From Candidatus Peregrinibacteria bacterium (lineage in GTDB: Bacteria; Patescibacteriota; Gracilibacteria; UBA1369; LOWO2-01-FULL-3): a stretch of DNA of 64,000 nucleotides. The notes beneath the pieces are model-generated. The model had not been told where the DNA came from and searched no databases. It worked only from the letters and a program-made list of their open reading frames with translations. Below are positions 1 through 64,000 of this stretch, one piece after another. Numbering within the stretch: position 1 is the stretch's first letter; each line of letters begins with the position of its first letter. Location of the stretch: NCBI GenBank assembly GCA_018654255.1, contig JABILX010000004.1, positions 186,001 to 250,000 of the forward strand, in the 5' to 3' direction. A program made the translations under genes and the position numbers.

Positions 1-2
1 AA

Positions 3-974
3 AAAGGGAAGTTTTTAGAAAACTTTTCTTACAATCCTCAGTTTACATACCCAGAAATAAAATTCGACCCAATCGACTTAAAACAAAGACTGTCCAATAT
101 AGAAACAGATGAGTCACCGTTGGGTACGATCTTTAAAGAAAAAAAAGAAGAGCTAGTTAAAAAAATAGAGTTGATAGAGCGTGTTGACCACGAAGAATTT
201 ACAGAGAAGTCAGTGGCTCTATTTGGAAGACCAGACGACAAAACGATACAAGAAGCGGAGAATTTACTTCTAGAAGCTGGAAAATTCGACTCCAAAGACA
301 AGGAAGATGTTAGTTGTGAAGAAGCAAAAAATGAATTCGAAAAAGTATTCAAAAAATACAGACTCAACAACTGGAAGGTAAAGATAAAGGACGAAATGGT
401 TACAAACTGTATAGCTGGAAAAAACAACAGATTGTTTGTCCGAAGAGGGTCCACTTTCTCAGAAAAAAGTATAAAAGATCTTATTGTCCATGAGATTGAA
501 ACTCACATATTGACCGCAGAAAACGGCAAGAACCAACCCTACGAGATATTCAACAGGGGCCTCGCAAATTATCTAATAACACAAGAAGGATTGGCTACTT
601 ACAACGTAACGACTCAGAACAAAGAAGGCATAAAAAACAGATACAAATCCTTAGCATTAATACTGGCCACAGATGTTGCAATGAATGCCTCTTTCGTAGA
701 AACATTCGAAAAAATACTATCTCTAGGAATTCCTATTGATCAAGCCTTGAGAATATCATTAAAAGTAAAAAGAGGACTTTCTGATACAAGTAAAAAAGGT
801 GCTTTTACAAAAGATATTATTTATTACAAAGGATACAGGGAAGTTCAAAATTTCGTAGAAAATGGAGGAAAGATAAAAGACCTATACGTCGGAAAACTAA
901 ATCTAAACGACATAGAAGAAATAAATAAGATAGAAGGTCTAACCTCTCCTAAACACCTTCCACACTGGCTTTAA
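3..974 (+). CDS. DUF1704 / MATCAP-like zinc metalloprotease, 5' truncated
   Basis: The frame is open to the left window edge (codon phase from base 3). A TTG at 120 is only an internal codon, because the upstream codons already encode plausible protein (FSYNPQFTYP). The protein carries HEIETH at bases 489-506, an HExxTH zinc-protease motif, and a possible third ligand Glu in QEGLATYN (bases 585-587). This matches the DUF1704 family, which includes the eukaryotic MATCAP tubulin carboxypeptidases. No signal peptide can be judged because the N-terminus is missing. The bacterial substrate is unknown. It converges with queA and overlaps it by 4 bp. The family is fairly sure; the function is only inferred. 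Confidence 0.8.
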   Translation, partial: KGKFLENFSYNPQFTYPEIKFDPIDLKQRLSNIETDESPLGTIFKEKKEELVKKIELIERVDHEEFTEKSVALFGRPDDKTIQEAENLLLEAGKFDSKDKEDVSCEEAKNEFEKVFKKYRLNNWKVKIKDEMVTNCIAGKNNRLFVRRGSTFSEKSIKDLIVHEIETHILTAENGKNQPYEIFNRGLANYLITQEGLATYNVTTQNKEGIKNRYKSLALILATDVAMNASFVETFEKILSLGIPIDQALRISLKVKRGLSDTSKKGAFTKDIIYYKGYREVQNFVENGGKIKDLYVGKLNLNDIEEINKIEGLTSPKHLPHWL

Positions 975-1993
975 TAAATAAACATAGAATCTCCAAAGCT
1001 GTAGAAACGATACATCTTCTCTTTTGCCTCCTCATAAAGCTCTAATACACGCTTGGTGCCATTTTTAACACCCTTGTGCTCTAGAAAAGAAGCGACCAAC
1101 ATGATCAACGTACTTTTCGGAAGATGAAAATTCGTCATCAAGGCATCTACAGCTTTCCACTCGTACCCAGGATAAATAAAAATATCAGTCTCCCCAGAAA
1201 AAGGAATAAGCTTCCCGTCTTTGAAAGAAGACTCGAGAACCCTAACAGACGTCGTGCCAACGGCAACAATTCTTTTCTTATCAGACAAAGCTTCATTCAA
1301 ATTTATAGCAGAAGAACCTTCTAACTCACAAAACTCCGTATGCATTTTGTGATCCAAGATATTTTCAGTCTTTACGGGTTGAAAGGTTCCCAAACCAATA
1401 TGCAACAAAACCTTTTCAAACATAACCCCTTTGTCACGCAATTTGGTCACAAGATCATCCGTGAAATGCAGACCAGCAGTAGGGGAGGCAACGCTTCCCT
1501 TTTCTTTGGCGTAAACCGTTTGGTAGTCATCCATAGAAGAAGAAGAATGATCTATGTAAGGTGGGAAAGGGGCACGACCAAGCTCTTCAGGATCATCTTT
1601 CGTATCGAATCTTATAACCCTAACCCCGTCGTCCTTAACATCGACAACAAAAGCATTTGAACCATCTATCATCATAAAATCAGATCCGACCTGGAATTTC
1701 TTGCCAGGCTTAACAATACATTCATAAGTTTTTTCTCCAATCTTTTTCAATAAAAATATTTCAAAGAACTTCCCATTGTTAGAAAAATTGATTCTTGCCT
1801 TTATTACCTTAGACCTATTTGCAACCAACACATCGTTTGAGCCAAGGTAATTCAAAACATCTCTAAATACCTTATGCTCAACTTTGCCCGTAGAAGTATC
1901 GAAAACCATCATTTTACTAGAATCCCTGGGAGTAACAGGGTCTTGAGCTATGAAGCTTTTTGGAAGGTCGTAATCAAAGTCGCTTAATTTCAT
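971..1993 (-). CDS. queA: S-adenosylmethionine:tRNA ribosyltransferase-isomerase QueA
   Basis: QueA transfers and rearranges the ribosyl group of SAM onto preQ1 at tRNA position 34, giving epoxyqueuosine. The 340-aa length is typical. The N-terminus MKLSDFDYDLP and the internal SPTAGLHF, GLGTFQPV and ALMTNFHLPKSTLIMLV stretches are family signatures. The ATG overlaps the TGA of the upstream PP2C phosphatase gene (ATGA, 4 bp), so it is the last gene of the promoter-5841 operon. No preQ1 biosynthesis gene or tgt lies in the window, so the source of the precursor is not visible. Identification is confident. Confidence 0.95.
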   Translation of the reverse strand: MKLSDFDYDLPKSFIAQDPVTPRDSSKMMVFDTSTGKVEHKVFRDVLNYLGSNDVLVANRSKVIKARINFSNNGKFFEIFLLKKIGEKTYECIVKPGKKFQVGSDFMMIDGSNAFVVDVKDDGVRVIRFDTKDDPEELGRAPFPPYIDHSSSSMDDYQTVYAKEKGSVASPTAGLHFTDDLVTKLRDKGVMFEKVLLHIGLGTFQPVKTENILDHKMHTEFCELEGSSAINLNEALSDKKRIVAVGTTSVRVLESSFKDGKLIPFSGETDIFIYPGYEWKAVDALMTNFHLPKSTLIMLVASFLEHKGVKNGTKRVLELYEEAKEKMYRFYSFGDSMFIY

Positions 1994-3072
1994 GTCTTTT
2001 CAACAACGATTAAGGTCATATCGTCTATTTGAGACTCATCACCAACAAAAGAAGAAAGATCCGTTGCAATATGATGACTAACACCAGCCGCAGTATAAGT
2101 TTGCCCATAATCTAAAATAGTACTTTTCAAACGCTCCAAGCCATAAAGCTCTTCGCTTTCATTCTTCGCTTCAGTAATCCCATCTGTGTACAAAACAACA
2201 AGGTCACCAGGAGCCAACAAAATCTCTTTTTCAACAGCAGTAGCGGTAGCATCTTCAGTCATACCAAGAGCAGTTCCACCAGACACAATATCATCTATTT
2301 CTCCTTTGGCTTTTCTGTATACCAAAATATGCTCGTGTCCACCCCCAACATACGTCATTTTCTTAGCCGCCTTATCCCAACACAACATAACGAGAGTCAT
2401 ATACATCGAAGGCTTCACATACTTCTTGATATGATTATTAGTTTGAATCATGACATCTCTAGCATTGGTATAAGTAGTTGCAAAAGAATCTATCATCGCA
2501 TTAACCATAGCCATTATGAGACCCGCAGTAACACCATGACCAGTAACATCACCAACATACATATATAATTTATCTTTAGTTTCAATAAAATCGTAACTAT
2601 CACCTCCAAGCTCAGTCGCAGGTCTATTTTTCGCAACAATCTTAAGCTGATCAAGTTGAGGGACCTCGTCTGGAAAGATTTCCTTTTGTAACTCAGCCGC
2701 AACAGCAAGCTCATCAAGGATCCTATTTCTATCTTGGATATCATCAGCAACCTCAGTGAAACTCTGAGTCATTTGATTGAAAAAATTAGCTAACACACCA
2801 ACCTCATCAACCCTCCTCGTGTATACTTTTTTAAACTTCTTCCCATTCATGACAAGTTGCATTTGAGAAAGAACACTTCTAATTGGCTTAACGACAAACC
2901 AAAAAAAGCTAACAAATACATACAAAGCCATGATGCAAAAAAACATCAAAACAATCTCCAAAGACATTTCTCCAGTCCCAAGATAATCCATCAGCCAAAA
3001 AGCACCCGCAAGTATCACTGCGAAGATCAAAAAACTTAACAAAAACTTAATAAACATGCTCCTATTTAGCAT
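1990..3072 (-). CDS. Membrane-bound PP2C/SpoIIE-type serine phosphatase with HAMP (RsbU-like)
   Basis: Two hydrophobic segments (about residues 8-30 and 42-64) are followed by a HAMP-like linker (about 65-115) and a SpoIIE/RsbU PP2C domain (about 150-355). Metal-binding motifs are visible: GGDSYDF, VGDVTGHG, LYTDGITEA and the terminal DDMTLIVV. In partner-switching systems such phosphatases dephosphorylate a STAS-domain antagonist. The STAS gene lies 3 bp upstream in the same operon and is the likely substrate. The short extracytoplasmic loop between the helices could sense an envelope signal, but no ligand-binding domain is seen. Start: ATG at 3072; an alternative is MFIKFLL five codons later. 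Confidence 0.9.
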   Translation of the reverse strand: MLNRSMFIKFLLSFLIFAVILAGAFWLMDYLGTGEMSLEIVLMFFCIMALYVFVSFFWFVVKPIRSVLSQMQLVMNGKKFKKVYTRRVDEVGVLANFFNQMTQSFTEVADDIQDRNRILDELAVAAELQKEIFPDEVPQLDQLKIVAKNRPATELGGDSYDFIETKDKLYMYVGDVTGHGVTAGLIMAMVNAMIDSFATTYTNARDVMIQTNNHIKKYVKPSMYMTLVMLCWDKAAKKMTYVGGGHEHILVYRKAKGEIDDIVSGGTALGMTEDATATAVEKEILLAPGDLVVLYTDGITEAKNESEELYGLERLKSTILDYGQTYTAAGVSHHIATDLSSFVGDESQIDDMTLIVVEKT

Positions 3073-3075
3073 ACT

Positions 3076-3429
3076 TTATTTTTTTAAATAAGCATCCAAA
3101 GTAGAATGCATAGGTATTACTTCACTAATTCCAATAGTTTTCAAAACTTCTTTCACATGTGCATCTGGCTTGACCAAAGCAAGGTTCTTCTTCTTCTTCG
3201 AAAGGATATTATGTATCTCCATCAGGTAACCTATGCTTTCACTATTTATAAATTTCAGGCCAGTAAAATCAAACACAAGGTCCGTTAATTTGAATTCTTT
3301 GACCAAAGCATCTAGCTGTTCCCTAATGTCCATATGCCCAGCCTTATCAAAATCCCCAGAAAACTTAATAACCTGATAACCTTTCTCCTCATTCGGGCCT
3401 TGAGGAGCGATCTTTAGCGTTTGAACCAT
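3076..3429 (-). CDS. STAS-domain anti-sigma factor antagonist-like protein
   Basis: A single STAS domain of 117 aa. The phosphorylation-site region reads FINSESIGYL; Ser63 aligns with the phospho-serine of RsbV/SpoIIAA. It is flanked by the transporter-HEAT gene (12 bp upstream) and the PP2C phosphatase (3 bp downstream), the usual neighbourhood of a partner-switch protein. It is clearly paralogous to the STAS domain encoded at 13679, sharing the F-D-x-x-G-L...NS-x-SIGYL block. The only candidate kinase in the window is the RsbW-like ATPase at 13162, about 10 kb away. The downstream target is unknown because no sigma factor is encoded here. Confidence 0.9.
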   Translation of the reverse strand: MVQTLKIAPQGPNEEKGYQVIKFSGDFDKAGHMDIREQLDALVKEFKLTDLVFDFTGLKFINSESIGYLMEIHNILSKKKKNLALVKPDAHVKEVLKTIGISEVIPMHSTLDAYLKK

Positions 3430-3441
3430 ACTGTGTAGTCT

Positions 3442-5814
3442 TTAAGTAGTTTTATTCGCATAAAGAAGTTCGTTTATTAACTCAACTTCTTCATTTTCTT
3501 CTACTAGACTATACAGCATTTTTAAATATTTTAAAGATTTTGTATCCAAATGATTTAACGACTTAACCTTGGTTTTTACAAGCAATTTATTGATCCTCTT
3601 GGAAACCACTTGTTTAACCTCTTTCTCTATAGCTTTTTGGACTTTCGCAGGCATTTTCTTCAGACTTCTTTGGATGTAATCATACGCAGAAGGATCGTAA
3701 TCAAAAATCAAATCTACAATAGCCTCTACGGACTTTAGATTCCCAACTTTAGCAAGAGCAAGAGAAGCTTCAACCTTAAGTTTGTGATTACTTGAATCGA
3801 GGAATTTTTTAATCTTTTTAATTTTAAACTTAATCTTTAATTCTCCAATCACATGTATCGCGGCAAGTTGATGAGATGCCTTTTTGCTAGATATCATCTT
3901 GTCTAATTCAAGCTCAAGATCGTCGAAATACCTTGGGTATTTCCACAAAGATATAATGGCCGCTGCTTTTTCTGTCGGGTTAGCAGAATGAAGATAAGGC
4001 TCTATGTACTCAATAACATGGTCATCCTTGTACTGACCAAGTGCCAAAAGAATATCTCCCTTAAGATCCTTATTAGCTCTCTTCAAATTCTTGATCAAAA
4101 AACCAAACGTACCAACCGGACTCAGCTTTGAAAGAAGGTATATAATCAGAGATCTAATCTCTCCGTTTCGCTCAGATTGATATAATTTTTTAAGAGCTTC
4201 GATCATTTGATATTCGTAGAAAACATTCTTGAAAAAGAAGCTCTTAACAGATCTGAATTTCAACAACGACTCTATTGCAGCCAACCTTACCTCTACCTTT
4301 TTAGAATCAAAGGCTTTTAGAATATCAGTTATAGCTTCGTATTCTTGAAGTTCTCCAAATGCTTTTAAGATTTTAATTTTTACATAATCAGACTCTTTCG
4401 GATCATACAAAACTTTTCTCAACACAGGTAGTGCAGATTTATGACCTTTTTGAGAAAGGATATCTATAGCCTCAATTTTATCTATTTTGTCCTCAGACCT
4501 AGTAAGGTTATAGCACGCTAATTTTGTGTATTTGTTCTGAAGACCATAAGTAACAATGAAAAGCATGATCAGCGCAGCGATCATCGATAGATTAACGGCA
4601 AGAATCAAGTCTTCTCCAACAAATATCCTCTGAAGCCCAATCAAGACCAATGTACCGATCACAGCACCAACCGGTCTCACTATTCCCTCCAAGAATTCAC
4701 GCGTATGTTCCCTGAAATGCTCCTTAATAGAATAATATGTATTGTGATAAGCATTTAGATGAATAATGCCAGTTATGTTCTTGTTTGCCTGCGCCAGAAC
4801 GGCGGTAGGTAACCCAAATTTTATAGTCAAACCAAACACGCTGAGGAGCATCACTACGGGGTATAACATCATACTTCCAACAATCCCCAAAGAGGTAATA
4901 AGCCTACTTCCAGCAAACAGTTGGAATACAAGCGCTACCGCACTAAAGAGGATAAATAAAGCTCCCAAATCATGAACCAACGCATGTTCGAAACCACTTC
5001 CAGAGGTAAGTAACGCACTGGAAACATTAGCAGAAACAGCCCTGGTGTACTGAAACTCGATCAGGTTAGCGAATATCCATTGTATAAGAACTACAAAGAA
5101 CAAGCCTCTCACAAAGCCAACATGTTTGACCTGTGAAACAGCTTCTCTGAGTTTAGTTATTAACCCATGTTTTTCTTCACTATCATCACAAATATTGAAT
5201 CTATAAACTCCCTTGACCACGCGATTGTAATAAAACAAAGCGGGAACCATAAGAAGAAGAGCACAACCCCACACATAAATGAAGGAACTTAAAACAACAA
5301 CTTTCGCAAAAGTAGCAACCAACAAACCTGCGATAATACCACCTATGGTTTCAGAAGATTCTATGACAGGGAAGGTCCTTTCGCTCTCAAGTGGAGTAAA
5401 AAGATCCTCGACAAAACCATTTACAACGATCTTGAGTTGTACCAAGAAAACAGCCTCAGCAACCAACAAGAAGCCAAAGAAGAAGGCTTCAGAGCGCGGT
5501 TCTGCCAGAATAGCGGCAAACAAGACCACCACTGAAGCCAGTATAGTGTATAAGATAGTCCTTTCTTTGGAAATTCTATCTATAAAAGTTGAATATACAA
5601 AACTCCCGATAATAGAGAAAAGTCCATTAATTATGAACAAAACAGGCAACATAAGAATCCCATACCTACCAACAAACATACCCACTATAATAGTCCAACC
5701 AACAACAAACCCTACCCTATAAAAAAGATTAATAAACCAAGACAAAGAAATTCTCGACCATTCGCCCTTATTCACATTTAACAATTTTCCAACAAGACCT
5801 ACAAATTTTGACAT
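3442..5814 (-). CDS. MFS/nucleotide-translocase-like membrane protein with C-terminal HEAT repeats
   Basis: A 790-aa protein in two halves. Residues 1 to about 420 hold roughly 10-12 hydrophobic segments with an MFS or Tlc-type ATP/ADP translocase look. The remainder is soluble, with alpha-helical HEAT-type repeats (for example ALPVLRKVLYD, AITDILKAFDSKKVEVRLAAIESLLKF region). Translocase-HEAT fusions are known in several bacteria, but the substrate cannot be read from the sequence. It is first in an operon with STAS, PP2C and queA. That suggests transport or sensing is tied to the partner-switch pair; this is inference. Start ATG at 5814 with MSKFVGLVGK; no strong Shine-Dalgarno sequence is seen. 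Confidence 0.75.
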   Translation of the reverse strand: MSKFVGLVGKLLNVNKGEWSRISLSWFINLFYRVGFVVGWTIIVGMFVGRYGILMLPVLFIINGLFSIIGSFVYSTFIDRISKERTILYTILASVVVLFAAILAEPRSEAFFFGFLLVAEAVFLVQLKIVVNGFVEDLFTPLESERTFPVIESSETIGGIIAGLLVATFAKVVVLSSFIYVWGCALLLMVPALFYYNRVVKGVYRFNICDDSEEKHGLITKLREAVSQVKHVGFVRGLFFVVLIQWIFANLIEFQYTRAVSANVSSALLTSGSGFEHALVHDLGALFILFSAVALVFQLFAGSRLITSLGIVGSMMLYPVVMLLSVFGLTIKFGLPTAVLAQANKNITGIIHLNAYHNTYYSIKEHFREHTREFLEGIVRPVGAVIGTLVLIGLQRIFVGEDLILAVNLSMIAALIMLFIVTYGLQNKYTKLACYNLTRSEDKIDKIEAIDILSQKGHKSALPVLRKVLYDPKESDYVKIKILKAFGELQEYEAITDILKAFDSKKVEVRLAAIESLLKFRSVKSFFFKNVFYEYQMIEALKKLYQSERNGEIRSLIIYLLSKLSPVGTFGFLIKNLKRANKDLKGDILLALGQYKDDHVIEYIEPYLHSANPTEKAAAIISLWKYPRYFDDLELELDKMISSKKASHQLAAIHVIGELKIKFKIKKIKKFLDSSNHKLKVEASLALAKVGNLKSVEAIVDLIFDYDPSAYDYIQRSLKKMPAKVQKAIEKEVKQVVSKRINKLLVKTKVKSLNHLDTKSLKYLKMLYSLVEENEEVELINELLYANKTT

Positions 5815-5840
5815 TTATTTTTGCTGTTTATTTATACTAC

Positions 5841-5869
5841 ATTATACAATAAATCACAGGTAGAAGCAA
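5841..5869 (-). promoter_or_regulatory. Sigma70-type promoter for the transporter-STAS-PP2C-queA operon
   Basis: On the minus strand TTGCTT (5869-5864) is separated by 17 bp from TATAAT (5846-5841). Transcription would start near 5834, about 20 nt before the ATG at 5814. Read by eye, not scored. Confidence 0.6.
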
Positions 5870-5916
5870 CCGTATAAGGAGGAGTTTTTAGGTTAAATTG
5901 TGTAAAATCGCTTCCG

Positions 5917-7479
5917 ATGCAAATGAAGAACATTTTTAAACCAATCGGGTTAGGTAGAGCAAGCGCCCTTGTAGCATTTACTTCATTTTTAAGTTATGCG
6001 GTGGGACTTGTGAGGGATAGGACAATTGCTGTTCATTTTGGAACAACAACCGCCACAGATACATACAACGCGTCCTTCTTGATACCAGACATTCTGTTCA
6101 ACCTGTTTATAGCAGGAGCTTTGACAGCGGCTTTCATGCCAATGTTCTCTGATTACCTGCACAAAGACAAAAAAGAAGCAGAGTCCTTGGCAAACACGAT
6201 GCTATCAGGAGCCTCTCTCTTGATCATAGTACTAAGTACGGTCGCCTTTATTTTCATGGATAGTATCATTCCGTTTGTTTTCCCTAGCGTAGCTGTCGAT
6301 GGACAACAAAGCATAATATTCATGACCAAACTGATGCTCCCATCAGCATTCATATTCGCAATCAGCAACACTCTCGGGAATATACTTATGACGTATAGAC
6401 GCTTCTTCTCTTTTGCAATCTCGCCAGTTTTGTACAATTTAGGAATTATCCTCGGAATAGTACTTCTCAACGACACCCTAGGAATACACAGCGCAGCAGT
6501 CGGTGTGCTCATTGGAGCCACCCTGCATCTGATCATAAGATTGATCGACGTCTTTATGACGGATTATAGATACAAGCCAGAACTAAATGTTTCACATCCA
6601 GGATTCAAAAAGATCATAAGACTAATGATCCCGAAATCATTAAGCCTGATTGCATGGCAAGTGAATCTATATATATTCGCAGTAGTTGGAATGAGAATGA
6701 TGGAAGGTGGCCTCGCTGCATTCAACTTCGCAAGAAACATCCAGAGCTTCGCAGTAAGTCTGTTTGGAATAGCCTTCGCAACAGCAGTCTTCCCAAGTCT
6801 GAATTCCGCCGCAAGCAAAAACGACAAAAAAGAGTTCACTCGAAATTTCCAAAACACACTTCACAGAATCCTATTTTTCACAATTCCGGCAACGATAGGG
6901 GTAATGATTTTAGCAAAACCAATCACAGACCTAATCTTGGGAGGAGGGGAATTCGGAAGTAACTCTCTCGACATGACTTCTATAATTCTATTGTTTTTCG
7001 CTATATCAATCCCATTTGAAAGTCTGACCCACCTGTTCGCAAGATCATTCTATGCAATGAAGAACACGATGACTCCAATGATCATAAACATCTTCTCTCT
7101 AACAATAGTGGCACTAATAACAATATTCATAGCACCAGTGTACGGAATAGAATGGTTTTCGATCGGATTCGCGATCGGATTCGGAATATACAACATTCTT
7201 TTTGTAATAATTATCCGCAAGCACTTAAAAGGTTTTAATTTCAAAAAGTTTACAGGCAGTTTAAGTAAAATAATATTTTCAGCCTTATTGATGGGAGTCA
7301 TCCTATACATGACCGTTGATCTATACGAACTCATCGACCTAAACGAAAAGATAGTCCATTGTCTAAGGATAGCGATCGGAGGAGCAACATACTTGCTTTC
7401 AGCATACTTTCTAAAATCACCAGAATTAGAAAGCGTGAATTACATACTACAAAGACTATTTAAAAAAACAAATGTCTAA
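5917..7479 (+). CDS. murJ: Lipid II flippase MurJ (MviN family)
   Basis: A 520-aa polytopic membrane protein of the MviN/MurJ family that moves lipid II across the membrane for peptidoglycan synthesis. The typical N-terminus (FLSYAVGLVRDRTIAVHFG) is followed by TDTYNASFLIPDILFNLFIAGA spanning the second helix, and 13-14 hydrophobic segments follow. Positive residues in the early loops fit the family. Length is normal. The start may be ATG 5917 or ATG 5923 (MKNIFKPIG). An AAGGAGG at about 5877 lies too far upstream to serve either. It overlaps the next gene by 8 bp, suggesting co-transcription. Confidence 0.93.
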   Translation: MQMKNIFKPIGLGRASALVAFTSFLSYAVGLVRDRTIAVHFGTTTATDTYNASFLIPDILFNLFIAGALTAAFMPMFSDYLHKDKKEAESLANTMLSGASLLIIVLSTVAFIFMDSIIPFVFPSVAVDGQQSIIFMTKLMLPSAFIFAISNTLGNILMTYRRFFSFAISPVLYNLGIILGIVLLNDTLGIHSAAVGVLIGATLHLIIRLIDVFMTDYRYKPELNVSHPGFKKIIRLMIPKSLSLIAWQVNLYIFAVVGMRMMEGGLAAFNFARNIQSFAVSLFGIAFATAVFPSLNSAASKNDKKEFTRNFQNTLHRILFFTIPATIGVMILAKPITDLILGGGEFGSNSLDMTSIILLFFAISIPFESLTHLFARSFYAMKNTMTPMIINIFSLTIVALITIFIAPVYGIEWFSIGFAIGFGIYNILFVIIIRKHLKGFNFKKFTGSLSKIIFSALLMGVILYMTVDLYELIDLNEKIVHCLRIAIGGATYLLSAYFLKSPELESVNYILQRLFKKTNV

Positions 7480-8263
7480 ATACAAGATATTTCTTTTAGG
7501 CACACTTCTTCTAATCGGACTAGGGATGCTAGTGGTTCTTCCAAAAGCTACGAATTATTTGGAAATACAAAGGGTGGAAAATCAAAACGAAGACACGATC
7601 TCTGAGATCAAGGAATTCCTAAACACACCAATAGCTAAACCAGTCCTAGAGCCACAAAAACCAATCACAATTCAAGAAGAAAAGCTCCTGCTCCTGCCGA
7701 CCTCTGCATACCTAGAAGTAGAATTTATATGCCAAGCTCCTCTTCAAACAGAAGCAAACTGGCAATATCATGAAGAAAGCTGCGAAGAAGTCGCAGTATT
7801 ACAATCCTACCTGTACATGACAGGTCAAACAATGACGAGACAGGAAGCCCACGAAGAAGTCCTAAAAATGATCGATTGGCAAATGGCAGAGTTCGGAGGA
7901 CACCATGACATCTACGCAGACAAGGTAAAAGAGTTCATAGAGGGGTACTACGACGTAGAAGATTCGGATATCGAAATTGTGTACGACGCTACGCTAGAAG
8001 ACGTAAGAAGCTACATAGCGGAAGGATTCCCAGTAATAGTACCAATTATGGGAAACATATTGAAAAATCCATACTACCCACATCCCGGATACCATATGTT
8101 AGTAGCCATTGGATACACGGAAGACATGATCGTAACAAACGACAACGGAACCCGAAAAGGAGCCGATTTCTCATACGAAAACCAAGTGTTCCAAGACGCT
8201 ATGAACGCAGCCGGAGGAGACATAGTAATAATCAAAACCAAAACCACCAAGTCCTCACACTAA
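7472..8263 (+). CDS. Membrane-anchored C39-like cysteine peptidase family protein
   Basis: An N-terminal hydrophobic anchor (about residues 5-24, KIFLLGTLLLIGLGMLVVL) is followed by a linker and a peptidase C39-like (papain-fold) domain at about 80-260. Candidate catalytic residues are Cys in EESCEEVAVL, His in GYHMLVAIGY and Asp/Asn in VTNDNG, in the expected order. The domain is likely outside the cytoplasm. There is no ABC exporter, so this is not a bacteriocin-type C39 transporter. It is co-directional with murJ and overlaps it by 8 bp. Its 3' end overlaps the convergent CAP gene by 32 bp. The substrate is unknown. Confidence 0.8.
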   Translation: MSKYKIFLLGTLLLIGLGMLVVLPKATNYLEIQRVENQNEDTISEIKEFLNTPIAKPVLEPQKPITIQEEKLLLLPTSAYLEVEFICQAPLQTEANWQYHEESCEEVAVLQSYLYMTGQTMTRQEAHEEVLKMIDWQMAEFGGHHDIYADKVKEFIEGYYDVEDSDIEIVYDATLEDVRSYIAEGFPVIVPIMGNILKNPYYPHPGYHMLVAIGYTEDMIVTNDNGTRKGADFSYENQVFQDAMNAAGGDIVIIKTKTTKSSH

Positions 8264-8990
8264 CTTCAAAGCTGTTAGACATACGAAGCCTTCTTTTGTT
8301 AGAAGAAGAGGGGAGTGTAAATATCTTCACTTCATGTTTTCCAACCGCATCAAACTTGATAGTAAAGTCAAATTTCCTCGAAGACCCAACCTTGTGACCA
8401 CCCTCCTTTATAATTTTCCTACTACCAGGAACAGTTACTTGATAATAAATCTCAGACATGGGCTCTACAGCATAACCCTTTAACCTCAGCCCCTTCTTCG
8501 TACTAATATTTTTCCTAACTTTTTTGGTGAACTTAACAATTCTTTTAGCAAAATTCTGCGTAAAGTAATAAACCCCCTGTTTTGACTTAATAATGCCTAT
8601 CCCAACACAATTATAATTCTTATTCAAAATATTAGCCCTGTGCCCAGGACTTCTCATCAAACCTTCCTCAGCCTCCAAAACAGGCTCTGGATATCCTCCA
8701 ATCTTAGCCAAATTTTCACCTGAAATAGAATCGGTAACCCTGGCAGTCTTGAGTCTGTCTGCAGGACTCTGGCCTTTTATATTAACATGTTCGAAATAAT
8801 CCTTTTTAGCCATATCCTTACTATGTCTCCTCGCAACAACCCTCAGGTCATCTTGCATAAACAACTTCCACAAAGCAAAATCCTTCCTATCCCTATTAAG
8901 ATAAATCAACATTTGCCACTCCATTCTTGTCAAAGAATGAGGAACAAAAATCACTAAGAAAAAGTATTTAATCCAATTCCCAAAAGTCAC
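8232..8990 (-). CDS. CAP/SCP-domain (YkwD-like) protein
   Basis: A 252-aa protein with a hydrophobic N-terminus (MTFGNWIKYFFLVIFVPHSL) acting as a signal or anchor, then a CAP/SCP domain. Signatures are ARRHSKDMAKKDYFEH, GENLAKIGGY and RSPGHRANIL, which together form the CAP cavity with its two conserved His residues. A beta-rich C-terminal part (about 150-250) follows. CAP proteins of the YkwD type are extracytoplasmic with poorly known roles. It follows ribD by 8 bp, so it is probably the distal gene of the rpsB operon. Convergent 32-bp overlap with the C39 gene. Confidence 0.85.
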   Translation of the reverse strand: MTFGNWIKYFFLVIFVPHSLTRMEWQMLIYLNRDRKDFALWKLFMQDDLRVVARRHSKDMAKKDYFEHVNIKGQSPADRLKTARVTDSISGENLAKIGGYPEPVLEAEEGLMRSPGHRANILNKNYNCVGIGIIKSKQGVYYFTQNFAKRIVKFTKKVRKNISTKKGLRLKGYAVEPMSEIYYQVTVPGSRKIIKEGGHKVGSSRKFDFTIKFDAVGKHEVKIFTLPSSSNKRRLRMSNSFEVSVRTWWFWF

Positions 8991-8998
8991 AAATAGAT

Positions 8999-10078
8999 TT
9001 AGTAGTTATTAACAATTCCGTGGACCAGTATATCATCTTTCAACTTTTCCACATCAACATTTTTTAACTTCAAAGATTTTTTTAAATTCAAAGCCCCAAG
9101 CCCACCAACTACGCTCACAGCATCCCTACCTCCAATAATCTCAGGAGAAATATAGAAATAAACATCATCAACCATAGAAGCGTCAACAAAAGATCCGTTC
9201 GTTTCGCCTCCACCCTCAACAAAGACTGACTGGACTCCATAATTTTTATTAAGGAATCTAAGCATCCTTTTTATATCGATTTTTTTACTACCAATCTTGA
9301 CCACTTTAATACCAGCTTTCTCAAATTTATTTATTTTTTTCTTTGTAGCCAAACTAGTCGTTATCACCACGACATCATCATCACGAAAAACTTTGGACTT
9401 CTTATCGATCTTAAGCTTGCCATCCATTATAACCCTAAGTAATCGTCCTTTTTTACACGCAAGAACAGGGTTGTCTATCACGATAGTATTAGCACCAACC
9501 ACGATAGCATCATATTTATCTCGTAACTCCTTTCCGTGACTCCTAGAAAGACTATTTGTTATCCATTCAGATTTCCCAGCCCTAGTAGCAATTTTCCCAT
9601 CAAGACTAATTCCAGCCTTCAAAGTCACGAACGGTAAACCGGTTTTATTAACCTTCAAAAAAGGTTGATTAAGAGCCCTTGCTTCCGGCTCTAGCAAACC
9701 TTTGAAAACCTCGACTCCATTTTTCCTTAGAAATTTTTCACCCTTACCGTTAACTTTCCCAAATGGATCAACGTGACTAAAGAAAACTTTTTTCATCCCA
9801 AACCTGACAATTTCATTGGCACAAGGACCAGTCTTACCAGAATGACAACAAGGCTCAAGAGTACAGTACAAAGTAGTCCCTTTCAAAGAGTTCTTATTCT
9901 TCAAAGCATCTTTGATGGCAACTATCTCAGCATGGTCCTGGCCAGCTTTTTTGTGATAACCACGACCAATTATTTTCCCCCTTTTCACTATAACAGCTCC
10001 AACAAGAGGATTAGGGGAGGTAAGTCCCGAACCCTTCTTAGCAAGAGTTAATGCTTTTTTCATAAATTCCTGATCCAT
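8999..10078 (-). CDS. ribD: Bifunctional riboflavin deaminase/reductase RibD
   Basis: The 359-aa enzyme performs the second and third steps of riboflavin synthesis. The N-terminal cytidine-deaminase fold has the zinc motif HAEIVAIKDA and CTLEPCCHSGKTGPC. The C-terminal reductase domain contains GKIATRAGKSEWITN and VFVEGGGETNGSF. Length is normal. The ATG directly abuts the TAG of ribBA, so both are translated from one message. Together with ribBA here and ribE-ribH near 48.2 kb it supplies the classic pathway activities apart from the phosphatase step. Confidence 0.95.
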   Translation of the reverse strand: MDQEFMKKALTLAKKGSGLTSPNPLVGAVIVKRGKIIGRGYHKKAGQDHAEIVAIKDALKNKNSLKGTTLYCTLEPCCHSGKTGPCANEIVRFGMKKVFFSHVDPFGKVNGKGEKFLRKNGVEVFKGLLEPEARALNQPFLKVNKTGLPFVTLKAGISLDGKIATRAGKSEWITNSLSRSHGKELRDKYDAIVVGANTIVIDNPVLACKKGRLLRVIMDGKLKIDKKSKVFRDDDVVVITTSLATKKKINKFEKAGIKVVKIGSKKIDIKRMLRFLNKNYGVQSVFVEGGGETNGSFVDASMVDDVYFYISPEIIGGRDAVSVVGGLGALNLKKSLKLKNVDVEKLKDDILVHGIVNNY

Positions 10079-11284
10079 CTAAACATTTTTTAAAATATGA
10101 CCCATTTTTTGTTTCTTCGTCTTCAAATAATCACGATTCCGATCAGTCGGTTTTATTTCGATAGGTATTCTTTTTGTAATTTTAAGTCCATGTCCCTCGA
10201 GACCAACGACCTTTGCCGGGTTATTAGTCATCAAGTCAAAAGAAGTTACACCAAGATCGTACAAGATTTGCGCTCCAATACCATAATCCCTCAAATCCCC
10301 ATCAAATCCCAGTTCTTCATTAGCATCAACCGTATCAAGACCTTCGTCCTGCAAATTGTAACACTTGAGTTTGTTTACAAGACCTATCCCTCTTCCTTCC
10401 TGTCTCATATAAAGAAGGACCCCTCTTTTTGCTTTTGATATCTTTTCAAGAGCAACTTCAAGTTGAGTACCACAATCACACCTAAGAGATTCAAACAAAT
10501 CGCCAGTAATACACTCGCTATGCACTCTTACTAAAACATCTTTCTTCCCATCAACGTCCCCATTTACCAAAGCAATATGCTCTTTTTCATCAACAGAACT
10601 TTTATACACAACCATCCTGAAATCACCATAACTAGTTGGCAAAGAGGTTTCAGCACTTTTTTCTACCAACTTTTCTCTAGTCCTTCTGTACTCGATAAGA
10701 TCTTTAATAGTAATAATTTCAAGATCATGTTTTTTGGCAAAATTTTTGAGCTCATCTCCTCTCGCCATCTCACCATCATCTCTTGATATTTCGCAAATAA
10801 CCCCCACAGGAGAAAGATCAGAGAGCTTCATCAAATCAACAGCAGCCTCTGTATGCCCAGCCCTTACCAAAACACCACCATCCCTAGCTATCAAAGGAAA
10901 AACATGTCCAGGCTTAGAGAAATCATCAGGATCTGATTTTTCAGACACAATAGCCAAAATTGTCTTAGTCCTATCAGAAGCTGAAATACCAGTAGTAGTA
11001 TCTTTGTTGTAATCGACCGTAACGGTGAAGTTGCACTTATGGGCCTCTTTATTGTTTTCAACCATAGGATTGAACTGGAGTCTTCTCGCTATATCCTCAG
11101 TCAAAGGAGTGCATATTAATCCACGTCCTTCTTTCGCCATAAAATTGATAGATTCTTTGCTAACCTTGTCGGCCGCCATCATCAAATCCCCCTCGTTCTC
11201 GCGATCTTCATCGTCAATAACGATAATCATCTTCCCATCCTTCAGGTCAGATATAGCTTTTTCGATATTGTTAAACTTTGGCAT
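10079..11284 (-). CDS. ribBA: Bifunctional DHBP synthase / GTP cyclohydrolase II RibBA
   Basis: The N-terminal half (about 1-200) is 3,4-dihydroxy-2-butanone-4-phosphate synthase, with DDEDRENEGDLMMAAD and HTEAAVDLMKLS. The C-terminal half is GTP cyclohydrolase II, with the zinc ligands in ECITGDLFESLRCDCG and the RQEGRGIGL motif. The product supplies both precursor branches of riboflavin. It lies 3 bp downstream of tsf and immediately before ribD, so riboflavin genes ride in a ribosomal-protein operon. No FMN riboswitch is possible in the 3-bp gap. All active-site motifs are intact. Confidence 0.96.
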   Translation of the reverse strand: MPKFNNIEKAISDLKDGKMIIVIDDEDRENEGDLMMAADKVSKESINFMAKEGRGLICTPLTEDIARRLQFNPMVENNKEAHKCNFTVTVDYNKDTTTGISASDRTKTILAIVSEKSDPDDFSKPGHVFPLIARDGGVLVRAGHTEAAVDLMKLSDLSPVGVICEISRDDGEMARGDELKNFAKKHDLEIITIKDLIEYRRTREKLVEKSAETSLPTSYGDFRMVVYKSSVDEKEHIALVNGDVDGKKDVLVRVHSECITGDLFESLRCDCGTQLEVALEKISKAKRGVLLYMRQEGRGIGLVNKLKCYNLQDEGLDTVDANEELGFDGDLRDYGIGAQILYDLGVTSFDLMTNNPAKVVGLEGHGLKITKRIPIEIKPTDRNRDYLKTKKQKMGHILKNV

Positions 11285-11287
11285 TTT

Positions 11288-12061
11288 TTATATAGCCATT
11301 CTATAAAACGACTCTATCTCCGCACCAGCATCAGTCAAAAGACCTTCAATAGTTTTTTCAGGGTCTTTAACGAACGCTTGTTTCAAAAGAGCATTCTCTT
11401 CTCTGAATTTCTTCTCTTTACCCATCATTATTTTCCCAATAATTTCCTCGGGTTTCCCTTCAGATATTAGTTGGTCTTTCCATATTGCTTTTTCCTTTTC
11501 GACAAGCTCGTCAGCAATCTCATCTGGTGATAGACATTGTGGACTGGTAGCTGCTGCATGCATAGCGATATCTTTCGCAAGATCCTCGCTACCTCCTTTC
11601 AAAGAAACAACAACCCCAATTTTTTTATTAGAGTGAACGTATTCACCAAGAGTTTCACCTTCAACCAATTTAGCATCTCCGATTTTAATATTTTCTCCCA
11701 TCTTTAAGATTGCATCTTTGACCTCCGGGACATCCTTATCATCTTCGCTCATTTCTCCATTAAATAATTTTTCAGTCAAAGCATCTGCCAATGCAACAAA
11801 ATCATCTCCTCTTGATACAAAATCTGTTTCAGAAAGTAGTTTTACCATAGAAGCTTTTCCACCATCTTTCTTTATAGAAACAACACCTTGATTAGTTTCT
11901 CGAGCCGCTCTATCAACTGCCTTTGCTTCTCCCTTTTTCCTCAACGAATCTATTGCCTTGTCCAAATCCCCATCAACTTCCTCAAGTGCTTTTTTACACG
12001 CCATCATTGAAACCCCAGTCATTTCTCGGAGTTCCTTAATTTGATCTAATGAAACCGCCAT
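11288..12061 (-). CDS. tsf: Elongation factor Ts
   Basis: EF-Ts exchanges GDP for GTP on EF-Tu. The N-terminal UBA-like module has the family block MTGVSMMACKKALEE; bacterial EF-Ts more usually reads TGAGMMDCKKAL. The core contains SETDFVSRGDDF and HAAATSPQCL. The 257-aa length is on the short side of normal. It sits 18 bp after rpsB, the standard pairing, followed closely by ribBA. Confidence 0.96.
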   Translation of the reverse strand: MAVSLDQIKELREMTGVSMMACKKALEEVDGDLDKAIDSLRKKGEAKAVDRAARETNQGVVSIKKDGGKASMVKLLSETDFVSRGDDFVALADALTEKLFNGEMSEDDKDVPEVKDAILKMGENIKIGDAKLVEGETLGEYVHSNKKIGVVVSLKGGSEDLAKDIAMHAAATSPQCLSPDEIADELVEKEKAIWKDQLISEGKPEEIIGKIMMGKEKKFREENALLKQAFVKDPEKTIEGLLTDAGAEIESFYRMAI

Positions 12062-12079
12062 AGAATTAAATGTTAAATA

Positions 12080-12772
12080 TTATTTTTTCGACTGCTTGGA
12101 TGTTTTAACTACTTCAGCAATTTTCTCGACAAAGAATGTTATAGACCTAACCGCATCATCATTTCCAGGAATAGGGTAGGTGACGCCTTCAGGATTTGAA
12201 TTAGAGTCGACTATAGCTACCACAGGTATTTTCTCACGACTAGCCTCCTGTACTACTATTTTGTCTTTGACAACATCAACAACAAAAATAGCGTCTGGCT
12301 TCTTGGTCAAATCTTGAACACCACCTAGGGATAACTCTAGCTTATCAATAGTTTTTCTAATTTTCGTAGCTTCTTTCTTAGTATATTTTTCGTCAAGTTC
12401 ACCGCTAGCGTCCTGATTCTTCAAATCTCTTAAATACTTGATTCTTTTTTTAATAGTTGCAAAGTTCGTAATCAAACCTGGTATCCATCTATTTGTAACA
12501 AATGGCATTCCACATTCTTTCGCAGTAGTTTCCACAAGTTTAATTGCCTGAGGCTTTGTACTCACAAAAAGCACTACCTTTCCCTCGGAAACAGATTTAC
12601 TCACAAAGTCCAAAGCCTTCACTAGCATTTTCGCAGTCTTCTCCAGGTTAAAAACGTGAATACCGTCTTTTTCACCGTGTAGATATTTCCTCATTCGAGG
12701 ATCCCATTTATGGGTTCTGTGCCCATACTGCACAGCATTTGCAATCATATCTTGGTATATTTTGTCAGCCAT
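12080..12772 (-). CDS. rpsB: 30S ribosomal protein S2
   Basis: A 230-aa S2 with the typical blocks ANAVQYGHRTHKWDPRMRKY, FVTNRWIPGLITNF, PDAIFVVDVVKDKI and IVDSNSNPEGVTYPIPGNDDA. First gene of the rpsB-tsf-ribBA-ribD-CAP cluster. A promoter is visible upstream (12814-12842), giving a short leader of about 35 nt. Confidence 0.97.
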   Translation of the reverse strand: MADKIYQDMIANAVQYGHRTHKWDPRMRKYLHGEKDGIHVFNLEKTAKMLVKALDFVSKSVSEGKVVLFVSTKPQAIKLVETTAKECGMPFVTNRWIPGLITNFATIKKRIKYLRDLKNQDASGELDEKYTKKEATKIRKTIDKLELSLGGVQDLTKKPDAIFVVDVVKDKIVVQEASREKIPVVAIVDSNSNPEGVTYPIPGNDDAVRSITFFVEKIAEVVKTSKQSKK

Positions 12773-12813
12773 ATTTTTTGTTGTTTTTCTTGTAATAAAA
12801 TCTTTGCGTAGGT

Positions 12814-12842
12814 AATCTATTAGAAAAGAACATAAATATCAA
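12814..12842 (-). promoter_or_regulatory. Promoter of the rpsB-tsf-rib operon
   Basis: On the minus strand TTGATA (12842-12837), a 17-bp spacer and TAGATT (12819-12814). The predicted start near 12807 leaves about 35 nt before the rpsB ATG. Identified by eye. Confidence 0.5.
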
Positions 12843-12848
12843 GTAAAA

Positions 12849-13091
12849 ATGACAAAAGATCTCCGAAAATGGAGGAAAAAGATAGATAGGGTAGACAAAA
12901 AACTAGAAAAGTTACTAGCAAAGAGGGAAAAACTTGTAGTAGAGATAGGAAAGATTAAAAAAAGCAAAGATCTCGACGTAGAACAACTCTCTAGGGAGAA
13001 GGAAGTCTTTTCAAAAATTAAAAACCCAAGGACAAAGAGGATATTCAAAGAAATAATAAAGATATCGAAGGAATCCCAATCTAAACTTTGA
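12849..13091 (+). CDS. Free-standing AroQ-type chorismate mutase
   Basis: An 80-aa all-helical protein matching the AroQ chorismate mutase domain, which converts chorismate to prephenate. Aligned key features are the N-terminal LRKWRKKIDRVD, LLAKREKLVVEIGKIKK, the REKEVF helix and the terminal SKESQ with its Gln. These correspond to the Arg/Lys/Glu/Gln active-site set of the family. No fused prephenate dehydratase or dehydrogenase is present. No other shikimate or aromatic amino acid gene is in the window. It is divergent from rpsB and just upstream of the partner-switch operon, whose -35 box overlaps its stop codon. Low-complexity Lys/Glu content leaves some doubt. Confidence 0.75.
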   Translation: MTKDLRKWRKKIDRVDKKLEKLLAKREKLVVEIGKIKKSKDLDVEQLSREKEVFSKIKNPRTKRIFKEIIKISKESQSKL

Positions 13092-13116
13092 CCAACAGGT
13101 CGAAAACTGATATAAT
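13088..13116 (+). promoter_or_regulatory. Strong sigma70-type promoter for the partner-switch operon
   Basis: TTGACC (13088-13093), 17-bp spacer, TATAAT (13111-13116). The predicted start near 13123 means an ATG there would be leaderless. The next in-frame ATG at 13162 has AGGAAGG (13151-13157) ahead of it. The -35 box overlaps the chorismate mutase stop codon. Confidence 0.7.
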
Positions 13117-13161
13117 ATACTAATGGAAATGAATAAAAACACAAACAAAAAGGAAGGTCCA

Positions 13162-13656
13162 ATGAAGATAACAATAACGTTGCCTAACAACGCGTATTTT
13201 GTTTCTGGAATCAGGGATTTTACACTTTCCTTGATAAGAAACACTACGAATTTTGCTGAAAAATGGGCTTACAGGATGCAATCTGTCGTAGACGAACTTT
13301 GTAACAACGCGATAGAATTCGGATCTTCTGATGGAGCCGAAGTAAGAGTATCGTTTTTGCACGAAAAAGATAAATATATAGAGATTATAGTAGAGGACAC
13401 AGGTACAGGTAAGGCCGAGAAAACGGCAGCGGAAATGAAAAAAATAATGGAAGAAAAATTAAAAAAAGATCACAAATTTACGGGTATAAGAGGTAGGGGA
13501 TTGGCAAGAATAGTCCACGAATGGACAGACGAACTTGAATTCAAAGACAGAGAAGGAGGAGGATTAATAGTAATCGCTAGAAAATTCCTAAAAGATCCAA
13601 GATTTAAATCAGGGTTACCAGAATCAACAGCAACCCATTTAGTCTTAGATGTATAA
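13162..13656 (+). CDS. RsbW/SpoIIAB-like serine kinase (HATPase_c), partner-switch
   Basis: A GHKL ATPase of about 165 aa like the anti-sigma kinases RsbW and SpoIIAB. The N-box DELCNNAIEFG contains Glu45 and Asn49. The G1 box is EDTGTG (Asp79), and the G2 region is GIRGRGLARI. The start at 13162 (MKITITLPNN) is preferred over ATG 13123 because of the Shine-Dalgarno AGGAAGG and the promoter position. The STAS gene follows 22 bp downstream, the usual kinase-antagonist pairing. No sigma factor is nearby, so the kinase may bind a different partner. It could also phosphorylate the STAS protein encoded at 3076. Confidence 0.88.
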   Translation: MKITITLPNNAYFVSGIRDFTLSLIRNTTNFAEKWAYRMQSVVDELCNNAIEFGSSDGAEVRVSFLHEKDKYIEIIVEDTGTGKAEKTAAEMKKIMEEKLKKDHKFTGIRGRGLARIVHEWTDELEFKDREGGGLIVIARKFLKDPRFKSGLPESTATHLVLDV

Positions 13657-13678
13657 ATAAATTTAACCATTTTAAATC

Positions 13679-14410
13679 ATGGCAGAAGCAACAATAACTG
13701 TAGAAGAAATATCAGCTCAAGCGGGAGCCAAGGCAATGCTGGTCACTATCACAGGTCAACTTGATGAAAGTAATGTAGATGAAAAGTCTAAAGAAGTTTA
13801 CAAACTTTTCGAAGAAAATGAAGGAAAGCTCAGCTTAGTCTTTGACTTGGCTGGCCTAGACTACATGAACAGTAAATCAATCGGATATTTGACTGATTGG
13901 TACGGAAAAATTAAAGAAAAAGGAGGAGAAGTAGCGATATCAAGAGCTAAACCAAATATAGCCGATATTCTTCAGGTAGTTGGTTTGACCCAGTTGATCA
14001 AATCTTATGAATCTGTTGATGAAGCTAAACAGGCTGTTTTGCAAAGCGCAGGAGAGCCAGCAGTAGCTACACCTGCCACTCCAGAAGCACCAGTTGCAGC
14101 ACCAGAGGCACCAACACCAGTTGCACCGGTAGAAACACCGGCTACACAAGAAGCACCAGCTGCTGAACCAGAAGCTGCACCTGAAGCTCCAGCCGAAGCA
14201 CCAACGGAAGCCCCAGAGACACCTCAAGCTGAGATACCAGCTCCCACACCAGAGCAACCAGCTGCTCCAGAGGCACCAACGCCAGTTGCACCGGTAGAAA
14301 CACCGGCTACACCCGAAGCTCCGGCACCAGCTGAAACACCAGCTGAACCTGCAGCTCCAGCAACCACAGCGGTAGAGGGAACTGACACGTACGACCTAAA
14401 TGCTAAATAG
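13679..14410 (+). CDS. STAS-domain protein with long Pro/Ala/Glu-rich tail
   Basis: Residues 1 to about 118 form a STAS domain; LDYMNSKSIGYL places Ser65 at the phospho-site of RsbV-type antagonists. The remaining ~125 residues are a disordered-looking tail made almost only of P, A, E, T and V, with repeated EAPTPVAPVETPAT units. It ends in DTYDLNAK. Such a tail is not part of ordinary anti-sigma antagonists. There is no transmembrane segment, so the protein should be cytoplasmic. It overlaps the PrsW gene by 11 bp, implying translational coupling. The tail may tether or space the switch, but that is conjecture. Confidence 0.85.
   Translation: MAEATITVEEISAQAGAKAMLVTITGQLDESNVDEKSKEVYKLFEENEGKLSLVFDLAGLDYMNSKSIGYLTDWYGKIKEKGGEVAISRAKPNIADILQVVGLTQLIKSYESVDEAKQAVLQSAGEPAVATPATPEAPVAAPEAPTPVAPVETPATQEAPAAEPEAAPEAPAEAPTEAPETPQAEIPAPTPEQPAAPEAPTPVAPVETPATPEAPAPAETPAEPAAPATTAVEGTDTYDLNAK
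14102..14312 (+). repeat. In-frame 46-bp direct repeat in the STAS tail
   Basis: Bases 14102-14147 and 14267-14312 match at 45 of 46 positions and are 165 bp (55 codons) apart, in the same frame. They encode copies of the EAPTPVAPVETPAT unit. Near-identity at DNA level suggests recent duplication and possible length variation by slippage or recombination. Confidence 0.85.
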
Positions 14411-15512
14411 TCCAGCATTAGTTATAGCGTTAGCAACAACAGTAGCTGCAATTCCAGCAGCAATTTGGGGATACCTTTTCTTCAAAGAAACAGATATCAG
14501 AAAACTTCATTTGATAATTCTGTTCTTGCTAGGGATGTTAACCGCACCAACTCTTCTCGGAGTCCAATATTTGTGGAACATAAACCCAACATTCAACCTA
14601 TCTCTTCTAATAGAGACAAGAATCGCACAGGTGAGCCTAATGTACGCAGCTCTTTTTACGCTATTTGGAGCAATGGAAGAGATAATCAAACATTTCGCAG
14701 TAAGAATTATAGATAAAAAAACAGTTGCGATTAAAACCTTAAACAATGCTTTAAGACTCAGTATATTGTCAGGTCTAGGGTTTGCATTTGCTGAAAATAT
14801 TTATTATTTATATTCACTTTGGGGAGCACTTGCAGTAGGTGAGCTTGTCGGAGTCTTTATATTCAGGTCAGTATTCACCATGTGCGCACACATGATATTT
14901 TCTGGGATATTCGGATTCTATTTTGGCGTTTCAAAATTTGCAGTAGACATAACCAAACAACAAAGATTAGTAGGCAAAGCCGATTTGTCAACAAGGATGG
15001 TCGCAAAACTAGTAAACATCCCTGTACCAAAGGCGCACAGAGAAAAAACAATCCTAAAAGGTCTATTAATATCAGTAGGAATGCACGCAGCATTCAACTA
15101 CCTACTACAATACAACATGATGATTCCGGTAATAATTTCTGTAGTTCTTGGATATTTATTCTTGAGATATCTTTTGAAAAGAAAAGCAGGCCACTTAGTA
15201 TTACTCACAGACGTTTCTGAAAAAGAAAAATCAATGCTTCCTAAAAAAGATGAAGACGTAGTCCTAGAATTACTAGGCTTGTGGTTCAAAGACAGAAGAT
15301 ACGTCGACGTCATTCACATTTGTGAAAGACTTCTAGAAAGAGATCCAGACAACAACGTAGTAAAACTTTTCAAAGCAAAAGCAATGGATCACGTAGACGA
15401 CAAGAACGCATACAAAAAAATCTTAAAGTCAGTACTGAGAAGCAAAGATGACCTTTCAGTAGACGACAGGAATATAATTTCAAAATATCTAGAGCAAAAA
15501 GGAAATTCCTGA
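14400..15512 (+). CDS. PrsW-family intramembrane metalloprotease
   Basis: A 370-aa polytopic protein with about 8 hydrophobic segments. It carries the PrsW motifs in order: EEIIK (Glu93, Glu94, Lys97), FAFAEN (Glu132) and AHMIFSG (His164), the putative zinc site. In Bacillus subtilis PrsW performs site-1 cleavage of the anti-sigma factor RsiW. Here it is translationally coupled to a STAS protein and an RsbW-like kinase instead. A soluble C-terminal segment (about 275-370) after the last helix looks like short helical TPR-type repeats and is an addition to the core. The GT4 gene follows after 12 bp. Confidence 0.88.
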   Translation: MLNSPALVIALATTVAAIPAAIWGYLFFKETDIRKLHLIILFLLGMLTAPTLLGVQYLWNINPTFNLSLLIETRIAQVSLMYAALFTLFGAMEEIIKHFAVRIIDKKTVAIKTLNNALRLSILSGLGFAFAENIYYLYSLWGALAVGELVGVFIFRSVFTMCAHMIFSGIFGFYFGVSKFAVDITKQQRLVGKADLSTRMVAKLVNIPVPKAHREKTILKGLLISVGMHAAFNYLLQYNMMIPVIISVVLGYLFLRYLLKRKAGHLVLLTDVSEKEKSMLPKKDEDVVLELLGLWFKDRRYVDVIHICERLLERDPDNNVVKLFKAKAMDHVDDKNAYKKILKSVLRSKDDLSVDDRNIISKYLEQKGNS

Positions 15513-15524
15513 TATATTGATCGT

Positions 15525-16643
15525 ATGTTAAGGAATGTCAAAATTGCTTTAGTCTTCGATTGGATGACAAACATGGGAGGTGCAGAGAAAGTTAATCTCA
15601 AGCTGCACAAGATGTTTCCCAAAGCTCCAATTTTCACTTCTATCTACAATCCTCAGAAGATGAGAGGATTTGAGAAAGCCGATATAAAGACTTCTTTTCT
15701 ACAAAAAATGCCAATGGCAAAAGAAAAACATCAATTGTATTTAAATCTTATGCCATACGCCTACGAACTATTCGATCTAAGCGGATACGACCTTGTGATA
15801 TCAAGTTCTCATTCATGCGCAAAAGGAATAATAACGAAACCAGAGACTCTTCACGTCTGCTATTGCCACAGTCCGATGAGATACGCTTGGGACAATTGGC
15901 ACGAATATATAAGAGAGTACAAAATGAACCCACTTATTAAAAGATGGGCGAAGAAGAAGATCCACAAGATAAGAATGTGGGACAAAATATCTGCCGATAG
16001 AGTTGATTATTTCATAGCAAATTCCAAGACAACCCAAGCAAGAATAGATAAACACTATAGACGACCATCTACAGTGATAAACCCAATGATTGATATAAAC
16101 AAATACAACATATCAAGTAAAACAAAGGGATATTTCCTAGCAGTCGGACGCCTAATACCATACAAAAAATTTGACTTGATAATAGAAACTTTCAACAACC
16201 TAGGACTTCCATTGAAAATCGTAGGAAGCGGGATCATGGAAGACGACTTGAAGAAAAAAGCAAACGACAACATTCAATTCTTAGGATTTGTTCCAGAAAA
16301 TGAACTAGGAAAACTATACAGTGAATGCGAGGCATTGATATTCCCTCAACTAGAAGACTTCGGGATCATCCCATTAGAGGCAATGGCCTCTGGAAGACCG
16401 GTAATCGCATTCAACAAAGGCGGAGCCACGGAAACAGTCGTTGACAAAGAAACAGGCATTCTTTTTGCAAAACAAGACACTCTTCACCTAAAAGCAGCAA
16501 TAGAAAAATTCATCGAAGAAAAAAAGAAATTCGACTCAAAGAAAATAAGAGAACATGCGAAATTATTTGATGAAGAAGAATTTGAAAAAAATCTTTCAAA
16601 ATACCTTCAAAAAAAGTGGGCGCAATTCAAAGAAACTACCTAG
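15525..16643 (+). CDS. Family 4 glycosyltransferase (GT-B)
   Basis: A 372-aa GT-B fold enzyme. The N-terminus has FDWMTNMGGAEKVN (the acceptor-side glycine loop). The C-terminal donor site has AVGRLIPYKKFD and the E-x7-E motif in EDFGIIPLEAMASGRPVIAF. It probably transfers a sugar from a nucleotide sugar to a cell-surface glycan; donor and acceptor cannot be told. It is the last gene of the run starting at 13162. Its end overlaps the convergent pilin-like gene by 8 bp. Confidence 0.9.
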   Translation: MLRNVKIALVFDWMTNMGGAEKVNLKLHKMFPKAPIFTSIYNPQKMRGFEKADIKTSFLQKMPMAKEKHQLYLNLMPYAYELFDLSGYDLVISSSHSCAKGIITKPETLHVCYCHSPMRYAWDNWHEYIREYKMNPLIKRWAKKKIHKIRMWDKISADRVDYFIANSKTTQARIDKHYRRPSTVINPMIDINKYNISSKTKGYFLAVGRLIPYKKFDLIIETFNNLGLPLKIVGSGIMEDDLKKKANDNIQFLGFVPENELGKLYSECEALIFPQLEDFGIIPLEAMASGRPVIAFNKGGATETVVDKETGILFAKQDTLHLKAAIEKFIEEKKKFDSKKIREHAKLFDEEEFEKNLSKYLQKKWAQFKETT

Positions 16644-17568
16644 TTAGAATCATCATAACTATATTCACTATAGTCCAGGATAGCATCGCAATTATGAACC
16701 CGACTATTCCATATATAATAGACCTTTTACCTTTATCCTTATCATCAGCAAAAGCTCCAAAAAGATAGAAGTACCCACCAAGAACAACAGCTCCAACAGC
16801 AACCAATCCAGCCAAACTCAGGGCAAGTTGAATAAGATATTTTATATAAAAAGGAATCATCCAAAGTCTAATACGTCCTGTTTTTATAGCACAACCAAGC
16901 ACATCGAGAGGGGATATCATGTTAGCTTCAGTCAGATTTTTCAACTCCTCAGGAGCATCAACCTTCACCCCACCACGCACAACGCTTTTCAGGTAACCTA
17001 TCTCATAAGCATCGTACTTGAAAAGTTTCTCACAATCAGTCTCCTGGATCTTGGTATTAGGAATGATAGTCGAAGGAGTAACGTTTGGGTCGAAACAAGT
17101 CTTGGTAGTTTGATCAAAGGTTTCTCCGCTTGCACAGGGGACACACTTCGCATCTTCTTGATCGTATTCTTGTTTCTGAGTTGGGCAATATTCGGAAAGT
17201 GTCATACATTGATTTTCATGCCATTTCATACCAGTCGTTGCATCACATCTCTCTTGTACTGTAATACAGGCGCTTGCATTGATGGAAGCATCATAAACCG
17301 AATAATTAGCATCATAAGAGGAAGCCCCTGGCGAATTATTCCCCGCACAAAAACCATCCCAAGAAGAACATATAGGTGGTGAACCAACAGACTTGTACCC
17401 CATTGGACATTGACCGTTCTCCGGAGAGACCTCCTCGGGAGGCTCAGGGTTTGGACTTTCATAATCAGACACCATAGTCTGATCAAGAGCAGGACCCGCC
17501 GCAAACCCAACACCACTAAAACTTCCCCAAACAAACAGAACTAATAAGAATAAGGAAAACTTTTTCAT
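16636..17568 (-). CDS. Secreted Cys-rich protein with T4SS pilin-like membrane C-terminus
   Basis: A signal peptide (MKKFSLFLLVLFVWGSFSGVG) is followed by a Cys-rich extracellular region of about 200 residues with short Cys-x-n-Cys modules (for example MTLSEYCPTQ, CVPCASGETF). Two hydrophobic helices sit at the C-terminus (about 233-265 and 280-308), with GGYFYLFGAFADDKDKGKRS between them. The C-terminal part resembles the T4SS pilin (VirB2-like) domain common in CPR genomes. The N-terminal Cys-rich extension looks like a receptor or adhesive module; this is inference. The potential partner ATPase is encoded at 51662, far away. Confidence 0.65.
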   Translation of the reverse strand: MKKFSLFLLVLFVWGSFSGVGFAAGPALDQTMVSDYESPNPEPPEEVSPENGQCPMGYKSVGSPPICSSWDGFCAGNNSPGASSYDANYSVYDASINASACITVQERCDATTGMKWHENQCMTLSEYCPTQKQEYDQEDAKCVPCASGETFDQTTKTCFDPNVTPSTIIPNTKIQETDCEKLFKYDAYEIGYLKSVVRGGVKVDAPEELKNLTEANMISPLDVLGCAIKTGRIRLWMIPFYIKYLIQLALSLAGLVAVGAVVLGGYFYLFGAFADDKDKGKRSIIYGIVGFIIAMLSWTIVNIVMMILTR

Positions 17569-17648
17569 GACAAAATTCTACCACACATAAACTTGCAAAA
17601 AAACACTTTTTAGATTATTAATAACGTCCGTAAAGAACAACCCAAAAA

Positions 17649-19019
17649 ATGGATTCAGAACCTTCGCCCACTAAACGCAAAGAAAACGCAACAATCGCGA
17701 TAGTTGGCAGACCAAATGTAGGGAAATCAACACTATTCAACCGCCTCATAGGTAAACGTCTTGCCGTAATAGCAAAAGAAGCCGGCACCACAAGGGACCG
17801 CATCCAGCAGCCATTTTCGATAGAAGGCTATGACTTGGAACTAGTGGACACCGGCGGGCTTCAATCTGGATCAAAAAAAGACATCGAAGCAGACGTAGAG
17901 AAACAAGCCAAAATAGCTATAGAAAAAGCTGACGTTGTTTTGTTTGTCACGGATTCAATCCAGGACTTAACTTCAGACGATTTCGCTGTAGCAAGTATTC
18001 TTAGAAGAAAAAAAGAACACGTGATATTGGTCGCAAACAAATGTGACCACCCAAATATAGAAGAAAATATATACAACGTATACGAATTAGGATTCAGCGA
18101 ACCCGTCCAGGTATCAGCTATCCACAAAATAGGACTTGATACGCTTGAAGGAGCAATAAGAGACAAACTCAAAGAACTAGGAATAAAATCCAAAAAGAAG
18201 TCCAAAAAAAAGATCGAAGACAAAGAAGAGTCTCTCAAGATATCAATATTAGGCAGACCAAACGCAGGAAAATCATCTTTGGTAAACAGCCTGCTTGGTG
18301 AAGAAAGAGTTATCGTTTCGGACATCCCGGGGACAACAAGAGATGCAACAGACATTGAAATAACTTACAAAGACAGTCATTTCACTATCATAGATACAGC
18401 CGGAATAAGAAAAAGGGGGAAGATAGAGAGAGGAATAGAGAAATTCAGCATCCTCAGGTGCAAAGATGCAATCCATAGATCAGACATATCAGTCATCCTG
18501 CTGGACGCCACGGAACCCATTACAAGCCAAGATCTTCATATAATAGAGTTCGCACTCAAAGAACGAAACGGAATAATATTGGCAATAAATAAGTTTGACC
18601 TAATAGACGGGGACGCGCGCGAAAAAATCCTTAGAAAGCTAAGGTATAAATGTGATTTCCTCCCGTGGGCTCCGGTAGTTTTCATCTCAGCCAAGAACAA
18701 GAAAAACATCTACAACCTGCTCGACGAAGCAGTCAAAATAAAAGAATCAAGACTCAAGGAAATTCCAACACCAAAGTTCAACGCATTCCTCGAAAAAACA
18801 ACAATGAAACATCTCCCTGCCTCAACTGGCAGATTCAGAGCAAAAGTACTATACGGTAACCAAGCAGGAATCAACCCACCTCGGTTTATAGTATTTACGA
18901 AAAAAGCATCATCGCTACATTTCTCGTATAAAAGATATGTTGAAAATGAACTCAGGAAAGAATTCGGATTCGAAGGAACACCAATCTCTATAACTTTTCG
19001 CGAAAACTCTTCAAGTTAG
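17649..19019 (+). CDS. der: Ribosome assembly GTPase Der (EngA)
   Basis: A 456-aa protein with two tandem GTPase domains, unique to Der. The first has GRPNVGKSTLFN, DTGGL and ANKCD; the second has GRPNAGKSSLVN, DTAGIR and INKFD. A KH-like C-terminal domain follows (about 370-455). Acts in 50S subunit maturation. The 3' end overlaps the convergent nucleotidyltransferase gene by 32 bp. Confidence 0.96.
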   Translation: MDSEPSPTKRKENATIAIVGRPNVGKSTLFNRLIGKRLAVIAKEAGTTRDRIQQPFSIEGYDLELVDTGGLQSGSKKDIEADVEKQAKIAIEKADVVLFVTDSIQDLTSDDFAVASILRRKKEHVILVANKCDHPNIEENIYNVYELGFSEPVQVSAIHKIGLDTLEGAIRDKLKELGIKSKKKSKKKIEDKEESLKISILGRPNAGKSSLVNSLLGEERVIVSDIPGTTRDATDIEITYKDSHFTIIDTAGIRKRGKIERGIEKFSILRCKDAIHRSDISVILLDATEPITSQDLHIIEFALKERNGIILAINKFDLIDGDAREKILRKLRYKCDFLPWAPVVFISAKNKKNIYNLLDEAVKIKESRLKEIPTPKFNAFLEKTTMKHLPASTGRFRAKVLYGNQAGINPPRFIVFTKKASSLHFSYKRYVENELRKEFGFEGTPISITFRENSSS

Positions 19020-19680
19020 CCAAGAAAACCTCCTCATCAAATTCCTCACCTCGAGAAACCTTTTTCCTATACAGATTGCGGAACAATTCCCTCCTGTCAG
19101 CCTTATGCAATTTGAGCATAACAGTCTTGCCTTTGAACCTCCGCCCAATAACTCTATTGAAAAAGTTCCCAATAAATCCAAAATACAACAATTCAAAAAA
19201 CTTTCTAACCAGAAACAATACATTTGCCCCCTTCACCATCTTCATAGAAACCTCAAATTTTTCCTTTCCAATCAAACTCAGCGCCCACTTATTCTTATTT
19301 AAAAACTTATACGTCCCTCCTCTATCAACAATAGGGACCAATCTAGAAATCCAATAAGCCAAATAAACATCATCTTTCATAGATATTTTACTCAAATTCA
19401 TAGATTTCTCCTCGACAAAAAAACTCAGACAAAATCTTCCAGCTACATGATCTTTATCCGTTCTTATTTTGAAAATTTTCAACAACAAATTGGAAAAAGC
19501 CCAAGCAATAAAAATTCGATCCCTCCGAGTGATGATGAAAATATCGATATCACTTTTCTCATCAACTATCCCAAAAGAAAGATTGTTACAAACCGCAACA
19601 GTCTTAACAAAAGGTATGATTTGAAAAAGCCAGACCCATTTTTTAACCTTGTCCCACAATTTGTCTTCGATTTTCTTCAT
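18988..19680 (-). CDS. Nucleotidyltransferase-fold protein
   Basis: About 230 aa from the ATG at 19680 (MKKIEDKLWDKVKKW). The longer frame from 19758 would run into the uvrC start and is unlikely. The motif SFGIVDEKSDIDIFIITR gives the G...S-D-x-D metal site of the Pol-beta nucleotidyltransferase superfamily. The rest is Lys/Arg-rich with a few hydrophobic stretches. The specific reaction is unknown; candidates are a MNT-like adenylyltransferase or a minor sugar-nucleotide enzyme. Divergent from uvrC with 22 bp between starts. Confidence 0.65.
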   Translation of the reverse strand: MKKIEDKLWDKVKKWVWLFQIIPFVKTVAVCNNLSFGIVDEKSDIDIFIITRRDRIFIAWAFSNLLLKIFKIRTDKDHVAGRFCLSFFVEEKSMNLSKISMKDDVYLAYWISRLVPIVDRGGTYKFLNKNKWALSLIGKEKFEVSMKMVKGANVLFLVRKFFELLYFGFIGNFFNRVIGRRFKGKTVMLKLHKADRRELFRNLYRKKVSRGEEFDEEVFLANLKSFREKL

Positions 19681-19702
19681 CAAATTAAATATACTACAAA
19701 CA

Positions 19703-21754
19703 ATGAGTAATAATCCAAAGCAAAAGTTTTCGAAACTTTTAAAGTCCCTCCCCGGCAAACCAGGCGTCTACAAGATGCTAAACAAAGGAGGAGACGTCAT
19801 TTATGTTGGCAAAGCAAAAGGCCTCAAGAAAAGAGTAAACCAATATTTCCAAAAATCGAAAGACAAAACCACAAAGACACAAAAACTAGTAGAAAACATA
19901 GAAAACATAGACTACACAGTGGTCGATACGGAGTTAGAAGCATTAATATTGGAATTAAACCTGATAAAAGAGCTCAGACCAAAATACAACGTCTTACTGA
20001 AAGACGACAAGAATTACGTCTACATAAAAATCACAGAGTATGAAGACTTCCCTAGAATTCAAGTCGTCAGAAAAATCGACGACAAAAAAGCCACATACTT
20101 CGGACCAAAAACAGCCAAACACAAAGTAGACAAGACATTCAAGACTCTGAAGAAAGTTCTTCCATTCAGGCACTGCAACCTAGACATTGAAGCAATCAGC
20201 GACAAAGAAGTGCACGTGACAAAAAAAACCATCAAATACCCTTGTTTGGACTACTATATAAAAAGATGCTGCGCTCCGTGCATTTCAAATTGCAACAAAA
20301 AACAATACAGAGAAATTATTGATAACGTTAAAAGTTTCCTAGAAGGACGACACGAAGACTTGGTAAAGAACCTACGAAAACAAATGGCCACCCTGGCACA
20401 GAGCAGAGATTTCGAAAAAGCAGCAAAACTAAGAGATAGGATAAAAAATATAGAAGAAATCACTGAACGACAAAAAATATCTGACCCAAACAGAAAAGAT
20501 ACAGACATCTTCAATGCTACAACCACAAACGGCAAAGCATTCTTCAATCTATTCCAGATCAGAGACGGCAAATTAATAAACCAAGAAAATTTCATATCAA
20601 AAGCTCCTCAGGAAGATGAACAGGAGATCTTTTCATCATTCCTACTGCAATACTACGAAAAAACAACAAACATCCCAAAGGAAGTATTAATTCCAGTTGA
20701 GCTAGAAGACGCAAGCACATTAGGAAAATTCATATCTGATCAGAAGGGAAGTAAAGTAACAATCCTGAATCCGAAAAGAGGAGAGAAAAATAAACTTTTA
20801 AATCTAAGCCTAAAAAACGCAAAGATTTTTGCAGACAGAAACAAAACTTCTTGGCAAGAAGAGGGAGCGGACAAACAAAAAACACTGAAAGAATTAAAGA
20901 AATTACTTAAATTAAAAGAAAAACCGCAAAGAATAGAATGTTACGACATATCTCATTTATCAGGAGAGGATACGGTTGGATCCATGATTGTATTCGAAAA
21001 AGGCGTGCCAGCGAAAGACATGTACAGAAAATTCAAGATTCGTACGGTTTCACATAAGCCCGACGACTACAAATCCCTAGAAGAAGTCATAACAAGAAGA
21101 TTCAAGAAACTTAAATTAGAAATGAACTTGAAAGATTTCAAATTCAAAAAAGATAAAAAGCAAAATCAATATTATCTACAAGACAAGAAGAAAAACATAG
21201 TCGGCACCATAAACGCGCTGGAAATAAATGAAAAGATTGCAGAAATCAGCAATCTTTTTGTAGATAAAGCTTATAGAGGAAAAAAACTTGGGTACGTACT
21301 AATTACAGAAGCAATTTCCAAGATCAAAGCCAAGAGAATATACATCGCGTGCAAAAAAGAACTAGCAACTTATTACGAAAAAATCGGCTTTGAAGAAATA
21401 AAAACAATACCAAAAGAACTGGAGAAAAAGAGTAACGCTACCTGGTATGCAGCCGACAAATCAAAATTCAAAAAAGACAAATCGTTCTCAAAAATCCCAG
21501 ATCTAATAATCATAGACGGAGGGAAAGGTCAGCTCTCAAGCGCAATAAAAGCTTTGAAGAAACTCAACTTAAAACTCCCAACCATATCAATAGCAAAAAA
21601 AGAAGAAGAAATCTTCACACCAGGCAGAACAACTTCAATAAAGCTAGATAAAACAAATGAAATATTGAAACTCATCCAAAGAAGCAGAGATGAAGCACAC
21701 AGATTCGCAATCACGTACAACAAGAAGCTCAGACAAAAAAAGCTCAAAGCTTGA
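19703..21754 (+). CDS. uvrC: UvrC excinuclease subunit with inserted GNAT-like domain, no HhH C-terminus
   Basis: Nucleotide-excision repair nuclease. The start is ATG 19703 (MSNNPKQKFSKLLKSLPGKP). It has an N-terminal GIY-YIG domain (PGVYKML...VIYVGKAKGLKKRV), a Cys region (CLDYYIKRCCAPC) and a UVR motif (DFEKAAKLRDRIKNIE). The RNase H-like domain has ECYDISHL (Asp415), LIIIDGGKGQLSSA and RDEAHRFAIT. Between ITRRFKKLK and PDLIIIDGG lie about 125 extra residues (474-598) that read as a GNAT acetyltransferase: SNLFVDKAYRGKKLGYVLI and YYEKIGFEEI. The protein ends at RQKKLKA, right after the nuclease core. The usual C-terminal helix-hairpin-helix pair is therefore missing. All three catalytic positions survive. 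Confidence 0.95.
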   Translation: MSNNPKQKFSKLLKSLPGKPGVYKMLNKGGDVIYVGKAKGLKKRVNQYFQKSKDKTTKTQKLVENIENIDYTVVDTELEALILELNLIKELRPKYNVLLKDDKNYVYIKITEYEDFPRIQVVRKIDDKKATYFGPKTAKHKVDKTFKTLKKVLPFRHCNLDIEAISDKEVHVTKKTIKYPCLDYYIKRCCAPCISNCNKKQYREIIDNVKSFLEGRHEDLVKNLRKQMATLAQSRDFEKAAKLRDRIKNIEEITERQKISDPNRKDTDIFNATTTNGKAFFNLFQIRDGKLINQENFISKAPQEDEQEIFSSFLLQYYEKTTNIPKEVLIPVELEDASTLGKFISDQKGSKVTILNPKRGEKNKLLNLSLKNAKIFADRNKTSWQEEGADKQKTLKELKKLLKLKEKPQRIECYDISHLSGEDTVGSMIVFEKGVPAKDMYRKFKIRTVSHKPDDYKSLEEVITRRFKKLKLEMNLKDFKFKKDKKQNQYYLQDKKKNIVGTINALEINEKIAEISNLFVDKAYRGKKLGYVLITEAISKIKAKRIYIACKKELATYYEKIGFEEIKTIPKELEKKSNATWYAADKSKFKKDKSFSKIPDLIIIDGGKGQLSSAIKALKKLNLKLPTISIAKKEEEIFTPGRTTSIKLDKTNEILKLIQRSRDEAHRFAITYNKKLRQKKLKA

Positions 21755-21778
21755 TTGTTTTCACGCCTAAGGTAATAT
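21751..21778 (+). promoter_or_regulatory. Promoter for the 21809 gene
   Basis: TTGATT (21751-21756), 16-bp spacer, TAATAT (21773-21778). The -35 box overlaps the uvrC stop codon. Predicted start is near 21785, with a leader of about 24 nt. By eye only. Confidence 0.45.
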
Positions 21779-21808
21779 AACCAACCTAAACAATTAACTC
21801 TTTTCAAT

Positions 21809-22171
21809 ATGGACAAAGCTAGCTTCCAAGAATTCTTAGGACTAAGACCGGTAGAAAAAAACACTATGAGAACGACTATGTTCAAAAATTTAGCAAAAGA
21901 CCTAACAGCCGAGGAAAGAGTCGCTCTTGAAAAAGATCTCCTTGTAGTACTCGAAATGCAAGGAAATCCAGGACACGAAGAATACACAGGTGGCCCCAGA
22001 GACAGATTGATTAAAATGTGTGAAAGACAGGGGCTGCAATTCGACAAACTACTGTTGAGTTTAGACCTGTGCAGGACAGAGGGAGGCATGATAAGCCAAT
22101 TGTCACTAAACATCTCTCCAATTAGAGAAGAAATTACGAGAGTTTTTGCACATCCATCTGTCGATCAATAG
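21809..22171 (+). CDS. Unrecognised 120-aa protein
   Basis: I do not recognise this gene. It encodes a soluble, mostly helical protein (MDKASFQEFLGLRPVEKN...) with charged helices and no signal peptide or membrane segment. The stretch GNPGHEEYTGGPRDRLIKMC is the only Gly/Pro-rich part. It has a plausible promoter of its own. The 3' end overlaps the convergent thiI by 38 bp. Codon usage looks like that of its neighbours, so it is likely real. Confidence 0.6.
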   Translation: MDKASFQEFLGLRPVEKNTMRTTMFKNLAKDLTAEERVALEKDLLVVLEMQGNPGHEEYTGGPRDRLIKMCERQGLQFDKLLLSLDLCRTEGGMISQLSLNISPIREEITRVFAHPSVDQ

Positions 22172-23315
22172 ATTCCTGTATAATCCCACCTATGTCGATA
22201 TGTTTCTCGGCTTCCAGAACTTCTTCGAGCGAAGCTGCGACCTCAGGACTCTTAGGCATAAAAAGAGAGCACGTATCAGTACACGGTAAAGCCGATATAT
22301 CGTGAGTACCAATCTTTCTAGACTCGTCGATTATCTCTCTCTTATCGAAACCTATCAACGGTCTGAAAACAGGAAAATCAATGCTCCTATCTATAGCGAC
22401 CATATTCTTGAGAGTTTGAGAAGCGACCTGCCCAAAACTCTCTCCAGTTATCAAAGCTTTTGCTCGAAATCTATACGCTGCTTTCTCAGCAATCTTTAAC
22501 ATCAGCCTTCTATACAGAACAACTAACAATTTCTTTGGAACACCGGTATTCATAGACAACTCCTTCTGAATCTTTCCAAAAGGAATAACTATCAATTTAG
22601 ATTCTCCCTGGTATTTAGTCAGAATTTTTGCAATTTTTTGAACCTGATTCAATTCGTCTTTTTTAGAATAAGGTTGGCCAGAAAAATGAATAAAATCCAC
22701 TCTAGCACCTCTTCTCATCATCTTGAAAGCAGCCACAGGGGAGTCAAACCCAGAAGACAACAAACAAAGTAATTTTCCACCAGTCCCAACTGGCAAGCCA
22801 CCGAGACCAGGTTTCTTACCAAAAGCTATGTACGCCTTGTCAGCAAAACACTCTACAATAATAGGAAGATCTGGCTCCTTCATCTTAACCTTCAGGTCAA
22901 TCTCATTCACAAGCAACGCCGCGCCAAATTCTTTTTCCGATTTAAGTCTTTCAAAAGGAAGGGTCTCCTGAGATTTTTTGATCCGAACATTGAAAGTTTC
23001 GTATTTCCCATCCTTTATGCGCGCAATAGAGTCGACCAAAGCTTTCGAAATCTTATCAAAATCTAATTCAACCATCTGGGCAATCAAAAAATATTCAATT
23101 CCAGCAACCAGCCCAACCGCTTCACAAATAACCTTTTCATCAAACTCCGCAGGTATCCTCACTATAAACCTGCCCAAAATATAATTAATCTGAGTCTTCA
23201 CACCAATATCCCTCAAAACTCTCATTAGATTTCTTTTCAAAACATCTTCAAAATACCCCTTATTTCCTCCTTTCAGTCCAAGCTCCCCGTAATGTACAAT
23301 CAGGTGTTTACCCAT
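22134..23315 (-). CDS. thiI: tRNA 4-thiouridine synthase ThiI (no rhodanese domain)
   Basis: Makes s4U at tRNA position 8 using sulfur from a cysteine desulfurase. The true start is ATG 23315 (MGKHLIVHYGELGLKGG). The frame continues upstream into the tRNA-Leu gene, but that part is an artefact. Order: NFLD/THUMP region (about 1-165), then a PP-loop ATPase with LLSSGFDSPVAAF (usually SGGIDSP) and a conserved Cys in ALPCTDTCSLFMP. At 393 aa it matches the Bacillus-type ThiI without the C-terminal rhodanese domain. It lies 18 bp downstream of a tRNA, one of its potential substrates, and is probably co-transcribed with it. Confidence 0.93.
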   Translation of the reverse strand: MGKHLIVHYGELGLKGGNKGYFEDVLKRNLMRVLRDIGVKTQINYILGRFIVRIPAEFDEKVICEAVGLVAGIEYFLIAQMVELDFDKISKALVDSIARIKDGKYETFNVRIKKSQETLPFERLKSEKEFGAALLVNEIDLKVKMKEPDLPIIVECFADKAYIAFGKKPGLGGLPVGTGGKLLCLLSSGFDSPVAAFKMMRRGARVDFIHFSGQPYSKKDELNQVQKIAKILTKYQGESKLIVIPFGKIQKELSMNTGVPKKLLVVLYRRLMLKIAEKAAYRFRAKALITGESFGQVASQTLKNMVAIDRSIDFPVFRPLIGFDKREIIDESRKIGTHDISALPCTDTCSLFMPKSPEVAASLEEVLEAEKHIDIGGIIQESIDRQMDVQKLS

Positions 23316-23333
23316 AACGAGCTTGTTATTTTC

Positions 23334-23420
23334 TGGTGCCCAGGGAGGGAATTGAACCCTCACTCCCTTGCGAGAACGGGATTTTGAATCCCGCGCGTCT
23401 ACCAGTTCCGCCACCTGGGC
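23334..23420 (-). tRNA. tRNA-Leu (anticodon CAA)
   Basis: The minus strand reads GCCCAGG at the 5' end and CCTGGGC-A-CCA at the 3' end: a 7-bp acceptor stem with encoded CCA. The anticodon stem-loop is CGGGA-TTCAAAA-TCCCG, giving CAA for codon UUG. The T arm is AGGG-TTCAATT-CCCT. A long variable arm marks a class II tRNA. Total 87 nt including CCA. U8 is present, the ThiI target position. Confidence 0.97.
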
Positions 23421-23488
23421 TTAATACAAAATGAATCTAGCAAAAATTGACCCTTCCTAAAAGAGGAAATTTTATTTATGATAAGAAT

Positions 23489-24820
23489 ATGTTCTGTGAT
23501 GAAACCAAAATTCAATTAATAGCTGGGAAAGGCGGAGATGGATCCGTCAGCTTTCTTAGAGCAAAATATATTTCCAAAGGCGGCCCCGACGGTGGTGATG
23601 GCGGAAAAGGTGGAAACGTAGTTCTCAAAACAAACGAGAACATAAACACTCTATCAAATATTAATTCAAAAAAACGCTACAAAGCTGATGACGGAGAAAA
23701 TGGAAGGAAAAAAAACATGTCAGGAAAAATGGGGGAAGACCTAGTCTTGGAAGTGCCAATTGGTACAGTTATTTGGAATATAGACAAAACCAAGATATTG
23801 ACAGACTTAAGTCATCCAAATCAAGAACACATCATCGCGAAAGGCGGCAAAGGCGGACTTGGTAATCAACATTTCGCATCTTCAACCAATCAAGTCCCAA
23901 GATTTGCAGAAGACGGAGAACCAGGAGAAGAACTCAGCGTATTACTTGAATTAAAACTAGTAGGAGACCTAGGACTAGTAGGACTTCCGTCTGTGGGGAA
24001 ATCAACTCTGATATCACACGTATCCAATGCAAGACCAAAGATAGCCGCATACGAGTTCACGACACTCATTCCAAACCTAGGAGTAGTAGATATGAGACGT
24101 TTTGGTGGATCGCCGGAGGACTCTTTTGTAATAGCAGATATCCCTGGAATAATAGAAGGTGCATCAGAAGGAAAAGGACTTGGTCACAAATTCTTGCGCC
24201 ACATTTCAAGAAACAAAGTATTGATTCACATAATAGACCCTCTTCGCCCAAATCCAATTGAGAACTTCAAGAATATTCAGTACGAACTCGAAACTTTCGA
24301 TAAAGAATTGGCAAAAAAACCTCTAATAGTCGCGATAAACAAAGTAGACGCAGTCTCAGCCAAAGAGATAGAAAAGATTGAAACAAAATTGAAAGAAAAA
24401 GCCATTCCGAAAAGCACAAAAGTTTTCAAGATATCAGCTGTATCAGGAGAAGGCCTCAAAGAAATGCTTTTCGAAGCCTTAAAGGTGATAAAAAAAGAAA
24501 ACAAGAAGTCGGCAAAATTATCTCAAGAAAAAGCAGGACAAACAAAAGAAATACAAGTACTAAGACCACACGAAAAATTAGTTAAATTCAAAATAATCAG
24601 AATCAAAAAAAGGAAGACAAGAAGAGTTTTCGTCATCAAAGGCGAAAGGCTGGAACAGTTAGTAACTATGACAAACACAGAAAATCCGGAAGGGATAAAA
24701 AGAATCCATCACTTCTTGAATAAAATGGGAGTAATCAAAGCTTTGAAGAGAGAAAAAATTGAATTTGATGATATAATCGAAATCGCAGACAAACAGATAC
24801 CTTACCAAGATTCCAAATGA
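23489..24820 (+). CDS. obgE: Obg/CgtA family GTPase
   Basis: Ribosome-associated GTPase. Start at ATG 23489 (MFCDETKIQLIAGKGGDG), the position conserved in the family; a TTG at 23447 is not convincing. The glycine-rich Obg fold has KGGPDGGDGGKGG. The G domain has GLPSVGKSTLIS, DIPGIIEGAS and NKVDA. A C-terminal OCT-type domain ends the 443-aa protein. The ATGA junction with pth indicates translational coupling. Confidence 0.96.
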   Translation: MFCDETKIQLIAGKGGDGSVSFLRAKYISKGGPDGGDGGKGGNVVLKTNENINTLSNINSKKRYKADDGENGRKKNMSGKMGEDLVLEVPIGTVIWNIDKTKILTDLSHPNQEHIIAKGGKGGLGNQHFASSTNQVPRFAEDGEPGEELSVLLELKLVGDLGLVGLPSVGKSTLISHVSNARPKIAAYEFTTLIPNLGVVDMRRFGGSPEDSFVIADIPGIIEGASEGKGLGHKFLRHISRNKVLIHIIDPLRPNPIENFKNIQYELETFDKELAKKPLIVAINKVDAVSAKEIEKIETKLKEKAIPKSTKVFKISAVSGEGLKEMLFEALKVIKKENKKSAKLSQEKAGQTKEIQVLRPHEKLVKFKIIRIKKRKTRRVFVIKGERLEQLVTMTNTENPEGIKRIHHFLNKMGVIKALKREKIEFDDIIEIADKQIPYQDSK

Positions 24821-25347
24821 AAATAATAGTAGGCCTAGGAAATATAGGGGATCAGTACATGAATAACCGACACAACGTTGGTTTCATGACCCTAGATCTA
24901 TTATTCGAAAAACTAGGATGCGACAAATGGAAAGAAAACTCAAAACTAAAAGCTATCACAGCGGAAACAACTCTAAACGGAGAAAAAGTCTTCCTAGCAA
25001 AACCAACGACCTTTATGAATCTCTCAGGAGAAGCGATTAGCAAAATTCTGTCTTTTTACAAAGAAAGTCCTGAAGACCTAACAGTTATATATGACGATTT
25101 AGACTTGCCACTGGGAACAATCCGCACGAGAGAGAAAGGATCTGCAGGAACACACAACGGAATGAAATCAGCAATCCAACATCTCGGAACCGAGGAATTC
25201 ACCAGAATCCGCCTCGGCATCGAATCTCGCGGAGAACTAGCCCCAGAGCAACAAGACACCTCTTCATACGTACTTTCAGACTTCACGAAGGAGGAGAAAC
25301 CTCTGATCGAAAAAGCCATGAAAGAAGTAGTCGAGACTTTAATCTGA
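24817..25347 (+). CDS. pth: Peptidyl-tRNA hydrolase
   Basis: A 176-aa hydrolase recycling peptidyl-tRNAs. Visible motifs are GLGNIGDQYMNNRHNVGFM (catalytic His20 region), KPTTFMNLSGEA, YDDLDLPLGTIR and GSAGTHNGMKSA. Overlaps obgE by 4 bp. Normal length with a slightly short C-terminus. Confidence 0.96.
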   Translation: MKIIVGLGNIGDQYMNNRHNVGFMTLDLLFEKLGCDKWKENSKLKAITAETTLNGEKVFLAKPTTFMNLSGEAISKILSFYKESPEDLTVIYDDLDLPLGTIRTREKGSAGTHNGMKSAIQHLGTEEFTRIRLGIESRGELAPEQQDTSSYVLSDFTKEEKPLIEKAMKEVVETLI

Positions 25348-25355
25348 AAATAACC

Positions 25356-25384
25356 TTGACCTTCAGAGGCCTTTTCCATAAAGT
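25356..25384 (+). promoter_or_regulatory. Promoter for rplU
   Basis: TTGACC (25356-25361), 17-bp spacer, TAAAGT (25379-25384). Predicted start is near 25391, about 20 nt before the rplU ATG. Confidence 0.5.
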
Positions 25385-25410
25385 GTGTAAGCGAATTTAA
25401 TCCAATACAA

Positions 25411-25722
25411 ATGTTTGCAGTAATAGAAACAGGAGGGAAACAATACAAGGTAGAGAAAGGAACTACACTCGAAATCGAAAAATTACCTGAAGAAACGGGT
25501 AAAACAGTAACCTTCGAACAAGTTCTACTAACTTCAGACGGAAAGTCTACAAAAGTAGGCGCTCCATTCATAGAAGGCGCTAAGGTGACAGGCAAGATTT
25601 TGGACCAAACTAGAGCTGAAAAAATTATAGTTATCAAGAAAAAGCCCAAAAAGAGATACCAGCTCAAACAAGGTCACAGACAAGAGATTACAGTTGTGGA
25701 AATCACAGAAATTAAAGCTTAA
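25411..25722 (+). CDS. rplU: 50S ribosomal protein L21
   Basis: A 103-aa L21 with the N-terminus MFAVIETGGKQYKVEKG and the C-terminal KPKKRYQLKQGHRQEITVV, typical of the family. The usual partner rpmA (L27) does not follow. Two small unknown genes lie downstream on the same strand instead. A promoter is visible at 25356-25384. Confidence 0.97.
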   Translation: MFAVIETGGKQYKVEKGTTLEIEKLPEETGKTVTFEQVLLTSDGKSTKVGAPFIEGAKVTGKILDQTRAEKIIVIKKKPKKRYQLKQGHRQEITVVEITEIKA

Positions 25723-25733
25723 CTTTCTATATT

Positions 25734-25958
25734 ATGGCATCATTAGAAAGCACCTTTTTGCCCGAAGAACAAGTTCCCCAAGACCTAACAGGATGTCAGG
25801 TTGAGATCAATAGATGGATAGGAACAGTAGTTGGAACAAGAGACTTCGACGGAGGACCGGGATGGGAGATAGACTACGGAAGAGGTTTTACAGGGATACG
25901 CCCAGACCCAGTAGTGAGAAAAAGGGTCTTGGCAATAACAGAAGAACTAGAAAATTAA
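25734..25958 (+). CDS. Small unrecognised protein, SH3/KOW-like
   Basis: A 74-aa soluble protein starting 11 bp after rplU, in the place usually held by rpmA. The core GCQVEINRWIGTVVGTRDFD with GPGWEIDYG resembles a small beta-barrel (SH3 or KOW-like) fold. This is a by-eye impression. It shares a G-x-x-V...W-x-G-x-V-x-G pattern with the next gene's first domain. No known function. Confidence 0.55.
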   Translation: MASLESTFLPEEQVPQDLTGCQVEINRWIGTVVGTRDFDGGPGWEIDYGRGFTGIRPDPVVRKRVLAITEELEN

Positions 25959-25965
25959 TTTTTTA

Positions 25966-25995
25966 TTGACTTCAAGATAGCAGGCATTGTAGACT
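25966..25995 (+). promoter_or_regulatory. Possible weak promoter before the 26023 gene
   Basis: TTGACT (25966-25971), 18-bp spacer, TAGACT (25990-25995). The -10 box is a poor match, so support is low. Confidence 0.3.
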
Positions 25996-26022
25996 CAGCG
26001 ACCTGTTATTAACTTTACAAAA

Positions 26023-26562
26023 ATGGCACCAACTCCAGAGACAGAACTACAATTAGAAGAAAATCCGTCAGAATACTCTTACCTCATAGGAGAAAAAGTA
26101 ATGCCATTTCCTGGCTGGTTCGGAGAAGTAACTGGAGTTAAAGAAGAAGGAATGGTAGAAGTATCATTCTCTCCTGATGCATGCGTAGGCACATACTCAG
26201 GAAAATTCATCGAAGAATCACTTACAGCACCGGTATCAAAACCTACCCCACTACCAGAACCTGTTGAAATAGCCGTAGGAACAGAGGTTGAAATATGGGA
26301 AGGAGGAGATCCTGACAGAGCACGCGTAGGAACAGTCACAGAAAGAATAAGAGAAAGGACAAGAGCAAGCACAACACAAAAAAGGGGCGTGACAGCTTGG
26401 GACCGATACCATGAAGAATCAGCAGTAATATTAGACGCAACTTCACACAACATCTACAGAGTAGACTTCCCGTTCGATGAAGAGACAAAAAGATTCGACG
26501 GTCCTTGGGGAAGCCCGTTCTGGGAATACGGAGGGAAATTCCTACAAGACAAGCGCGTCTAA
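26023..26562 (+). CDS. Unrecognised 179-aa protein with repeated small beta-barrel-like units
   Basis: A soluble acidic protein. Residues about 20-65 (IGEKVMPFPGWFGEVTGV) resemble the 74-aa upstream protein. A second similar unit begins near VGTEVEIWEGG (about 87). The C-terminal part is Trp/Tyr-rich (FDGPWGSPFWEYGGKF). Short beta-barrel repeats can bind RNA or protein, but nothing here proves either. It follows rplU and the 74-aa gene. The 3' end overlaps the RluD-type gene by 21 bp, convergently. Confidence 0.5.
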   Translation: MAPTPETELQLEENPSEYSYLIGEKVMPFPGWFGEVTGVKEEGMVEVSFSPDACVGTYSGKFIEESLTAPVSKPTPLPEPVEIAVGTEVEIWEGGDPDRARVGTVTERIRERTRASTTQKRGVTAWDRYHEESAVILDATSHNIYRVDFPFDEETKRFDGPWGSPFWEYGGKFLQDKRV

Positions 26563-27492
26563 AACAGACAGAAGATCTTTTGGCATCTTTGCCTCAAACT
26601 TAACTTTCTTCCCAGTTTTTGGATGAGTAATTTCCAATTCAGCCGCATGTAGAAATTGTCTTTTTAGACCATATTTCTCTAGAAAATGTGCGTTTAACTT
26701 CTTGTTACCATAAGTAATATCTCCAATAACCGGATGTTTAATGGCATTCATATGAACTCTGATTTGATGAGTTCGTCCAGTTTTGAGATCAATATCGAGC
26801 AAAGAATAATCTGAAAGACTATCTTGATAAAATTCATTCAAGCTATATTCAGTAACAGCATCTCTGCCAGCGCCATCAGAAGTTATAGCCATCTTCTTCC
26901 TATCTCGAAAGCTTCTCCCGACAGGGGAGTTAATCACAGCTTTCTCAGGAGAAACAGCTCCTTTCACCAAAGTAATATATTTTTTCCTAATCTTCCTGTC
27001 CTTAAACTGTTGCATCAAGCTCTGGTGAGCCAGATCAGTTTTGGCAACAACCAATACCCCAGAGGTATTTTTGTCCAACCTATGGACTATTCCAGGCCTT
27101 AATTCTCCAGAAATACCACTCAAAGTATCACCACAATGATGAAGAATAGCGTTTACCAAAGTTCCAGACGTATGCCCACCGGTTGAAGAAGGATGTACCA
27201 CCATAAAAGGTGGTTTGTTTATAATAATAATATCATCGTCTTCATGCAGAATATCCAAATCGATCTTTTCCGCCTTAGCTTCTATTTTTTTCAATTCTGG
27301 AAAAGTAACCTCTATATTCTGACCAGCCCTAGCCATAAAGCCAGACTTCGTAACCACATTTCCATCCACAGAAACACGCCCATCCTTTATAAGCTTTTGA
27401 ATAAAAGCTCTAGTCCGGTCGGTCATTAAAGAAGAAAGGGCCTTATCAAGCCTTTCTTTTTCTTTTTCGATCTTTATTTTTACTTTCTCCAT
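26542..27492 (-). CDS. RluD/RluA-family 23S rRNA pseudouridine synthase
   Basis: An N-terminal S4 domain (about 8-70, RLDKALSSLMTDRTRAFIQK) is followed by the catalytic domain with GIVHRLDKNTSGVLVVAK, whose Asp is catalytic, and GRTHQIRVHM. Most like RluD, which modifies helix 69 of 23S rRNA; the exact site is not certain. The start is ATG 27492 (MEKVKIKIEK) or 27501. Either way the 5' end overlaps the upstream TrmB-type gene by about 47-56 bp on the same strand. Confidence 0.92.
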   Translation of the reverse strand: MEKVKIKIEKEKERLDKALSSLMTDRTRAFIQKLIKDGRVSVDGNVVTKSGFMARAGQNIEVTFPELKKIEAKAEKIDLDILHEDDDIIIINKPPFMVVHPSSTGGHTSGTLVNAILHHCGDTLSGISGELRPGIVHRLDKNTSGVLVVAKTDLAHQSLMQQFKDRKIRKKYITLVKGAVSPEKAVINSPVGRSFRDRKKMAITSDGAGRDAVTEYSLNEFYQDSLSDYSLLDIDLKTGRTHQIRVHMNAIKHPVIGDITYGNKKLNAHFLEKYGLKRQFLHAAELEITHPKTGKKVKFEAKMPKDLLSVLDALVL

Positions 27493-28249
27493 TCTGTACA
27501 AGAGCGCCTTTCCAGGCTAATTTAAATATACTTTTCTGAGTTTTTGCAAATTCTTCACTTTCGATGAGAACTCCAAATTCATAATCCCTTTCCGGACAGA
27601 CTATTGCAACCTTATTATCATAAATATTGGTAATATTATCAAACAAATCATCTACATCCTCAACAAACCTAAAAGACGTAAAAGGATTGTCCAGATTTAA
27701 AAAACGCCGAGCCTCCTCGGTGTCTTGTGCTATTCCTTGCAATGGGATTTTCTTATCAAAGAGTCGAATGTTCGTATAATTCTGCACAAACTCCTGTAAA
27801 TCCGAATTCAACCACTTCTCAACAGAAGTTATGCAATAAATAGGACCACTGGAATCCAAACTATCATTCATAACATTCTCAACCCCAGCCTTTCCCTCAA
27901 AAAAATGAACCCTGGGCTGCATAAACGACTTTCCTCTCAACAACTCCATCCTAGGCAGAATATCCAAAACAAAGTCCCTGTGATGGTCAAGAAGCCTTCT
28001 CTTACGTTCTACGTACTCCAATAAGTTCTTCAGGTTATTAACAGAGACAAAAGTCACACCATCTTTAAGAAAAGAGCTTATCAAGCTCTTCTTTTCTAGG
28101 TTCTTTATGATGGGGTAGACCGTTGTTCTTTTTAGGCCCGTTTTTCTGGAGATAATATTCGCCGGCTGTGGGCCCAATTCTACCAAGGCGATAAAAATTT
28201 TCGCCTCATTGTGAGTAAATCCTATCTGGTACAACGTTTCTTTCAACAT
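27446..28249 (-). CDS. TrmB-family transcriptional regulator
   Basis: A 267-aa protein with an N-terminal winged helix-turn-helix (about 10-65, GFTHNEAKIFIALVELGPQPA then GLKRTTVYPIIKNLEKK). A coiled-coil-like linker and a C-terminal effector/PLD-like domain of the TrmB family follow. TrmB regulators in archaea and bacteria respond to sugars or other metabolites; the ligand here is unknown. It is divergent from tyrS behind a good promoter. The Lys/Arg-rich tail (KNKDRKRKRKA) is unusual. Confidence 0.85.
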   Translation of the reverse strand: MLKETLYQIGFTHNEAKIFIALVELGPQPANIISRKTGLKRTTVYPIIKNLEKKSLISSFLKDGVTFVSVNNLKNLLEYVERKRRLLDHHRDFVLDILPRMELLRGKSFMQPRVHFFEGKAGVENVMNDSLDSSGPIYCITSVEKWLNSDLQEFVQNYTNIRLFDKKIPLQGIAQDTEEARRFLNLDNPFTSFRFVEDVDDLFDNITNIYDNKVAIVCPERDYEFGVLIESEEFAKTQKSIFKLAWKGALVQNGESKNKDRKRKRKA

Positions 28250-28290
28250 ATTTCTGACTTTCTAGCAAATTACTGGGACAGGAAACTAAC

Positions 28291-28318
28291 AATATAAGCA
28301 TTTTACGTTTTTTGTCAA
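28291..28318 (-). promoter_or_regulatory. Promoter for the TrmB-type regulator
   Basis: On the minus strand TTGACA (28318-28313), 16-bp spacer, TATATT (28296-28291). The -35 is a perfect consensus. Leader about 35 nt. Located in the divergent tyrS intergenic region, so autoregulation or tyrS control is possible. Confidence 0.65.
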
Positions 28319-28402
28319 GTTTTTTATGTCACTTTACAAAGATACTTGTGGAAAAAAATAGCTTTTTTCTCTATATTTAACCCGTTCTTAAAAGCACGAA
28401 TA

Positions 28403-29587
28403 ATGAAAATAGATCTAAATACCTTGCTCAACAGGGGAGTTGCTGACGTAATTGTCAGGGAGGAACTCGAAAAAAAACTAAAATCCGGAAAGAAGCTAAG
28501 GGTCAAATTAGGGATAGACCCTTCTGGAGCCGACCTTCATTTGGGACACATGGTAGTTATTAAAAAACTCCGAGAATTTCAAGAAGCAGGACATCACATA
28601 ATGCTTTTATTCGGCAACTTCACGGGACAAATAGGAGACCCCACTGACAAGTTAAACTCAAGACCACCAAAAACACAGAAAGAACTAGAAAAGAATGCGA
28701 AAACATACCTAGACCAGGTTAGCAAAGTTTTGGATATCAAGAAAATAGAAGTCATGTGGAATGCAGACTGGCTTGGTAAATTGAAATTTGCAGACGTAGT
28801 TAATTTGGCGCAGGTCTTCACCGTACACCAAATGCTCGAAAGAGATATGTACCAAGACAGAATAAAGAAAAACAATCCAATCTACATGCACGAATTCTTG
28901 TATCCACTAATGCAAGGATACGATTCAGTAGCCATGAAGGCAGATCTAGAATTAGGAGGAACCGACCAGACATTCAATCTACTGGCCGGACGCCCAATAC
29001 AAAAAGCATACGAACAAGAGCCACAAAACGTACTTACAGTTCCACTACTAATAGGAACTGACGGCAAAGACAAGATGGGGAAGAGTTTGGGAAATTACAT
29101 TGGAATAAACGAATCTCCAAAAGACATGTTTGGCAAAACAATGTCTATCACAGACGATCTTATTCTCGACTATTTTGAACTAGCAACAGATGTCACAATG
29201 GAAGAATTGAAGAAAATAAAGAAAGAGCTGAGCTCAGGAAAAAACCCACGCGATCTAAAAGTCAGACTAGCAAAGGAAATCGTAACCTTCTATCACAGCA
29301 AAAAGGATGCAGATAATGCAGAACAAGAATTCATAAATATGTTTCAGAAAAAAGATTTGCCAGATGAGATCGATACGAAAAAAATGTCTAAAAAAACATG
29401 GAACATCGTAGACCTATTGGCAGAAACCAAGTTGGTAGGTTCAAAAAGCGAGGGGAGAAGAATGGTCGAACAAGGCGGAGTAAAAATAGATCAAGAAAAG
29501 GTAGAATCAATAGATGAAGAAATTTCTCTTTCTTCTGAAAAGTTAGTTCAAGTAGGTAAAAGAAAGTTTTTGAAGGTTAAAGCATAA
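28403..29587 (+). CDS. tyrS: Tyrosyl-tRNA synthetase
   Basis: Start at ATG 28403 (MKIDLNTLLNRGVADVI); an upstream ATG at 28346 gives a non-conserved extension. The class I signatures are GADLHLGH and DKMGKSLGN. The Tyr-pocket and tRNA-binding parts lie between them. A C-terminal S4 domain (VGSKSEGRRMVEQGGVKID) ends the 394-aa protein. It resembles the TyrZ-type subgroup. recG follows by 1 bp. No T-box was seen upstream, unlike ileS. Confidence 0.95.
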   Translation: MKIDLNTLLNRGVADVIVREELEKKLKSGKKLRVKLGIDPSGADLHLGHMVVIKKLREFQEAGHHIMLLFGNFTGQIGDPTDKLNSRPPKTQKELEKNAKTYLDQVSKVLDIKKIEVMWNADWLGKLKFADVVNLAQVFTVHQMLERDMYQDRIKKNNPIYMHEFLYPLMQGYDSVAMKADLELGGTDQTFNLLAGRPIQKAYEQEPQNVLTVPLLIGTDGKDKMGKSLGNYIGINESPKDMFGKTMSITDDLILDYFELATDVTMEELKKIKKELSSGKNPRDLKVRLAKEIVTFYHSKKDADNAEQEFINMFQKKDLPDEIDTKKMSKKTWNIVDLLAETKLVGSKSEGRRMVEQGGVKIDQEKVESIDEEISLSSEKLVQVGKRKFLKVKA

Positions 29588-29588
29588 A

Positions 29589-31637
29589 ATGTTATCAACA
29601 AAACTAGGCAGAGTCCTAAGAACAACAAGTAAGCACTTATCATTGCTTGAGTCTATTGGCGTCCAAACAGTAGATGATTTATTGAAGTATTTTCCGAGAG
29701 CATACGCAGACACGTCCGAGTACACAAAAATCCTAGACATGAGGTTGGACGAGACCAATACCGTATTAGGAACTATAAAAAGCCTGCACACAATCAGAAC
29801 CAGGACAGGTAAAAAGCTTACAAAAGCAATCTTCCAAGATGAAACAGGGTCAATAGAGGTCATATGGTTTAATCAACCACACCTCCAACACTACCTCCCA
29901 AGAAACAAGGAAATAGTCCTAAGTGGCAAACTCAAGATGACGTCAGGCCAATTAGTTCTTCAATCACCCTCATACGAGATTCTCAACAAATACCAAGACC
30001 AAGTCCACACCGGAAGAATAGTCCCAGTTTATCCAGAAACCGAAGGGCTTAGTTCGAAATGGCTGAGAGAGAAAATAAAACCACTAATGGACGAATGGGC
30101 AAAGTTGTATGAAGAATACATGCCAAAAGATATCTTGAAAAAAGAAAAACTAACAGACCTTCAAACAGCAATAAAAAACATTCACTTTCCAGAAAGCGAC
30201 GAACAACTAAAGAAGGCTAGAGAAAGATTGAGCTTCGATGAACTATTCATGTTGCAATTAAAAGTCTTATCAAGAAAGAAGAAATGGCAAAAAGCAGCAA
30301 GCAAAGAAAAAAAAGCAATGGAAATAAAAAAAGATGAACTAAATAAATTAACAGACTCTCTATCTTTCGATTTAACAAACGCCCAAAAAAGAGTTGTCAC
30401 AGAAATACTAGAAGACTTGGAAAAAGACTATCCAATGCATAGGCTACTCCAAGGAGACGTAGGTTCAGGAAAAACAATAGTAGCAGTAATAGCAGCCCTA
30501 AATGCCGTCCTGAATGGATACCAAGCAGTGATAATGGCTCCCACAGAAATTCTAGCAAAACAACATTACAAATCATTTTTAAAACTATTAAAAGAGAACT
30601 CTCTAAACATCCAATTCATTTCTGGAAGCACATCTACCTCACAAAAAGAAGAAATAATAAAACAACTCAAAACAGGAACCTGCGACATTGCGATAGGAAC
30701 ACACTCCTTGATACAGGATAAAGTTGGCTTCAAAAATCTTGGACTCGCCATAATCGACGAACAACACAGGTTTGGAGTAAAACAAAGATCGAAACTAAAA
30801 GAAATAGGAAAAAGCCCCCATTTATTAAGCTTATCTGCAACTCCAATCCCAAGAACTCTAGCAATAACAGTATATGGAGATCAGGACCTATCAATCATCG
30901 ATGAGATGCCACCTGGTAGACAAAAAATAATTACCAGAATAGTTCCAGAGAATAAAAGACAAGACGCATACAGATGGATCGAAGACCAAGTCTTGAAAGG
31001 CCGACAATCATTCGTAATATGCCCTCTAATAGACGAATCCGACTTCCTCGAGGTCAAATCAGTAATAAACGAATACGACCGCCTATCCCAACATATTTTC
31101 CCAAGCTTAGAGGTAGGATTGCTCCACGGCAGACTTAAGCAAGAAGAAAAAGACGAAATAATGAATCAATTCAAAGAAAACAATACAAATATATTAGTAT
31201 CCACTTCTGTTATAGAGGTAGGAATAGATGTTCCAAATGCAACAATAATGATAATAGAGGGCTCAGAACGCTTTGGTCTAGCCCAACTCCACCAGTTTAG
31301 AGGTAGGGTAGGTAGGGGAGAGCACCAGTCTTATTGCTTCCTATTCACACAAAATTCATCTCAAGAAAGTTTGAAAAGACTAAAATCAATGGAAAAACAT
31401 CACAGTGGTTTCAAGTTGGCAGAAATCGATCTAGAAATAAGAGGTCCAGGCGAAGTCTACGGAGTTCGACAAAGTGGACTACCTGACCTTCGGATGGCAA
31501 GCTTGACAGATTCCGAGCTTATTGCGAGAGCACGGTCAAACGCGGAGGAGTTATTGAAAAACGATCCAAACTTAGAAAATTCTAAAAAACTTTTACAAAA
31601 ATTTGAGGAGATACCGGAAGTTTACGTGAAAGATTGA
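29589..31637 (+). CDS. recG: ATP-dependent DNA helicase RecG
   Basis: A 682-aa replication-fork and Holliday-junction remodelling helicase. It has an N-terminal wedge/OB region (about 50-160), then helicase motifs: GDVGSGKTIVA (Walker A), IDEQHRFGVKQR (DExH), LLSLSATPIPRTL, and VSTSVIEVGIDVPNA with QFRGRVGRG. The TRG motif region is near the C-terminus. Length is normal. Starts 1 bp after the tyrS stop. Confidence 0.96.
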   Translation: MLSTKLGRVLRTTSKHLSLLESIGVQTVDDLLKYFPRAYADTSEYTKILDMRLDETNTVLGTIKSLHTIRTRTGKKLTKAIFQDETGSIEVIWFNQPHLQHYLPRNKEIVLSGKLKMTSGQLVLQSPSYEILNKYQDQVHTGRIVPVYPETEGLSSKWLREKIKPLMDEWAKLYEEYMPKDILKKEKLTDLQTAIKNIHFPESDEQLKKARERLSFDELFMLQLKVLSRKKKWQKAASKEKKAMEIKKDELNKLTDSLSFDLTNAQKRVVTEILEDLEKDYPMHRLLQGDVGSGKTIVAVIAALNAVLNGYQAVIMAPTEILAKQHYKSFLKLLKENSLNIQFISGSTSTSQKEEIIKQLKTGTCDIAIGTHSLIQDKVGFKNLGLAIIDEQHRFGVKQRSKLKEIGKSPHLLSLSATPIPRTLAITVYGDQDLSIIDEMPPGRQKIITRIVPENKRQDAYRWIEDQVLKGRQSFVICPLIDESDFLEVKSVINEYDRLSQHIFPSLEVGLLHGRLKQEEKDEIMNQFKENNTNILVSTSVIEVGIDVPNATIMIIEGSERFGLAQLHQFRGRVGRGEHQSYCFLFTQNSSQESLKRLKSMEKHHSGFKLAEIDLEIRGPGEVYGVRQSGLPDLRMASLTDSELIARARSNAEELLKNDPNLENSKKLLQKFEEIPEVYVKD

Positions 31638-31933
31638 GAAATTGACAAAATCGAAATTTTCAGAAAAATAGTGTTACAAAGTCGATACTTAGACGACCTA
31701 AATATCAACTTTTTTATTAAAATGCGTTAGATCGAAAGTTTTGAATAAAGGGCTAGCGCAAGCCAAAAACAAGACCCAGGCCGAATGAGGAACATCGTGA
31801 ACGATGAAATACCATGACGCACAACAATAAACACACTTAAACAAAAAGACAAAACACACCAAAAAGAACCGACGTCAAGCTTTCACATCAATTAGTTCGC
31901 ACAAGATACATTGTGCAAACCACCACGTCTAAT
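31638..31933 (+). other. Non-coding stretch with small hairpins, unidentified
   Basis: This 296-bp gap between convergent genes shows no convincing ORF. Small hairpins are visible: GGCT/AGCC at 31751-31764, CATCG-TGAA-CGATG at 31793-31806, and GCACAA/TTGTGC at 31899-31916. A TTGACA at 31642 has only a weak -10. None of the hairpins has a proper U-tract. I could not match it to tmRNA, RNase P, 6S or SRP RNA. It may hold an unknown ncRNA or just bidirectional termination. Confidence 0.4.
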
Positions 31934-33301
31934 CTACGATAGAACTTCTTTTACTCCTTCCCAATCGTTCTTAACAAACAGTCTTCTAATATTCTCAATT
32001 CCCTCGTCCTCCTCCATTACAGTATTTAGTTTTTTAAGTTTATCACTCATAGAGTTCAAATTTTCCAAATCCAATTCTACTAGTAAGGCGACTAATTTTG
32101 ACAAAAGTCCCCTATCCTCTTCTCTTAATTTGTAATTTCTAGCAGAGTCTGGGCTTCCAATTAATTTCACCGCTAAACCTGAGACCAAATCATCAGGCAA
32201 TTCACCAAATTCGGTTTGTTTAGAGCTCTCTTTAATTAGATTAGTCATGAAAGCATCTACCTGCCTACCATCAATGATGACCTGTAATTCGCTGGCATCT
32301 TTTATAGGACCATGACGACCAGTGTTAGAGAAACTATCCTCTACAAAATATACAAATTTATTAGTTCTTATATCTTTTTTAGCCTTAACAACCAATGAAC
32401 AGTGATCTGTTTCTACATTAGCGACACCAATATTATTGAACTTTATGTCAAAGTTATAGCCCTCAGGAGATGTTTTTACAGCGGTAGTAACCTTTTCAAC
32501 ATCTTTCTCCTCTATCGGGACAAACCCAGCGACAATCCCCTCTTTAGCCTTCTCCTTTTCTACATAGGCAGCAAAGAGATCGACTTCCTCTTGTTCCTTC
32601 CACATCTCTTTCAATTCCTCATCGTCAGAGTTTTTTATAGCTTCCGAATAAAACTTCCTAGAACGCTCCCTATATTCTTTGTCTGAAATAGATCCTTTCT
32701 TCCATTGTCTGTAAGAAGCTATTTGATTTTTAGTCATTCGGTTCCCCAACCTCTTATTAATAACCCTGGAAGTCCGTTTATTTTTTTGATTTACAAGCAT
32801 GGTACCAACTTCAACATGTGAAGCCTCTGTGTACTTAGATAGAACCTTATTCATTCCTTCCAAGGCCTTTCGGACATCAGATTCATTTTTATAGTCAGAC
32901 TTTTTAGCTCTTAAATGCAAAAGGAATTTCTCCTTCAAAGAAGAATCCTCCATCATTTTATCTCTAACAGTCGGGGTCAAACCCTTGCCTTTAACGAAAC
33001 CATCTACAAAATCAGCATAAAAATCATCATCACTAAAGTCTTCATTTATTTGATCCAAAATCTCCTCGTCGGTATCACTAGCATCTATACCAAGAGTCTC
33101 TAATGAAACAAATGAACGAATCCCTACCCCATTCAAGATTTCCCCAACAGGAAGCTTTTTGATCCTTGATGCTTGAGACACTTCTTTTGTAGCAGCTTTC
33201 TCACGATAAATATTCTGAACATTAACAACCGACAAGCCCTCTTGCGCTTGGACTTCTTGACTTTCAAGACCATCCTCATTTTGTTCTACATCATCTGCCA
33301 T
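31934..33301 (-). CDS. Unrecognised 455-aa protein, paralog of the 33286 gene
   Basis: A soluble, acidic protein with no signal peptide or membrane segment. The middle (GSISDKEYRERSRKFY...DDEELKEMW) and the C-terminal third (NKFVYFVEDSFSN..., VIIDGRQVDAF) align with the protein encoded at 33286, so they are tandem duplicates. The C-terminal block may be the real domain. No known family recognised. Its start overlaps the upstream paralog by 16 bp. No clear Shine-Dalgarno sequence is seen. Confidence 0.6.
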   Translation of the reverse strand: MADDVEQNEDGLESQEVQAQEGLSVVNVQNIYREKAATKEVSQASRIKKLPVGEILNGVGIRSFVSLETLGIDASDTDEEILDQINEDFSDDDFYADFVDGFVKGKGLTPTVRDKMMEDSSLKEKFLLHLRAKKSDYKNESDVRKALEGMNKVLSKYTEASHVEVGTMLVNQKNKRTSRVINKRLGNRMTKNQIASYRQWKKGSISDKEYRERSRKFYSEAIKNSDDEELKEMWKEQEEVDLFAAYVEKEKAKEGIVAGFVPIEEKDVEKVTTAVKTSPEGYNFDIKFNNIGVANVETDHCSLVVKAKKDIRTNKFVYFVEDSFSNTGRHGPIKDASELQVIIDGRQVDAFMTNLIKESSKQTEFGELPDDLVSGLAVKLIGSPDSARNYKLREEDRGLLSKLVALLVELDLENLNSMSDKLKKLNTVMEEDEGIENIRRLFVKNDWEGVKEVLS

Positions 33302-34545
33302 ATATCTTTGTTATTTAACAGGGCTGTTCTTATAGTATCAAATCTCGCCTGTGTATTTAAATATCTACTCAACTCATCAATCTTAGCGCCAACATTAGTA
33401 TATTTATCATTTTTTTGAAGTAAAGAAGCGGCCAAATTGTCCAAGACTACGAAGTCATCTGAACCAAAATCAAACCCTCTCCCCTGCCCCTCCCCTAACA
33501 GTTTCAAACCAATAGATTCAATCTTCCTGTCAGAAGCTTTTCTCATCGAAGAAAAATTCTCAGAGTCAGACATCTTCCCAACCTTTTTTGTGACATAAGC
33601 ATCTATCCTCCGTGCATCAATAACACTAGGCAGATTAATTGCACTGAAAGGTCCAAAATTTTCACCTCCATTGATATACTCATCATTCACGAAATATATA
33701 AATTCACCTGTCTTTAAATCTTTTCTAACAATCAGATCCACAGAAAAATCTGCAATCTGGACCCTGGCTAGACCATCCCTACCAAACTCAACAGAATAAT
33801 TCCCATTAAATTGAGATTCAACCTCAGACTTTGCTGAAGATTGTTCTTTTGGAGATATTACTGTAGTAGCAATAAGTACAGCAGCAGTTTGAATAATAGT
33901 ATTAATAAACGTTTCCTCTATCTTTTCATCAACATTAACAGACTCCCATAACGCCATCAATTCTTCATCACCAGACAATTCGATATATCTTGCATACATC
34001 TCGTCCATTGCATCCAAATACTCTTCTTCGGAAATACTTCCTTCGAGGAATTTAGCATCAAGCTCTTTCCTTTCTCGGAAGAATTCTTCTCCAAATTCAT
34101 CAGAATTCATCAACATCATAGTAATCTTGGCCAATCTCCTTCCCCTCCTGATATTGAGAAATATTTCAGCAATACCATTGGCATTTTTGGGGTCAAAATA
34201 TTTAAATAATTCTAAGTTGAAGGCTTTTACCATTTCAGCATATTTTTTTTCCAAATCCCCCTCATCTTCAACACCAGTAAAATCTACCAAAGCAATAAAC
34301 CGATCCTGCAACTCCTTGTTGTCCAAAAGCTCTTTAACTACTTTCAAATCCAACTTTTGAGTCTTAGAAATACGATATATCAAGTTGCGATAAGCAGTAT
34401 CTCTATCAAGAATCTTTTCAGAACCTATCAAAGCACCTTCTCTGTCCGAATCAAGAACGTTGATTGCGTAAAGATTTTCAACATTAAATTTTACAAGGTC
34501 TACACTATTTGCTACCGCTAAAGAACCAATAACATCTTTCGACAT
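33286..34545 (-). CDS. Unrecognised protein, paralog of the 31934 gene
   Basis: Shares GSISEEEYLDAMDEMY...DEELMALW and GEFIYFVNDEYINGG...SVIDARRIDAY with its downstream paralog. A short hydrophobic stretch (INTIIQTAAVLIATTVIS) may be a buried helix rather than a membrane anchor. I prefer ATG 34545 (MSKDVIGSLA), which has AGGGGG five bases upstream and fits the promoter at 34714-34742. A longer frame from TTG 34725 gives 479 aa with a low-complexity N-terminus. Function unknown. Confidence 0.6.
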   Translation of the reverse strand: MSKDVIGSLAVANSVDLVKFNVENLYAINVLDSDREGALIGSEKILDRDTAYRNLIYRISKTQKLDLKVVKELLDNKELQDRFIALVDFTGVEDEGDLEKKYAEMVKAFNLELFKYFDPKNANGIAEIFLNIRRGRRLAKITMMLMNSDEFGEEFFRERKELDAKFLEGSISEEEYLDAMDEMYARYIELSGDEELMALWESVNVDEKIEETFINTIIQTAAVLIATTVISPKEQSSAKSEVESQFNGNYSVEFGRDGLARVQIADFSVDLIVRKDLKTGEFIYFVNDEYINGGENFGPFSAINLPSVIDARRIDAYVTKKVGKMSDSENFSSMRKASDRKIESIGLKLLGEGQGRGFDFGSDDFVVLDNLAASLLQKNDKYTNVGAKIDELSRYLNTQARFDTIRTALLNNKDIWQMM

Positions 34546-34713
34546 ATTCCCCCTGTCTTCTTTAGCCTCTCCCTTAATTTTATACTCCTTGATTCTATAC
34601 TCCTCTATTCTAGAAACTTCAGTACCAAAAATTTGGTTTTTCACATCAAGACTCCTATTTTTGGTAGGATTTGTGGGACTACTATTTAGAGGTATTCTTT
34701 CATTCATCATTAC

Positions 34714-34742
34714 ATTATACAACAAAAACTCCTACCAATCAA
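34714..34742 (-). promoter_or_regulatory. Internal promoter upstream of the paralog pair
   Basis: On the minus strand TTGATT (34742-34737), 17-bp spacer, TATAAT (34719-34714). Predicted start near 34707. It overlaps the stop of the 139-aa gene, so the paralog pair can be expressed independently of elp3. This position disfavours a start codon at 34725 for that message. Confidence 0.6.
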
Positions 34743-35151
34743 CCTGTAAGTCCATATCATTCATCACAGCCTCAACATCAGTATGAGTCATATCTAATAG
34801 CCCACTGGTTAACCTGAAATCCCTCCCATCATCAGATAGATCATCCGCGATTTTCTCCTCCAAAATCCCACGCGCACACCAAGCCACTCCAACTTTTTTT
34901 CTAGCGTCCTCATCTGAAGAGAAAACATCTCCTAAACCATCAAATTCACAAGACTTTCCCCTATTGTCAGAACACGTCTTGAGACAAGCAGCAATAGCCT
35001 CTCTTTGTGGCTTTTTTAACCACTTCACAATCTCGATATGACCAACAACCAAGCACAGTGCCAGCGTACCAATATGCAAACATCTAACAGCTGCACGAAA
35101 AACCTCCAACTCCCTCTTTTCATCATAATCTTGAAACTCCAAATTACCCAT
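34732..35151 (-). CDS. Unrecognised 139-aa Cys-containing protein
   Basis: A soluble helical protein with several Cys residues (RCLHIGTLALCL, ACLKTCSDNRGKSCEF, AWCARG) that might bind metal, though no classical motif is formed. It lies 2 bp downstream of elp3, so co-expression is very likely. Function unknown. Confidence 0.55.
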   Translation of the reverse strand: MGNLEFQDYDEKRELEVFRAAVRCLHIGTLALCLVVGHIEIVKWLKKPQREAIAACLKTCSDNRGKSCEFDGLGDVFSSDEDARKKVGVAWCARGILEEKIADDLSDDGRDFRLTSGLLDMTHTDVEAVMNDMDLQVDW

Positions 35152-35153
35152 TA

Positions 35154-36746
35154 CTACACATTTTTATACTGATACAATTCCCCATCATTGAAGCCCAATT
35201 TTTTATAATATTCACGGACCCCCACCCCACTGATCACAACGAGCTTAGACAAACCTTCTTGTTTTGTCAACAAAGCGACTTTCTCGATTAATTGTCTACC
35301 ATAACCCTTGTGTTGGCTCGCTTTTTTGTCTTTTCCAGATATAGAAATGTGCTCACCGAAAACATGTAATTCACGGATAACCGCAGCATCACGAAGATCG
35401 GCCATCCAATGCTTTTCACCCGAGAAATGTTGGGACGGTACTCTTAGTCGAACATAACCTATCAATTTGTCGTTTTCAACATCCTCAAAACTCACAAAAA
35501 ACTCTTTCCCAGAAGAAGACTTGTATTCTCTTACAACTAACTCAGCTTTTTTAACAACATCGCTTTTAATCTCCCTACATCTTATACATTTACATTTTTT
35601 ACCTTTTTTCTTCATTTCTTCTTGGACATATTGCCTGAGGTTAGAAACCTTACTTCCCCCAATAATACTCTCGGCCGGAATATCTCGATATAACCGAGTT
35701 ATCCTACAATACTCAGGAACTTTCTCTTTAAATTTAACAAGTAAATCAATCAACTCTTTGTCAGCATATGGTTTGTGCCCACCATCTCGATAGATTTTCT
35801 CCAAAGGAGAATAAGGAACCACCACACAAGGATATATTTTCAACCAATCAGGCTTGTATAATTCGTTATCAAAAAGCTCAGAAAACATCTCAAGGTCCTT
35901 CTTCTTGTTGCTTCCATACATATTCGGCATGAAGTGAACGTTTATCTTGAAACCAGCATCCTTGAGAAGCTTCAGAGATTCCTGCACTTCCTTAACACCA
36001 TGCCCTCTCTTGTTAAGCTTATATATATTGTCGTCCAAACACTGGACTCCCAGTTCAACCTTGGTAACCCCAAGTTTACGGAAAAATTTCAAAGACTCCT
36101 CGTCAATATAATCAGGCCTAGTCTCTATAGAAAGTCCAACGCACCTGTTATTGGCCTTCTCATTTTTTCTCTGAGCCTCATCGAGAGACCTTTCTTTCTT
36201 TCCATCACCATAATCATAATTCAACCCATTGTAGACTCCTTTTACAAAATTCCTCTGATAAGCTTTTGGGTAAAAATTAAAGGTTCCACCAGAGATAATC
36301 ATCTCAATCTTGTCGGTACGATGTCCTGTTTTTTGAAGACCTTTCAATCTAGAAACCACCTGTCTGTACGGATCAAAATCATTCAAAATAGCACGCATTA
36401 CGGCGGGCTCATTGCTCAAATAGCTTTTGGGCATATCGGGTTCCTTTGGACAATAGATGCACTGACCAGGACAAGCATAATCCTTCGTTATAACAGTGAT
36501 AGAAGCAATCCCCGAAGTACTCCGCACTCCCCTCTTTCTTATCAATTTCTCAAACCTCAAATCAGGTTCGAGAACACCTCCATCAACAAGCTCGTTGTAA
36601 GCTCTTACAAGCTCAATACTTGTTAGAGACGAGATTTTGTATTCACTCGAGTAGACGTTCTTTAATTTCTGCAAAAATCTTCTGTCAGAAATTTCATCTC
36701 TAATAGCTTGTTTAACAAATTTTTTCGCTATATGATCTATCTGCAT
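35154..36746 (-). CDS. Elp3-type tRNA U34 carboxymethylation enzyme (radical SAM + GNAT)
   Basis: Elp3 uses acetyl-CoA and a SAM radical to make cm5U at wobble uridine 34. The 530-aa protein has an N-terminal helical region and the radical-SAM CX3CX2C motif CPGQCIYC (Cys92, Cys96, Cys99), with GGTF after it. It has a Zn-type KCKCIRCREI linker and a C-terminal GNAT domain with ELHVFG, GYGRQLIEK and YYKKLGFNDG. Full-length Elp3 is standard in eukaryotes and archaea but rare in bacteria. The divergent neighbour 31 bp away is a Trm9-like methyltransferase that would complete mcm5U. No mnmE or mnmG is in this window. Confidence 0.93.
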   Translation of the reverse strand: MQIDHIAKKFVKQAIRDEISDRRFLQKLKNVYSSEYKISSLTSIELVRAYNELVDGGVLEPDLRFEKLIRKRGVRSTSGIASITVITKDYACPGQCIYCPKEPDMPKSYLSNEPAVMRAILNDFDPYRQVVSRLKGLQKTGHRTDKIEMIISGGTFNFYPKAYQRNFVKGVYNGLNYDYGDGKKERSLDEAQRKNEKANNRCVGLSIETRPDYIDEESLKFFRKLGVTKVELGVQCLDDNIYKLNKRGHGVKEVQESLKLLKDAGFKINVHFMPNMYGSNKKKDLEMFSELFDNELYKPDWLKIYPCVVVPYSPLEKIYRDGGHKPYADKELIDLLVKFKEKVPEYCRITRLYRDIPAESIIGGSKVSNLRQYVQEEMKKKGKKCKCIRCREIKSDVVKKAELVVREYKSSSGKEFFVSFEDVENDKLIGYVRLRVPSQHFSGEKHWMADLRDAAVIRELHVFGEHISISGKDKKASQHKGYGRQLIEKVALLTKQEGLSKLVVISGVGVREYYKKLGFNDGELYQYKNV

Positions 36747-36777
36747 TTTTTATTATTAAAGCTTGGGGAATTCTATC

Positions 36778-37449
36778 ATGAGAGAGAATACAGCAAAAGC
36801 AATCCTTGAAAACGTAAAAAAAACATATAGCGACATAGCAAACGATTTTTCAAAAAGCAGAAACAACAAATGGAATGAATTCGATTCATTTCTCGAATTT
36901 ATCGAAAACAAAGGCACTGTAGCTGACATTGGGTGTGGCAACGGAAGATTCTACAAATTCTTGAGAGAAAAACGAGACAGCAAGTACGTAGGAATAGACA
37001 ACAACAAAGAACTTCTCAAAGAGGCGAAACGTCTAAACAAAGCAAATTTCATCGAAGGCGACATACTCAAAATCCCATTAAAAGAAGACTCTCAAGACGT
37101 GACAGTTTGTATAGCAGCTCTACACCACATTCCATCGAAAAAACTCAAGAATCAAGCCATCGAAGAACTAGCCAGAATAACAAAACCCAAAGGATACTTA
37201 CTCCTGTCAGTATGGAACCTACTAGAGCAAAAAAAATACAAAAAATATGTTGTTAAAGCTTTTGTAAAATGGTTGTATACAATGGGCAAATTCGAAAAAA
37301 GAGGACTTTTCATCCCATGGCAAAAAGAAAGAGACAGATACTACTACGCATTCAAAGAAAGTGAACTTAAAAAAATGCTAGATAAAAAATTTAAAATCAT
37401 AAAAAAAACTAAAGGAAATAACATTGTTCTAATATGCGAGAAAAAGTAA
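36778..37449 (+). CDS. Trm9-like SAM methyltransferase (putative mcm5U34 methylase)
   Basis: A class I methyltransferase of 223 aa. The region TYSDIANDFSKSRNNKW before motif I (VADIGCGNGRF, about 48-58) is strongly reminiscent of yeast Trm9 and the ALKBH8 methylase domain. The later LFIPW, RYYYAFKESEL and C-terminal GNNIVLICEK also match that family. Trm9 methylates cm5U34 to mcm5U34 in tRNA. The gene is divergent from elp3, whose product would supply the substrate. The eukaryotic partner Trm112 is not seen. Start at ATG 36778, with GGGGA upstream. It overlaps the next gene by 16 bp. Confidence 0.8.
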   Translation: MRENTAKAILENVKKTYSDIANDFSKSRNNKWNEFDSFLEFIENKGTVADIGCGNGRFYKFLREKRDSKYVGIDNNKELLKEAKRLNKANFIEGDILKIPLKEDSQDVTVCIAALHHIPSKKLKNQAIEELARITKPKGYLLLSVWNLLEQKKYKKYVVKAFVKWLYTMGKFEKRGLFIPWQKERDRYYYAFKESELKKMLDKKFKIIKKTKGNNIVLICEKK

Positions 37450-38264
37450 AAATACTAGGAGTAAATTTCGACAAAATCACATCTAAAGATGCTTTGGAAA
37501 AAATATCAGACTGGCTTTCTCCGGGGATACATTTGAAAAAAAGACACGTTGTAGTCACGCCAAATCCAGAAATACTACTTGAAGCCCAGAAAGACGATAA
37601 ATACAGACGAATCTTGAACAAGGCAGACCTGAGCATTCCAGATGGGATAGGGGTATTATGGGCATCAAAATTCAGAAAAATCGCGAACACAAAAGACTCC
37701 AAGCTAAAAAAATGCTCAAAATGGTTCGTCAGCTTATCGATGATTCCAATCAGCAAAAGCTACATAAGAACCGAGTTGCCAGAAAGAGTGACTGGAGTGG
37801 ACCTGATGGAAAAAATATGCAAACTGGCAGAGATAAAAGGAAGTAAAGTTTTTTTACTCGGAGCGGGGAAAGGAATAGCTAGACGCACAGCTGAAAAACT
37901 AATGGAAAAATATCCAGAACTTCTAATAACTGGAGTCTATGCAGGAACCCCAAAGCAGAAACACGAAAAGAAAATACGTGAGCTAATCAACGCAAGTGAA
38001 GCCGAAGTATTATTTGTAGCATACGGAGCTCCAAACCAAGAAAAATGGATAGAAAGAAACATAAAACACATTCACACACTAAAAGTAGCTATGGGCGTTG
38101 GGGGCTCTTTTGATTTCATTTCAGGAGAAAAAAAGAGGGCACCAATCGTAATGCAAAAAACAGGACTTGAATGGCTGTACAGATTGTCTAAACAACCATC
38201 AAGAGCAAAAAGAATACTCAACGCAACAGTGGTATTCCCTATTAGAGTCTTTAAAAGAAAATAA
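37434..38264 (+). CDS. WecG/TagA/CpsF family glycosyltransferase (GT26)
   Basis: A 276-aa GT26 enzyme. Signatures are VVVTPNPEILLEAQ, DLSIPDGIGVLWAS, VFLLGAGKGIARR and VAYGAPNQEKWIERN. It would add a sugar (often N-acetylmannosamine or similar) to an undecaprenyl-linked glycan for the cell surface. It overlaps the methyltransferase gene by 16 bp and is probably co-transcribed by proximity rather than function. Confidence 0.93.
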   Translation: MREKVKILGVNFDKITSKDALEKISDWLSPGIHLKKRHVVVTPNPEILLEAQKDDKYRRILNKADLSIPDGIGVLWASKFRKIANTKDSKLKKCSKWFVSLSMIPISKSYIRTELPERVTGVDLMEKICKLAEIKGSKVFLLGAGKGIARRTAEKLMEKYPELLITGVYAGTPKQKHEKKIRELINASEAEVLFVAYGAPNQEKWIERNIKHIHTLKVAMGVGGSFDFISGEKKRAPIVMQKTGLEWLYRLSKQPSRAKRILNATVVFPIRVFKRK

Positions 38265-38266
38265 AA

Positions 38267-38536
38267 CTACTTTTTCTTTTTGCCAGACTTTTTCTTGGCG
38301 TCCAATAGTTGATTTACTATCGGAGTAATCTTTTCAATCACAACATTCATTGCTTTCAGAGGACTAACCACTGAAACTTTGACTTTATCAGTTACATCCT
38401 TAACATCATCCAAGATTTTCGATACATCTCTCAAGATAAAGATCACGTAAAGCAAAGCCATCGATAAAAAAATGACTAATACAAGGAATCCAATCCCGAA
38501 AGACATGCGCATGATATCTGCAGAGGTTTCAAACAT
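38267..38536 (-). CDS. Small single-pass membrane protein, DUF948-like
   Basis: An 89-aa protein with one N-terminal transmembrane helix (FGIGFLVLVIFLSMALLYVIF) and an amphipathic tail ending in KKKSGKKKK. It resembles DUF948-type small membrane proteins. It is the last gene of the operon from 41548. Function unknown. Confidence 0.6.
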   Translation of the reverse strand: MFETSADIMRMSFGIGFLVLVIFLSMALLYVIFILRDVSKILDDVKDVTDKVKVSVVSPLKAMNVVIEKITPIVNQLLDAKKKSGKKKK

Positions 38537-38564
38537 AGGAATTTTGGTTTAATTTACTCTATTA

Positions 38565-39995
38565 TTATAGCATTTTTCGCACCATTTCGTCCACTATCGA
38601 TGGGTTGGCCTTTCCCTTCATCTCTTTCATGACTTGACCTATCAAGGCTCCTACAGCCTTGTCCTTGCCATTTTTTATATCTTCTACAATAGATGGGTTC
38701 GCCTTCACGACTTTTTTGCAAACTTCTTCGATTTCAGACGAATCACTGATCTGTTCAAGTCCCTTTTTCTTAACAATCTTCGCTGGATCATCTCCAGTCT
38801 TGTACATCTCTTCGAAAACATCACCTTTCGCAGCGTTGTTCGAGACTTTCCCATCCTTGATCATTTTGAGCAAAATACCCATCATTTCAGAAGTAACTTT
38901 TTGTTCACCAACAGATATAAGTTCCTCCCTCAAATGCTTCATAAGGACGGTTAGTACAAAAGAAATTGCCAACTTAACATCCCCACAACCCTTGATAACT
39001 TCCTCGAAATAATTTGCCAAGGAAACATCTGCGACCAAAATCCTTACATCCTCATCGTTTAATCCATACTGTTCCTTAAACCTTTGTGCTTTTTGGGCCG
39101 GCAATTCCGGCAACTTCTTTTTCATTTCTTCAATTTGCTTCTTTGAAGTAATCACTGGAGGAATGTCTGGTTCAGGGAAATATCTGTAATCATCACTCCC
39201 CTCCTTGGTTCTCATAATATATATTTCTTGCTTGTCATCATTCCAACCAACAGTCAGATCTTGAGTCTGAACCTCCCCTTGTTCCCACAAAGCTTTTTGT
39301 CTATCAATCTCAAAATCTATAGCATTTTCAAGAGACCTAAACGAATTCAAATTCTTGATCTCACTTCGAGCATTTAACCCCTTACTCCCCTTCTCACGAA
39401 TAGAAACAGACGCGTCAAACCTCATCATCCCCTTCTCCATGTCAGCCTCACTTGAACCAATGTATCTCAATATTTTCTGAACCTCCTTGGCATACAAAGA
39501 AGCCTCCTCAGAAGATCTCATGTCCGGCTCACTAACGATTTCCATCAAAGGAGTTCCGGCTCTATTGAAATCAACCAACGTCCCACCTTTTACATGAGTT
39601 AATTTTCCCGCATCGTCCTCCAGATGCAACCTAGTAATATTTATTTTTTTATTTCCGCCAGACGTTTTGATATCAATCCATCCTTTCTCAGAAATAGGTT
39701 CATCAAACTGAGATATTTGAAAACCTTTTGGTGAATCTGGATAGAAGTAATTTTTTCTATCGAATTTAGAGAACTCCTTTATTTGACAATTCAAAGCCAA
39801 AGCAGCAAAAATTCCTTTTTGCAAAGCCTCATCATTCAACACGGGTAACATCCCTGGAAATCCAGTACAAACAGGGCAAGTATTGATATTCGGAGATTTA
39901 TCAAAAGAATCGTTGTCACACCTGCAAAACATCTTTGTTTTGGTTGAAATCTGCGCATGAATCTCCAATCCAATTACAACCTCAATATCTGTCAT
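38565..39995 (-). CDS. gatB: Aspartyl/glutamyl-tRNA amidotransferase subunit B
   Basis: A 476-aa GatB of the GatCAB complex, which amidates Glu-tRNA(Gln) and/or Asp-tRNA(Asn). Motifs are VIGLEIHAQ, NTCPVCTGFPGMLPV, KNYFYPDSPKGFQISQ and YRYFPEPDIPP. The C-terminal YqeY-like tail (GALIGQVMKEMKGKANPS) is intact. gatA and gatC are not in the window. 5 bp downstream of coaE. Confidence 0.96.
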   Translation of the reverse strand: MTDIEVVIGLEIHAQISTKTKMFCRCDNDSFDKSPNINTCPVCTGFPGMLPVLNDEALQKGIFAALALNCQIKEFSKFDRKNYFYPDSPKGFQISQFDEPISEKGWIDIKTSGGNKKINITRLHLEDDAGKLTHVKGGTLVDFNRAGTPLMEIVSEPDMRSSEEASLYAKEVQKILRYIGSSEADMEKGMMRFDASVSIREKGSKGLNARSEIKNLNSFRSLENAIDFEIDRQKALWEQGEVQTQDLTVGWNDDKQEIYIMRTKEGSDDYRYFPEPDIPPVITSKKQIEEMKKKLPELPAQKAQRFKEQYGLNDEDVRILVADVSLANYFEEVIKGCGDVKLAISFVLTVLMKHLREELISVGEQKVTSEMMGILLKMIKDGKVSNNAAKGDVFEEMYKTGDDPAKIVKKKGLEQISDSSEIEEVCKKVVKANPSIVEDIKNGKDKAVGALIGQVMKEMKGKANPSIVDEMVRKML

Positions 39996-40000
39996 CTTAT

Positions 40001-40525
40001 TTAAGAAGTTAATTTTTCAACCTGGATTATAACCTGTTTTTCCAAGTCCTTCAAAGTAGAATTATTTAACACCTTCCCATCAACCTTTTTGGGCAAGATA
40101 TCAATAAATTCTTTTGTATTTACGTCAGGCCTCTCCACAACAAGAATCTTATCAACCAATTTATTCAAATATTTATCTTCAAAATAAACAGCCTCTATAG
40201 CGACCTTCTCCTCATCAAGCTTATATAATTCTTTGGAAATTTCATTGAAAACCAAAGGGTGTATTAGCACATTTAGTATTTTTAATTTCTTAAAGTCAGA
40301 AAAAACAACTTTTCTCAATTTAGACCTGTTAACAGAACCGTCTTTGGAAATAAATTCATCACCAAAAAAATCAACAACCTTTCTCTGCCCAGGCCGACCT
40401 TTCTCATACAATCTATGAACAACTTCATCAGCATCTATGACATACCAACCCTTACCTTGAAGAATCTTCAAAACCTCACTTTTGCCAGATCCTGGATGCC
40501 CACAAATACCCAATATAAAATTCAT
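40001..40525 (-). CDS. coaE: Dephospho-CoA kinase-like protein
   Basis: A 174-aa P-loop kinase of the CoaE type, completing coenzyme A. It has GHPGSGKSEV (Walker A), VIDADEVVHRLYEKG, a VFSD...LNVLIHPLV region and the lid. The first Gly-rich loop differs slightly from the common GGIGSGKS. Between the 140-aa gene and gatB in the operon. Confidence 0.88.
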   Translation of the reverse strand: MNFILGICGHPGSGKSEVLKILQGKGWYVIDADEVVHRLYEKGRPGQRKVVDFFGDEFISKDGSVNRSKLRKVVFSDFKKLKILNVLIHPLVFNEISKELYKLDEEKVAIEAVYFEDKYLNKLVDKILVVERPDVNTKEFIDILPKKVDGKVLNNSTLKDLEKQVIIQVEKLTS

Positions 40526-40527
40526 AA

Positions 40528-40950
40528 TTAAACATTAGCACCTAAATCATTCAAAGCTCTTTTGAAAGATGAAATTGCACTCTTTACTTCCGCATTACTC
40601 AACCTAACATCAACCTGATGGGCAATTCTATTTCTAAGTTTGTGAGCCCTCCAAACAGCATTTATATCAGAAAAATAAGCATCACTCCTTTTCAACATTT
40701 CACCAAAAGACAACCCATCAAATTTCTTACCAGCCCTTTTGCCAAGAGTGTGATGAAGAAGCTTGTCAGCATTTATGATTGCAATAGACTGATTAGTATT
40801 CAACATCTCCGAGACCTTGGCCCAATGCTTTGAAATATACTTTTGGTCGCTATTACTAAGCTTGGCCCTATTCTTCCACTGCAACCAAGAAACAAAACCC
40901 ATAACAAGAACTACCAGAAGAAAAAAGCCAACAACAAATACAAGAACCAT
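40528..40950 (-). CDS. Membrane-anchored HEPN-like helical protein
   Basis: A hydrophobic N-terminal helix (VLVFVVGFFLLVVLVMGFV) precedes a helical domain ending RAHKLRNRIAHQVDV. The R-N-R-I-A-H stretch resembles the Rx4H motif of HEPN-domain RNases or the DUF4145-like group. That is by eye, with no proof of RNase activity. No partner antitoxin lies beside it. Part of the 41548-to-38267 operon. Confidence 0.5.
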   Translation of the reverse strand: MVLVFVVGFFLLVVLVMGFVSWLQWKNRAKLSNSDQKYISKHWAKVSEMLNTNQSIAIINADKLLHHTLGKRAGKKFDGLSFGEMLKRSDAYFSDINAVWRAHKLRNRIAHQVDVRLSNAEVKSAISSFKRALNDLGANV

Positions 40951-40954
40951 ATAA

Positions 40955-41548
40955 TTAACTGTTATCAGAATGAATTATTCCATTTTCTTTCGCATGATTA
41001 GCTATCATTTCCGCAAGCATACCCTTGAGAGTTTCATGATCAGTAAAAGACTTGTCTTTAATAAATTTCTCCTGATACTTCATTATTATTCTATCAACCT
41101 TTCTTGGATTAGCAGCATCAGCAAGATTGATCTGAACCCCCATCCCCATCTTATCAATAATTATGTCACCATAATTCAAAACCGTAGGCAGAAACCCCTG
41201 TATTGTGTAGGAAATACCATCAATCATGTGATATTCAATCCTCTTGGAAGTATTGTCGAAAACCCCTCTCCTCTCTATATCTATAACCCCAATATTAGTT
41301 ATCAATAAACAATCATAGTGATACTCCATAAACTTAATAATAAAATTAGTAAGTCCAGCAATCAACCACACCAAACAAACAATAAAGAACATAGGAAGGA
41401 AGTAAAACACCAATACCGGAGGAAGGATCCCAAATAAAACCGGCTTCCACGTTTTCTTTTTCAAAATAAACCAATGTCTATTAATCACGTGAAAAATTTC
41501 TTCTCCTTCGTCTAAATGTCTCCTATAAGAAAGATGTCTTAAACTCAT
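40955..41548 (-). CDS. Membrane protein with bacterial PH domain
   Basis: A 197-aa protein with two hydrophobic helices (about 35-75) followed by a bacterial PH-like (YdbS-type) beta domain with YDCLLITNIGVIDIERRGVF. First gene of its operon, behind the promoter at 41555-41583. Divergent from lepB. Function unknown; it may act in envelope organisation. Confidence 0.7.
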   Translation of the reverse strand: MSLRHLSYRRHLDEGEEIFHVINRHWFILKKKTWKPVLFGILPPVLVFYFLPMFFIVCLVWLIAGLTNFIIKFMEYHYDCLLITNIGVIDIERRGVFDNTSKRIEYHMIDGISYTIQGFLPTVLNYGDIIIDKMGMGVQINLADAANPRKVDRIIMKYQEKFIKDKSFTDHETLKGMLAEMIANHAKENGIIHSDNS

Positions 41549-41554
41549 GTTTAA

Positions 41555-41583
41555 ATTATAATATTTTATCTTTACTTTTGCAA
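41555..41583 (-). promoter_or_regulatory. Promoter for the 41548-to-38267 operon
   Basis: On the minus strand TTGCAA (41583-41578), 17-bp spacer, TATAAT (41560-41555). The start would be at about 41548, practically at the ATG, so the message may be leaderless or nearly so. Confidence 0.6.
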
Positions 41584-41596
41584 TGAAGCTATTAGT

Positions 41597-42274
41597 ATGC
41601 AGGGGATGAAAAAAGAAGATATGAAGAAAATTGGGCTTTGGCTACTAGACCTTGTGATAAATGTGGCCATCGTTTTTGGTATAGTTTTGTTAGTCGAAAG
41701 GTTCCTAGTAACACCTTTTGAAATATACGGTCCCTCGATGTGCGACAACCTTAATTTGATAGACGGAGAATGTGTTGGAGATTACGGAGAAAAAATAATC
41801 ATCAACAAAGCCGGATACTACATCAACGATCCAGAAAGAGGAGATATCATAATCTTCAAGCCAAAAATTTCTGATGAAAAGTTTTTTGTAAAAAGAATTA
41901 TTGGACTTCCCGGAGAAACAGTAGAAATATTAAACGGAGAAGTTTATGTCACAAACCAGGACAATCCAACAGGAACGAAAATAGACGAAACATATCTCAA
42001 TGCTTCGAACAAAAGAAATACAGTCACCTTTTCAAAAGGGTCTACAATCTTCCAGGTGCCAGAGAATGAATACTTTGTAATGGGAGACAATAGGAACTCA
42101 AGCACGGATTCAAGAAGCTGTTTCAGAAATCCAATATCAGAAGGATGCAGCAACGGCATGGCAGAAGCCTTTGTTCCAAAAGAGAACCTAGAAGGAAAAG
42201 CATGGGTAGTTTTCTGGCCAATAGGAAGCTGGAGAGTCGTAGACGATATGGAGTACTCAGAACTCCTCCCTTGA
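41597..42274 (+). CDS. lepB: Signal peptidase I
   Basis: A 225-aa type I signal peptidase. One N-terminal membrane helix is followed by the catalytic Ser in YGPSMCDNL and Lys in FFVKRIIGLPGE, then NEYFVMGDNRNSSTDSR. Cleaves Sec signal peptides outside the membrane. The start could be 41597 or internal ATGs at 41606 or 41621. It converges with the 125-aa membrane gene, overlapping 18 bp. Confidence 0.95.
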   Translation: MQGMKKEDMKKIGLWLLDLVINVAIVFGIVLLVERFLVTPFEIYGPSMCDNLNLIDGECVGDYGEKIIINKAGYYINDPERGDIIIFKPKISDEKFFVKRIIGLPGETVEILNGEVYVTNQDNPTGTKIDETYLNASNKRNTVTFSKGSTIFQVPENEYFVMGDNRNSSTDSRSCFRNPISEGCSNGMAEAFVPKENLEGKAWVVFWPIGSWRVVDDMEYSELLP

Positions 42275-42634
42275 GGCAAAGTAAAATTCCATCAAAACCG
42301 CAGCAGCTATCAAAAGACCTCCCGACCACCAGGTTAGAACATTTAACATAAGAAGAATTAAACAACTAACGGATATTAAACTCAAAATAACTCCCTGCCT
42401 CAATGAGATATTTATATGCAAATAAAAAATCTCATTTCTATAAAGCCAAATACGAAAAAAATATCCAAACAAAGTAAACGTACAGCTCAAGGCAATAAGT
42501 AAGCTTAGATAGAAAAAAGCCAAAGCCACAGAAGTAGATTCATAAGGATTGAATTTGAATATAACCGTAATAAAAGCTATCCAAGCAAGAACACCAGCCA
42601 AAAGCAAAATCAATAAATAATTTTTATGCACCAT
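42257..42634 (-). CDS. Four-helix membrane protein, unknown
   Basis: A 125-aa protein with about 4 hydrophobic helices and the stretch FNPYESTSVALAFFYLSLL. Similar small proteins recur in CPR genomes, as far as I recall. Function unknown. It overlaps the UDG gene by 11 bp. Confidence 0.6.
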   Translation of the reverse strand: MVHKNYLLILLLAGVLAWIAFITVIFKFNPYESTSVALAFFYLSLLIALSCTFTLFGYFFRIWLYRNEIFYLHINISLRQGVILSLISVSCLILLMLNVLTWWSGGLLIAAAVLMEFYFASREEF

Positions 42635-43208
42635 TTTTTTGTTGTGATAGTTTTTTTAAAACCTTAGGAATCACTTTGAAATCCTCCAAAAGAACATCCC
42701 TTTTTCTTGGATCGTACAAAGCCGCCGCAGGATGATAGAGAGGAATATAAACTTGTTTTTCAGACCATATCCCTTTGTACACTTTTGGACAACCGTGAGC
42801 CTCTGAAATCTTCAAGTCAGGAAGAAACCTACCCATAGAGTGTCTTCCCAGAGTAACAATAACCAAAGGCTTTATAGCTTTTATTTGTCTCGTCAAATAA
42901 GACCAACACGTACTTATCTCTTCGGGGAAAGGATCTCTATTCTCGGGAGGTCTGCACTTAACAACATTAGTTATATAAACATCCTCTCGAGTCAAACCAA
43001 TACTTTCTATCAAAGTAGTCAAAAATTTGCCAGCCGCCCCAACAAAAGGCTTCCCTTGCAAGTCCTCGTCCTTACCGGGACCTTCCCCAATAAAAAGTAT
43101 GCTAGCCTTCTCGTGCCCATAACCAGGAACCACGTTAGTACGACCAGTACAAAGCTGACACTTATTACACGCCCCTATTTCCTTATAAATCTTATCCAAA
43201 TCACTCAT
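42624..43208 (-). CDS. Family 4 uracil-DNA glycosylase (Fe-S)
   Basis: A 194-aa glycosylase that removes uracil from DNA. The [4Fe-4S] cysteines lie in ACNKCQLC (Cys14, Cys17) and KCRPPENRDP...TCWSYL. The active-site motif is GEGPGKDEDLQGKPFVG, and the second motif is YHPAAALYDP. Overlaps both neighbours by 8-11 bp in the nrnA-like operon. Confidence 0.95.
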   Translation of the reverse strand: MSDLDKIYKEIGACNKCQLCTGRTNVVPGYGHEKASILFIGEGPGKDEDLQGKPFVGAAGKFLTTLIESIGLTREDVYITNVVKCRPPENRDPFPEEISTCWSYLTRQIKAIKPLVIVTLGRHSMGRFLPDLKISEAHGCPKVYKGIWSEKQVYIPLYHPAAALYDPRKRDVLLEDFKVIPKVLKKLSQQKNGA

Positions 43209-44178
43209 GTTCGTGATGTTTTAATAAAAGACCAAATACATAGATCGAAAGACCTATTATGAATATTACAGCGCTATACATCAACGCCTTAGTCGCCAAT
43301 AAACCAAAGAAATCACTCAAGAAATACATAACAGACTGCACCTGCTCAGTATTAAAACCATCTCCAGCTTTTTCACTCGTCGCCATGCTACTAATAAATT
43401 TCGGAGCCTGATACAACGCCATAAAAATAAACCCAGTGAAAATAGCACTAGATATCAAAGGTTTTCCAATCCATCTAATAACTCTATGCAAAGGTTTCAA
43501 AATAATCAGAGAAATAACAATAAGTAACAAAATTTGAACCATGAAAATTCCCCACCAAACGGTCCACAAAAAGTCTTTATTCAATTCATATCCAGCAAAG
43601 AGATGTAAATCCCCTTCGTGCAACTCAAGAACGGTCAACTTTGAAGGAATATCGTCCAAAATCTGAGTATTTAATACTTGAGTAACCTGGTTTTTAAAGT
43701 CCTCCTCTGGAACACCATCTGGAATACAGAAATTTTCTTCACTAGGAACAACCCCACCCTCACAAGGGGGAATAGTGTCAAACAAATATGAAGAAAGAGT
43801 TCCAACAAAGTTCGGCAGTTTATCAACGACCCCAGAAAAATCCACCTCTATCACGGCAACACCATTTTCATCAAATTCAGGCTCAACCAAATTTTCAACA
43901 AAAGGAACCAAAATGCTCTCAAAATCTTCAGCAGTTATATTCTCTCTCAAAACTTTCTCGAAATCGGCCTCAGAGAATTTGACTTCAATGTCTCCTTGAG
44001 AATCAACAACAGAAGTTGTAACCACGTCAACAGACGCTTCATACAAACTTTCAGACAAAGACCCCTCATAAAAGTCTACATTCAGCAGAGTATTTAACAA
44101 CAAAAACAACACGAAAGAAGCGAAGAAAACTATACTAAAAATAATTGCAATCAAACCTGCAAAAATTGATCTCACCAT
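43201..44178 (-). CDS. Polytopic membrane protein with extracytoplasmic domain, unknown
   Basis: A 325-aa protein with one N-terminal helix (about 4-31), a large acidic extracytoplasmic domain (about 35-205, with two Cys that may pair: PPCEGG, FCIPDG) and three C-terminal helices. No known family recognised. It sits between the NrnA-like and UDG genes. The topology fits a sensor or envelope factor, but this is a guess. Confidence 0.6.
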   Translation of the reverse strand: MVRSIFAGLIAIIFSIVFFASFVLFLLLNTLLNVDFYEGSLSESLYEASVDVVTTSVVDSQGDIEVKFSEADFEKVLRENITAEDFESILVPFVENLVEPEFDENGVAVIEVDFSGVVDKLPNFVGTLSSYLFDTIPPCEGGVVPSEENFCIPDGVPEEDFKNQVTQVLNTQILDDIPSKLTVLELHEGDLHLFAGYELNKDFLWTVWWGIFMVQILLLIVISLIILKPLHRVIRWIGKPLISSAIFTGFIFMALYQAPKFISSMATSEKAGDGFNTEQVQSVMYFLSDFFGLLATKALMYSAVIFIIGLSIYVFGLLLKHHEHE

Positions 44179-44224
44179 TAGGAGGAGGGTTAAAAAAACT
44201 CAAGCACAAATTTAACACAAGGTC

Positions 44225-45172
44225 TTACAAATTGAAAGAAGCTTTGTCCATTGTAAAACCAGCCGCCTTAGGATGGCCACCACCGCCATATTTTTTGGCA
44301 ATCTCCGATAAATCAACATTATCCTTTCTAGTTCTAAAAGATCCTTTCACGTTTTTCCGGTCCTCCTGAACAAGCAACGCAAAATCAACACCAGGCACCA
44401 TATTTAGATAATCAACCGCACCAGAAAGTTGATCCACACGACCATCATCTCCCTTTGCCTCTTCCTCAGTAATGACCGAACAAATGAAGTTGTCTTTCGT
44501 AATTTCAGCTTTTGAAAAAGCCTTCCCAAGCAACTTCAATGAAGAAAGAGTATTAGTTTTGAAAAGTGCCTTAATAATTGGAGCAACTTTCGCACCCCTA
44601 CGAAGTAATTCAGCCGCAACTTGATACACCTCCAAAGAAGTATTAGAATGCATGAAACTTCCAGTATCATTGTATATACCAGTCAACAAACAAGTAGCAA
44701 TATCGGGAGTAATATTGGTATCAATATATGAGAAAATCTTAAAAATTATCATTGTTGCAGACGCACTCTCTGTCTCAACTATATTTAGATGTCCAAACAT
44801 ATCGTTCGAAGCATGATGATCTATATTTACAATAAAAGGTTTTTTGTTTGGATTATTGAAAGATAGTATTTCAGGATATTTTTCATGGAAATCAGTCATA
44901 TAGTGAGCTCCACAATCCACAAGCATAACCAAATCATAGTTATTTGGATCAATATTTTTCTTAACATCCTCGACGTGAGGCAAGAAAGAATACTTTCTAG
45001 TTGGCTTATCAACACATCCAAGATCAGTCTTCTTCCCCATCTTGTCCAACCAAATTTTCACAGCACACATTGACCCAAGTGCATCCCCATCTGGCTTCCT
45101 ATGGCCAACAACAAGGATATCTTGCGCCTTTTTTACTTCTTTAAATAATTGTTCATACTCTAAATTTTGCAT
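44225..45172 (-). CDS. DHH/DHHA1 phosphoesterase, NrnA-like
   Basis: A 315-aa protein of the NrnA (oligoribonuclease / pAp phosphatase) family. DHH motifs are GHRKPDGDALGS, LVDCGAHY and NIDHHASND. The C-terminal DHHA1 has GGGGHPKAAGF. Degrades short RNA or converts pAp to AMP; which is dominant cannot be told. Own promoter at 45180-45207. Confidence 0.9.
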   Translation of the reverse strand: MQNLEYEQLFKEVKKAQDILVVGHRKPDGDALGSMCAVKIWLDKMGKKTDLGCVDKPTRKYSFLPHVEDVKKNIDPNNYDLVMLVDCGAHYMTDFHEKYPEILSFNNPNKKPFIVNIDHHASNDMFGHLNIVETESASATMIIFKIFSYIDTNITPDIATCLLTGIYNDTGSFMHSNTSLEVYQVAAELLRRGAKVAPIIKALFKTNTLSSLKLLGKAFSKAEITKDNFICSVITEEEAKGDDGRVDQLSGAVDYLNMVPGVDFALLVQEDRKNVKGSFRTRKDNVDLSEIAKKYGGGGHPKAAGFTMDKASFNL

Positions 45173-45179
45173 AGGCGAT

Positions 45180-45207
45180 ATTATACGTTATTCTAAGAAT
45201 AAATCAA
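45180..45207 (-). promoter_or_regulatory. Promoter of the NrnA-like operon
   Basis: On the minus strand TTGATT (45207-45202), 16-bp spacer, TATAAT (45185-45180). Start would be near 45173, just at the ATG: probably leaderless or very short leader. Confidence 0.55.
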
Positions 45208-45243
45208 GTGTTATTAACTCAAAGCTTGTTGTATATTTCTTTC

Positions 45244-46158
45244 ATGAGAATTTCATACTTTGGAACACCATCATTTGCAGTCCCAATACTAGAGTCACTA
45301 TACAATGACGATAGCATCAAAATCACCTCGGTTGTGACCCAGCCAGACAAACCTGGGAATAGGAATAAAATCACTCCTCCTCCAGTCAAAATAATGGCTC
45401 AAGAGTTGGGAGTAAAAATTCATCAACCAAACAAGATTGACGCTGATTTCATAGAAGAGCTCGAAGAAGAATCTCCTGACGCAATAGTGGTAGTGGCTTA
45501 TGGTGAAATCATACCTGAAGAATTATTGGATTTGCCAACTTTTGGCTGCATAAACGTTCATCCATCACTACTCCCAAAATACAGAGGAGCATCCCCTATT
45601 CAGGAAGCTATTTTGAATGGAGACACAGAAACAGGAGTCTCAATAATGAAACTAGATGAAGAGTTGGATCACGGACCTATTATTTTGATAAAAAGAGTCG
45701 AAATTTCAGAAGACGAAAACACAGAGAAATTGTCAGCAAAGCTAGCAATAATAGCGGCCGAAATACTACCAATGGCCTTACAAGACATAGAAGATGAATT
45801 CCTAACACCAATTCCACAAGAACACAACAAGGCAACTTTCTGTTCTAAAATCACAAAACAAGACGGAGAAATAGACTGGAAGAAAACAGGAAAAGAAATA
45901 TTAAACCAAGTAAGAGCATTAAACCCATGGCCATCAACCTACACAATTCTAAAAGACAAAAGAGTGAAAATATCAGAAATTGAAATCACAAAAGAAGAAG
46001 CATTAGAAAAGCCAGGAACAATAAAAAACTTAGACAAAGATAACTTTGGATTTTATTCTAAAGACTCACTGATAATCCCAAAAAAACTTCAAGTAGAAGG
46101 AAAATCGGAAATGACAACAAAAGAATTCCTAAACGGATACAAAAACCTTCTCGACTAA
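45244..46158 (+). CDS. fmt: Methionyl-tRNA formyltransferase
   Basis: Start at ATG 45244 (MRISYFGTPSFAVPILES); the frame continues upstream but without conservation. The formyl-binding region has INVHPSLLPKYRGASPIQ, and the substrate-binding part has DEELDHGPI. The C-terminal OB-like domain has LNPWPSTYT. Formylates initiator Met-tRNA. 304 aa is a normal length. Confidence 0.95.
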   Translation: MRISYFGTPSFAVPILESLYNDDSIKITSVVTQPDKPGNRNKITPPPVKIMAQELGVKIHQPNKIDADFIEELEEESPDAIVVVAYGEIIPEELLDLPTFGCINVHPSLLPKYRGASPIQEAILNGDTETGVSIMKLDEELDHGPIILIKRVEISEDENTEKLSAKLAIIAAEILPMALQDIEDEFLTPIPQEHNKATFCSKITKQDGEIDWKKTGKEILNQVRALNPWPSTYTILKDKRVKISEIEITKEEALEKPGTIKNLDKDNFGFYSKDSLIIPKKLQVEGKSEMTTKEFLNGYKNLLD

Positions 46159-46161
46159 TAT

Positions 46162-47604
46162 TTATTCCTCCACACTCTCTACGGGAGCAACATAGTCTGG
46201 ATCAATAGGAACTATGACTCCGCCCTTTGGAAGTGAATCGGAAACCCTGTCTTCAACAGCATTCAAAGCACTACCGATAGGGGTGCCTGAATTTATAGAA
46301 CTAATCGCTGCATCCATCATCTCTCTAAATAATAAATAATCAACAACAGGAAAGGTTTCTGCGTAACCAACTTGTTTAGCAAACGTCCCATATAAAGGAT
46401 CATTCGACTGGTCAGGTATCAGACTCCTAAGACTAGTTGGTCTGTGAGTAGCATCGAAATATGTGGTAGCGTTATTTGGAGTAGACAAAAATGTCAAAAA
46501 TTTCCAAGCAGTATCCGGATACTCAGTATTTCTAGAAACACCAAACGCAAAATACTCAGCATAAGTATCCCTCTTCTCAGTAGAAACAGTTGGATCCTCA
46601 ATCTGTGGCATTGGAGCCGAAGCTATTGCATCAATATCGATAACATCAACTTTGTCAGTCCTGAGATTGCCCCTTTCAGAAAGAATTTCTGCATACGTAC
46701 TCGCATAACCAAAAATCATCGAAACTTCTCCAGCCACAAATGCAGAAATATCTCCTTTGTCATAATTTGCAGCTTGATCCTCATTCCAAGAATAATATTT
46801 TTGAGAACTATCCGCGAAACTAGTAAACAAAGTAACAGCATCCGTAGAAGGCCTGCTACCACCAGAAGTATATGAAGAGAAAGTAGCCTTAGACATAGTC
46901 TCGTCGTAAAAAACATCTCCATATTGGATCATCATAGCAAACAACACATCCAACGCATTAGAAACGTTCTCAGTCACACCTAGAGCTATACCAGACACCT
47001 CAAACGAGTTAGATGAGTTACTCTCTTTGGTAAGCAAGTAAACATCGTTTTTTATACCATCCCAAGTAGACGAAGGTTTTCCTCTGGTAGGAATAGAGTC
47101 TTCAAAATGATCTTTGTTGTAATAAATTCCAAGAGTATCAACGTACAAAGGTAAACCATAAACCTGTTCAACTCCATCATTATCAGGAGTTATCAGATCA
47201 TTAGCAGCAGCCTCTACAAAAATAGTCCGAAAAGCCGTAGGATTTCCCTCGGAAGCTGGCATAGCAGATAATTTTTTCCTATTTTTTATAAACCACGAAT
47301 TAGGCATCGCAAATATATCTGGCCCCTCCCCTTCAGCAAGCTCATTCAAGATTCTTTTTTCATATTCTTCGAAATCATCAAATCGATAATATTCAATCCT
47401 AACGTAAGGGTTTTCTTTGAAGTATTCTTGGATCATGGGCTCAAAAACATCTTCGGCATCATACATATTGTAGATAACGAGACTCTTTTCAGTGTTGTCG
47501 ACAGGAGGTGGCAATTCCTTTTTTCTAAGGAGAGAACACGATGTTGAAAATAAAAGAATCGACACGAGAGTAATAGTAAAGAAGGTTTTTTTGCTATTGA
47601 ACAT
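46162..47604 (-). CDS. Extracellular solute-binding lipoprotein, family 1
   Basis: A lipoprotein signal with the lipobox LFSTSC is followed by a family 1 solute-binding fold (SLVIYNMYDAEDVFEPM, GEGPDIFAMPNSWF). 480 aa from MFNSKKTFF (47604). An upstream frame to 47634 adds MVKTFLTSSP. Such proteins feed sugars to ABC importers, but no permease or ATPase is adjacent. It may act alone as a binding or sensing protein. Confidence 0.85.
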   Translation of the reverse strand: MFNSKKTFFTITLVSILLFSTSCSLLRKKELPPPVDNTEKSLVIYNMYDAEDVFEPMIQEYFKENPYVRIEYYRFDDFEEYEKRILNELAEGEGPDIFAMPNSWFIKNRKKLSAMPASEGNPTAFRTIFVEAAANDLITPDNDGVEQVYGLPLYVDTLGIYYNKDHFEDSIPTRGKPSSTWDGIKNDVYLLTKESNSSNSFEVSGIALGVTENVSNALDVLFAMMIQYGDVFYDETMSKATFSSYTSGGSRPSTDAVTLFTSFADSSQKYYSWNEDQAANYDKGDISAFVAGEVSMIFGYASTYAEILSERGNLRTDKVDVIDIDAIASAPMPQIEDPTVSTEKRDTYAEYFAFGVSRNTEYPDTAWKFLTFLSTPNNATTYFDATHRPTSLRSLIPDQSNDPLYGTFAKQVGYAETFPVVDYLLFREMMDAAISSINSGTPIGSALNAVEDRVSDSLPKGGVIVPIDPDYVAPVESVEE

Positions 47605-47668
47605 AGGGCTTGAGGTTAAGAAAGTCTTAACCATTATAGGAAAACCACCTCCTGTAGTCTAGAAGAAT

Positions 47669-48067
47669 CTATTTTTCTTTCTCATTTTTATCTTCAGAAA
47701 CGTTTTTTATATTAACTTCAATTCCATCTTTTTTCCTCTTATAAACGAGAACATTAAGCTCATCCAGAACAATTTCTGTCCCGTAATGTTTTTTTCCATC
47801 CTTGTCTTCATACGAATTATTTTGTAGACGACCTTCGATATAAACCGGACTCCCTTTCACTAAATGTTGAGCACAAATATCCGCCAACTTCCTCCACGCA
47901 ATAACTTTGTGGTAGTCGACAGATTCTTTTTTCTCACCATCGCTAGTTATCCAGTCACGATTTGTCGCCACCGGGAAATAAGCAACCGCAATACCAGAGG
48001 ATGTTTTTTTCAACTCCGGATCAGCGGCCAGATGCCCAATTAGCATCGTTTTGTTCAGACTTCTCAT
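47669..48067 (-). CDS. ssb: Single-stranded DNA-binding protein
   Basis: A 132-aa SSB with OB-fold signatures MLIGHLAADPELKKTSSG, FPVATNRDW, DYHKVIAW and GSPVYIEGRLQNNSYED. The C-terminus is NVSEDKNEKEK, not the usual acidic DDDIPF-type tip that recruits repair proteins. Start at ATG 48067 (MRSLNKTM) rather than 48103. Confidence 0.93.
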   Translation of the reverse strand: MRSLNKTMLIGHLAADPELKKTSSGIAVAYFPVATNRDWITSDGEKKESVDYHKVIAWRKLADICAQHLVKGSPVYIEGRLQNNSYEDKDGKKHYGTEIVLDELNVLVYKRKKDGIEVNIKNVSEDKNEKEK

Positions 48068-48148
48068 CTTTTTTTGGTTAAAAATATTTACGCATATATT
48101 CATACATCACCAACCTTAAAGATTACTTAATTTTAATTTAAATTTTTC

Positions 48149-48177
48149 TTACAATTATCTAAAATTTAAGTTACAAT
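48149..48177 (+). promoter_or_regulatory. Promoter of ribE-ribH-pgk
   Basis: TTACAA (48149-48154), 17-bp spacer, TACAAT (48172-48177). Leader about 20 nt, too short for an FMN riboswitch. Confidence 0.5.
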
Positions 48178-48204
48178 TCTGCACCAGCCCAATAATCAAA
48201 ATAA

Positions 48205-48801
48205 ATGTTCACTGGAATCATCCAAACAATCGGAAAAATTAAAAAATTAGAAGATGACGGCAAAACAACGACATTGACTATCGAAGCCAAAGATATTTTC
48301 AAAAACAAACGCATTGGATCATCAATCGCAGTAGATGGAGTCTGTTTAACAATAGTAAAAAAAGACTCAGATTCAGCACAATTCAACCTGATGAACACGA
48401 CCCTTCAAGCAACAAAACTAAAAGATATCAAAGAAGGAAATACCGTCAATTTGGAACCGTCACTTACTTTTGGACAAGGATTGGATGGACATCTGGTTCA
48501 AGGTCACGTCGACACAACAGGAGAGGCAATAAATGTGAACAAATCAAGCAACCAAACCATTCTTCGCATCACTTATCCAAAATCATTCCGACAACTACTT
48601 TCGAACAAAGGATCTGTAACATTAAATGGAGTTAGTTTGACGATAAGTAACCTTAGTTCTGACTTTTTTGAAGTCAGTCTAGTTGACCACACATTAGAAA
48701 TAACAAACTTGTCAGAAATAAAGGTTGGAGATAAAGTTAACTTAGAGTTTGACGCTATTGCAAAATATTTAAAATCATTACTAGAAGCACGTGGAAATTA
48801 A
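48205..48801 (+). CDS. ribE: Riboflavin synthase alpha subunit
   Basis: A 198-aa protein made of two lumazine-binding repeats. The first has MFTGIIQTIG and DGVCLTIV; the second has NGVSLTISNL. Catalyses dismutation of lumazine to riboflavin. Overlaps ribH by 11 bp. Separate from ribBA-ribD, which lie 37 kb away. Confidence 0.95.
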   Translation: MFTGIIQTIGKIKKLEDDGKTTTLTIEAKDIFKNKRIGSSIAVDGVCLTIVKKDSDSAQFNLMNTTLQATKLKDIKEGNTVNLEPSLTFGQGLDGHLVQGHVDTTGEAINVNKSSNQTILRITYPKSFRQLLSNKGSVTLNGVSLTISNLSSDFFEVSLVDHTLEITNLSEIKVGDKVNLEFDAIAKYLKSLLEARGN

Positions 48802-49252
48802 AAGCAAAACAAAACCAAGTATTCCAGGAGGAGAAGACCTAAACATCCTCGTTATCCTCCCCTATTTCAATGAAACAATAGGGCTTGAGCTTTATCAAAA
48901 CACAGAAGAAACACTCCTTCAAAATGGAGTGAAAAAGAAAAATATAAAACTTTTGCGCATACCAGGAGCATTCGAACTTCCGTACGCAGCACAGAATGAA
49001 ATTAAAAGATCAAGTCCAGATGCAGTAATAGCACTAGGAGTTGTAATAAAAGGAGAAACCGACCACTACGACCAAGTCTGTGACCAAACTTTCCGAGGAC
49101 TCATGGATGTACAACTCAAACTAGAGACACCAATCATCTTCGGCATACTGACTTGCAACACAAAAAAACAAGCAGAAAACAGAGCCTCAAGCAAAGGACT
49201 CAATAAAGGAAAGTCATATGCACTAGCAGCATTGATTCAGGCAAATTTATAA
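48791..49252 (+). CDS. ribH: 6,7-dimethyl-8-ribityllumazine synthase
   Basis: A 153-aa lumazine synthase with RIPGAFELPYAAQ, IALGVVIKGETDHYDQVCDQ (the conserved catalytic His) and FGILTCNTKKQAENRA. Starts with GTG 48791, inside the ribE end. Some positions differ from the classical type. Family clear. Confidence 0.93.
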   Translation: MEIKSKTKPSIPGGEDLNILVILPYFNETIGLELYQNTEETLLQNGVKKKNIKLLRIPGAFELPYAAQNEIKRSSPDAVIALGVVIKGETDHYDQVCDQTFRGLMDVQLKLETPIIFGILTCNTKKQAENRASSKGLNKGKSYALAALIQANL

Positions 49253-49266
49253 TAACCTCATAAATT

Positions 49267-50469
49267 ATGAATCTAAAAACAATTAAAGACCTAGAAGACA
49301 TCCAAGGTAAGCGCATCTTACTCCGAGTAGATTTCAACACACCACTTACAGAACCAGACGAAAATGGATACAGAGAAGTTGCTGACGACACTCGTATTCG
49401 AGAAGCTTTGCCAACAATCAATTACCTGTTGGAAAAAGAGGTCAAACTAATAATAATAAGCCACCTTGGTCGACCAAAAGGAAAAGTCGTCGATGAATTA
49501 CGTCTCGACCCAGTAGCAAGAGCACTAGAAAGTCTTCTGGAAAAACCAGTCAAAAAGATTGACGCAATAACAAGTGACACGGTTCACAAAGAAGTTGAAG
49601 AGATGAAAGCCGGAGACATTTTGATGCTAGAAAATATAAGATTCCGAGAGGAAGAAGAAAACTGCGACATGCAATACACAAAAGAACTCTCTACGTTAGG
49701 AGATGTTTTTGTAAACGATGCATTTGGGACCGCTCACCGCAAACACGCATCAACAGCTGGATTAGCAGAATACATCCCAGCATACGCAGGGCTATTGATG
49801 GAAAAAGAAATAGAAGAATTAAGCAAAGTTTTAGACAACCCGGGACATCCATTGACAATCATATTTGGTGGAGCAAAAATGGACTCAAAGATAGGTGTAA
49901 TAAAAAACTTCATAGGCAAAGCAGATCACATCCTAGTAGCAGGCGGAATTGGAAATACATTCCTAACAGCATCAGGTCACAACTTAGGAGAATCTCTGGC
50001 TCAACACGATATGGTTGAACTCGCACAAGAAATAATGATGGACTGCCAAGAATATAAAACCAAAATCATTCTCCCTCATGACCTCGTAGCTGCAGATGAC
50101 TGCACAGATGACACGGAAACTGCAAACGTAGGAGTAGAAGATTTTGTTGGAGATATGAAAGCTTTTGATCTCGGAAAATGGAGCGCAGAAAAATTCTGCA
50201 ACATGATAGTAGACTCAAAAACAGTAATCTGGAATGGTCCAGTAGGAGTATTTGAAAAGAAACCGTTCCAAGAAGGATCTCGTACGATAGCAGAATGTAT
50301 CGCAAAAAGTGATGTTACCTCAATAATAGGAGGCGGAGACACTATAAATGCAATAAAATCATTCAACATACCAGCAGATTCATTCACTCACATCTCTACC
50401 GGCGGAGGTGCATCCCTAGAATTCCTAGAAGGAAAAATGCTTCCAGGTATTAAGCCGTTATTAGATTAA
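49267..50469 (+). CDS. pgk: Phosphoglycerate kinase
   Basis: A 400-aa glycolytic enzyme. Signatures are RILLRVDFNTPL, SHLGRPKG, DVFVNDAFGTAHR, VIWNGPVGVFE and GGGDTINAI. It makes ATP from 1,3-bisphosphoglycerate. 14 bp after ribH, on the same strand. Convergent with the PAP2-like gene, overlapping 4 bp. Confidence 0.97.
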   Translation: MNLKTIKDLEDIQGKRILLRVDFNTPLTEPDENGYREVADDTRIREALPTINYLLEKEVKLIIISHLGRPKGKVVDELRLDPVARALESLLEKPVKKIDAITSDTVHKEVEEMKAGDILMLENIRFREEEENCDMQYTKELSTLGDVFVNDAFGTAHRKHASTAGLAEYIPAYAGLLMEKEIEELSKVLDNPGHPLTIIFGGAKMDSKIGVIKNFIGKADHILVAGGIGNTFLTASGHNLGESLAQHDMVELAQEIMMDCQEYKTKIILPHDLVAADDCTDDTETANVGVEDFVGDMKAFDLGKWSAEKFCNMIVDSKTVIWNGPVGVFEKKPFQEGSRTIAECIAKSDVTSIIGGGDTINAIKSFNIPADSFTHISTGGGASLEFLEGKMLPGIKPLLD

Positions 50470-51179
50470 GCACCAATCTTAACCTCACCATTTCTTTTCA
50501 AAATTCTTTTGAATCTGGTGTTCCACTTATGAAAAATTTTGTCAGACAAAGCATAGATACCATAAGTGATAAAGAAAGATGCAAAAACATCGATCGAATA
50601 ATGAACATGCATAAGTAAGACGGTCACAGCCATAACTCCAGATCCAATCAAACAGAACCATCTAAACTTATAAGCCCTAAAGATAAGAGCAGCCAAGAAG
50701 GTGTTTCCAACATGCCCTGAGAAGAAAAGATCATTATAAAAAGCATATCTATCAAAAAGCCCATCTCCTGTTAACAATTCAGGACTCTGAAGATATAACA
50801 TTCCCTCAGGAGGCCCCAGGTGAGTCATAACTATAAAAGCAGCCCGAACCAAAGCAAACAAACCATAAGTCTTCAAAGCCCAAGGCGCCAATTCAGGTCT
50901 CACAGCAAGAGCATAAAACGCAACCGGAATCAAAAAGAACCAAACTCCCCAGGTAAACAAGAACGACAAATTATAAGTAGGAATATTATCCAAAATGATA
51001 TCCCCAACAGTTACAACCTGAAACATCTGATCATTATATTGAGCCGCAGATATCAAAACATATTGTCCAAAAAAGAAGAGAACAACACTAAACAAAAATG
51101 AGATTCTAAAACTTCTGTCTTTAAACAAAACAGACCATTTCTCATTTAAATCATTTCTAAATTTTTTGATTTTATTCAT
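50466..51179 (-). CDS. PAP2 superfamily membrane phosphatase-like protein
   Basis: A 237-aa polytopic protein with about 6 helices. LFFSGHVGNT (phosphatase motif 2, SGH) and HVHYSIDVFASFF (motif 3) match the PAP2/sphingomyelin-synthase-like branch. May act on lipid or undecaprenyl phosphates in envelope metabolism; the substrate is inference. Overlaps the 155-aa gene by 8 bp. Confidence 0.8.
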   Translation of the reverse strand: MNKIKKFRNDLNEKWSVLFKDRSFRISFLFSVVLFFFGQYVLISAAQYNDQMFQVVTVGDIILDNIPTYNLSFLFTWGVWFFLIPVAFYALAVRPELAPWALKTYGLFALVRAAFIVMTHLGPPEGMLYLQSPELLTGDGLFDRYAFYNDLFFSGHVGNTFLAALIFRAYKFRWFCLIGSGVMAVTVLLMHVHYSIDVFASFFITYGIYALSDKIFHKWNTRFKRILKRNGEVKIGA

Positions 51180-51639
51180 ATTTTACGTCAGCCCCCCAAA
51201 CAGTTTCATTAATTTGTCTCAAAGTTTCCAGAGTCAAAGCTTCAGGAATATAAATACCAGGAGTAGTTCCATCTGGAGATCGAGGAAATGCTCCCTCTGC
51301 GATAAAATCCTTGCAAATCATCCTGATACGAACATTGCGATAAACACGCCTCAACCTTTCTGATTCTGATCCAGCACGCATCCCAGGAACACCCTCAGGT
51401 GAATCACGAAGCTCCAGCCCCCCTTGATCAATAAGATCATTAATAGCACTAATAATCATATTCAAAAAATAAGGTTCCAGATCAAATTCCATCAATTCCT
51501 CAACAGCCTTCAATCTCGCACTCAGAAGACGATTGGGATTCAAAAGTTGATCTAAAAGCTCGAAAACTTCCTCTCCTTCTTCGATAGAGGTAACGTCTTG
51601 GAAATTGTATTCGAAACGATTAGCAGTTAAAAAATCCAT
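51172..51639 (-). CDS. Unrecognised 155-aa protein
   Basis: A soluble acidic helical protein (MDFLTANRFEYNFQ...) with no motif that I recognise. It lies 22 bp downstream of the TraG-like ATPase and overlaps the PAP2-like gene. Function unknown. Confidence 0.55.
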   Translation of the reverse strand: MDFLTANRFEYNFQDVTSIEEGEEVFELLDQLLNPNRLLSARLKAVEELMEFDLEPYFLNMIISAINDLIDQGGLELRDSPEGVPGMRAGSESERLRRVYRNVRIRMICKDFIAEGAFPRSPDGTTPGIYIPEALTLETLRQINETVWGADVKYE

Positions 51640-51661
51640 AGAAAATTTTTATCATCCTTTA

Positions 51662-54193
51662 TTAATCCTCCCCCACTCCACTCCATCGCATAATCTTATC
51701 TTCAACTTCTTTTCTATTAGCTGCGTATCTTTCTCTACTCACTTTCCTCACCTTTTCCGCACGCTCCAAATTTGGCTCATCAGCGATTGGCGGCAAAGTA
51801 TCAAGAGAGAATGTCTTTGAAGGCATATTGTCGATAAGAAGACGTGTATAGGCTGTAAATTTGCTCATACCAACTAAGTCAGGTGGCAATACCTCCTCCC
51901 CAAACTGTTGAGAAATATATTCAGCATCATCAAACCCAACTTGCATAGACATCAAAGTCCCCACATTACCAAACACCGCATCTTTCACTTCGTCAGGCAT
52001 CTGAGCAATATATTGGTTAGCCATCGTCAAACTCAGCTTATACTTACGAGCCTCGGACAAAATCGTAGCAAAAGCATCAGTAGCAAAATTCTGGAACTCA
52101 TCCACATAAAGATAGAACTCTTTTCTATCTTTCTCAGGTGTATTTGCTCTACTCATCGCATCAAGCTGAAACTTCGTAATAAACATCGAACCAAGAAGAG
52201 AAGAGTTATCCTCACCTATTTTCCCTTTTGAAAGGTTGATTATAACAATCTTTCCCTTATCCATCGCAAACCTCAAATCGACTGCACTTTTCGGCTGACC
52301 AACTATATTTCTAATAATAGGGCTAGCCAAAAACTGTCCAACTTTATTCAGAATTGGTGAAATAGCCTCGATCTTCATTCTATCCTGCATCTTATCAAAC
52401 TCATTGACCCAAAAACTTTTTACGATAGGATCTGTTATTTTGGGAACCACTTTCTTTCTAAAAGCCTCGTCCTGAAGGATACGAGTGATCCCCAACATGG
52501 TTGTGCCGGGATATTCAAGCAAAGAAAGAATTGTATTCCTCAAAATATGCTCCAACCTTGGACCCCAACTATCTGCATAAATTTTCTTGAAAATCCCAAC
52601 CAGTCCACTACAAACGATTGTATTGAAAGCCGGATCAATATTTTCAAGCATATTAAAAGCAACCGGGAAGTCTCTGTCCGAAGGCTCTATCAAAACAACA
52701 TCATTCGTTCTGTTTGGCGGAATAAACCCAAGAACAGTATCTGCAAGATCACCATGTGGATCAATCAATCCAACCCCTTTCCCTTCTATCACATCAGAAT
52801 AAATCATATTTTCAAGAAGAGTCGATTTACCCATACCAGTTTTACCAATCACATAAATATGTCTCCCCCTATCCTTATCCTTTATTCCAAACTCAGCCAT
52901 ATTTCCTCGAAAATTTGTTTTACCAATAAGAGTATATCCTTCTTCATCAGAAGTGTTAGATCGCAAAGGCAAATCAATAGGCGGTTCCAACTTTCTACTT
53001 CTCACCCAGGTAATATTCGGCGTTTTCACCGTCAAACTCGGCAGATGATAAACCGTTGCCAATTCCTCGTTACTCATGATAAATCCACCCTCAACTTCCC
53101 TTCTCCTAAACTTAGAAACTACATGCAAACCTGTTTCAATTTTTTTAATCTTAAAACCATTTAAATGGGGTTGATTAAACTGTTTGAAACTACCAGCCAT
53201 CTCTCTAATTTTTGAGTCAATCTTTTGTTTATTCGCATCATTAGGAACATAAACCAATCGAATATTCACATCATATAAAAGACGTACAACCTTATCCATA
53301 CACGCGTCTGATTCAGATTCTCTTTCATGCGATCTCATAGCCATTTGCTCCCCAACATCATCATCGTGATCCAGCATCATTCCCTCAGTCTTGAGAACAT
53401 TTTTCACACCAGCGCGCACGAAAACTCCTCTAATCCAGAAGTAAACATAAAGTGGAAAAAACACAAATTTAGGCCACAACTTCCTGGTAACATACACTTT
53501 TGCATAAGCATTCTGAGACCAATCCATACTCATGAAAAATCCCTTATTGATAAGCTTCACACACTTAATCAAAACAATCTTCCATTTATCAGCCAAAGGA
53601 GTCGCAACTATTTGAATCCACGCCTGTTCAGATGGATGATTGAACTTTGTTAAAGTCGAAGTAATCCCCGACAATGGATCCACTGCCACACGCGTCAATT
53701 TGTCCTCAAACTGCGTATACCTCTTGATAGGAAACACGTCAGCATCTGTGAACTCAAGCTCAGCTCCAATAGCATTTTGATAGACCTCTTTGTCCATAGT
53801 TTTCGTATAATCCTCAACTTCCAAAATCTCCGCATCTGGATATTGCGCATATATTTGCCCTTCAACTAAATTCCTCAATTTTTCAGGAAAAGCTACGTAA
53901 AAATTTATAGATTTATCAACAGTAGAGATCTCAAAACTAACAGAATCCTGTTTATCTCCAAACAACCTTTTGATAAAAGGGATCTCCCTATAAACCCCGT
54001 GAATTGCAGAAAAAATCTGCTCCGCAACGATCGGACCTGCTTCCACTTCTTTAGGCACACTAATGTGCAAAACTGTCTTTTTTTCAGACACCCTTCTAAG
54101 ACGACTTTTAAACCTAAAAAAAGCCGACAAAACAGCCGTCAATAACGCCGCTGAAACCAATATAATTCCTATTATTACAAGCAAATCTTTCAT
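51662..54193 (-). CDS. TraG/VirB4/HerA-like type IV secretion ATPase
   Basis: An 843-aa protein. One N-terminal helix (LLVIIGIILVSAALLTAVLSA) anchors it. A domain of about 400 residues follows, then the ATPase with VIGKTGMGKSTLLEN (Walker A, about residue 447) and EFYLYVDEFQNF (Walker B, about 697). The family pumps DNA or drives pilus assembly in type IV systems, and similar proteins are widespread in CPR. Here no VirB-type channel proteins are adjacent. The pilin-like gene at 16636 may be a partner. Confidence 0.82.
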   Translation of the reverse strand: MKDLLVIIGIILVSAALLTAVLSAFFRFKSRLRRVSEKKTVLHISVPKEVEAGPIVAEQIFSAIHGVYREIPFIKRLFGDKQDSVSFEISTVDKSINFYVAFPEKLRNLVEGQIYAQYPDAEILEVEDYTKTMDKEVYQNAIGAELEFTDADVFPIKRYTQFEDKLTRVAVDPLSGITSTLTKFNHPSEQAWIQIVATPLADKWKIVLIKCVKLINKGFFMSMDWSQNAYAKVYVTRKLWPKFVFFPLYVYFWIRGVFVRAGVKNVLKTEGMMLDHDDDVGEQMAMRSHERESESDACMDKVVRLLYDVNIRLVYVPNDANKQKIDSKIREMAGSFKQFNQPHLNGFKIKKIETGLHVVSKFRRREVEGGFIMSNEELATVYHLPSLTVKTPNITWVRSRKLEPPIDLPLRSNTSDEEGYTLIGKTNFRGNMAEFGIKDKDRGRHIYVIGKTGMGKSTLLENMIYSDVIEGKGVGLIDPHGDLADTVLGFIPPNRTNDVVLIEPSDRDFPVAFNMLENIDPAFNTIVCSGLVGIFKKIYADSWGPRLEHILRNTILSLLEYPGTTMLGITRILQDEAFRKKVVPKITDPIVKSFWVNEFDKMQDRMKIEAISPILNKVGQFLASPIIRNIVGQPKSAVDLRFAMDKGKIVIINLSKGKIGEDNSSLLGSMFITKFQLDAMSRANTPEKDRKEFYLYVDEFQNFATDAFATILSEARKYKLSLTMANQYIAQMPDEVKDAVFGNVGTLMSMQVGFDDAEYISQQFGEEVLPPDLVGMSKFTAYTRLLIDNMPSKTFSLDTLPPIADEPNLERAEKVRKVSRERYAANRKEVEDKIMRWSGVGED

Positions 54194-54304
54194 ACCAGAA
54201 TAGTCTAATTCAATTCATGATTTTCATCAAGGAATGATTATACTAAAAAGTGCTAAAAAGTCAACCCAATCCCGACCCCATATCAAAACTCATAAACGCC
54301 AGTC

Positions 54305-54733
54305 TTACTCCTGTTCTTCAAACCATCTTTCCAATATAACCTTCGCAGCCAACATATCCCTATCCCCTTCTTTCATCCGCACTTTTTTACCCTTAAAGTC
54401 ATCCATCAACTGGTCAGCTTCAAAGCTAGAAAGTCGCTCATCAAGCAACTCAACTTCCAACCCCAATCCCCTTTCGACAGAAGCTTTTTCAAATTTCTTC
54501 ACAAAACTAGCAACTTCCTTATAAATAGAACTTTCCTCATCATTCATATGAAAAGGCGCTCCAAAAATCACAACTCCATAACCTTCGTCCTCGCATAAAT
54601 TCAACAAATCAGAAAGCAACTGATCAGCATCTTTATTGGTCAAAACCTCCTTCGGAAAAGCAATTTTATTACTCAAATCACCAGAAGCAATCCCCACCCT
54701 CTTGCTCCCATAATCTACTCCTAAAACCTTCAT
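54305..54733 (-). CDS. ruvX: YqgF/RuvX family RNase H-like protein
   Basis: A 142-aa protein with GVDYGSKRVGIASGD and ELLDERLSSFEADQ plus a final DMLAAKVILERW. Putative Holliday junction resolvase or pre-16S rRNA nuclease. Start at ATG 54733 (MKVLGVDYG), 1 bp after the rplI stop; a start at 54745 would overlap rplI. Confidence 0.92.
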   Translation of the reverse strand: MKVLGVDYGSKRVGIASGDLSNKIAFPKEVLTNKDADQLLSDLLNLCEDEGYGVVIFGAPFHMNDEESSIYKEVASFVKKFEKASVERGLGLEVELLDERLSSFEADQLMDDFKGKKVRMKEGDRDMLAAKVILERWFEEQE

Positions 54734-54734
54734 A

Positions 54735-55187
54735 TTATTCAGCAACTACGTTAACGGCAACTTCAACCTTGTTTTTTTCACCAAAATCAATAATCACCTT
54801 ATGTTCACCGATAGTTTTGATTGGCTCTGAAATTTTAACATGTTTCTTTTCTACCTGAACGTTGCTCGCAGCTCTTATAGCAGCAATGATTGGATCTTCA
54901 CCCAATGCAGCGTACAAAGTGTCCTTACCTTCGGCAGTAACCTTTGCAGCAAGCTCTAATTTCAAACCACCAATCTTATCCATAACTTCTTTGACATTTT
55001 CAAGAAGACGTTCTTTCTCCATAACCATCTTTTCTCTTCTTTTTGCAGCCAAAGCTATCTTATCTTTTGTAGCAACAACTGCTAATTTCTTTGGAAATAG
55101 AAAATTTCTGAAATAACCATCTTTTACCTCAACAATGTCTCCTCTGTAACCAAGTTTTTGAACATTTTCATTTAATATTACTTTCAT
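54735..55187 (-). CDS. rplI: 50S ribosomal protein L9
   Basis: A 150-aa L9 with MKVILNENVQKLGYRGDIVEVKDGYFRNFLFP split across the N-domain and a C-terminal domain (EPIKTIGEHKVII). Full length. L9 is reported missing from some CPR groups, so its presence narrows the placement. Confidence 0.96.
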   Translation of the reverse strand: MKVILNENVQKLGYRGDIVEVKDGYFRNFLFPKKLAVVATKDKIALAAKRREKMVMEKERLLENVKEVMDKIGGLKLELAAKVTAEGKDTLYAALGEDPIIAAIRAASNVQVEKKHVKISEPIKTIGEHKVIIDFGEKNKVEVAVNVVAE

Positions 55188-55256
55188 TTTTTTTGTCTTT
55201 AAAAAATTTAGCCCTTAATAAATAGCGAAAATCCACCAAGAAGTAAAGGTGAAATA

Positions 55257-56957
55257 TCATTCTAATTCACTATTTTCTTCGTCATAAATAACGAAAGACC
55301 AATCTGAAATATACGAGAATCTGTCGGATGGAAATGCAACTCCGTCCATATTGATGCCTTCAACCTTTCCATCAGAAGCGTAATAATAAATAGGTTTGTA
55401 CAGGAATATTGCAGGAATATCTTCTGCTATCTGTTTACCAATCTTTTTTAGCTCTTCTTCACGCTTAGCAGCGTCAAAAGTCATCCTTACATTTTCGATC
55501 AAACTATCAACCTGAAAACTCTTGTAATTAGAGAGATTCAAACCATTAGCTCCAACCTGTGTAGAGTGCCAATAACTATAAGTATCAAAATTGTGACCAA
55601 GCGTCTGTCCTATAAACAACAAGTCATAACTTCTATCCATAATTCTTTCATTCAACTTTCCCACAGGCAATAATTCGACCTCGATCTCTACACCAATATC
55701 CTCCCACTGCTTCTCCAAATAACTCACAACCACATCTGTTTCCTCAGCCTGCTGCGTTCCTTCAGGAAACTCCCTAGCGATCAAATTCAGAAGCAAAATA
55801 GATCCATTCTCATCAGTTCTATACTTAGAATCTATACTATTATAAGTATATCCAACATCAAATATAGCGCCATTAGCAACCTCCATACTTGGTTGATATA
55901 TCCATTCATCCGAATCATCCAATTCAAGAAGAGGAGTGTCGACAGGAATCTTATCCGATAACTGAGCGATCAAATCGTCCTTGAATACAGATTTTTGTAG
56001 AGCAATTCGAACTTTGTCTTCCTGAACTTTTGGAGAATCCATGTTTATAAAAACACCCATATATTGAGGAAGTTCATAAGATATCAAAACAAAACCTCCA
56101 GCCTCCTTAACCTGCAAAGCATATTCTCCTGAAATTTTGACAATACCATTCACAGAATTCATCTCCCCAAGCAATTGTTCCTCAGAAGGATAAGAAATAA
56201 ACCTGAAATGATCTAATTTTGGATTAGAGCCATAGTATTCTTTGTTCATCTCCAAAGTGACCTGCATTCTTCCATCTTTGAAAACCTGGATAGGCTCAGA
56301 AACTTTATAAGGACCACTTCCTATAGGTTGCTTGTTAAATTCATGTTGAAGAAGATCCATAACGGGTACGTCCTGCAATATATGCTTTGGCAAAATTCCG
56401 ATCGCCAAACTAGTAACAAAGAAAACATTAGGCTTATCCATCTTGAACTTTATTGTTTTTTCATCAATCACTTCTATTTCAACACCATCAAAATTCGCCT
56501 TCAAAATTTCATTCGCAAAAGTAGGATCTTGCACAACCTCAGCAAAAGTAAAATACACATCCTCGGTAGTCAAAAGCTCACCATCATGCCATCTAACTCC
56601 ATCATGCAAGACAAACGTATACTCAGTCTTCGACTCATCTATAGTCAGATCAGCCATATCGCTAATAATAGCATTTGTTTTCGGATCGTATTTCATCAAA
56701 CCAGAAAAAACCAACCTGGAAACCTCACGATCAGTGATGTTGTAATCAACAAAAAGAGGATTCAAATTCTGGAACCCATTTACGCTCACAAGCCCTTCAG
56801 TATAGATATCAACTTTTCCAAAATTAAAAAGACCATAAGGAAAAACTATCATTTTTACAAACATCAAAACAATGATCCCTAAAGCTCCAAAACTTACAGC
56901 TTTATCAAAATCACTATAGGATCTAAAAACCTTCCCCAATTTGCGAAATAATTTCAT
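55257..56957 (-). CDS. Membrane-anchored family 5 (oligopeptide-type) solute-binding protein
   Basis: A 566-aa protein. After a cytoplasmic N-terminus there is a helix (about 22-42, VSFGALGIIVLMFVKMIVFP), then a family 5 SBP fold (FVLHDGVRWHDGELLTTEDV, LPKHILQDV). It uses a transmembrane anchor rather than a lipobox. No ABC permease is near; it precedes secG by 2 bp in the wrong order for an importer operon. Probable peptide capture; real role uncertain. Confidence 0.85.
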   Translation of the reverse strand: MKLFRKLGKVFRSYSDFDKAVSFGALGIIVLMFVKMIVFPYGLFNFGKVDIYTEGLVSVNGFQNLNPLFVDYNITDREVSRLVFSGLMKYDPKTNAIISDMADLTIDESKTEYTFVLHDGVRWHDGELLTTEDVYFTFAEVVQDPTFANEILKANFDGVEIEVIDEKTIKFKMDKPNVFFVTSLAIGILPKHILQDVPVMDLLQHEFNKQPIGSGPYKVSEPIQVFKDGRMQVTLEMNKEYYGSNPKLDHFRFISYPSEEQLLGEMNSVNGIVKISGEYALQVKEAGGFVLISYELPQYMGVFINMDSPKVQEDKVRIALQKSVFKDDLIAQLSDKIPVDTPLLELDDSDEWIYQPSMEVANGAIFDVGYTYNSIDSKYRTDENGSILLLNLIAREFPEGTQQAEETDVVVSYLEKQWEDIGVEIEVELLPVGKLNERIMDRSYDLLFIGQTLGHNFDTYSYWHSTQVGANGLNLSNYKSFQVDSLIENVRMTFDAAKREEELKKIGKQIAEDIPAIFLYKPIYYYASDGKVEGINMDGVAFPSDRFSYISDWSFVIYDEENSELE

Positions 56958-56959
56958 AT

Positions 56960-57178
56960 TTATTGGAAAAATAGGAAAGCGACTGAGTTTAAAACAAACA
57001 AAGTTGCAAAAACAATCGTCGCAATATGTAATACTTTTTCAGCTCCTCTCTTGCTAGCATGGAAACTTCCTCCTCCTCCAAAAGTAGCAGAAAGTCCACC
57101 ACCTCTCTGTTGAGACAATACAGAAAGAAGTAATAATAGAGAGAAAATGATTTGTGTTACAAAAAGTACAGTACGCAT
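56960..57178 (-). CDS. secG: Preprotein translocase subunit SecG
   Basis: A 72-aa protein with two helices and the conserved LLSVLSQQRGGGLSATFGGG region. Small SecYEG partner. Stop and start lie 2 bp from the neighbouring SBP and holin-like genes. Confidence 0.9.
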   Translation of the reverse strand: MRTVLFVTQIIFSLLLLLSVLSQQRGGGLSATFGGGGSFHASKRGAEKVLHIATIVFATLFVLNSVAFLFFQ

Positions 57179-57179
57179 A

Positions 57180-57560
57180 TTATTTTCGTTTTTTTAAGAA
57201 TAAATTTTCAATAAAGTTTACTAAACCAAATACAACAGCTCCTATAGCATAACTACCTAAATTTGGGAATAGCAAACTCACATCCCTAAATTCAATGACA
57301 CCGAGGAAATAGCTCAAAAACCACAAAACCCCAGCATTAATAACAATCAAAAACAACCCACCGGTAATAAAAATAAAAGGAAGAGACAGAACCTTTATTA
57401 CAGGTTTCGCAATAGCATTAATTAATCCAACCAAAATTCCTCCAATAATAAAGAACGTAATTCCTCCAGTGTAGGTAACTCCATCAACAAATTCAGTAAC
57501 AGCATACAGAGCTCCTGCATTCACCAGTATTCCTATGATTATACGATATATTGTCATCAT
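57180..57560 (-). CDS. Four-helix membrane protein, phage holin family IV-like
   Basis: A 126-aa membrane protein with 4 helices (IIGILVNAGALYAV, ITFFIIGGILVGLINAIAKP) matching the 4-TMS holin-like family (DUF360 type). These are common chromosomal proteins with no proven holin role. Directly after ileS, in the same direction. Confidence 0.85.
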   Translation of the reverse strand: MMTIYRIIIGILVNAGALYAVTEFVDGVTYTGGITFFIIGGILVGLINAIAKPVIKVLSLPFIFITGGLFLIVINAGVLWFLSYFLGVIEFRDVSLLFPNLGSYAIGAVVFGLVNFIENLFLKKRK

Positions 57561-57571
57561 ATATATTTTGG

Positions 57572-60500
57572 TTAAACTTTTCTTATAAGTATCTTAACAG
57601 GTTGTCCCTCTACTTCAACATCTTTCGCAATATCGTAGTCAAGTTCACCCGCCTGACTGATCTCTATAGCCAACGTTTCCTTTTCAATATAATCTGCAAA
57701 TCCAGTCACGGCAACTTCTATTTCACCCTCCGCCCTGACAAGCAAATATATTCTATCAGACACATTGAAGTCAGCTTCTTTTCTCATTTCTTGAATATAT
57801 CTCACAATCTCTCTAGCATATCCCTCGCGAACGAGACCTTTGGTCACATTAGTATCCAGGATGACCACAACGCCATCTTCACTTTCAACGTCATAACCCT
57901 CCTTTCCTCTGAATCCAACCTCTACTTCATTAGCCTCAAGAACGTATTTTCCAACCTTAACTTTTCCACCCGCCTGAAGAGTGAATTTTCCACTTTTAGC
58001 TTGCTGGATAATCTGTTGAACCTCCTTACCATATTTAGGGCCAAGAACTCTCGCATTGGGCATAACAGTTTGTTCGATGATATCCCCTACTTCATCGACA
58101 ATTTCCAATTCTTTTACGTTTAATTCCTCGAGGATGACAGCTGTTTGATCTTTTATCCATTTCTTTTGAATTCCTCTAGGAAGAGCTATTTGAACTTTTT
58201 GAAGTGGCTGACGAACTTTTATCCTAGCTTTACCTCGGACACTATGACCAAGATTAACAATCTTCCTTACCGCAGCCATTTCCTTATTCAACTTTTCATC
58301 TATCCGAGAATCTTTTGGTTTTGGCCAATCCTCCATATGCACAGATTTCTTACCGGTAAGATTGATGAAAATTTCATCAGATACAAAAGGCATAAATGGT
58401 GCGAGAATTTTACAGAAAGTAGTCAAAACAATGTAAAGGGTCTGATAAGCCTGATCTTTATCCCCATCATTTTCACTCTTCCAAAACCTCCTCCTCGACC
58501 TCCTGACATACCAGTTAGATAAGTTTTCCAAGAAATCCTGCATTGGTCTAGTCGCCCAAGTAAGATTATATGCATCCATATTTTTTGTAACCTCTCCTAT
58601 CAAAACGTTCAACTCTGACAAAATCCACTGATCAAGCTTATTTGATGGCTTGAAGCGAGCAGCTTTGGCTTCATCATAAGGCTTAAATTTATCAATATTC
58701 GCATAGGTAACAAAGAAACTATAAACATTCCAAAGTGTTAACGTAAATTTCTTCACCACCTCATCAACATGATCTTCCGAAAACCTCACATCCTCCCCAA
58801 GTGGAGATGTTGAGCTGTACAAGAAGTACCGAAGACTATCAACACCTTTCGAATCAAACAAATACGTTGGATCAGGATAATTTTTCTTTCTCTTTGATAA
58901 TTTTTCACCATCTTTGGCTAACAAAATTCCATTCACTACAACATTCTTGAAAGCCGGCTTATCAAACAAAATCGTAGACAAAACGTGAAGCGTATAAAAC
59001 CATCCACGAGTCTGGTCCAAGCCTTCCGCAATAAAATTAGCCGGGAAATTCTCTTCAAAATACTTCTTGTTTTCAAATGGATAATGAAGCTGTGCATAAG
59101 GCATAGATCCACTTTCAAACCAACAATCCAAAACATCAGGGATCCTCGTCGCATTCTTACCGCATTTCTTACATTTAATCTTAACTTTATCAATATAAGG
59201 TTTATGAAGATCCAATTTACCTTTGCTTTTCGGCAGTTTACCACCCGACATTTTCTCCAGCTCCTTCACAGAACCAATACAATAAGTCTCTCCACAGCTA
59301 CATTCCCATAGAGGAATCGGAGCTCCCCAGAATCTATTTCTAGAAATAGCCCAATCACGAGCACCATCAAGCCAATTACCAAAACGACCATCCTTGATGT
59401 GATCTGGAACCCAATTAATCTTCTCATTGTTCTTCAAAAGTTTGTTTTTGACCTTGGTAACCTCTATAAAAAGAGACCTAGTAGAATAATTGAGTAACGG
59501 AGTATCACACCTCCAACAATGAGGATAAGAATGTCTAAAATTCTGTTTTTCAAAAAGCAATCCATTATCAAACAACCAAACAGCAACATCTATATCTTTT
59601 CCTTTCACAAATTCTCCAGCCCAAAGCTTAACGTCTTCCGTGAAACAACCATTCATTTCCACGTGTTGGATCATGGCGAGATCATGTTTCAAACCAAATT
59701 GGTAATCATCCTCACCAAACATCGGAGCAATATGAACAATTCCAGTACCATCTTCATCCGTTACAAAATCGGCAAGCTGGATCTCATAAACAGCTTTGTC
59801 CTCAGTTTTTCCCTCATAAAAATCAAATAGCGGTTCGTAGTGAGTTCCAACCAATTTTTTCGGATCGATTTTTTCCAAAATCGCATACTTCGGCATTTTT
59901 CCCTCCCCAACTTTGTCGTAATGTTCAAATTTTTCTTTATAAAAATTTTCAGCCGCAATATATGTCCCATCAGGATATTCAGAGAAATTTTTGATAGCAA
60001 ACTTCACATATTTAACTTTTTGCCCAAAAGCCAAGGCCACATTTCCCGGAAGAGTCCAAGGAGTAGTCGTCCAAGCGAGGACATATACATCCTCATTCTT
60101 TTTAGCAGAAATGGCCTCTAAGGCATCCTCTTTCAACTTGAACTTACAAGTAACAGAAAGATCTGTAACATCCTTGTAACCCTGAGTAACTTCGAAATTT
60201 GACAAAGGAGTCTCGCATCTCGGACATATATGCATACTCTTGTATCCACTATAAATCATGTCCTTGTCCCAGATCTGTTTAAATATCCACCATATTGACT
60301 CCATATAACTATTATCAAGCGTCGCATATGTGTCATCAAGATCGACCCATCTTCCAATCCTCTTGAACATTTCGGTCCATTCTCCCGTATATCGGAAAAC
60401 ACTATTTCTACAAGAGTCATTAAATTTATCCACTCCATAATCAACAATATCTTTTCTGCCAGACAATTTTAAATTTTTCTCAATCTCATACTCAACAGGA

Positions 60501-60769
60501 AGCCCATGGCAATCCCAACCATTAGTACGAGGCACATAATATCCCTTCATCGTCCAGTAACGCGTAACTGCGTCCTTCAACGCATTCGCCAAGATATGCC
60601 CATAATGAGGCAATCCATTTGCAAACGGAGGTCCATCAAAAAACACATATTTTTTCCGATCCTTTCTAGCCTTCACCGATTTCTCGAAAATATCGTTATC
60701 TTCCCAGTACTTCATTATTCTGTGCTCCACATCAGGGAACGACTGCCTTGGGTCTACTTGTTTAAACAT
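57572..60769 (-). CDS. ileS: Isoleucyl-tRNA synthetase (type 2-like)
   Basis: A 1065-aa class I synthetase. Signatures are GLPHYGHILAN (HIGH), GWDCHGLPVEYEIEK, the editing domain (CP1), and DGEKLSKRKKNYPDP (KMSKS). MHICPRCETPLSN is typical of the long, eukaryote-like IleRS type 2. That type is associated with mupirocin insensitivity, which is inferred here. A T-box riboswitch and a terminator lie directly upstream. The ATG follows an A-rich stretch with no obvious Shine-Dalgarno sequence. Confidence 0.96.
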   Translation of the reverse strand: MFKQVDPRQSFPDVEHRIMKYWEDNDIFEKSVKARKDRKKYVFFDGPPFANGLPHYGHILANALKDAVTRYWTMKGYYVPRTNGWDCHGLPVEYEIEKNLKLSGRKDIVDYGVDKFNDSCRNSVFRYTGEWTEMFKRIGRWVDLDDTYATLDNSYMESIWWIFKQIWDKDMIYSGYKSMHICPRCETPLSNFEVTQGYKDVTDLSVTCKFKLKEDALEAISAKKNEDVYVLAWTTTPWTLPGNVALAFGQKVKYVKFAIKNFSEYPDGTYIAAENFYKEKFEHYDKVGEGKMPKYAILEKIDPKKLVGTHYEPLFDFYEGKTEDKAVYEIQLADFVTDEDGTGIVHIAPMFGEDDYQFGLKHDLAMIQHVEMNGCFTEDVKLWAGEFVKGKDIDVAVWLFDNGLLFEKQNFRHSYPHCWRCDTPLLNYSTRSLFIEVTKVKNKLLKNNEKINWVPDHIKDGRFGNWLDGARDWAISRNRFWGAPIPLWECSCGETYCIGSVKELEKMSGGKLPKSKGKLDLHKPYIDKVKIKCKKCGKNATRIPDVLDCWFESGSMPYAQLHYPFENKKYFEENFPANFIAEGLDQTRGWFYTLHVLSTILFDKPAFKNVVVNGILLAKDGEKLSKRKKNYPDPTYLFDSKGVDSLRYFLYSSTSPLGEDVRFSEDHVDEVVKKFTLTLWNVYSFFVTYANIDKFKPYDEAKAARFKPSNKLDQWILSELNVLIGEVTKNMDAYNLTWATRPMQDFLENLSNWYVRRSRRRFWKSENDGDKDQAYQTLYIVLTTFCKILAPFMPFVSDEIFINLTGKKSVHMEDWPKPKDSRIDEKLNKEMAAVRKIVNLGHSVRGKARIKVRQPLQKVQIALPRGIQKKWIKDQTAVILEELNVKELEIVDEVGDIIEQTVMPNARVLGPKYGKEVQQIIQQAKSGKFTLQAGGKVKVGKYVLEANEVEVGFRGKEGYDVESEDGVVVILDTNVTKGLVREGYAREIVRYIQEMRKEADFNVSDRIYLLVRAEGEIEVAVTGFADYIEKETLAIEISQAGELDYDIAKDVEVEGQPVKILIRKV

Positions 60770-60783
60770 ATTTTTTTTAATTT

Positions 60784-60806
60784 AAAAAATCCTTGGTTTC
60801 CAAGGA
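60784..60806 (-). terminator. T-box-controlled intrinsic terminator
   Basis: Stem TCCTTGG-AAA-CCAAGGA (60806-60790) followed by six T residues (60789-60784) on the minus strand. It lies about 15 bp before the ileS ATG. Confidence 0.88.
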
Positions 60807-60979
60807 CCCATATTCTGGGCGGTACCACCTCGATTCTCCACCTTAAGAAGGCAGAGCACTTAATTACATTTGATAACGATGTTTCATCACCGAAAGGTTC
60901 TACTCGCCTCCCCCAACCTGGGTTGAAAGCTTTCTTCCTTCTGCATTCAGAGAGTGATCACTCCCCTACTTACGCATCT
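60784..60979 (-). promoter_or_regulatory. T-box riboswitch leader of ileS
   Basis: The minus strand holds the T-box core GGTGGTACCGCCC (60829-60817) followed by an intrinsic terminator. In T-box systems an uncharged tRNA pairs with the specifier and the T-box, stopping the terminator from forming. The upstream part (to about 60979) has hairpin-forming segments, including GAUG-AAA-CAUC. An ATC (Ile codon) sits within the palindrome GAGTGATCACTC (60952-60963) as a possible specifier. I could not fold the leader by eye. Specificity is inferred from the downstream gene. Confidence 0.85.
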
Positions 60980-60985
60980 AACCAA

Positions 60986-61014
60986 ATCATAACTTAAAAT
61001 TGACTTACACTCAA
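60986..61014 (-). promoter_or_regulatory. Promoter of the ileS T-box leader
   Basis: On the minus strand TTGAGT (61014-61009), 17-bp spacer, TATGAT (60991-60986). Start near 60979, giving a leader of about 210 nt to the ileS ATG. It overlaps the divergent promoter of the 61051 gene. Confidence 0.65.
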
Positions 61015-61028
61015 GAAAAGAATAAATT
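61000..61028 (+). promoter_or_regulatory. Promoter of the 61051 gene
   Basis: TTGACT (61000-61005), 17-bp spacer, TAAATT (61023-61028). Start about 61035, 16 nt before the ATG. It shares sequence with the ileS promoter in the other direction. Confidence 0.5.
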
Positions 61029-61050
61029 TACTGCCAAATAAAACTAAACA

Positions 61051-61983
61051 ATGGAGACCAATAACGAAAATATCGACCAGGAGATGTTACTAGCACTACC
61101 TAAATTCCCAGGAGCAAAACCTAGCACATGCATTTCTGGTACAGAATTAGAAAGACTCATTTCACAACCACACTTGCAAATATTAGACATGCCTGTAGTG
61201 GTAGAAGTAGAAACCGACGAAGGGCCAGCTCTCAGAAGATTATACTTAGAAACATTGCTTGAATTGCCAAAAGGTAGTTTGTTCGCAAAATCAGGAGACT
61301 TGGGGTGGCGATCAGGACACATAGATGTTGCAATAGGAATAGAACCAGAAAGAAGGTATTACCTAGATCACAGCGACCACAAGACTTTGACCGAGCCCCC
61401 TCAAGAAGAACGTAGATATAACCTGGGTACCTATATAGACGCAGATCGAAGACGTACGGCAGAAAAGGCAAGCGCTGCTGCACAAGCCGCAAATAGACAA
61501 CATGAAGAAAAACAACAAAAGCCAGAAGTAAAAACACTTCCACTAAGTCCAGAGAGAAGAGAACTCTCAATAATCGCAGAAGGAGCAAAGATAGCACAAA
61601 AAAGCGCACTACCATCAAGATTTTGCCTCGTAAGCGGCGGTCCAGATCAACTCACAATAACAAAGCCAGTAAACCTGACAATGAGAGAATGGCAAGAAGA
61701 AATAGAACATAGAGTAAGAGGAGACTCAAAAGCTATGACCCTATTAAAAAAAATACTTGCAAACAGAGGAAACATATACCAAGTAGACGAAAGATGGCTC
61801 AGAAATTTACTTGGGATGCTAGAAATGGACAGGTCTCGAATGAACCAAAACATTGCCGATCAAATAATACAAAGATTCACGCCGCAACCAAACAAACAAA
61901 TCTCTTTTGGATTCTCTTATCAAACACAAAGAAACCCGTCTCCATTTGACGAAGGACTAAAGATTGAACTTTTGAAGTTGTAA
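61051..61983 (+). CDS. Unrecognised 310-aa protein
   Basis: A soluble protein starting METNNENIDQEMLLALPKFP. It has an N-terminal mixed alpha/beta part (about 10-125), an Ala/Gln-rich helical stretch (about 130-155, ADRRRTAEKASAAAQAANRQ) and a C-terminal basic helical part. No family recognised; no membrane segment. Divergent from ileS with overlapping promoters. Confidence 0.6.
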   Translation: METNNENIDQEMLLALPKFPGAKPSTCISGTELERLISQPHLQILDMPVVVEVETDEGPALRRLYLETLLELPKGSLFAKSGDLGWRSGHIDVAIGIEPERRYYLDHSDHKTLTEPPQEERRYNLGTYIDADRRRTAEKASAAAQAANRQHEEKQQKPEVKTLPLSPERRELSIIAEGAKIAQKSALPSRFCLVSGGPDQLTITKPVNLTMREWQEEIEHRVRGDSKAMTLLKKILANRGNIYQVDERWLRNLLGMLEMDRSRMNQNIADQIIQRFTPQPNKQISFGFSYQTQRNPSPFDEGLKIELLKL

Positions 61984-61985
61984 AT

Positions 61986-63449
61986 CTAAGCACCACATCC
62001 ACCACAACTTCCACAATCTCCTCCTCCTCCGCAACAACTTCCAGGATTTCCACATCCACCCATATTCAAGATATCTAATTCATATTCATCAACCAACTTC
62101 TCAGCAAGACCAACGTAAGTTTCTGGCGTCAGCTTCAACAGTCGGTTCTTGTCAGCAGCAGGTATTTCCAAGCTTTTGATCAATTTCGCTACAGCAGCTT
62201 TTGTGACGGTCTTGCCTCTAGTCAATTCTTTCAGCTTTTCATACGCTCCCTCTATCCCATGTTTCCTCATCACGACCTGAACAGGTTCAGCAAGAAGCTC
62301 CCACCTGTCCTTCAGATCATCTTTCAAAGCCTGCTTGTTCACCTCCAACTTTGAAACACCTTTCATAAAACTCTTATAGGCAAGATATGAATAAGAAACA
62401 GCAGATCCAATATTACGCTCAACCGTAGAATCAGAAAGGTCACGCTGCATTCGAGATATCGGCAACTTCTCGCCCATGTGAATCAGAAGAGCATTCGCAA
62501 GACCGAAATTTCCCTCAGCATTTTCGAAATCAATAGGATTTACTTTATGAGGCATGGTCGATGACCCAACCTCGCCTTTCTTCACCTTTTGTTTGAAATA
62601 TCCAAGACTAATATAATTCCAAACATCACGACTCATGTCGATCAAAATAACATTTATACGTTTGATACCATCAAAAACATCAGCCATACAATCATGTGGT
62701 TCAATTTGAGTTGTATACAAGTTCGGAACAAGTCCAAGAGATGTAATAAACTTCTTACTAACACCTTGCCAATCTACTTTTGGATAAGCCACCAAGTGCG
62801 CGTTGTAATTTCCAACAGCACCATTGATTTTTCCCATTATAAAATTTCCTCCTTCAAGATTCTTAAGTTGTCTTTCAAGACGAGCCACGACGTTCAAAAA
62901 CTCCTTTCCAACAGTAGTTGGTGTAGCAGTCTGTCCATGAGTCCGAGCCATCATTGGAATCTTTTTATACTTCACAGCCATCAGATATAATTCCTGGACC
63001 AAACCATACATCAAAGGATAATATTCCCTCTCCATAAAGTCTCGAAGCATACAAGAATATGCAAGATTATTGATATCTTCAGAAGTACAAGCAAAGTGCA
63101 CAAACTCACCAAACTTTTCCAAACTCTTTCCTTTTAAATTTTCCTTGATGTAATACTCAACCGCTTTAACATCGTGATTCGTAGTTTTTTCAATTTCCTT
63201 CACTCGACGAGCAGCAATAACATCGAACTCCTCATAAATCGACCGCAAATCCCTCAATTCAATAGCCTTCAATCTTTTTGTACCAGTCAGCTTAAGATCA
63301 TTAAACAAAAAGATAAACCACTCTATCTCAATCAGAATTCTATATCTCATAAGAGCTGCCTCAGAAAAATATTGAGACAAAACTCCCACCTTGTCAGCAT
63401 ATCTACCATCTAGCGGCGAAGTTGCCAATAACGAATGTGTGTCGTCCAT
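61986..63449 (-). CDS. purB: Adenylosuccinate lyase with Cys/Gly-rich tail
   Basis: A 487-aa lyase acting twice in purine synthesis. It has SLLATSPLDGRYADKV, TSEDINNL and the fumarase-superfamily GSSTMPHKVNPIDFEN. The last ~24 residues (GGCGNPGSCCGGGG...) contain six Cys spaced by Gly, which is unusual for PurB. It could be a metal- or thiol-binding tail. Followed by 10 bp from purE, same direction. Confidence 0.95.
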   Translation of the reverse strand: MDDTHSLLATSPLDGRYADKVGVLSQYFSEAALMRYRILIEIEWFIFLFNDLKLTGTKRLKAIELRDLRSIYEEFDVIAARRVKEIEKTTNHDVKAVEYYIKENLKGKSLEKFGEFVHFACTSEDINNLAYSCMLRDFMEREYYPLMYGLVQELYLMAVKYKKIPMMARTHGQTATPTTVGKEFLNVVARLERQLKNLEGGNFIMGKINGAVGNYNAHLVAYPKVDWQGVSKKFITSLGLVPNLYTTQIEPHDCMADVFDGIKRINVILIDMSRDVWNYISLGYFKQKVKKGEVGSSTMPHKVNPIDFENAEGNFGLANALLIHMGEKLPISRMQRDLSDSTVERNIGSAVSYSYLAYKSFMKGVSKLEVNKQALKDDLKDRWELLAEPVQVVMRKHGIEGAYEKLKELTRGKTVTKAAVAKLIKSLEIPAADKNRLLKLTPETYVGLAEKLVDEYELDILNMGGCGNPGSCCGGGGDCGSCGGCGA

Positions 63450-63459
63450 AATAAAAATA

Positions 63460-63912
63460 TTAATTAAATGATTGTTTTATTTCTGCAATTCTATCAGTAA
63501 CTTTCTTTTTGAGATCAGCGTCTTTCAAACCAAGCATTCTTGCAGCAGCCGCCGCAGCATTTTTTGGATCAATAACTGTAAGAACTGGAGTATCTGATGG
63601 CATTTGAAGAGTCGAATTAATATTCAACATCATATCTTCTTTGCTTTTGAAAGGAGGACAAGCAATCACAGGATGCACAGCATTTGCAGCCGTAACCCCA
63701 GACAAACCATTACTTCGTCCAGCAATCGTAATATAAACAAGATCATCTTCCCCCTCATTGTATCCTTTAACTAATTCAAAAACTTTCTCAGGAACTTTGT
63801 GAGCAGACGCCACATGAAGCTTATGTTCAAGCCCCCAAGCCCCAAGCTCAGCTATGATTTTGTCAGCATGAGGTTGATCAACTTCTGATCCTAAAATAAA
63901 AACAACTTTCAT
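63460..63912 (-). CDS. purE: PurE-family AIR carboxylase, class II-like
   Basis: A 150-aa PurE-fold enzyme converting AIR to CAIR. The motifs VASAHKVPE and IAGRSNGLSGVTAANAVHPVIACPP resemble the class II (animal-type) AIR carboxylase, which uses CO2 directly without PurK. Bacterial class I PurE instead takes N5-CAIR from PurK. Upstream of purB on the minus strand, 10 bp away. Confidence 0.88.
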   Translation of the reverse strand: MKVVFILGSEVDQPHADKIIAELGAWGLEHKLHVASAHKVPEKVFELVKGYNEGEDDLVYITIAGRSNGLSGVTAANAVHPVIACPPFKSKEDMMLNINSTLQMPSDTPVLTVIDPKNAAAAAARMLGLKDADLKKKVTDRIAEIKQSFN

Positions 63913-63923
63913 ATTTGGTAAGG

Positions 63924-64000
63924 TTAAATCATGTATTTTTGCAAATTTGTCTCAAGCCTCTGTGCCACATCACCAACTTCAGCTTCAAACCCAACTCCAG
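63924..64000 (-). CDS. C-terminal fragment of an unidentified protein, window edge
   Basis: The frame on the minus strand is open from the right window edge to TAA (63926-63924). Visible C-terminus: EVGDVAQRLETNLQKYMI. It lies 11 bp upstream of purE on the same strand, so it may be another purine gene, but I cannot assign it. Confidence 0.5.
   Translation of the reverse strand, partial: GVGFEAEVGDVAQRLETNLQKYMI

Follow-up and report, generated by a model that had tools for sequence, protein, structure and literature searches.

The uvrC gene of a Candidatus Peregrinibacteria bacterium encodes a UvrC whose 5′ nuclease domain is interrupted by a GNAT-type domain. The gene lies in the window, by which we mean the whole stretch of 64,000 nucleotides that was analysed. 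We favour, with a probability of roughly 0.6, an old in-frame GNAT insertion into a permissive UvrC loop, whose product would have stayed an enzyme in most descendants and decayed in about a third.

A GNAT-type domain within the UvrC nuclease

The features of the window gene are as follows.

19703..21754, +: uvrC gene with inserted GNAT domain, 683 aa, single unbroken frame
19760..19990, +: GIY-YIG (3′ incision) domain, residues 20-96 (Pfam PF01541, 7.7e-13)
20357..20458, +: UVR (UvrB-binding) motif, residues 219-252 (Pfam PF02151, 1.2e-8)
Residues 266-377: N-terminal RNase H-like piece of UvrC
20897..21121, +: RNase H-like 5′ nuclease, first half (PF08459, piece 1; fold 8b0q, Z 24.7)
20945-20947, +: D415 of the 5′ nuclease, in the first half
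21104..21496, +: inserted stretch, residues 468-598, EEVITRRF to PDLIIIDGG (aligned to 89 other loci and T. maritima UvrC)
21131..21475, +: GNAT fold proper, residues about 477-591 (model, DSSP, length comparison)
21275..21292, +: candidate acetyl-CoA pyrophosphate-binding loop RGKKLG, residues 525-530 (motif columns of the alignments)
21374..21376, +: presumed catalytic tyrosine Y558 (ATYYEKIGF), invariant column Y91 of alignment A3
21464..21712, +: RNase H-like 5′ nuclease, second half (PF08459, piece 2)
21515-21517 and 21698-21700, +: D605 and H666 of the 5′ nuclease, in the second half

The uninterrupted frame, the kept UvrC catalytic residues on both sides of the insert and the short connection of an ordinary UvrC at this place had all been claimed in the original prediction, and all three hold. 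The UvrC_RNaseH_dom of Pfam is found as two pieces, one on each side of the insert; they end and resume at residues 469 and 597 in the window protein, against a separation of 1 residue in T. maritima UvrC (..81 / 83..). D415, D605 and H666, which we take to be the metal-site residues of the 5′ nuclease, are retained, and D/D/H is present in 121/123 UvrCs of a wider set, the remaining two ending before the His. The insert had been placed at 21122-21496, correct to within 6 residues of the aligned stretch. Because the residues DKSFSKI at its end belong to a UvrC-type junction, present also in GNAT-free UvrCs (L003, L161 and L163), the GNAT fold proper is shorter than the inserted stretch.

The whole protein scores above the cut-offs of both TIGR00194 (1.8e-160, 535 bits; cut-off 285) and NF001824 (464.9 bits; cut-off 451, with only 589/652 of the model covered), so the missing C-terminal helix-hairpin-helix (17 residues follow H666) does not alone exclude it from UvrC. 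A tail of at least 60 residues, corresponding to this helix-hairpin-helix, occurs in 59/121 UvrCs and in none of the 27 of the window's family (f1), with 14 changes across the UvrC tree.

The GNAT identity proposed for the insert is borne out by three Pfam models that each exceed the gathering score when the full protein is searched (Acetyltransf_10, 5.9e-11; Acetyltransf_7, 2.3e-9; Acetyltransf_1, 6.1e-9), and by the best solved structure found by sequence, the GNAT 3d8p (1.1e-6). The acetyl-CoA loop of GNATs follows the pattern Q/R-x-x-G-x-G/A. The window loop has K at the first G of this pattern, like many relatives, and 3d8p reads RNLKIG at the same place. We assign a catalytic role to Y558 from the known role of that Tyr in GNATs. 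Named acetyltransferase families were considered and rejected: the protein reaches no NCBIfam acetyltransferase cut-off, and RimI (S18 N-acetyltransferase, TIGR01575) gives 29.8 bits, under its cut-off of 86.4.

Predicted structure of the nuclease and its insert

An AlphaFold2 model of residues 258-683, made with 22 relatives from named records, has a mean pLDDT of 85.2 and a pTM of 0.66, with pLDDT mostly at or above 90 across the insert. In a Foldseek search with the model, C-terminal halves of UvrC head the ranking, followed by GNATs. With VIA-align 2 the model superposes on UvrC 8b0q (Z 24.7, rmsd 1.6 over 164), and its fold Z against UvrC 2nrt is 23.5; the UvrC nuclease is thus predicted to fold normally around the GNAT insert. 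The insert itself (model 220-334, residues 477-591) aligns with GCN5 5trm_C over 113 residues (model 221-334; Z 14.7, rmsd 2.2), giving in the model the GNAT fold that the original prediction had proposed.

Compared with the canonical GNAT order of strands and helices, the modelled insert follows the order from strand beta2 onward. Helices alpha1-alpha2, which in GNATs usually contribute to the acceptor site, are missing: by DSSP of the model, strand 223-227 is followed directly by strand 232-236. We therefore claim the window insert as a GNAT-type domain and not as a complete GNAT. Ahead of the acetyl-CoA loop it has 57 residues, whereas the other 69 loop-intact copies have 68-150; among all 70 it is the most reduced.

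Distribution of the insert

A UvrC match was found in 98/99 relative genomes, from which 90 UvrC loci were fetched. All but one of these (89/90) have at least 101 aa at the insertion point; only L003 falls short, with 18 aa. Within the window's order the insert stands at the same point in 81/81 UvrC loci (in L005 and L012 across broken frames), which rules out both an assembly error and a chance match. The named relatives (23 loci) comprise 16 Peregrinibacteria, 2 Peribacteria, 2 Gracilibacteria, 2 Nitrospirae/Nitrospirota and 1 labelled only "bacterium"; the Nitrospirae/Nitrospirota labels probably belong to misnamed bins. These names, together with the recoded TGA, suggest that the class is the Gracilibacteria of GTDB.

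A profile of the insert and its flanks (A2) matches 180/353 genomes of the class at 1e-12, a count of matches that were not all examined singly and whose scores are boosted by the flanks. At least 10 of the 180 genomes have copies that stand alone or lie in a gene other than uvrC (G103, G105, G123, G143, G171, G195, G198, G219, G328 and G333). A search of a further 80 class genomes with A6 gave 1 match, which suggests that few roaming copies of this GNAT subfamily exist beyond the UvrC clade. An iterated profile recruited 113/118 inserts of at least 40 aa at 1e-3, where flank residues within the inserts (KYL.., DxSF) may inflate the scores of the most decayed ones. In one UvrC, L089, there are two GNAT-like units.

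Of 379 genomes drawn from the phylum, 36 match, only 2 of them outside the class and both of family f52. The nuclease domain was found in 79/80 genomes outside the class and is split at the GNAT insertion point only in G370 and G406; in G477 it is split at another place, and in G389 and G487 it is partly seen. The nuclease domain is present in 57 of 67 class genomes that were picked for having no GNAT match; families with TGA as a sense codon mostly have it unsplit.

Loss of the active site and selection on the insert

To compare active sites we used a set of 123 UvrCs from in and around the class, which omits partial frames or proteins that are not full UvrC (L005, L012, L117, L122, L132, L134, L135) and L093-L115, mostly repeats of genomes already included; alignment A5 was made without L112. 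Scoring the acetyl-CoA loop as intact by the pattern [RQ]....[GAS] in an automatic alignment, with L144 and L145 borderline, gives 70 GNAT inserts with an intact loop and 40 with a lost one. The others are 5 UvrCs without an insert, 3 unclear cases, 2 GNATs of another sort, and one each with a nucleotidyltransferase, a hydrolase and DUF559. On a UvrC tree built without the insert, the loop changes between intact and lost up to 16 times.

The catalytic tyrosine is present in 67/70 loop-intact inserts against 13/40 loop-lost ones, so that loop and tyrosine occur together in 67 of the 110 GNAT-type inserts, as they do in the window copy. Averaged over 10 independent contrasts (starred branches), the state of the tyrosine agrees with that of the loop in 6.6, runs against it in 0.0 and shows no difference in 3.4 (median p 0.03, range 0.004-0.22). 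Structural residues stay, the G of GF in 107/110 inserts and the Y of KRxY in 108/110. From this co-loss beside stable structural residues we infer that the active site tends to persist or vanish as a unit while the fold remains.

The insert dN/dS, computable in 15/22 pairs and with dS near saturation in most pairs, ranges from 0.028 to 0.411, a span that covers both the loop-intact and the loop-lost class. The insert dS is below 1 in three pairs (0.038, 0.075 and 0.078), the last two from a loop-lost lineage. Amino-acid changes are faster in the insert than in the rest of UvrC in 21/22 pairs. The insert DNA is under purifying selection in loop-intact and loop-lost groups both.

The UvrC loop as an insertion slot

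Other domains occupy the same loop in several relatives.

L008 (G093): nucleotidyltransferase (Aminoglyc_resit, 1.7e-6)
L069 (G095): RBBP9-like alpha/beta hydrolase (Ser_hydrolase, 7.5e-12)
L121 (G331): DUF559 (8e-35), with a 34-nt inverted repeat near the insert ends
L120 and L128: GNATs of another sort (1e-12 and 2.4e-16)

Family f21 includes L008, L120, L121 and L128 together with two UvrCs that have a 12-aa loop (L152 and L154). With mixed inserts beside such short loops, insertion in this family looks recent and repeated. Family f19 contains two UvrCs without a GNAT (L155, 24 aa; L163, short), which either lost the domain or never acquired it. Outside the class, the loop holds a coiled-coil-like stretch in L159 and repeat-like stretches in L160 and L161, as judged by eye; the latter two resemble translated palindromic elements.

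Relatives of the UvrC GNAT were also found inside RecG of G195 and G219, where the frame of G219 is broken upstream of the GNAT, and inside LeuRS of G171. In this LeuRS (L165:1-2850, -) the GNAT and a NUDIX domain (6.4e-13) are both inserted around the editing domain. Thirteen genomes selected around the two RecG cases, whose fractions are not rates, comprise 6 with an unbroken RecG, 4 with DUF559, 2 with GNAT and one (G196) without a recognised full RecG. The DUF559 endonuclease-like domain of these RecGs (G171, G194, G198 and G218; L184-L187) lies in-frame after the Walker A region, with matches of 2.4e-32 to 5.5e-35 and with inverted repeats (20-23 nt) close to its ends. Terminal inverted repeats thus accompany the DUF559 inserts (L121, L184-L187); around the GNAT inserts of L120, L128, L165, L166 and L168 we found no convincing terminal repeats.

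A wider pattern may lie behind these cases, a proposal that we make tentatively and at somewhat less than even odds: Gracilibacteria would recurrently drop small enzyme domains, in-frame and free of splicing, into surface loops of essential repair and translation genes, and the UvrC GNAT would be the instance that reached fixation across a large clade, was used as an enzyme and was later switched off in many branches. If so, the UvrC loop received a GNAT, a nucleotidyltransferase, a hydrolase and DUF559, RecG a GNAT at one place and DUF559 at another, and LeuRS a GNAT and NUDIX.

Proposed origin of the insert and alternative explanations

Under the favoured reading, a small GNAT domain that uses acetyl-CoA would have entered a permissive surface loop of the UvrC 5′ nuclease domain in-frame. 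This would have happened far back, and probably a single time, in a forebear of the Peregrinibacteria/Peribacteria section of what GTDB calls the class Gracilibacteria. In most descendants it would still be an enzyme, with acetyl-CoA loop and catalytic tyrosine retained together; about a third would have a decayed active site in a domain that still folds and acts as no more than a scaffold or annex. The loop would be a general slot, in which sister lineages carry other, unrelated enzymes. Intact copies might acetylate something near the repair complex, most likely a protein amine, whether on UvrC, on UvrB or on a neighbour, as an accessory to incision that is not required for it.

The single gain is a parsimony guess on a UvrC tree weakly supported at depth. 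The GNAT of family f52, outside the class, counts against one gain. In a GNAT tree, which omits L089, L078, L079 and the 40 lost-loop rows, the UvrC GNATs form no one supported clade relative to the free-standing copies, and the deep forks are open and the branches long.

Because loop and tyrosine occur together in so many inserts and in the window copy, a working acetyltransferase is plausible in many lineages. The 40/110 inserts that lost the loop within an intact surrounding UvrC mean that acetylation cannot be a general repair requirement. The repeated loss of the loop speaks against an essential role, GNAT acetylation not being needed for UvrC to persist; that loop and tyrosine share one fate speaks against a role as bulk only.

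This last point bears on the best-surviving alternative, which we consider rather doubtful: that the loop is a pure insertion slot which takes any compact domain, the GNAT being kept for bulk, solubility or protein contact, with a chemistry not linked to repair. It draws on the nucleotidyltransferase, hydrolase, DUF559 and other GNATs in the same place (L008, L069, L121, L120, L128), on the coiled-coil-like and repeat-like stretches of other classes (L159-L161), and on the 40/110 inserts still retained and selected without the acetyl-CoA loop. Against it, bulk alone does not predict that loop and tyrosine should be retained jointly in 67/110 inserts and lost together over independent contrasts.

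Coupling of acetylation to repair, as the original prediction suggested, is possible on the sequence evidence. In its strong form, the domain would sense acetyl-CoA or acetylate UvrC, UvrB or DNA-bound proteins and so switch incision. The position of the insert within the nuclease domain itself, the intact active site in most lineages and the single above-cut-off match each for UvrA, UvrB and UvrC in the window's genome are in keeping with such a switch; it is made unlikely by the many lineages in which UvrC stays although the active site has gone, and by the absence of helices alpha1-alpha2 from the window copy.

Still less probable is a fusion of convenience, in which UvrC merely carries a housekeeping acetyltransferase. 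PF00583 occurs at only three places in the genome (the insert, an Elp3-like protein and a weak 229-aa frame), and the best NCBIfam resemblance is to RimI, far under the cut-off, both of which agree with such a fusion. An assembly error can be dismissed, and so can an intein-like element spliced out of the protein: the insert is a complete fold with selected residues, recurs across many independent assemblies, and no self-splicing domain is among the Pfam matches of the window UvrC.

Comparison with known proteins

The window protein shares with the UvrCs of known structure (2nrt, 8b0q) the GIY-YIG, UVR and RNase H-like nuclease domains and D/D/H. It differs from them in about 130 added residues between the RRF-ending helix and the strand PDLIIIDGG, and in lacking the C-terminal helix-hairpin-helix. 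With the GNAT superfamily (GCN5 5trm, 3d8p) the insert shares the predicted fold and the tyrosine ahead of the GF turn, and its RGKKLG stands at the place of their acetyl-CoA loop; in contrast to these proteins it sits inside another enzyme, without alpha1-alpha2, and 40/110 relatives have lost the loop.

BEAN and HABAS, lineage-specific insertion domains of RNA polymerase that are polyphyletic and occur also in unrelated host proteins, resemble the UvrC GNAT as lineage-specific domains inserted into a conserved machine (PMC11515920); the abstract of that paper does not present them as enzymes, whereas the UvrC inserts are enzyme folds and their host is a repair nuclease. Deinococcus UvrC has a clade-specific insert of 16 aa in a surface loop (PMC5867870), which is short and forms no domain; we do not equate its loop with the GNAT slot. 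Two further papers, PMC10853773 and PMC9023881, were set aside, the retrieved portions of both being unrelated to UvrC fusions. Among the papers listed by searches of the open-licence PMC literature, none reports in its title or abstract an acetyltransferase domain within UvrC.

This clade, in which the catalytic domain of a universal repair nuclease has kept another enzyme folded into it, offers a natural experiment: about 70 copies that have an acetyl-CoA loop and 40 that lack it, set in UvrCs alike in other respects, allow a direct test of an effect of acetyl-CoA chemistry on bacterial nucleotide excision repair. The slot, with different enzymes in sister lineages, offers a case of how proteins acquire inserted domains.

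Other features of the window

The protein that we name Elp3-like, from its radical SAM and GNAT features, is encoded at 35154-36746 (-, 530 aa) and is one of the three PF00583 places mentioned above. A tRNA gene at 23337-23420 (-, Rfam) is overlapped by the mechanical ORF of a thiI-like gene at 22134-23414 (-), whose real start lies further in. Directly downstream of uvrC is a small frame of 120 aa (21809-22171, +).

Follow-up and report, generated by a model that had tools for sequence, protein, structure and literature searches.

The locus described here raises the question of whether a bacterium may place the 'eukaryotic' methyl-ester mark mcm5U34 on the wobble uridine of its tRNAs with two proteins. 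In the window (the whole stretch of DNA analysed, 64,000 nucleotides of contig JABILX010000004.1 from Candidatus Peregrinibacteria bacterium), a gene for an Elp3 homolog lies head to head with a methyltransferase gene, and a sequence-only reading of this DNA had taken the pair for a possible eukaryote-type wobble route. The features of the locus are as follows.

35154..36746, minus strand: elp3, predicted radical-SAM/GNAT tRNA U34 carboxymethylase, 530 aa (from TIGR01211, PDB matches and functional residues)
36747..36777, no strand: divergent intergenic region between elp3 and the methyltransferase gene, 31 bp from ATG to ATG
36778..37449, plus strand: Trm9/ALKBH8-like methyltransferase of class I (SAM-dependent), 223 aa, proposed to methylate the carboxyl group of cm5U34 to give mcm5U34 (from profile search against the PDB, reciprocal search, tree and residues)
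37434-38264, plus strand: WecG/TagA/CpsF glycosyltransferase gene, overlapping the 3' end of the methyltransferase gene by 16 nt

The gap between the two divergent genes measured exactly 31 bp, as the sequence-only reading had it, and no promoter signal above chance was found within it. The methyltransferase open reading frame was taken to run from the ATG at 36778 to the stop at 37449; its earliest possible start is a TTG at 36763, but the ATG was preferred because the letters 'GGGGA' stand about 7 nt upstream of it and because most relatives start at the aligned position. The head-to-head order recurs across the phylum, with gaps mostly shorter than 360 bp. Since both genes are kept across dozens of families of Patescibacteria in this same divergent order, neither can be a chance open reading frame. 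Downstream of elp3 (window 31934-35151, minus strand), three consecutive proteins had no Pfam match, and two of these (455 and 479 aa) resemble paralogs of each other.

The Elp3 protein matched TIGR01211 over its full length (residues 11-528) with 565.7 bits (cut-off, 350), and radical-SAM, Radical_SAM_C and GNAT domains were recognised. In the PDB it matched MinElp3 (6e-116) and DmcElp3 (1.5e-106). The cluster-binding motif was located as follows.

36450..36473, minus strand: CX3CX2C [4Fe-4S] motif of Elp3 (C92, C96, C99)

All three cysteines were kept in 89 of 89 aligned Elp3 proteins of Patescibacteria, and each remaining functional residue in at least 88. When the residue numbering of MinElp3 was transferred to the window protein by way of the chain offsets of the PDB alignments, K146, K267, E459 and Y513 were found at the positions of MinElp3 K150, K266, Q461 and Y517, mutants of which show strongly reduced or abolished tRNA-induced acetyl-CoA hydrolysis (PMC6367351). 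Position 461 in MinElp3 numbering is thus Glu here, as is E386 of DmcElp3. Judged by its sequence, Elp3 is intact, and the earlier description of a homolog with an intact CX3CX2C motif and GNAT domain agrees with these results.

The identity of the methyltransferase was less easily read from family profiles. Its Pfam matches above the cut-off were general methyltransferase domains only, and the NCBIfam matches listed for METHYLTRANSFERASE (DVU1556, BioC, UbiE) were all below the cut-off. A family profile was built from 18 relatives. In a PDB-wide search, it matched Trm9 of Yarrowia (YlTrm9, 5cm2_Z) first (2.9e-25, 92 bits; the next match, 72 bits), and the alignment with YlTrm9 started at the TRxxPW motif and reached the C-terminus, including the RYY box, whereas most of the next matches listed covered the SAM core. 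With the single sequence, PH0226 came first and Trm9 second. In the reverse direction, YlTrm9 used against the own genome matched this gene only (1.9e-11). With Trm9 as a single query, all 103 family members (a count that takes in loci not all confirmed as Elp3 neighbours) scored at least 29.2 bits, and all 19 generic methyltransferases at most 27.9. Sequence identity to Trm9 was about 20-26%.

In the maximum likelihood tree of 70 proteins, the family, the archaeal Trm9-like proteins and YlTrm9 were split from the other methyltransferases with support of 97/82, the other side holding UbiE, BioC, CmoA, CmoB and UbiG of E. coli, PH0226 and other methyltransferases of Patescibacteria. YlTrm9 joined the archaeal Trm9-like proteins (99/93), and the bacterial family was their sister (95/89); note that one eukaryotic Trm9 represents its group in this tree and that the archaeal rows were recruited with the Patescibacteria profile. 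Membership of a UbiE/BioC/UbiG-type family was rejected because of this split and of the NCBIfam matches below the cut-off. The AF2 model from AlphaFold had a pLDDT of 93.7. With Foldseek, Trm9 was at rank 5 with the highest TMt (0.82) among the rows listed; after structural realignment it stood at rank 24 (Z 20.3, at most 2.5 below every higher row), many class I methyltransferases being level with it. Fold comparison was dropped as a means of recognising Trm9, since class I methyltransferases score alike.

As for residues, R29, H115, R241, Y243 and N271 of yeast Trm9 are required for tRNA affinity and activity (PMC5372719), and YlTrm9 has them at exactly the same distances (86 and 30 residues). 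These five residues align with R28, H116, R187, Y189 and N215 of the window protein, which are kept in 103, 94, 96, 77 and 97 of the 103 family members, respectively, the Y243 equivalent being substituted in roughly one family member in four. The positions are as follows.

36859..36861, plus strand: R28, equivalent of yeast Trm9 R29, in 103 of 103 members and not among the common residues at this place in the 19 generic methyltransferases
36925..36948, plus strand: SAM-binding motif I (DIGCGNGR; residues 50-57), with one I/L/V position as the sole variation among the 18 aligned rows
37123..37128, plus strand: H116-H117, of which H116 (94 of 103) is the equivalent of Trm9 H115
37318..37347, plus strand: W181 (IPW) to the RYY box, with R187 and Y189 as the equivalents of Trm9 R241 and Y243
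37420..37422, plus strand: N215, equivalent of Trm9 N271 (N in 97 and D in 5 of 103)

The motifs that had been quoted from the letters alone were all present, and the likeness to Trm9 and the ALKBH8 methylase proposed with them was borne out by the best PDB match, the unique reciprocal match and the equivalent residues; the tree placed the protein with Trm9, not with UbiE-like enzymes. On this homology the enzyme is Trm9-like. We use this name, not that of a strict Trm9/ALKBH8-type member, because the Trm112 partner was not found (see below). The family also has an extra helix at about residues 152-167, which is not present in YlTrm9 by sequence alignment. In two loci of Peregrinibacteria (L072 and L084), the methyltransferase open reading frame carries an odd in-frame insertion right before SAM motif I.

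The distribution of the two genes was analysed in 287 genomes of Patescibacteria, each at least 80% complete and most of them metagenome-assembled. Elp3 was above the cut-off in 104 genomes, or in 107 when three truncated genes were added. Strong methyltransferase matches (at least 87 bits) were found in 78 genomes from 41 families, and Elp3 was present in all 78; at the higher threshold of at least 95 bits the count was 76 of 76, both thresholds having been set after inspection of the score list. One generic paralog (in G119; 89.9 bits) exceeds the 87-bit threshold, and its genome counts anyway by way of a true member. None of the 180 genomes lacking Elp3 had a strong match (Fisher's p of about 3e-46, not corrected for phylogeny). 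Elp3 without a strong methyltransferase was seen in 29 genomes (family f34 and others; G056, G074, G092, G106, G145 and G188 among them). Some of these Elp3-only genomes have a weak, fast-evolved methyltransferase beside Elp3 (G237, G314), and others apparently have none. The strong methyltransferase thus occurs only with Elp3 but not vice versa, which is the pattern expected if the methyltransferase uses the product of Elp3.

Conserved adjacency, on which the two-gene reading had been made to depend, was found as well: Elp3 was divergent and within 1 kb of the strong methyltransferase in 66 of the 78 genomes, and among named contigs, which formed the second set, a divergent Elp3 stood at 61 of 73 bacterial loci. 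The latter span Peregrinibacteria, Gracilibacteria, Staskawicz-, Campbell-, Lloyd-, Portnoy-, Kuenen-, Nealson-, Magasanik-, Uhr-, Komeili- and Buchananbacteria. A scan of the contigs with a single sequence gave no relatives, and they were recovered with an alignment-based scan.

The other genes of wobble modification were then considered. Both mnmE and mnmG, for which a search had been proposed, are absent from this genome (rated 96% complete). There was no match to MnmG; for MnmE, the best match was Der/EngA, which was excluded as a candidate because its score of 519.8 bits with TIGR03594 identifies it as Der, and the remaining weak matches were far below the cut-off. MnmG is nearly absent from the phylum, being above the cut-off in 5 of the 287 genomes. 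None of these five has Elp3, but mutual exclusion of the two was rejected as evidence, since the sample is too small and, with 107 of 287 genomes positive for Elp3, chance alone would give this result in about 10% of cases. MnmA is present in the own genome with 316 bits (cut-off, 237).

Trm112, which had not been visible in the DNA at hand, was not found genome-wide either (no match to PF03966 at E ≤0.01), so that the two-gene reading survives. Among the 287 genomes, a single match above the cut-off was of stand-alone size (G176), in a genome without Elp3; for this count, PF03966 matches in frames of at least 240 aa were excluded. Trm9 of yeast requires Trm112 for its activity (PMC6382703). 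Given its absence here, the bacterial branch would be either self-sufficient or served by an unrecognised partner, and the extra helix (residues 152-167) is a possible element compensating for Trm112.

The expected U34 substrates, tRNA-Lys (UUU), tRNA-Glu (UUC), tRNA-Gln (UUG), tRNA-Arg (UCU) and tRNA-Gly (UCC), are all encoded. In the tRNA set of the genome (L148-L181), both U34 and C34 isoacceptors are present for Lys, Glu, Gln, Arg (AGR), Thr and Leu (UUR), a layout that would suit a U34 mark limiting reading to A-ending codons. For the CGN codons of Arg, tRNAs with GCG and UCG anticodons were found (L155, L158), and no A34 (ACG) tRNA-Arg was among the 33 tRNAs found, which suggests that inosine-34 may not be in use in this organism.

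From the directly observed gene content, homology, residue conservation, co-occurrence and gene order, together with the absence of MnmE/MnmG, we infer the following reactions, substrate and end product. Elp3, acting alone as in archaea, where it forms cm5U34 in vitro without other proteins (PMC5372719), would use radical SAM chemistry and acetyl-CoA to place a carboxymethyl group on C5 of U34 (cm5U34). The Trm9-like methyltransferase would then transfer the methyl group of SAM to the carboxylate of cm5U34, giving mcm5U34, and would do so without Trm112. MnmA probably thiolates the tRNAs for Lys (UUU), Glu (UUC) and Gln (UUG), giving mcm5s2U34. The route of Elp3 and the methyltransferase would thereby replace the MnmE/MnmG pathway. 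We hold this reading, i.e. carboxymethylation by Elp3, Trm112-independent esterification by the Trm9-like enzyme and probable thiolation by MnmA in place of MnmE/MnmG, with considerable confidence for this genome. Many Patescibacteria probably make the methyl-ester mark in this way, with two proteins and not with the usual bacterial machinery; that a large part of the phylum makes mcm5(s2)U by Elp3 and a Trm112-free Trm9, as a replacement for MnmE/MnmG, seems to us rather likely.

Other readings of the pair were weighed against this one. The methyltransferase might be the U34 partner of Elp3 and yet form a product other than mcm5U, by methylating another group on the product of Elp3 or another position of the anticodon loop, in which case its likeness to Trm9 would reflect shared tRNA binding. 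The low identity to Trm9, the extra helix and the variable Y243 position would fit such an enzyme, and archaea can carry other derivatives of cm5U, such as ncm5U in Thermoplasma (PMC5372719). However, the residues to which the orientation of cm5U34 in the active site of Trm9 is ascribed are kept with the right spacing, and the strong methyltransferase was never seen without Elp3; we consider a different product unlikely. The protein might instead be a generic UbiE/BioC-like enzyme, or one of a glycan pathway, tied to the WecG/TagA gene and not to Elp3. This would agree with the generic families given by NCBIfam and with the overlap of the WecG gene, which follows the methyltransferase gene in about 20 of the loci fetched, with a fusion of the two in three, but WecG is the neighbour in a minority of loci, mainly of one lineage (21, against 61 of 73 bacterial loci for Elp3), the tree and score tests place the methyltransferase with Trm9, and its tie to Elp3 at the genome level is complete. 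A generic or glycan-pathway function is accordingly very improbable.

As for the WecG matches themselves, they are placed at the end of the methyltransferase or shortly after it in the 21 fetched loci, which include most of those of Gracilibacteria and Peregrinibacteria, and the three fusions are in frame (about 500 aa; L030, L082 and L113 are listed with the WecG observation). Elp3, for its part, has long been described as a histone acetyltransferase, and it might act here mainly on proteins, or by other radical-SAM chemistry, with its neighbour modifying the same protein target. Hydrolysis of acetyl-CoA by bacterial and archaeal Elp3 requires tRNA and does not occur with peptides of histone or tubulin (PMC6367351), the residues for this tRNA-induced hydrolysis are conserved here, and the neighbour is by sequence a tRNA methyltransferase of the Trm9 type; we give a protein target next to no credence.

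Our preferred reading, the Elp3-Trm9 route to mcm5(s2)U, would, if true, add a bacterial branch to a pathway that, to our knowledge, has been regarded as restricted to eukaryotes and some archaea. Such a pair, conserved in bacteria, would account for the way in which at least some reduced genomes manage without MnmE/MnmG. The pair would also be a very simple set for rebuilding mcm5U synthesis, with Elp3 free of the Elongator scaffolds and Trm9 free of its activator, and it makes testable both Trm112-independent methylation of cm5U and the question of an ancient origin of the Elp3-Trm9 couple as against its transfer between domains. No description of a bacterial Trm9, or of Elp3 in Parcubacteria, was found in the literature searched, the coverage of which was incomplete, so that a prior description is possible. 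Clustering of elp3 and trm9 is known in Sulfolobus solfataricus and is the basis for predicting mcm5(s2)U in archaea (PMC2584109, PMC5372719); the two-gene wobble route of the sequence-only reading is supported by our sequence tests, none of its computable refuting conditions having come true, but the route is not solely eukaryotic. What is new is apparently its bacterial, two-gene and Trm112-independent form.

Compared with known systems, the MnmE/MnmG route (with MnmC or MnmL/MnmM) acts on C5 of the wobble uridine in the same tRNAs, but with unrelated enzymes and chemistry, and is absent from this genome. The yeast Trm9-Trm112 complex and the methyltransferase domain of human ALKBH8 share with the window protein the best PDB profile match, the class I fold, the five residue equivalents and the link to Elp3, whose product the enzyme would use; in contrast, the enzyme here is bacterial and about 25% identical, has the extra helix at about residues 152-167 and no RRM or AlkB domain, and comes from a genome without Trm112. 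The archaeal elp3-trm9 pair (Sulfolobus solfataricus; predicted for Haloferax volcanii) consists of the same two enzymes, clustered in Sulfolobus, without Elp1/2/4/5/6, and the archaeal Trm9-like rows group with yeast Trm9 as sister to the bacterial family. In most archaea, Trm112 is present and 2-thiolation is performed by Ncs6/Tuc1, whereas here there is no Trm112, and the bacterial MnmA stands in place of Ncs6/Tuc1. Stand-alone bacterial Elp3 is already known from Dehalococcoides mccartyi (DmcElp3). This protein and MinElp3 of Methanocaldococcus infernus resemble the window Elp3 in standing alone, in the zinc-linker cysteines and in the KAT residues, and DmcElp3 also in the CX3CX2C motif and the Glu at the E386 position; unlike in both, a Trm9-like gene consistently accompanies Elp3 here.
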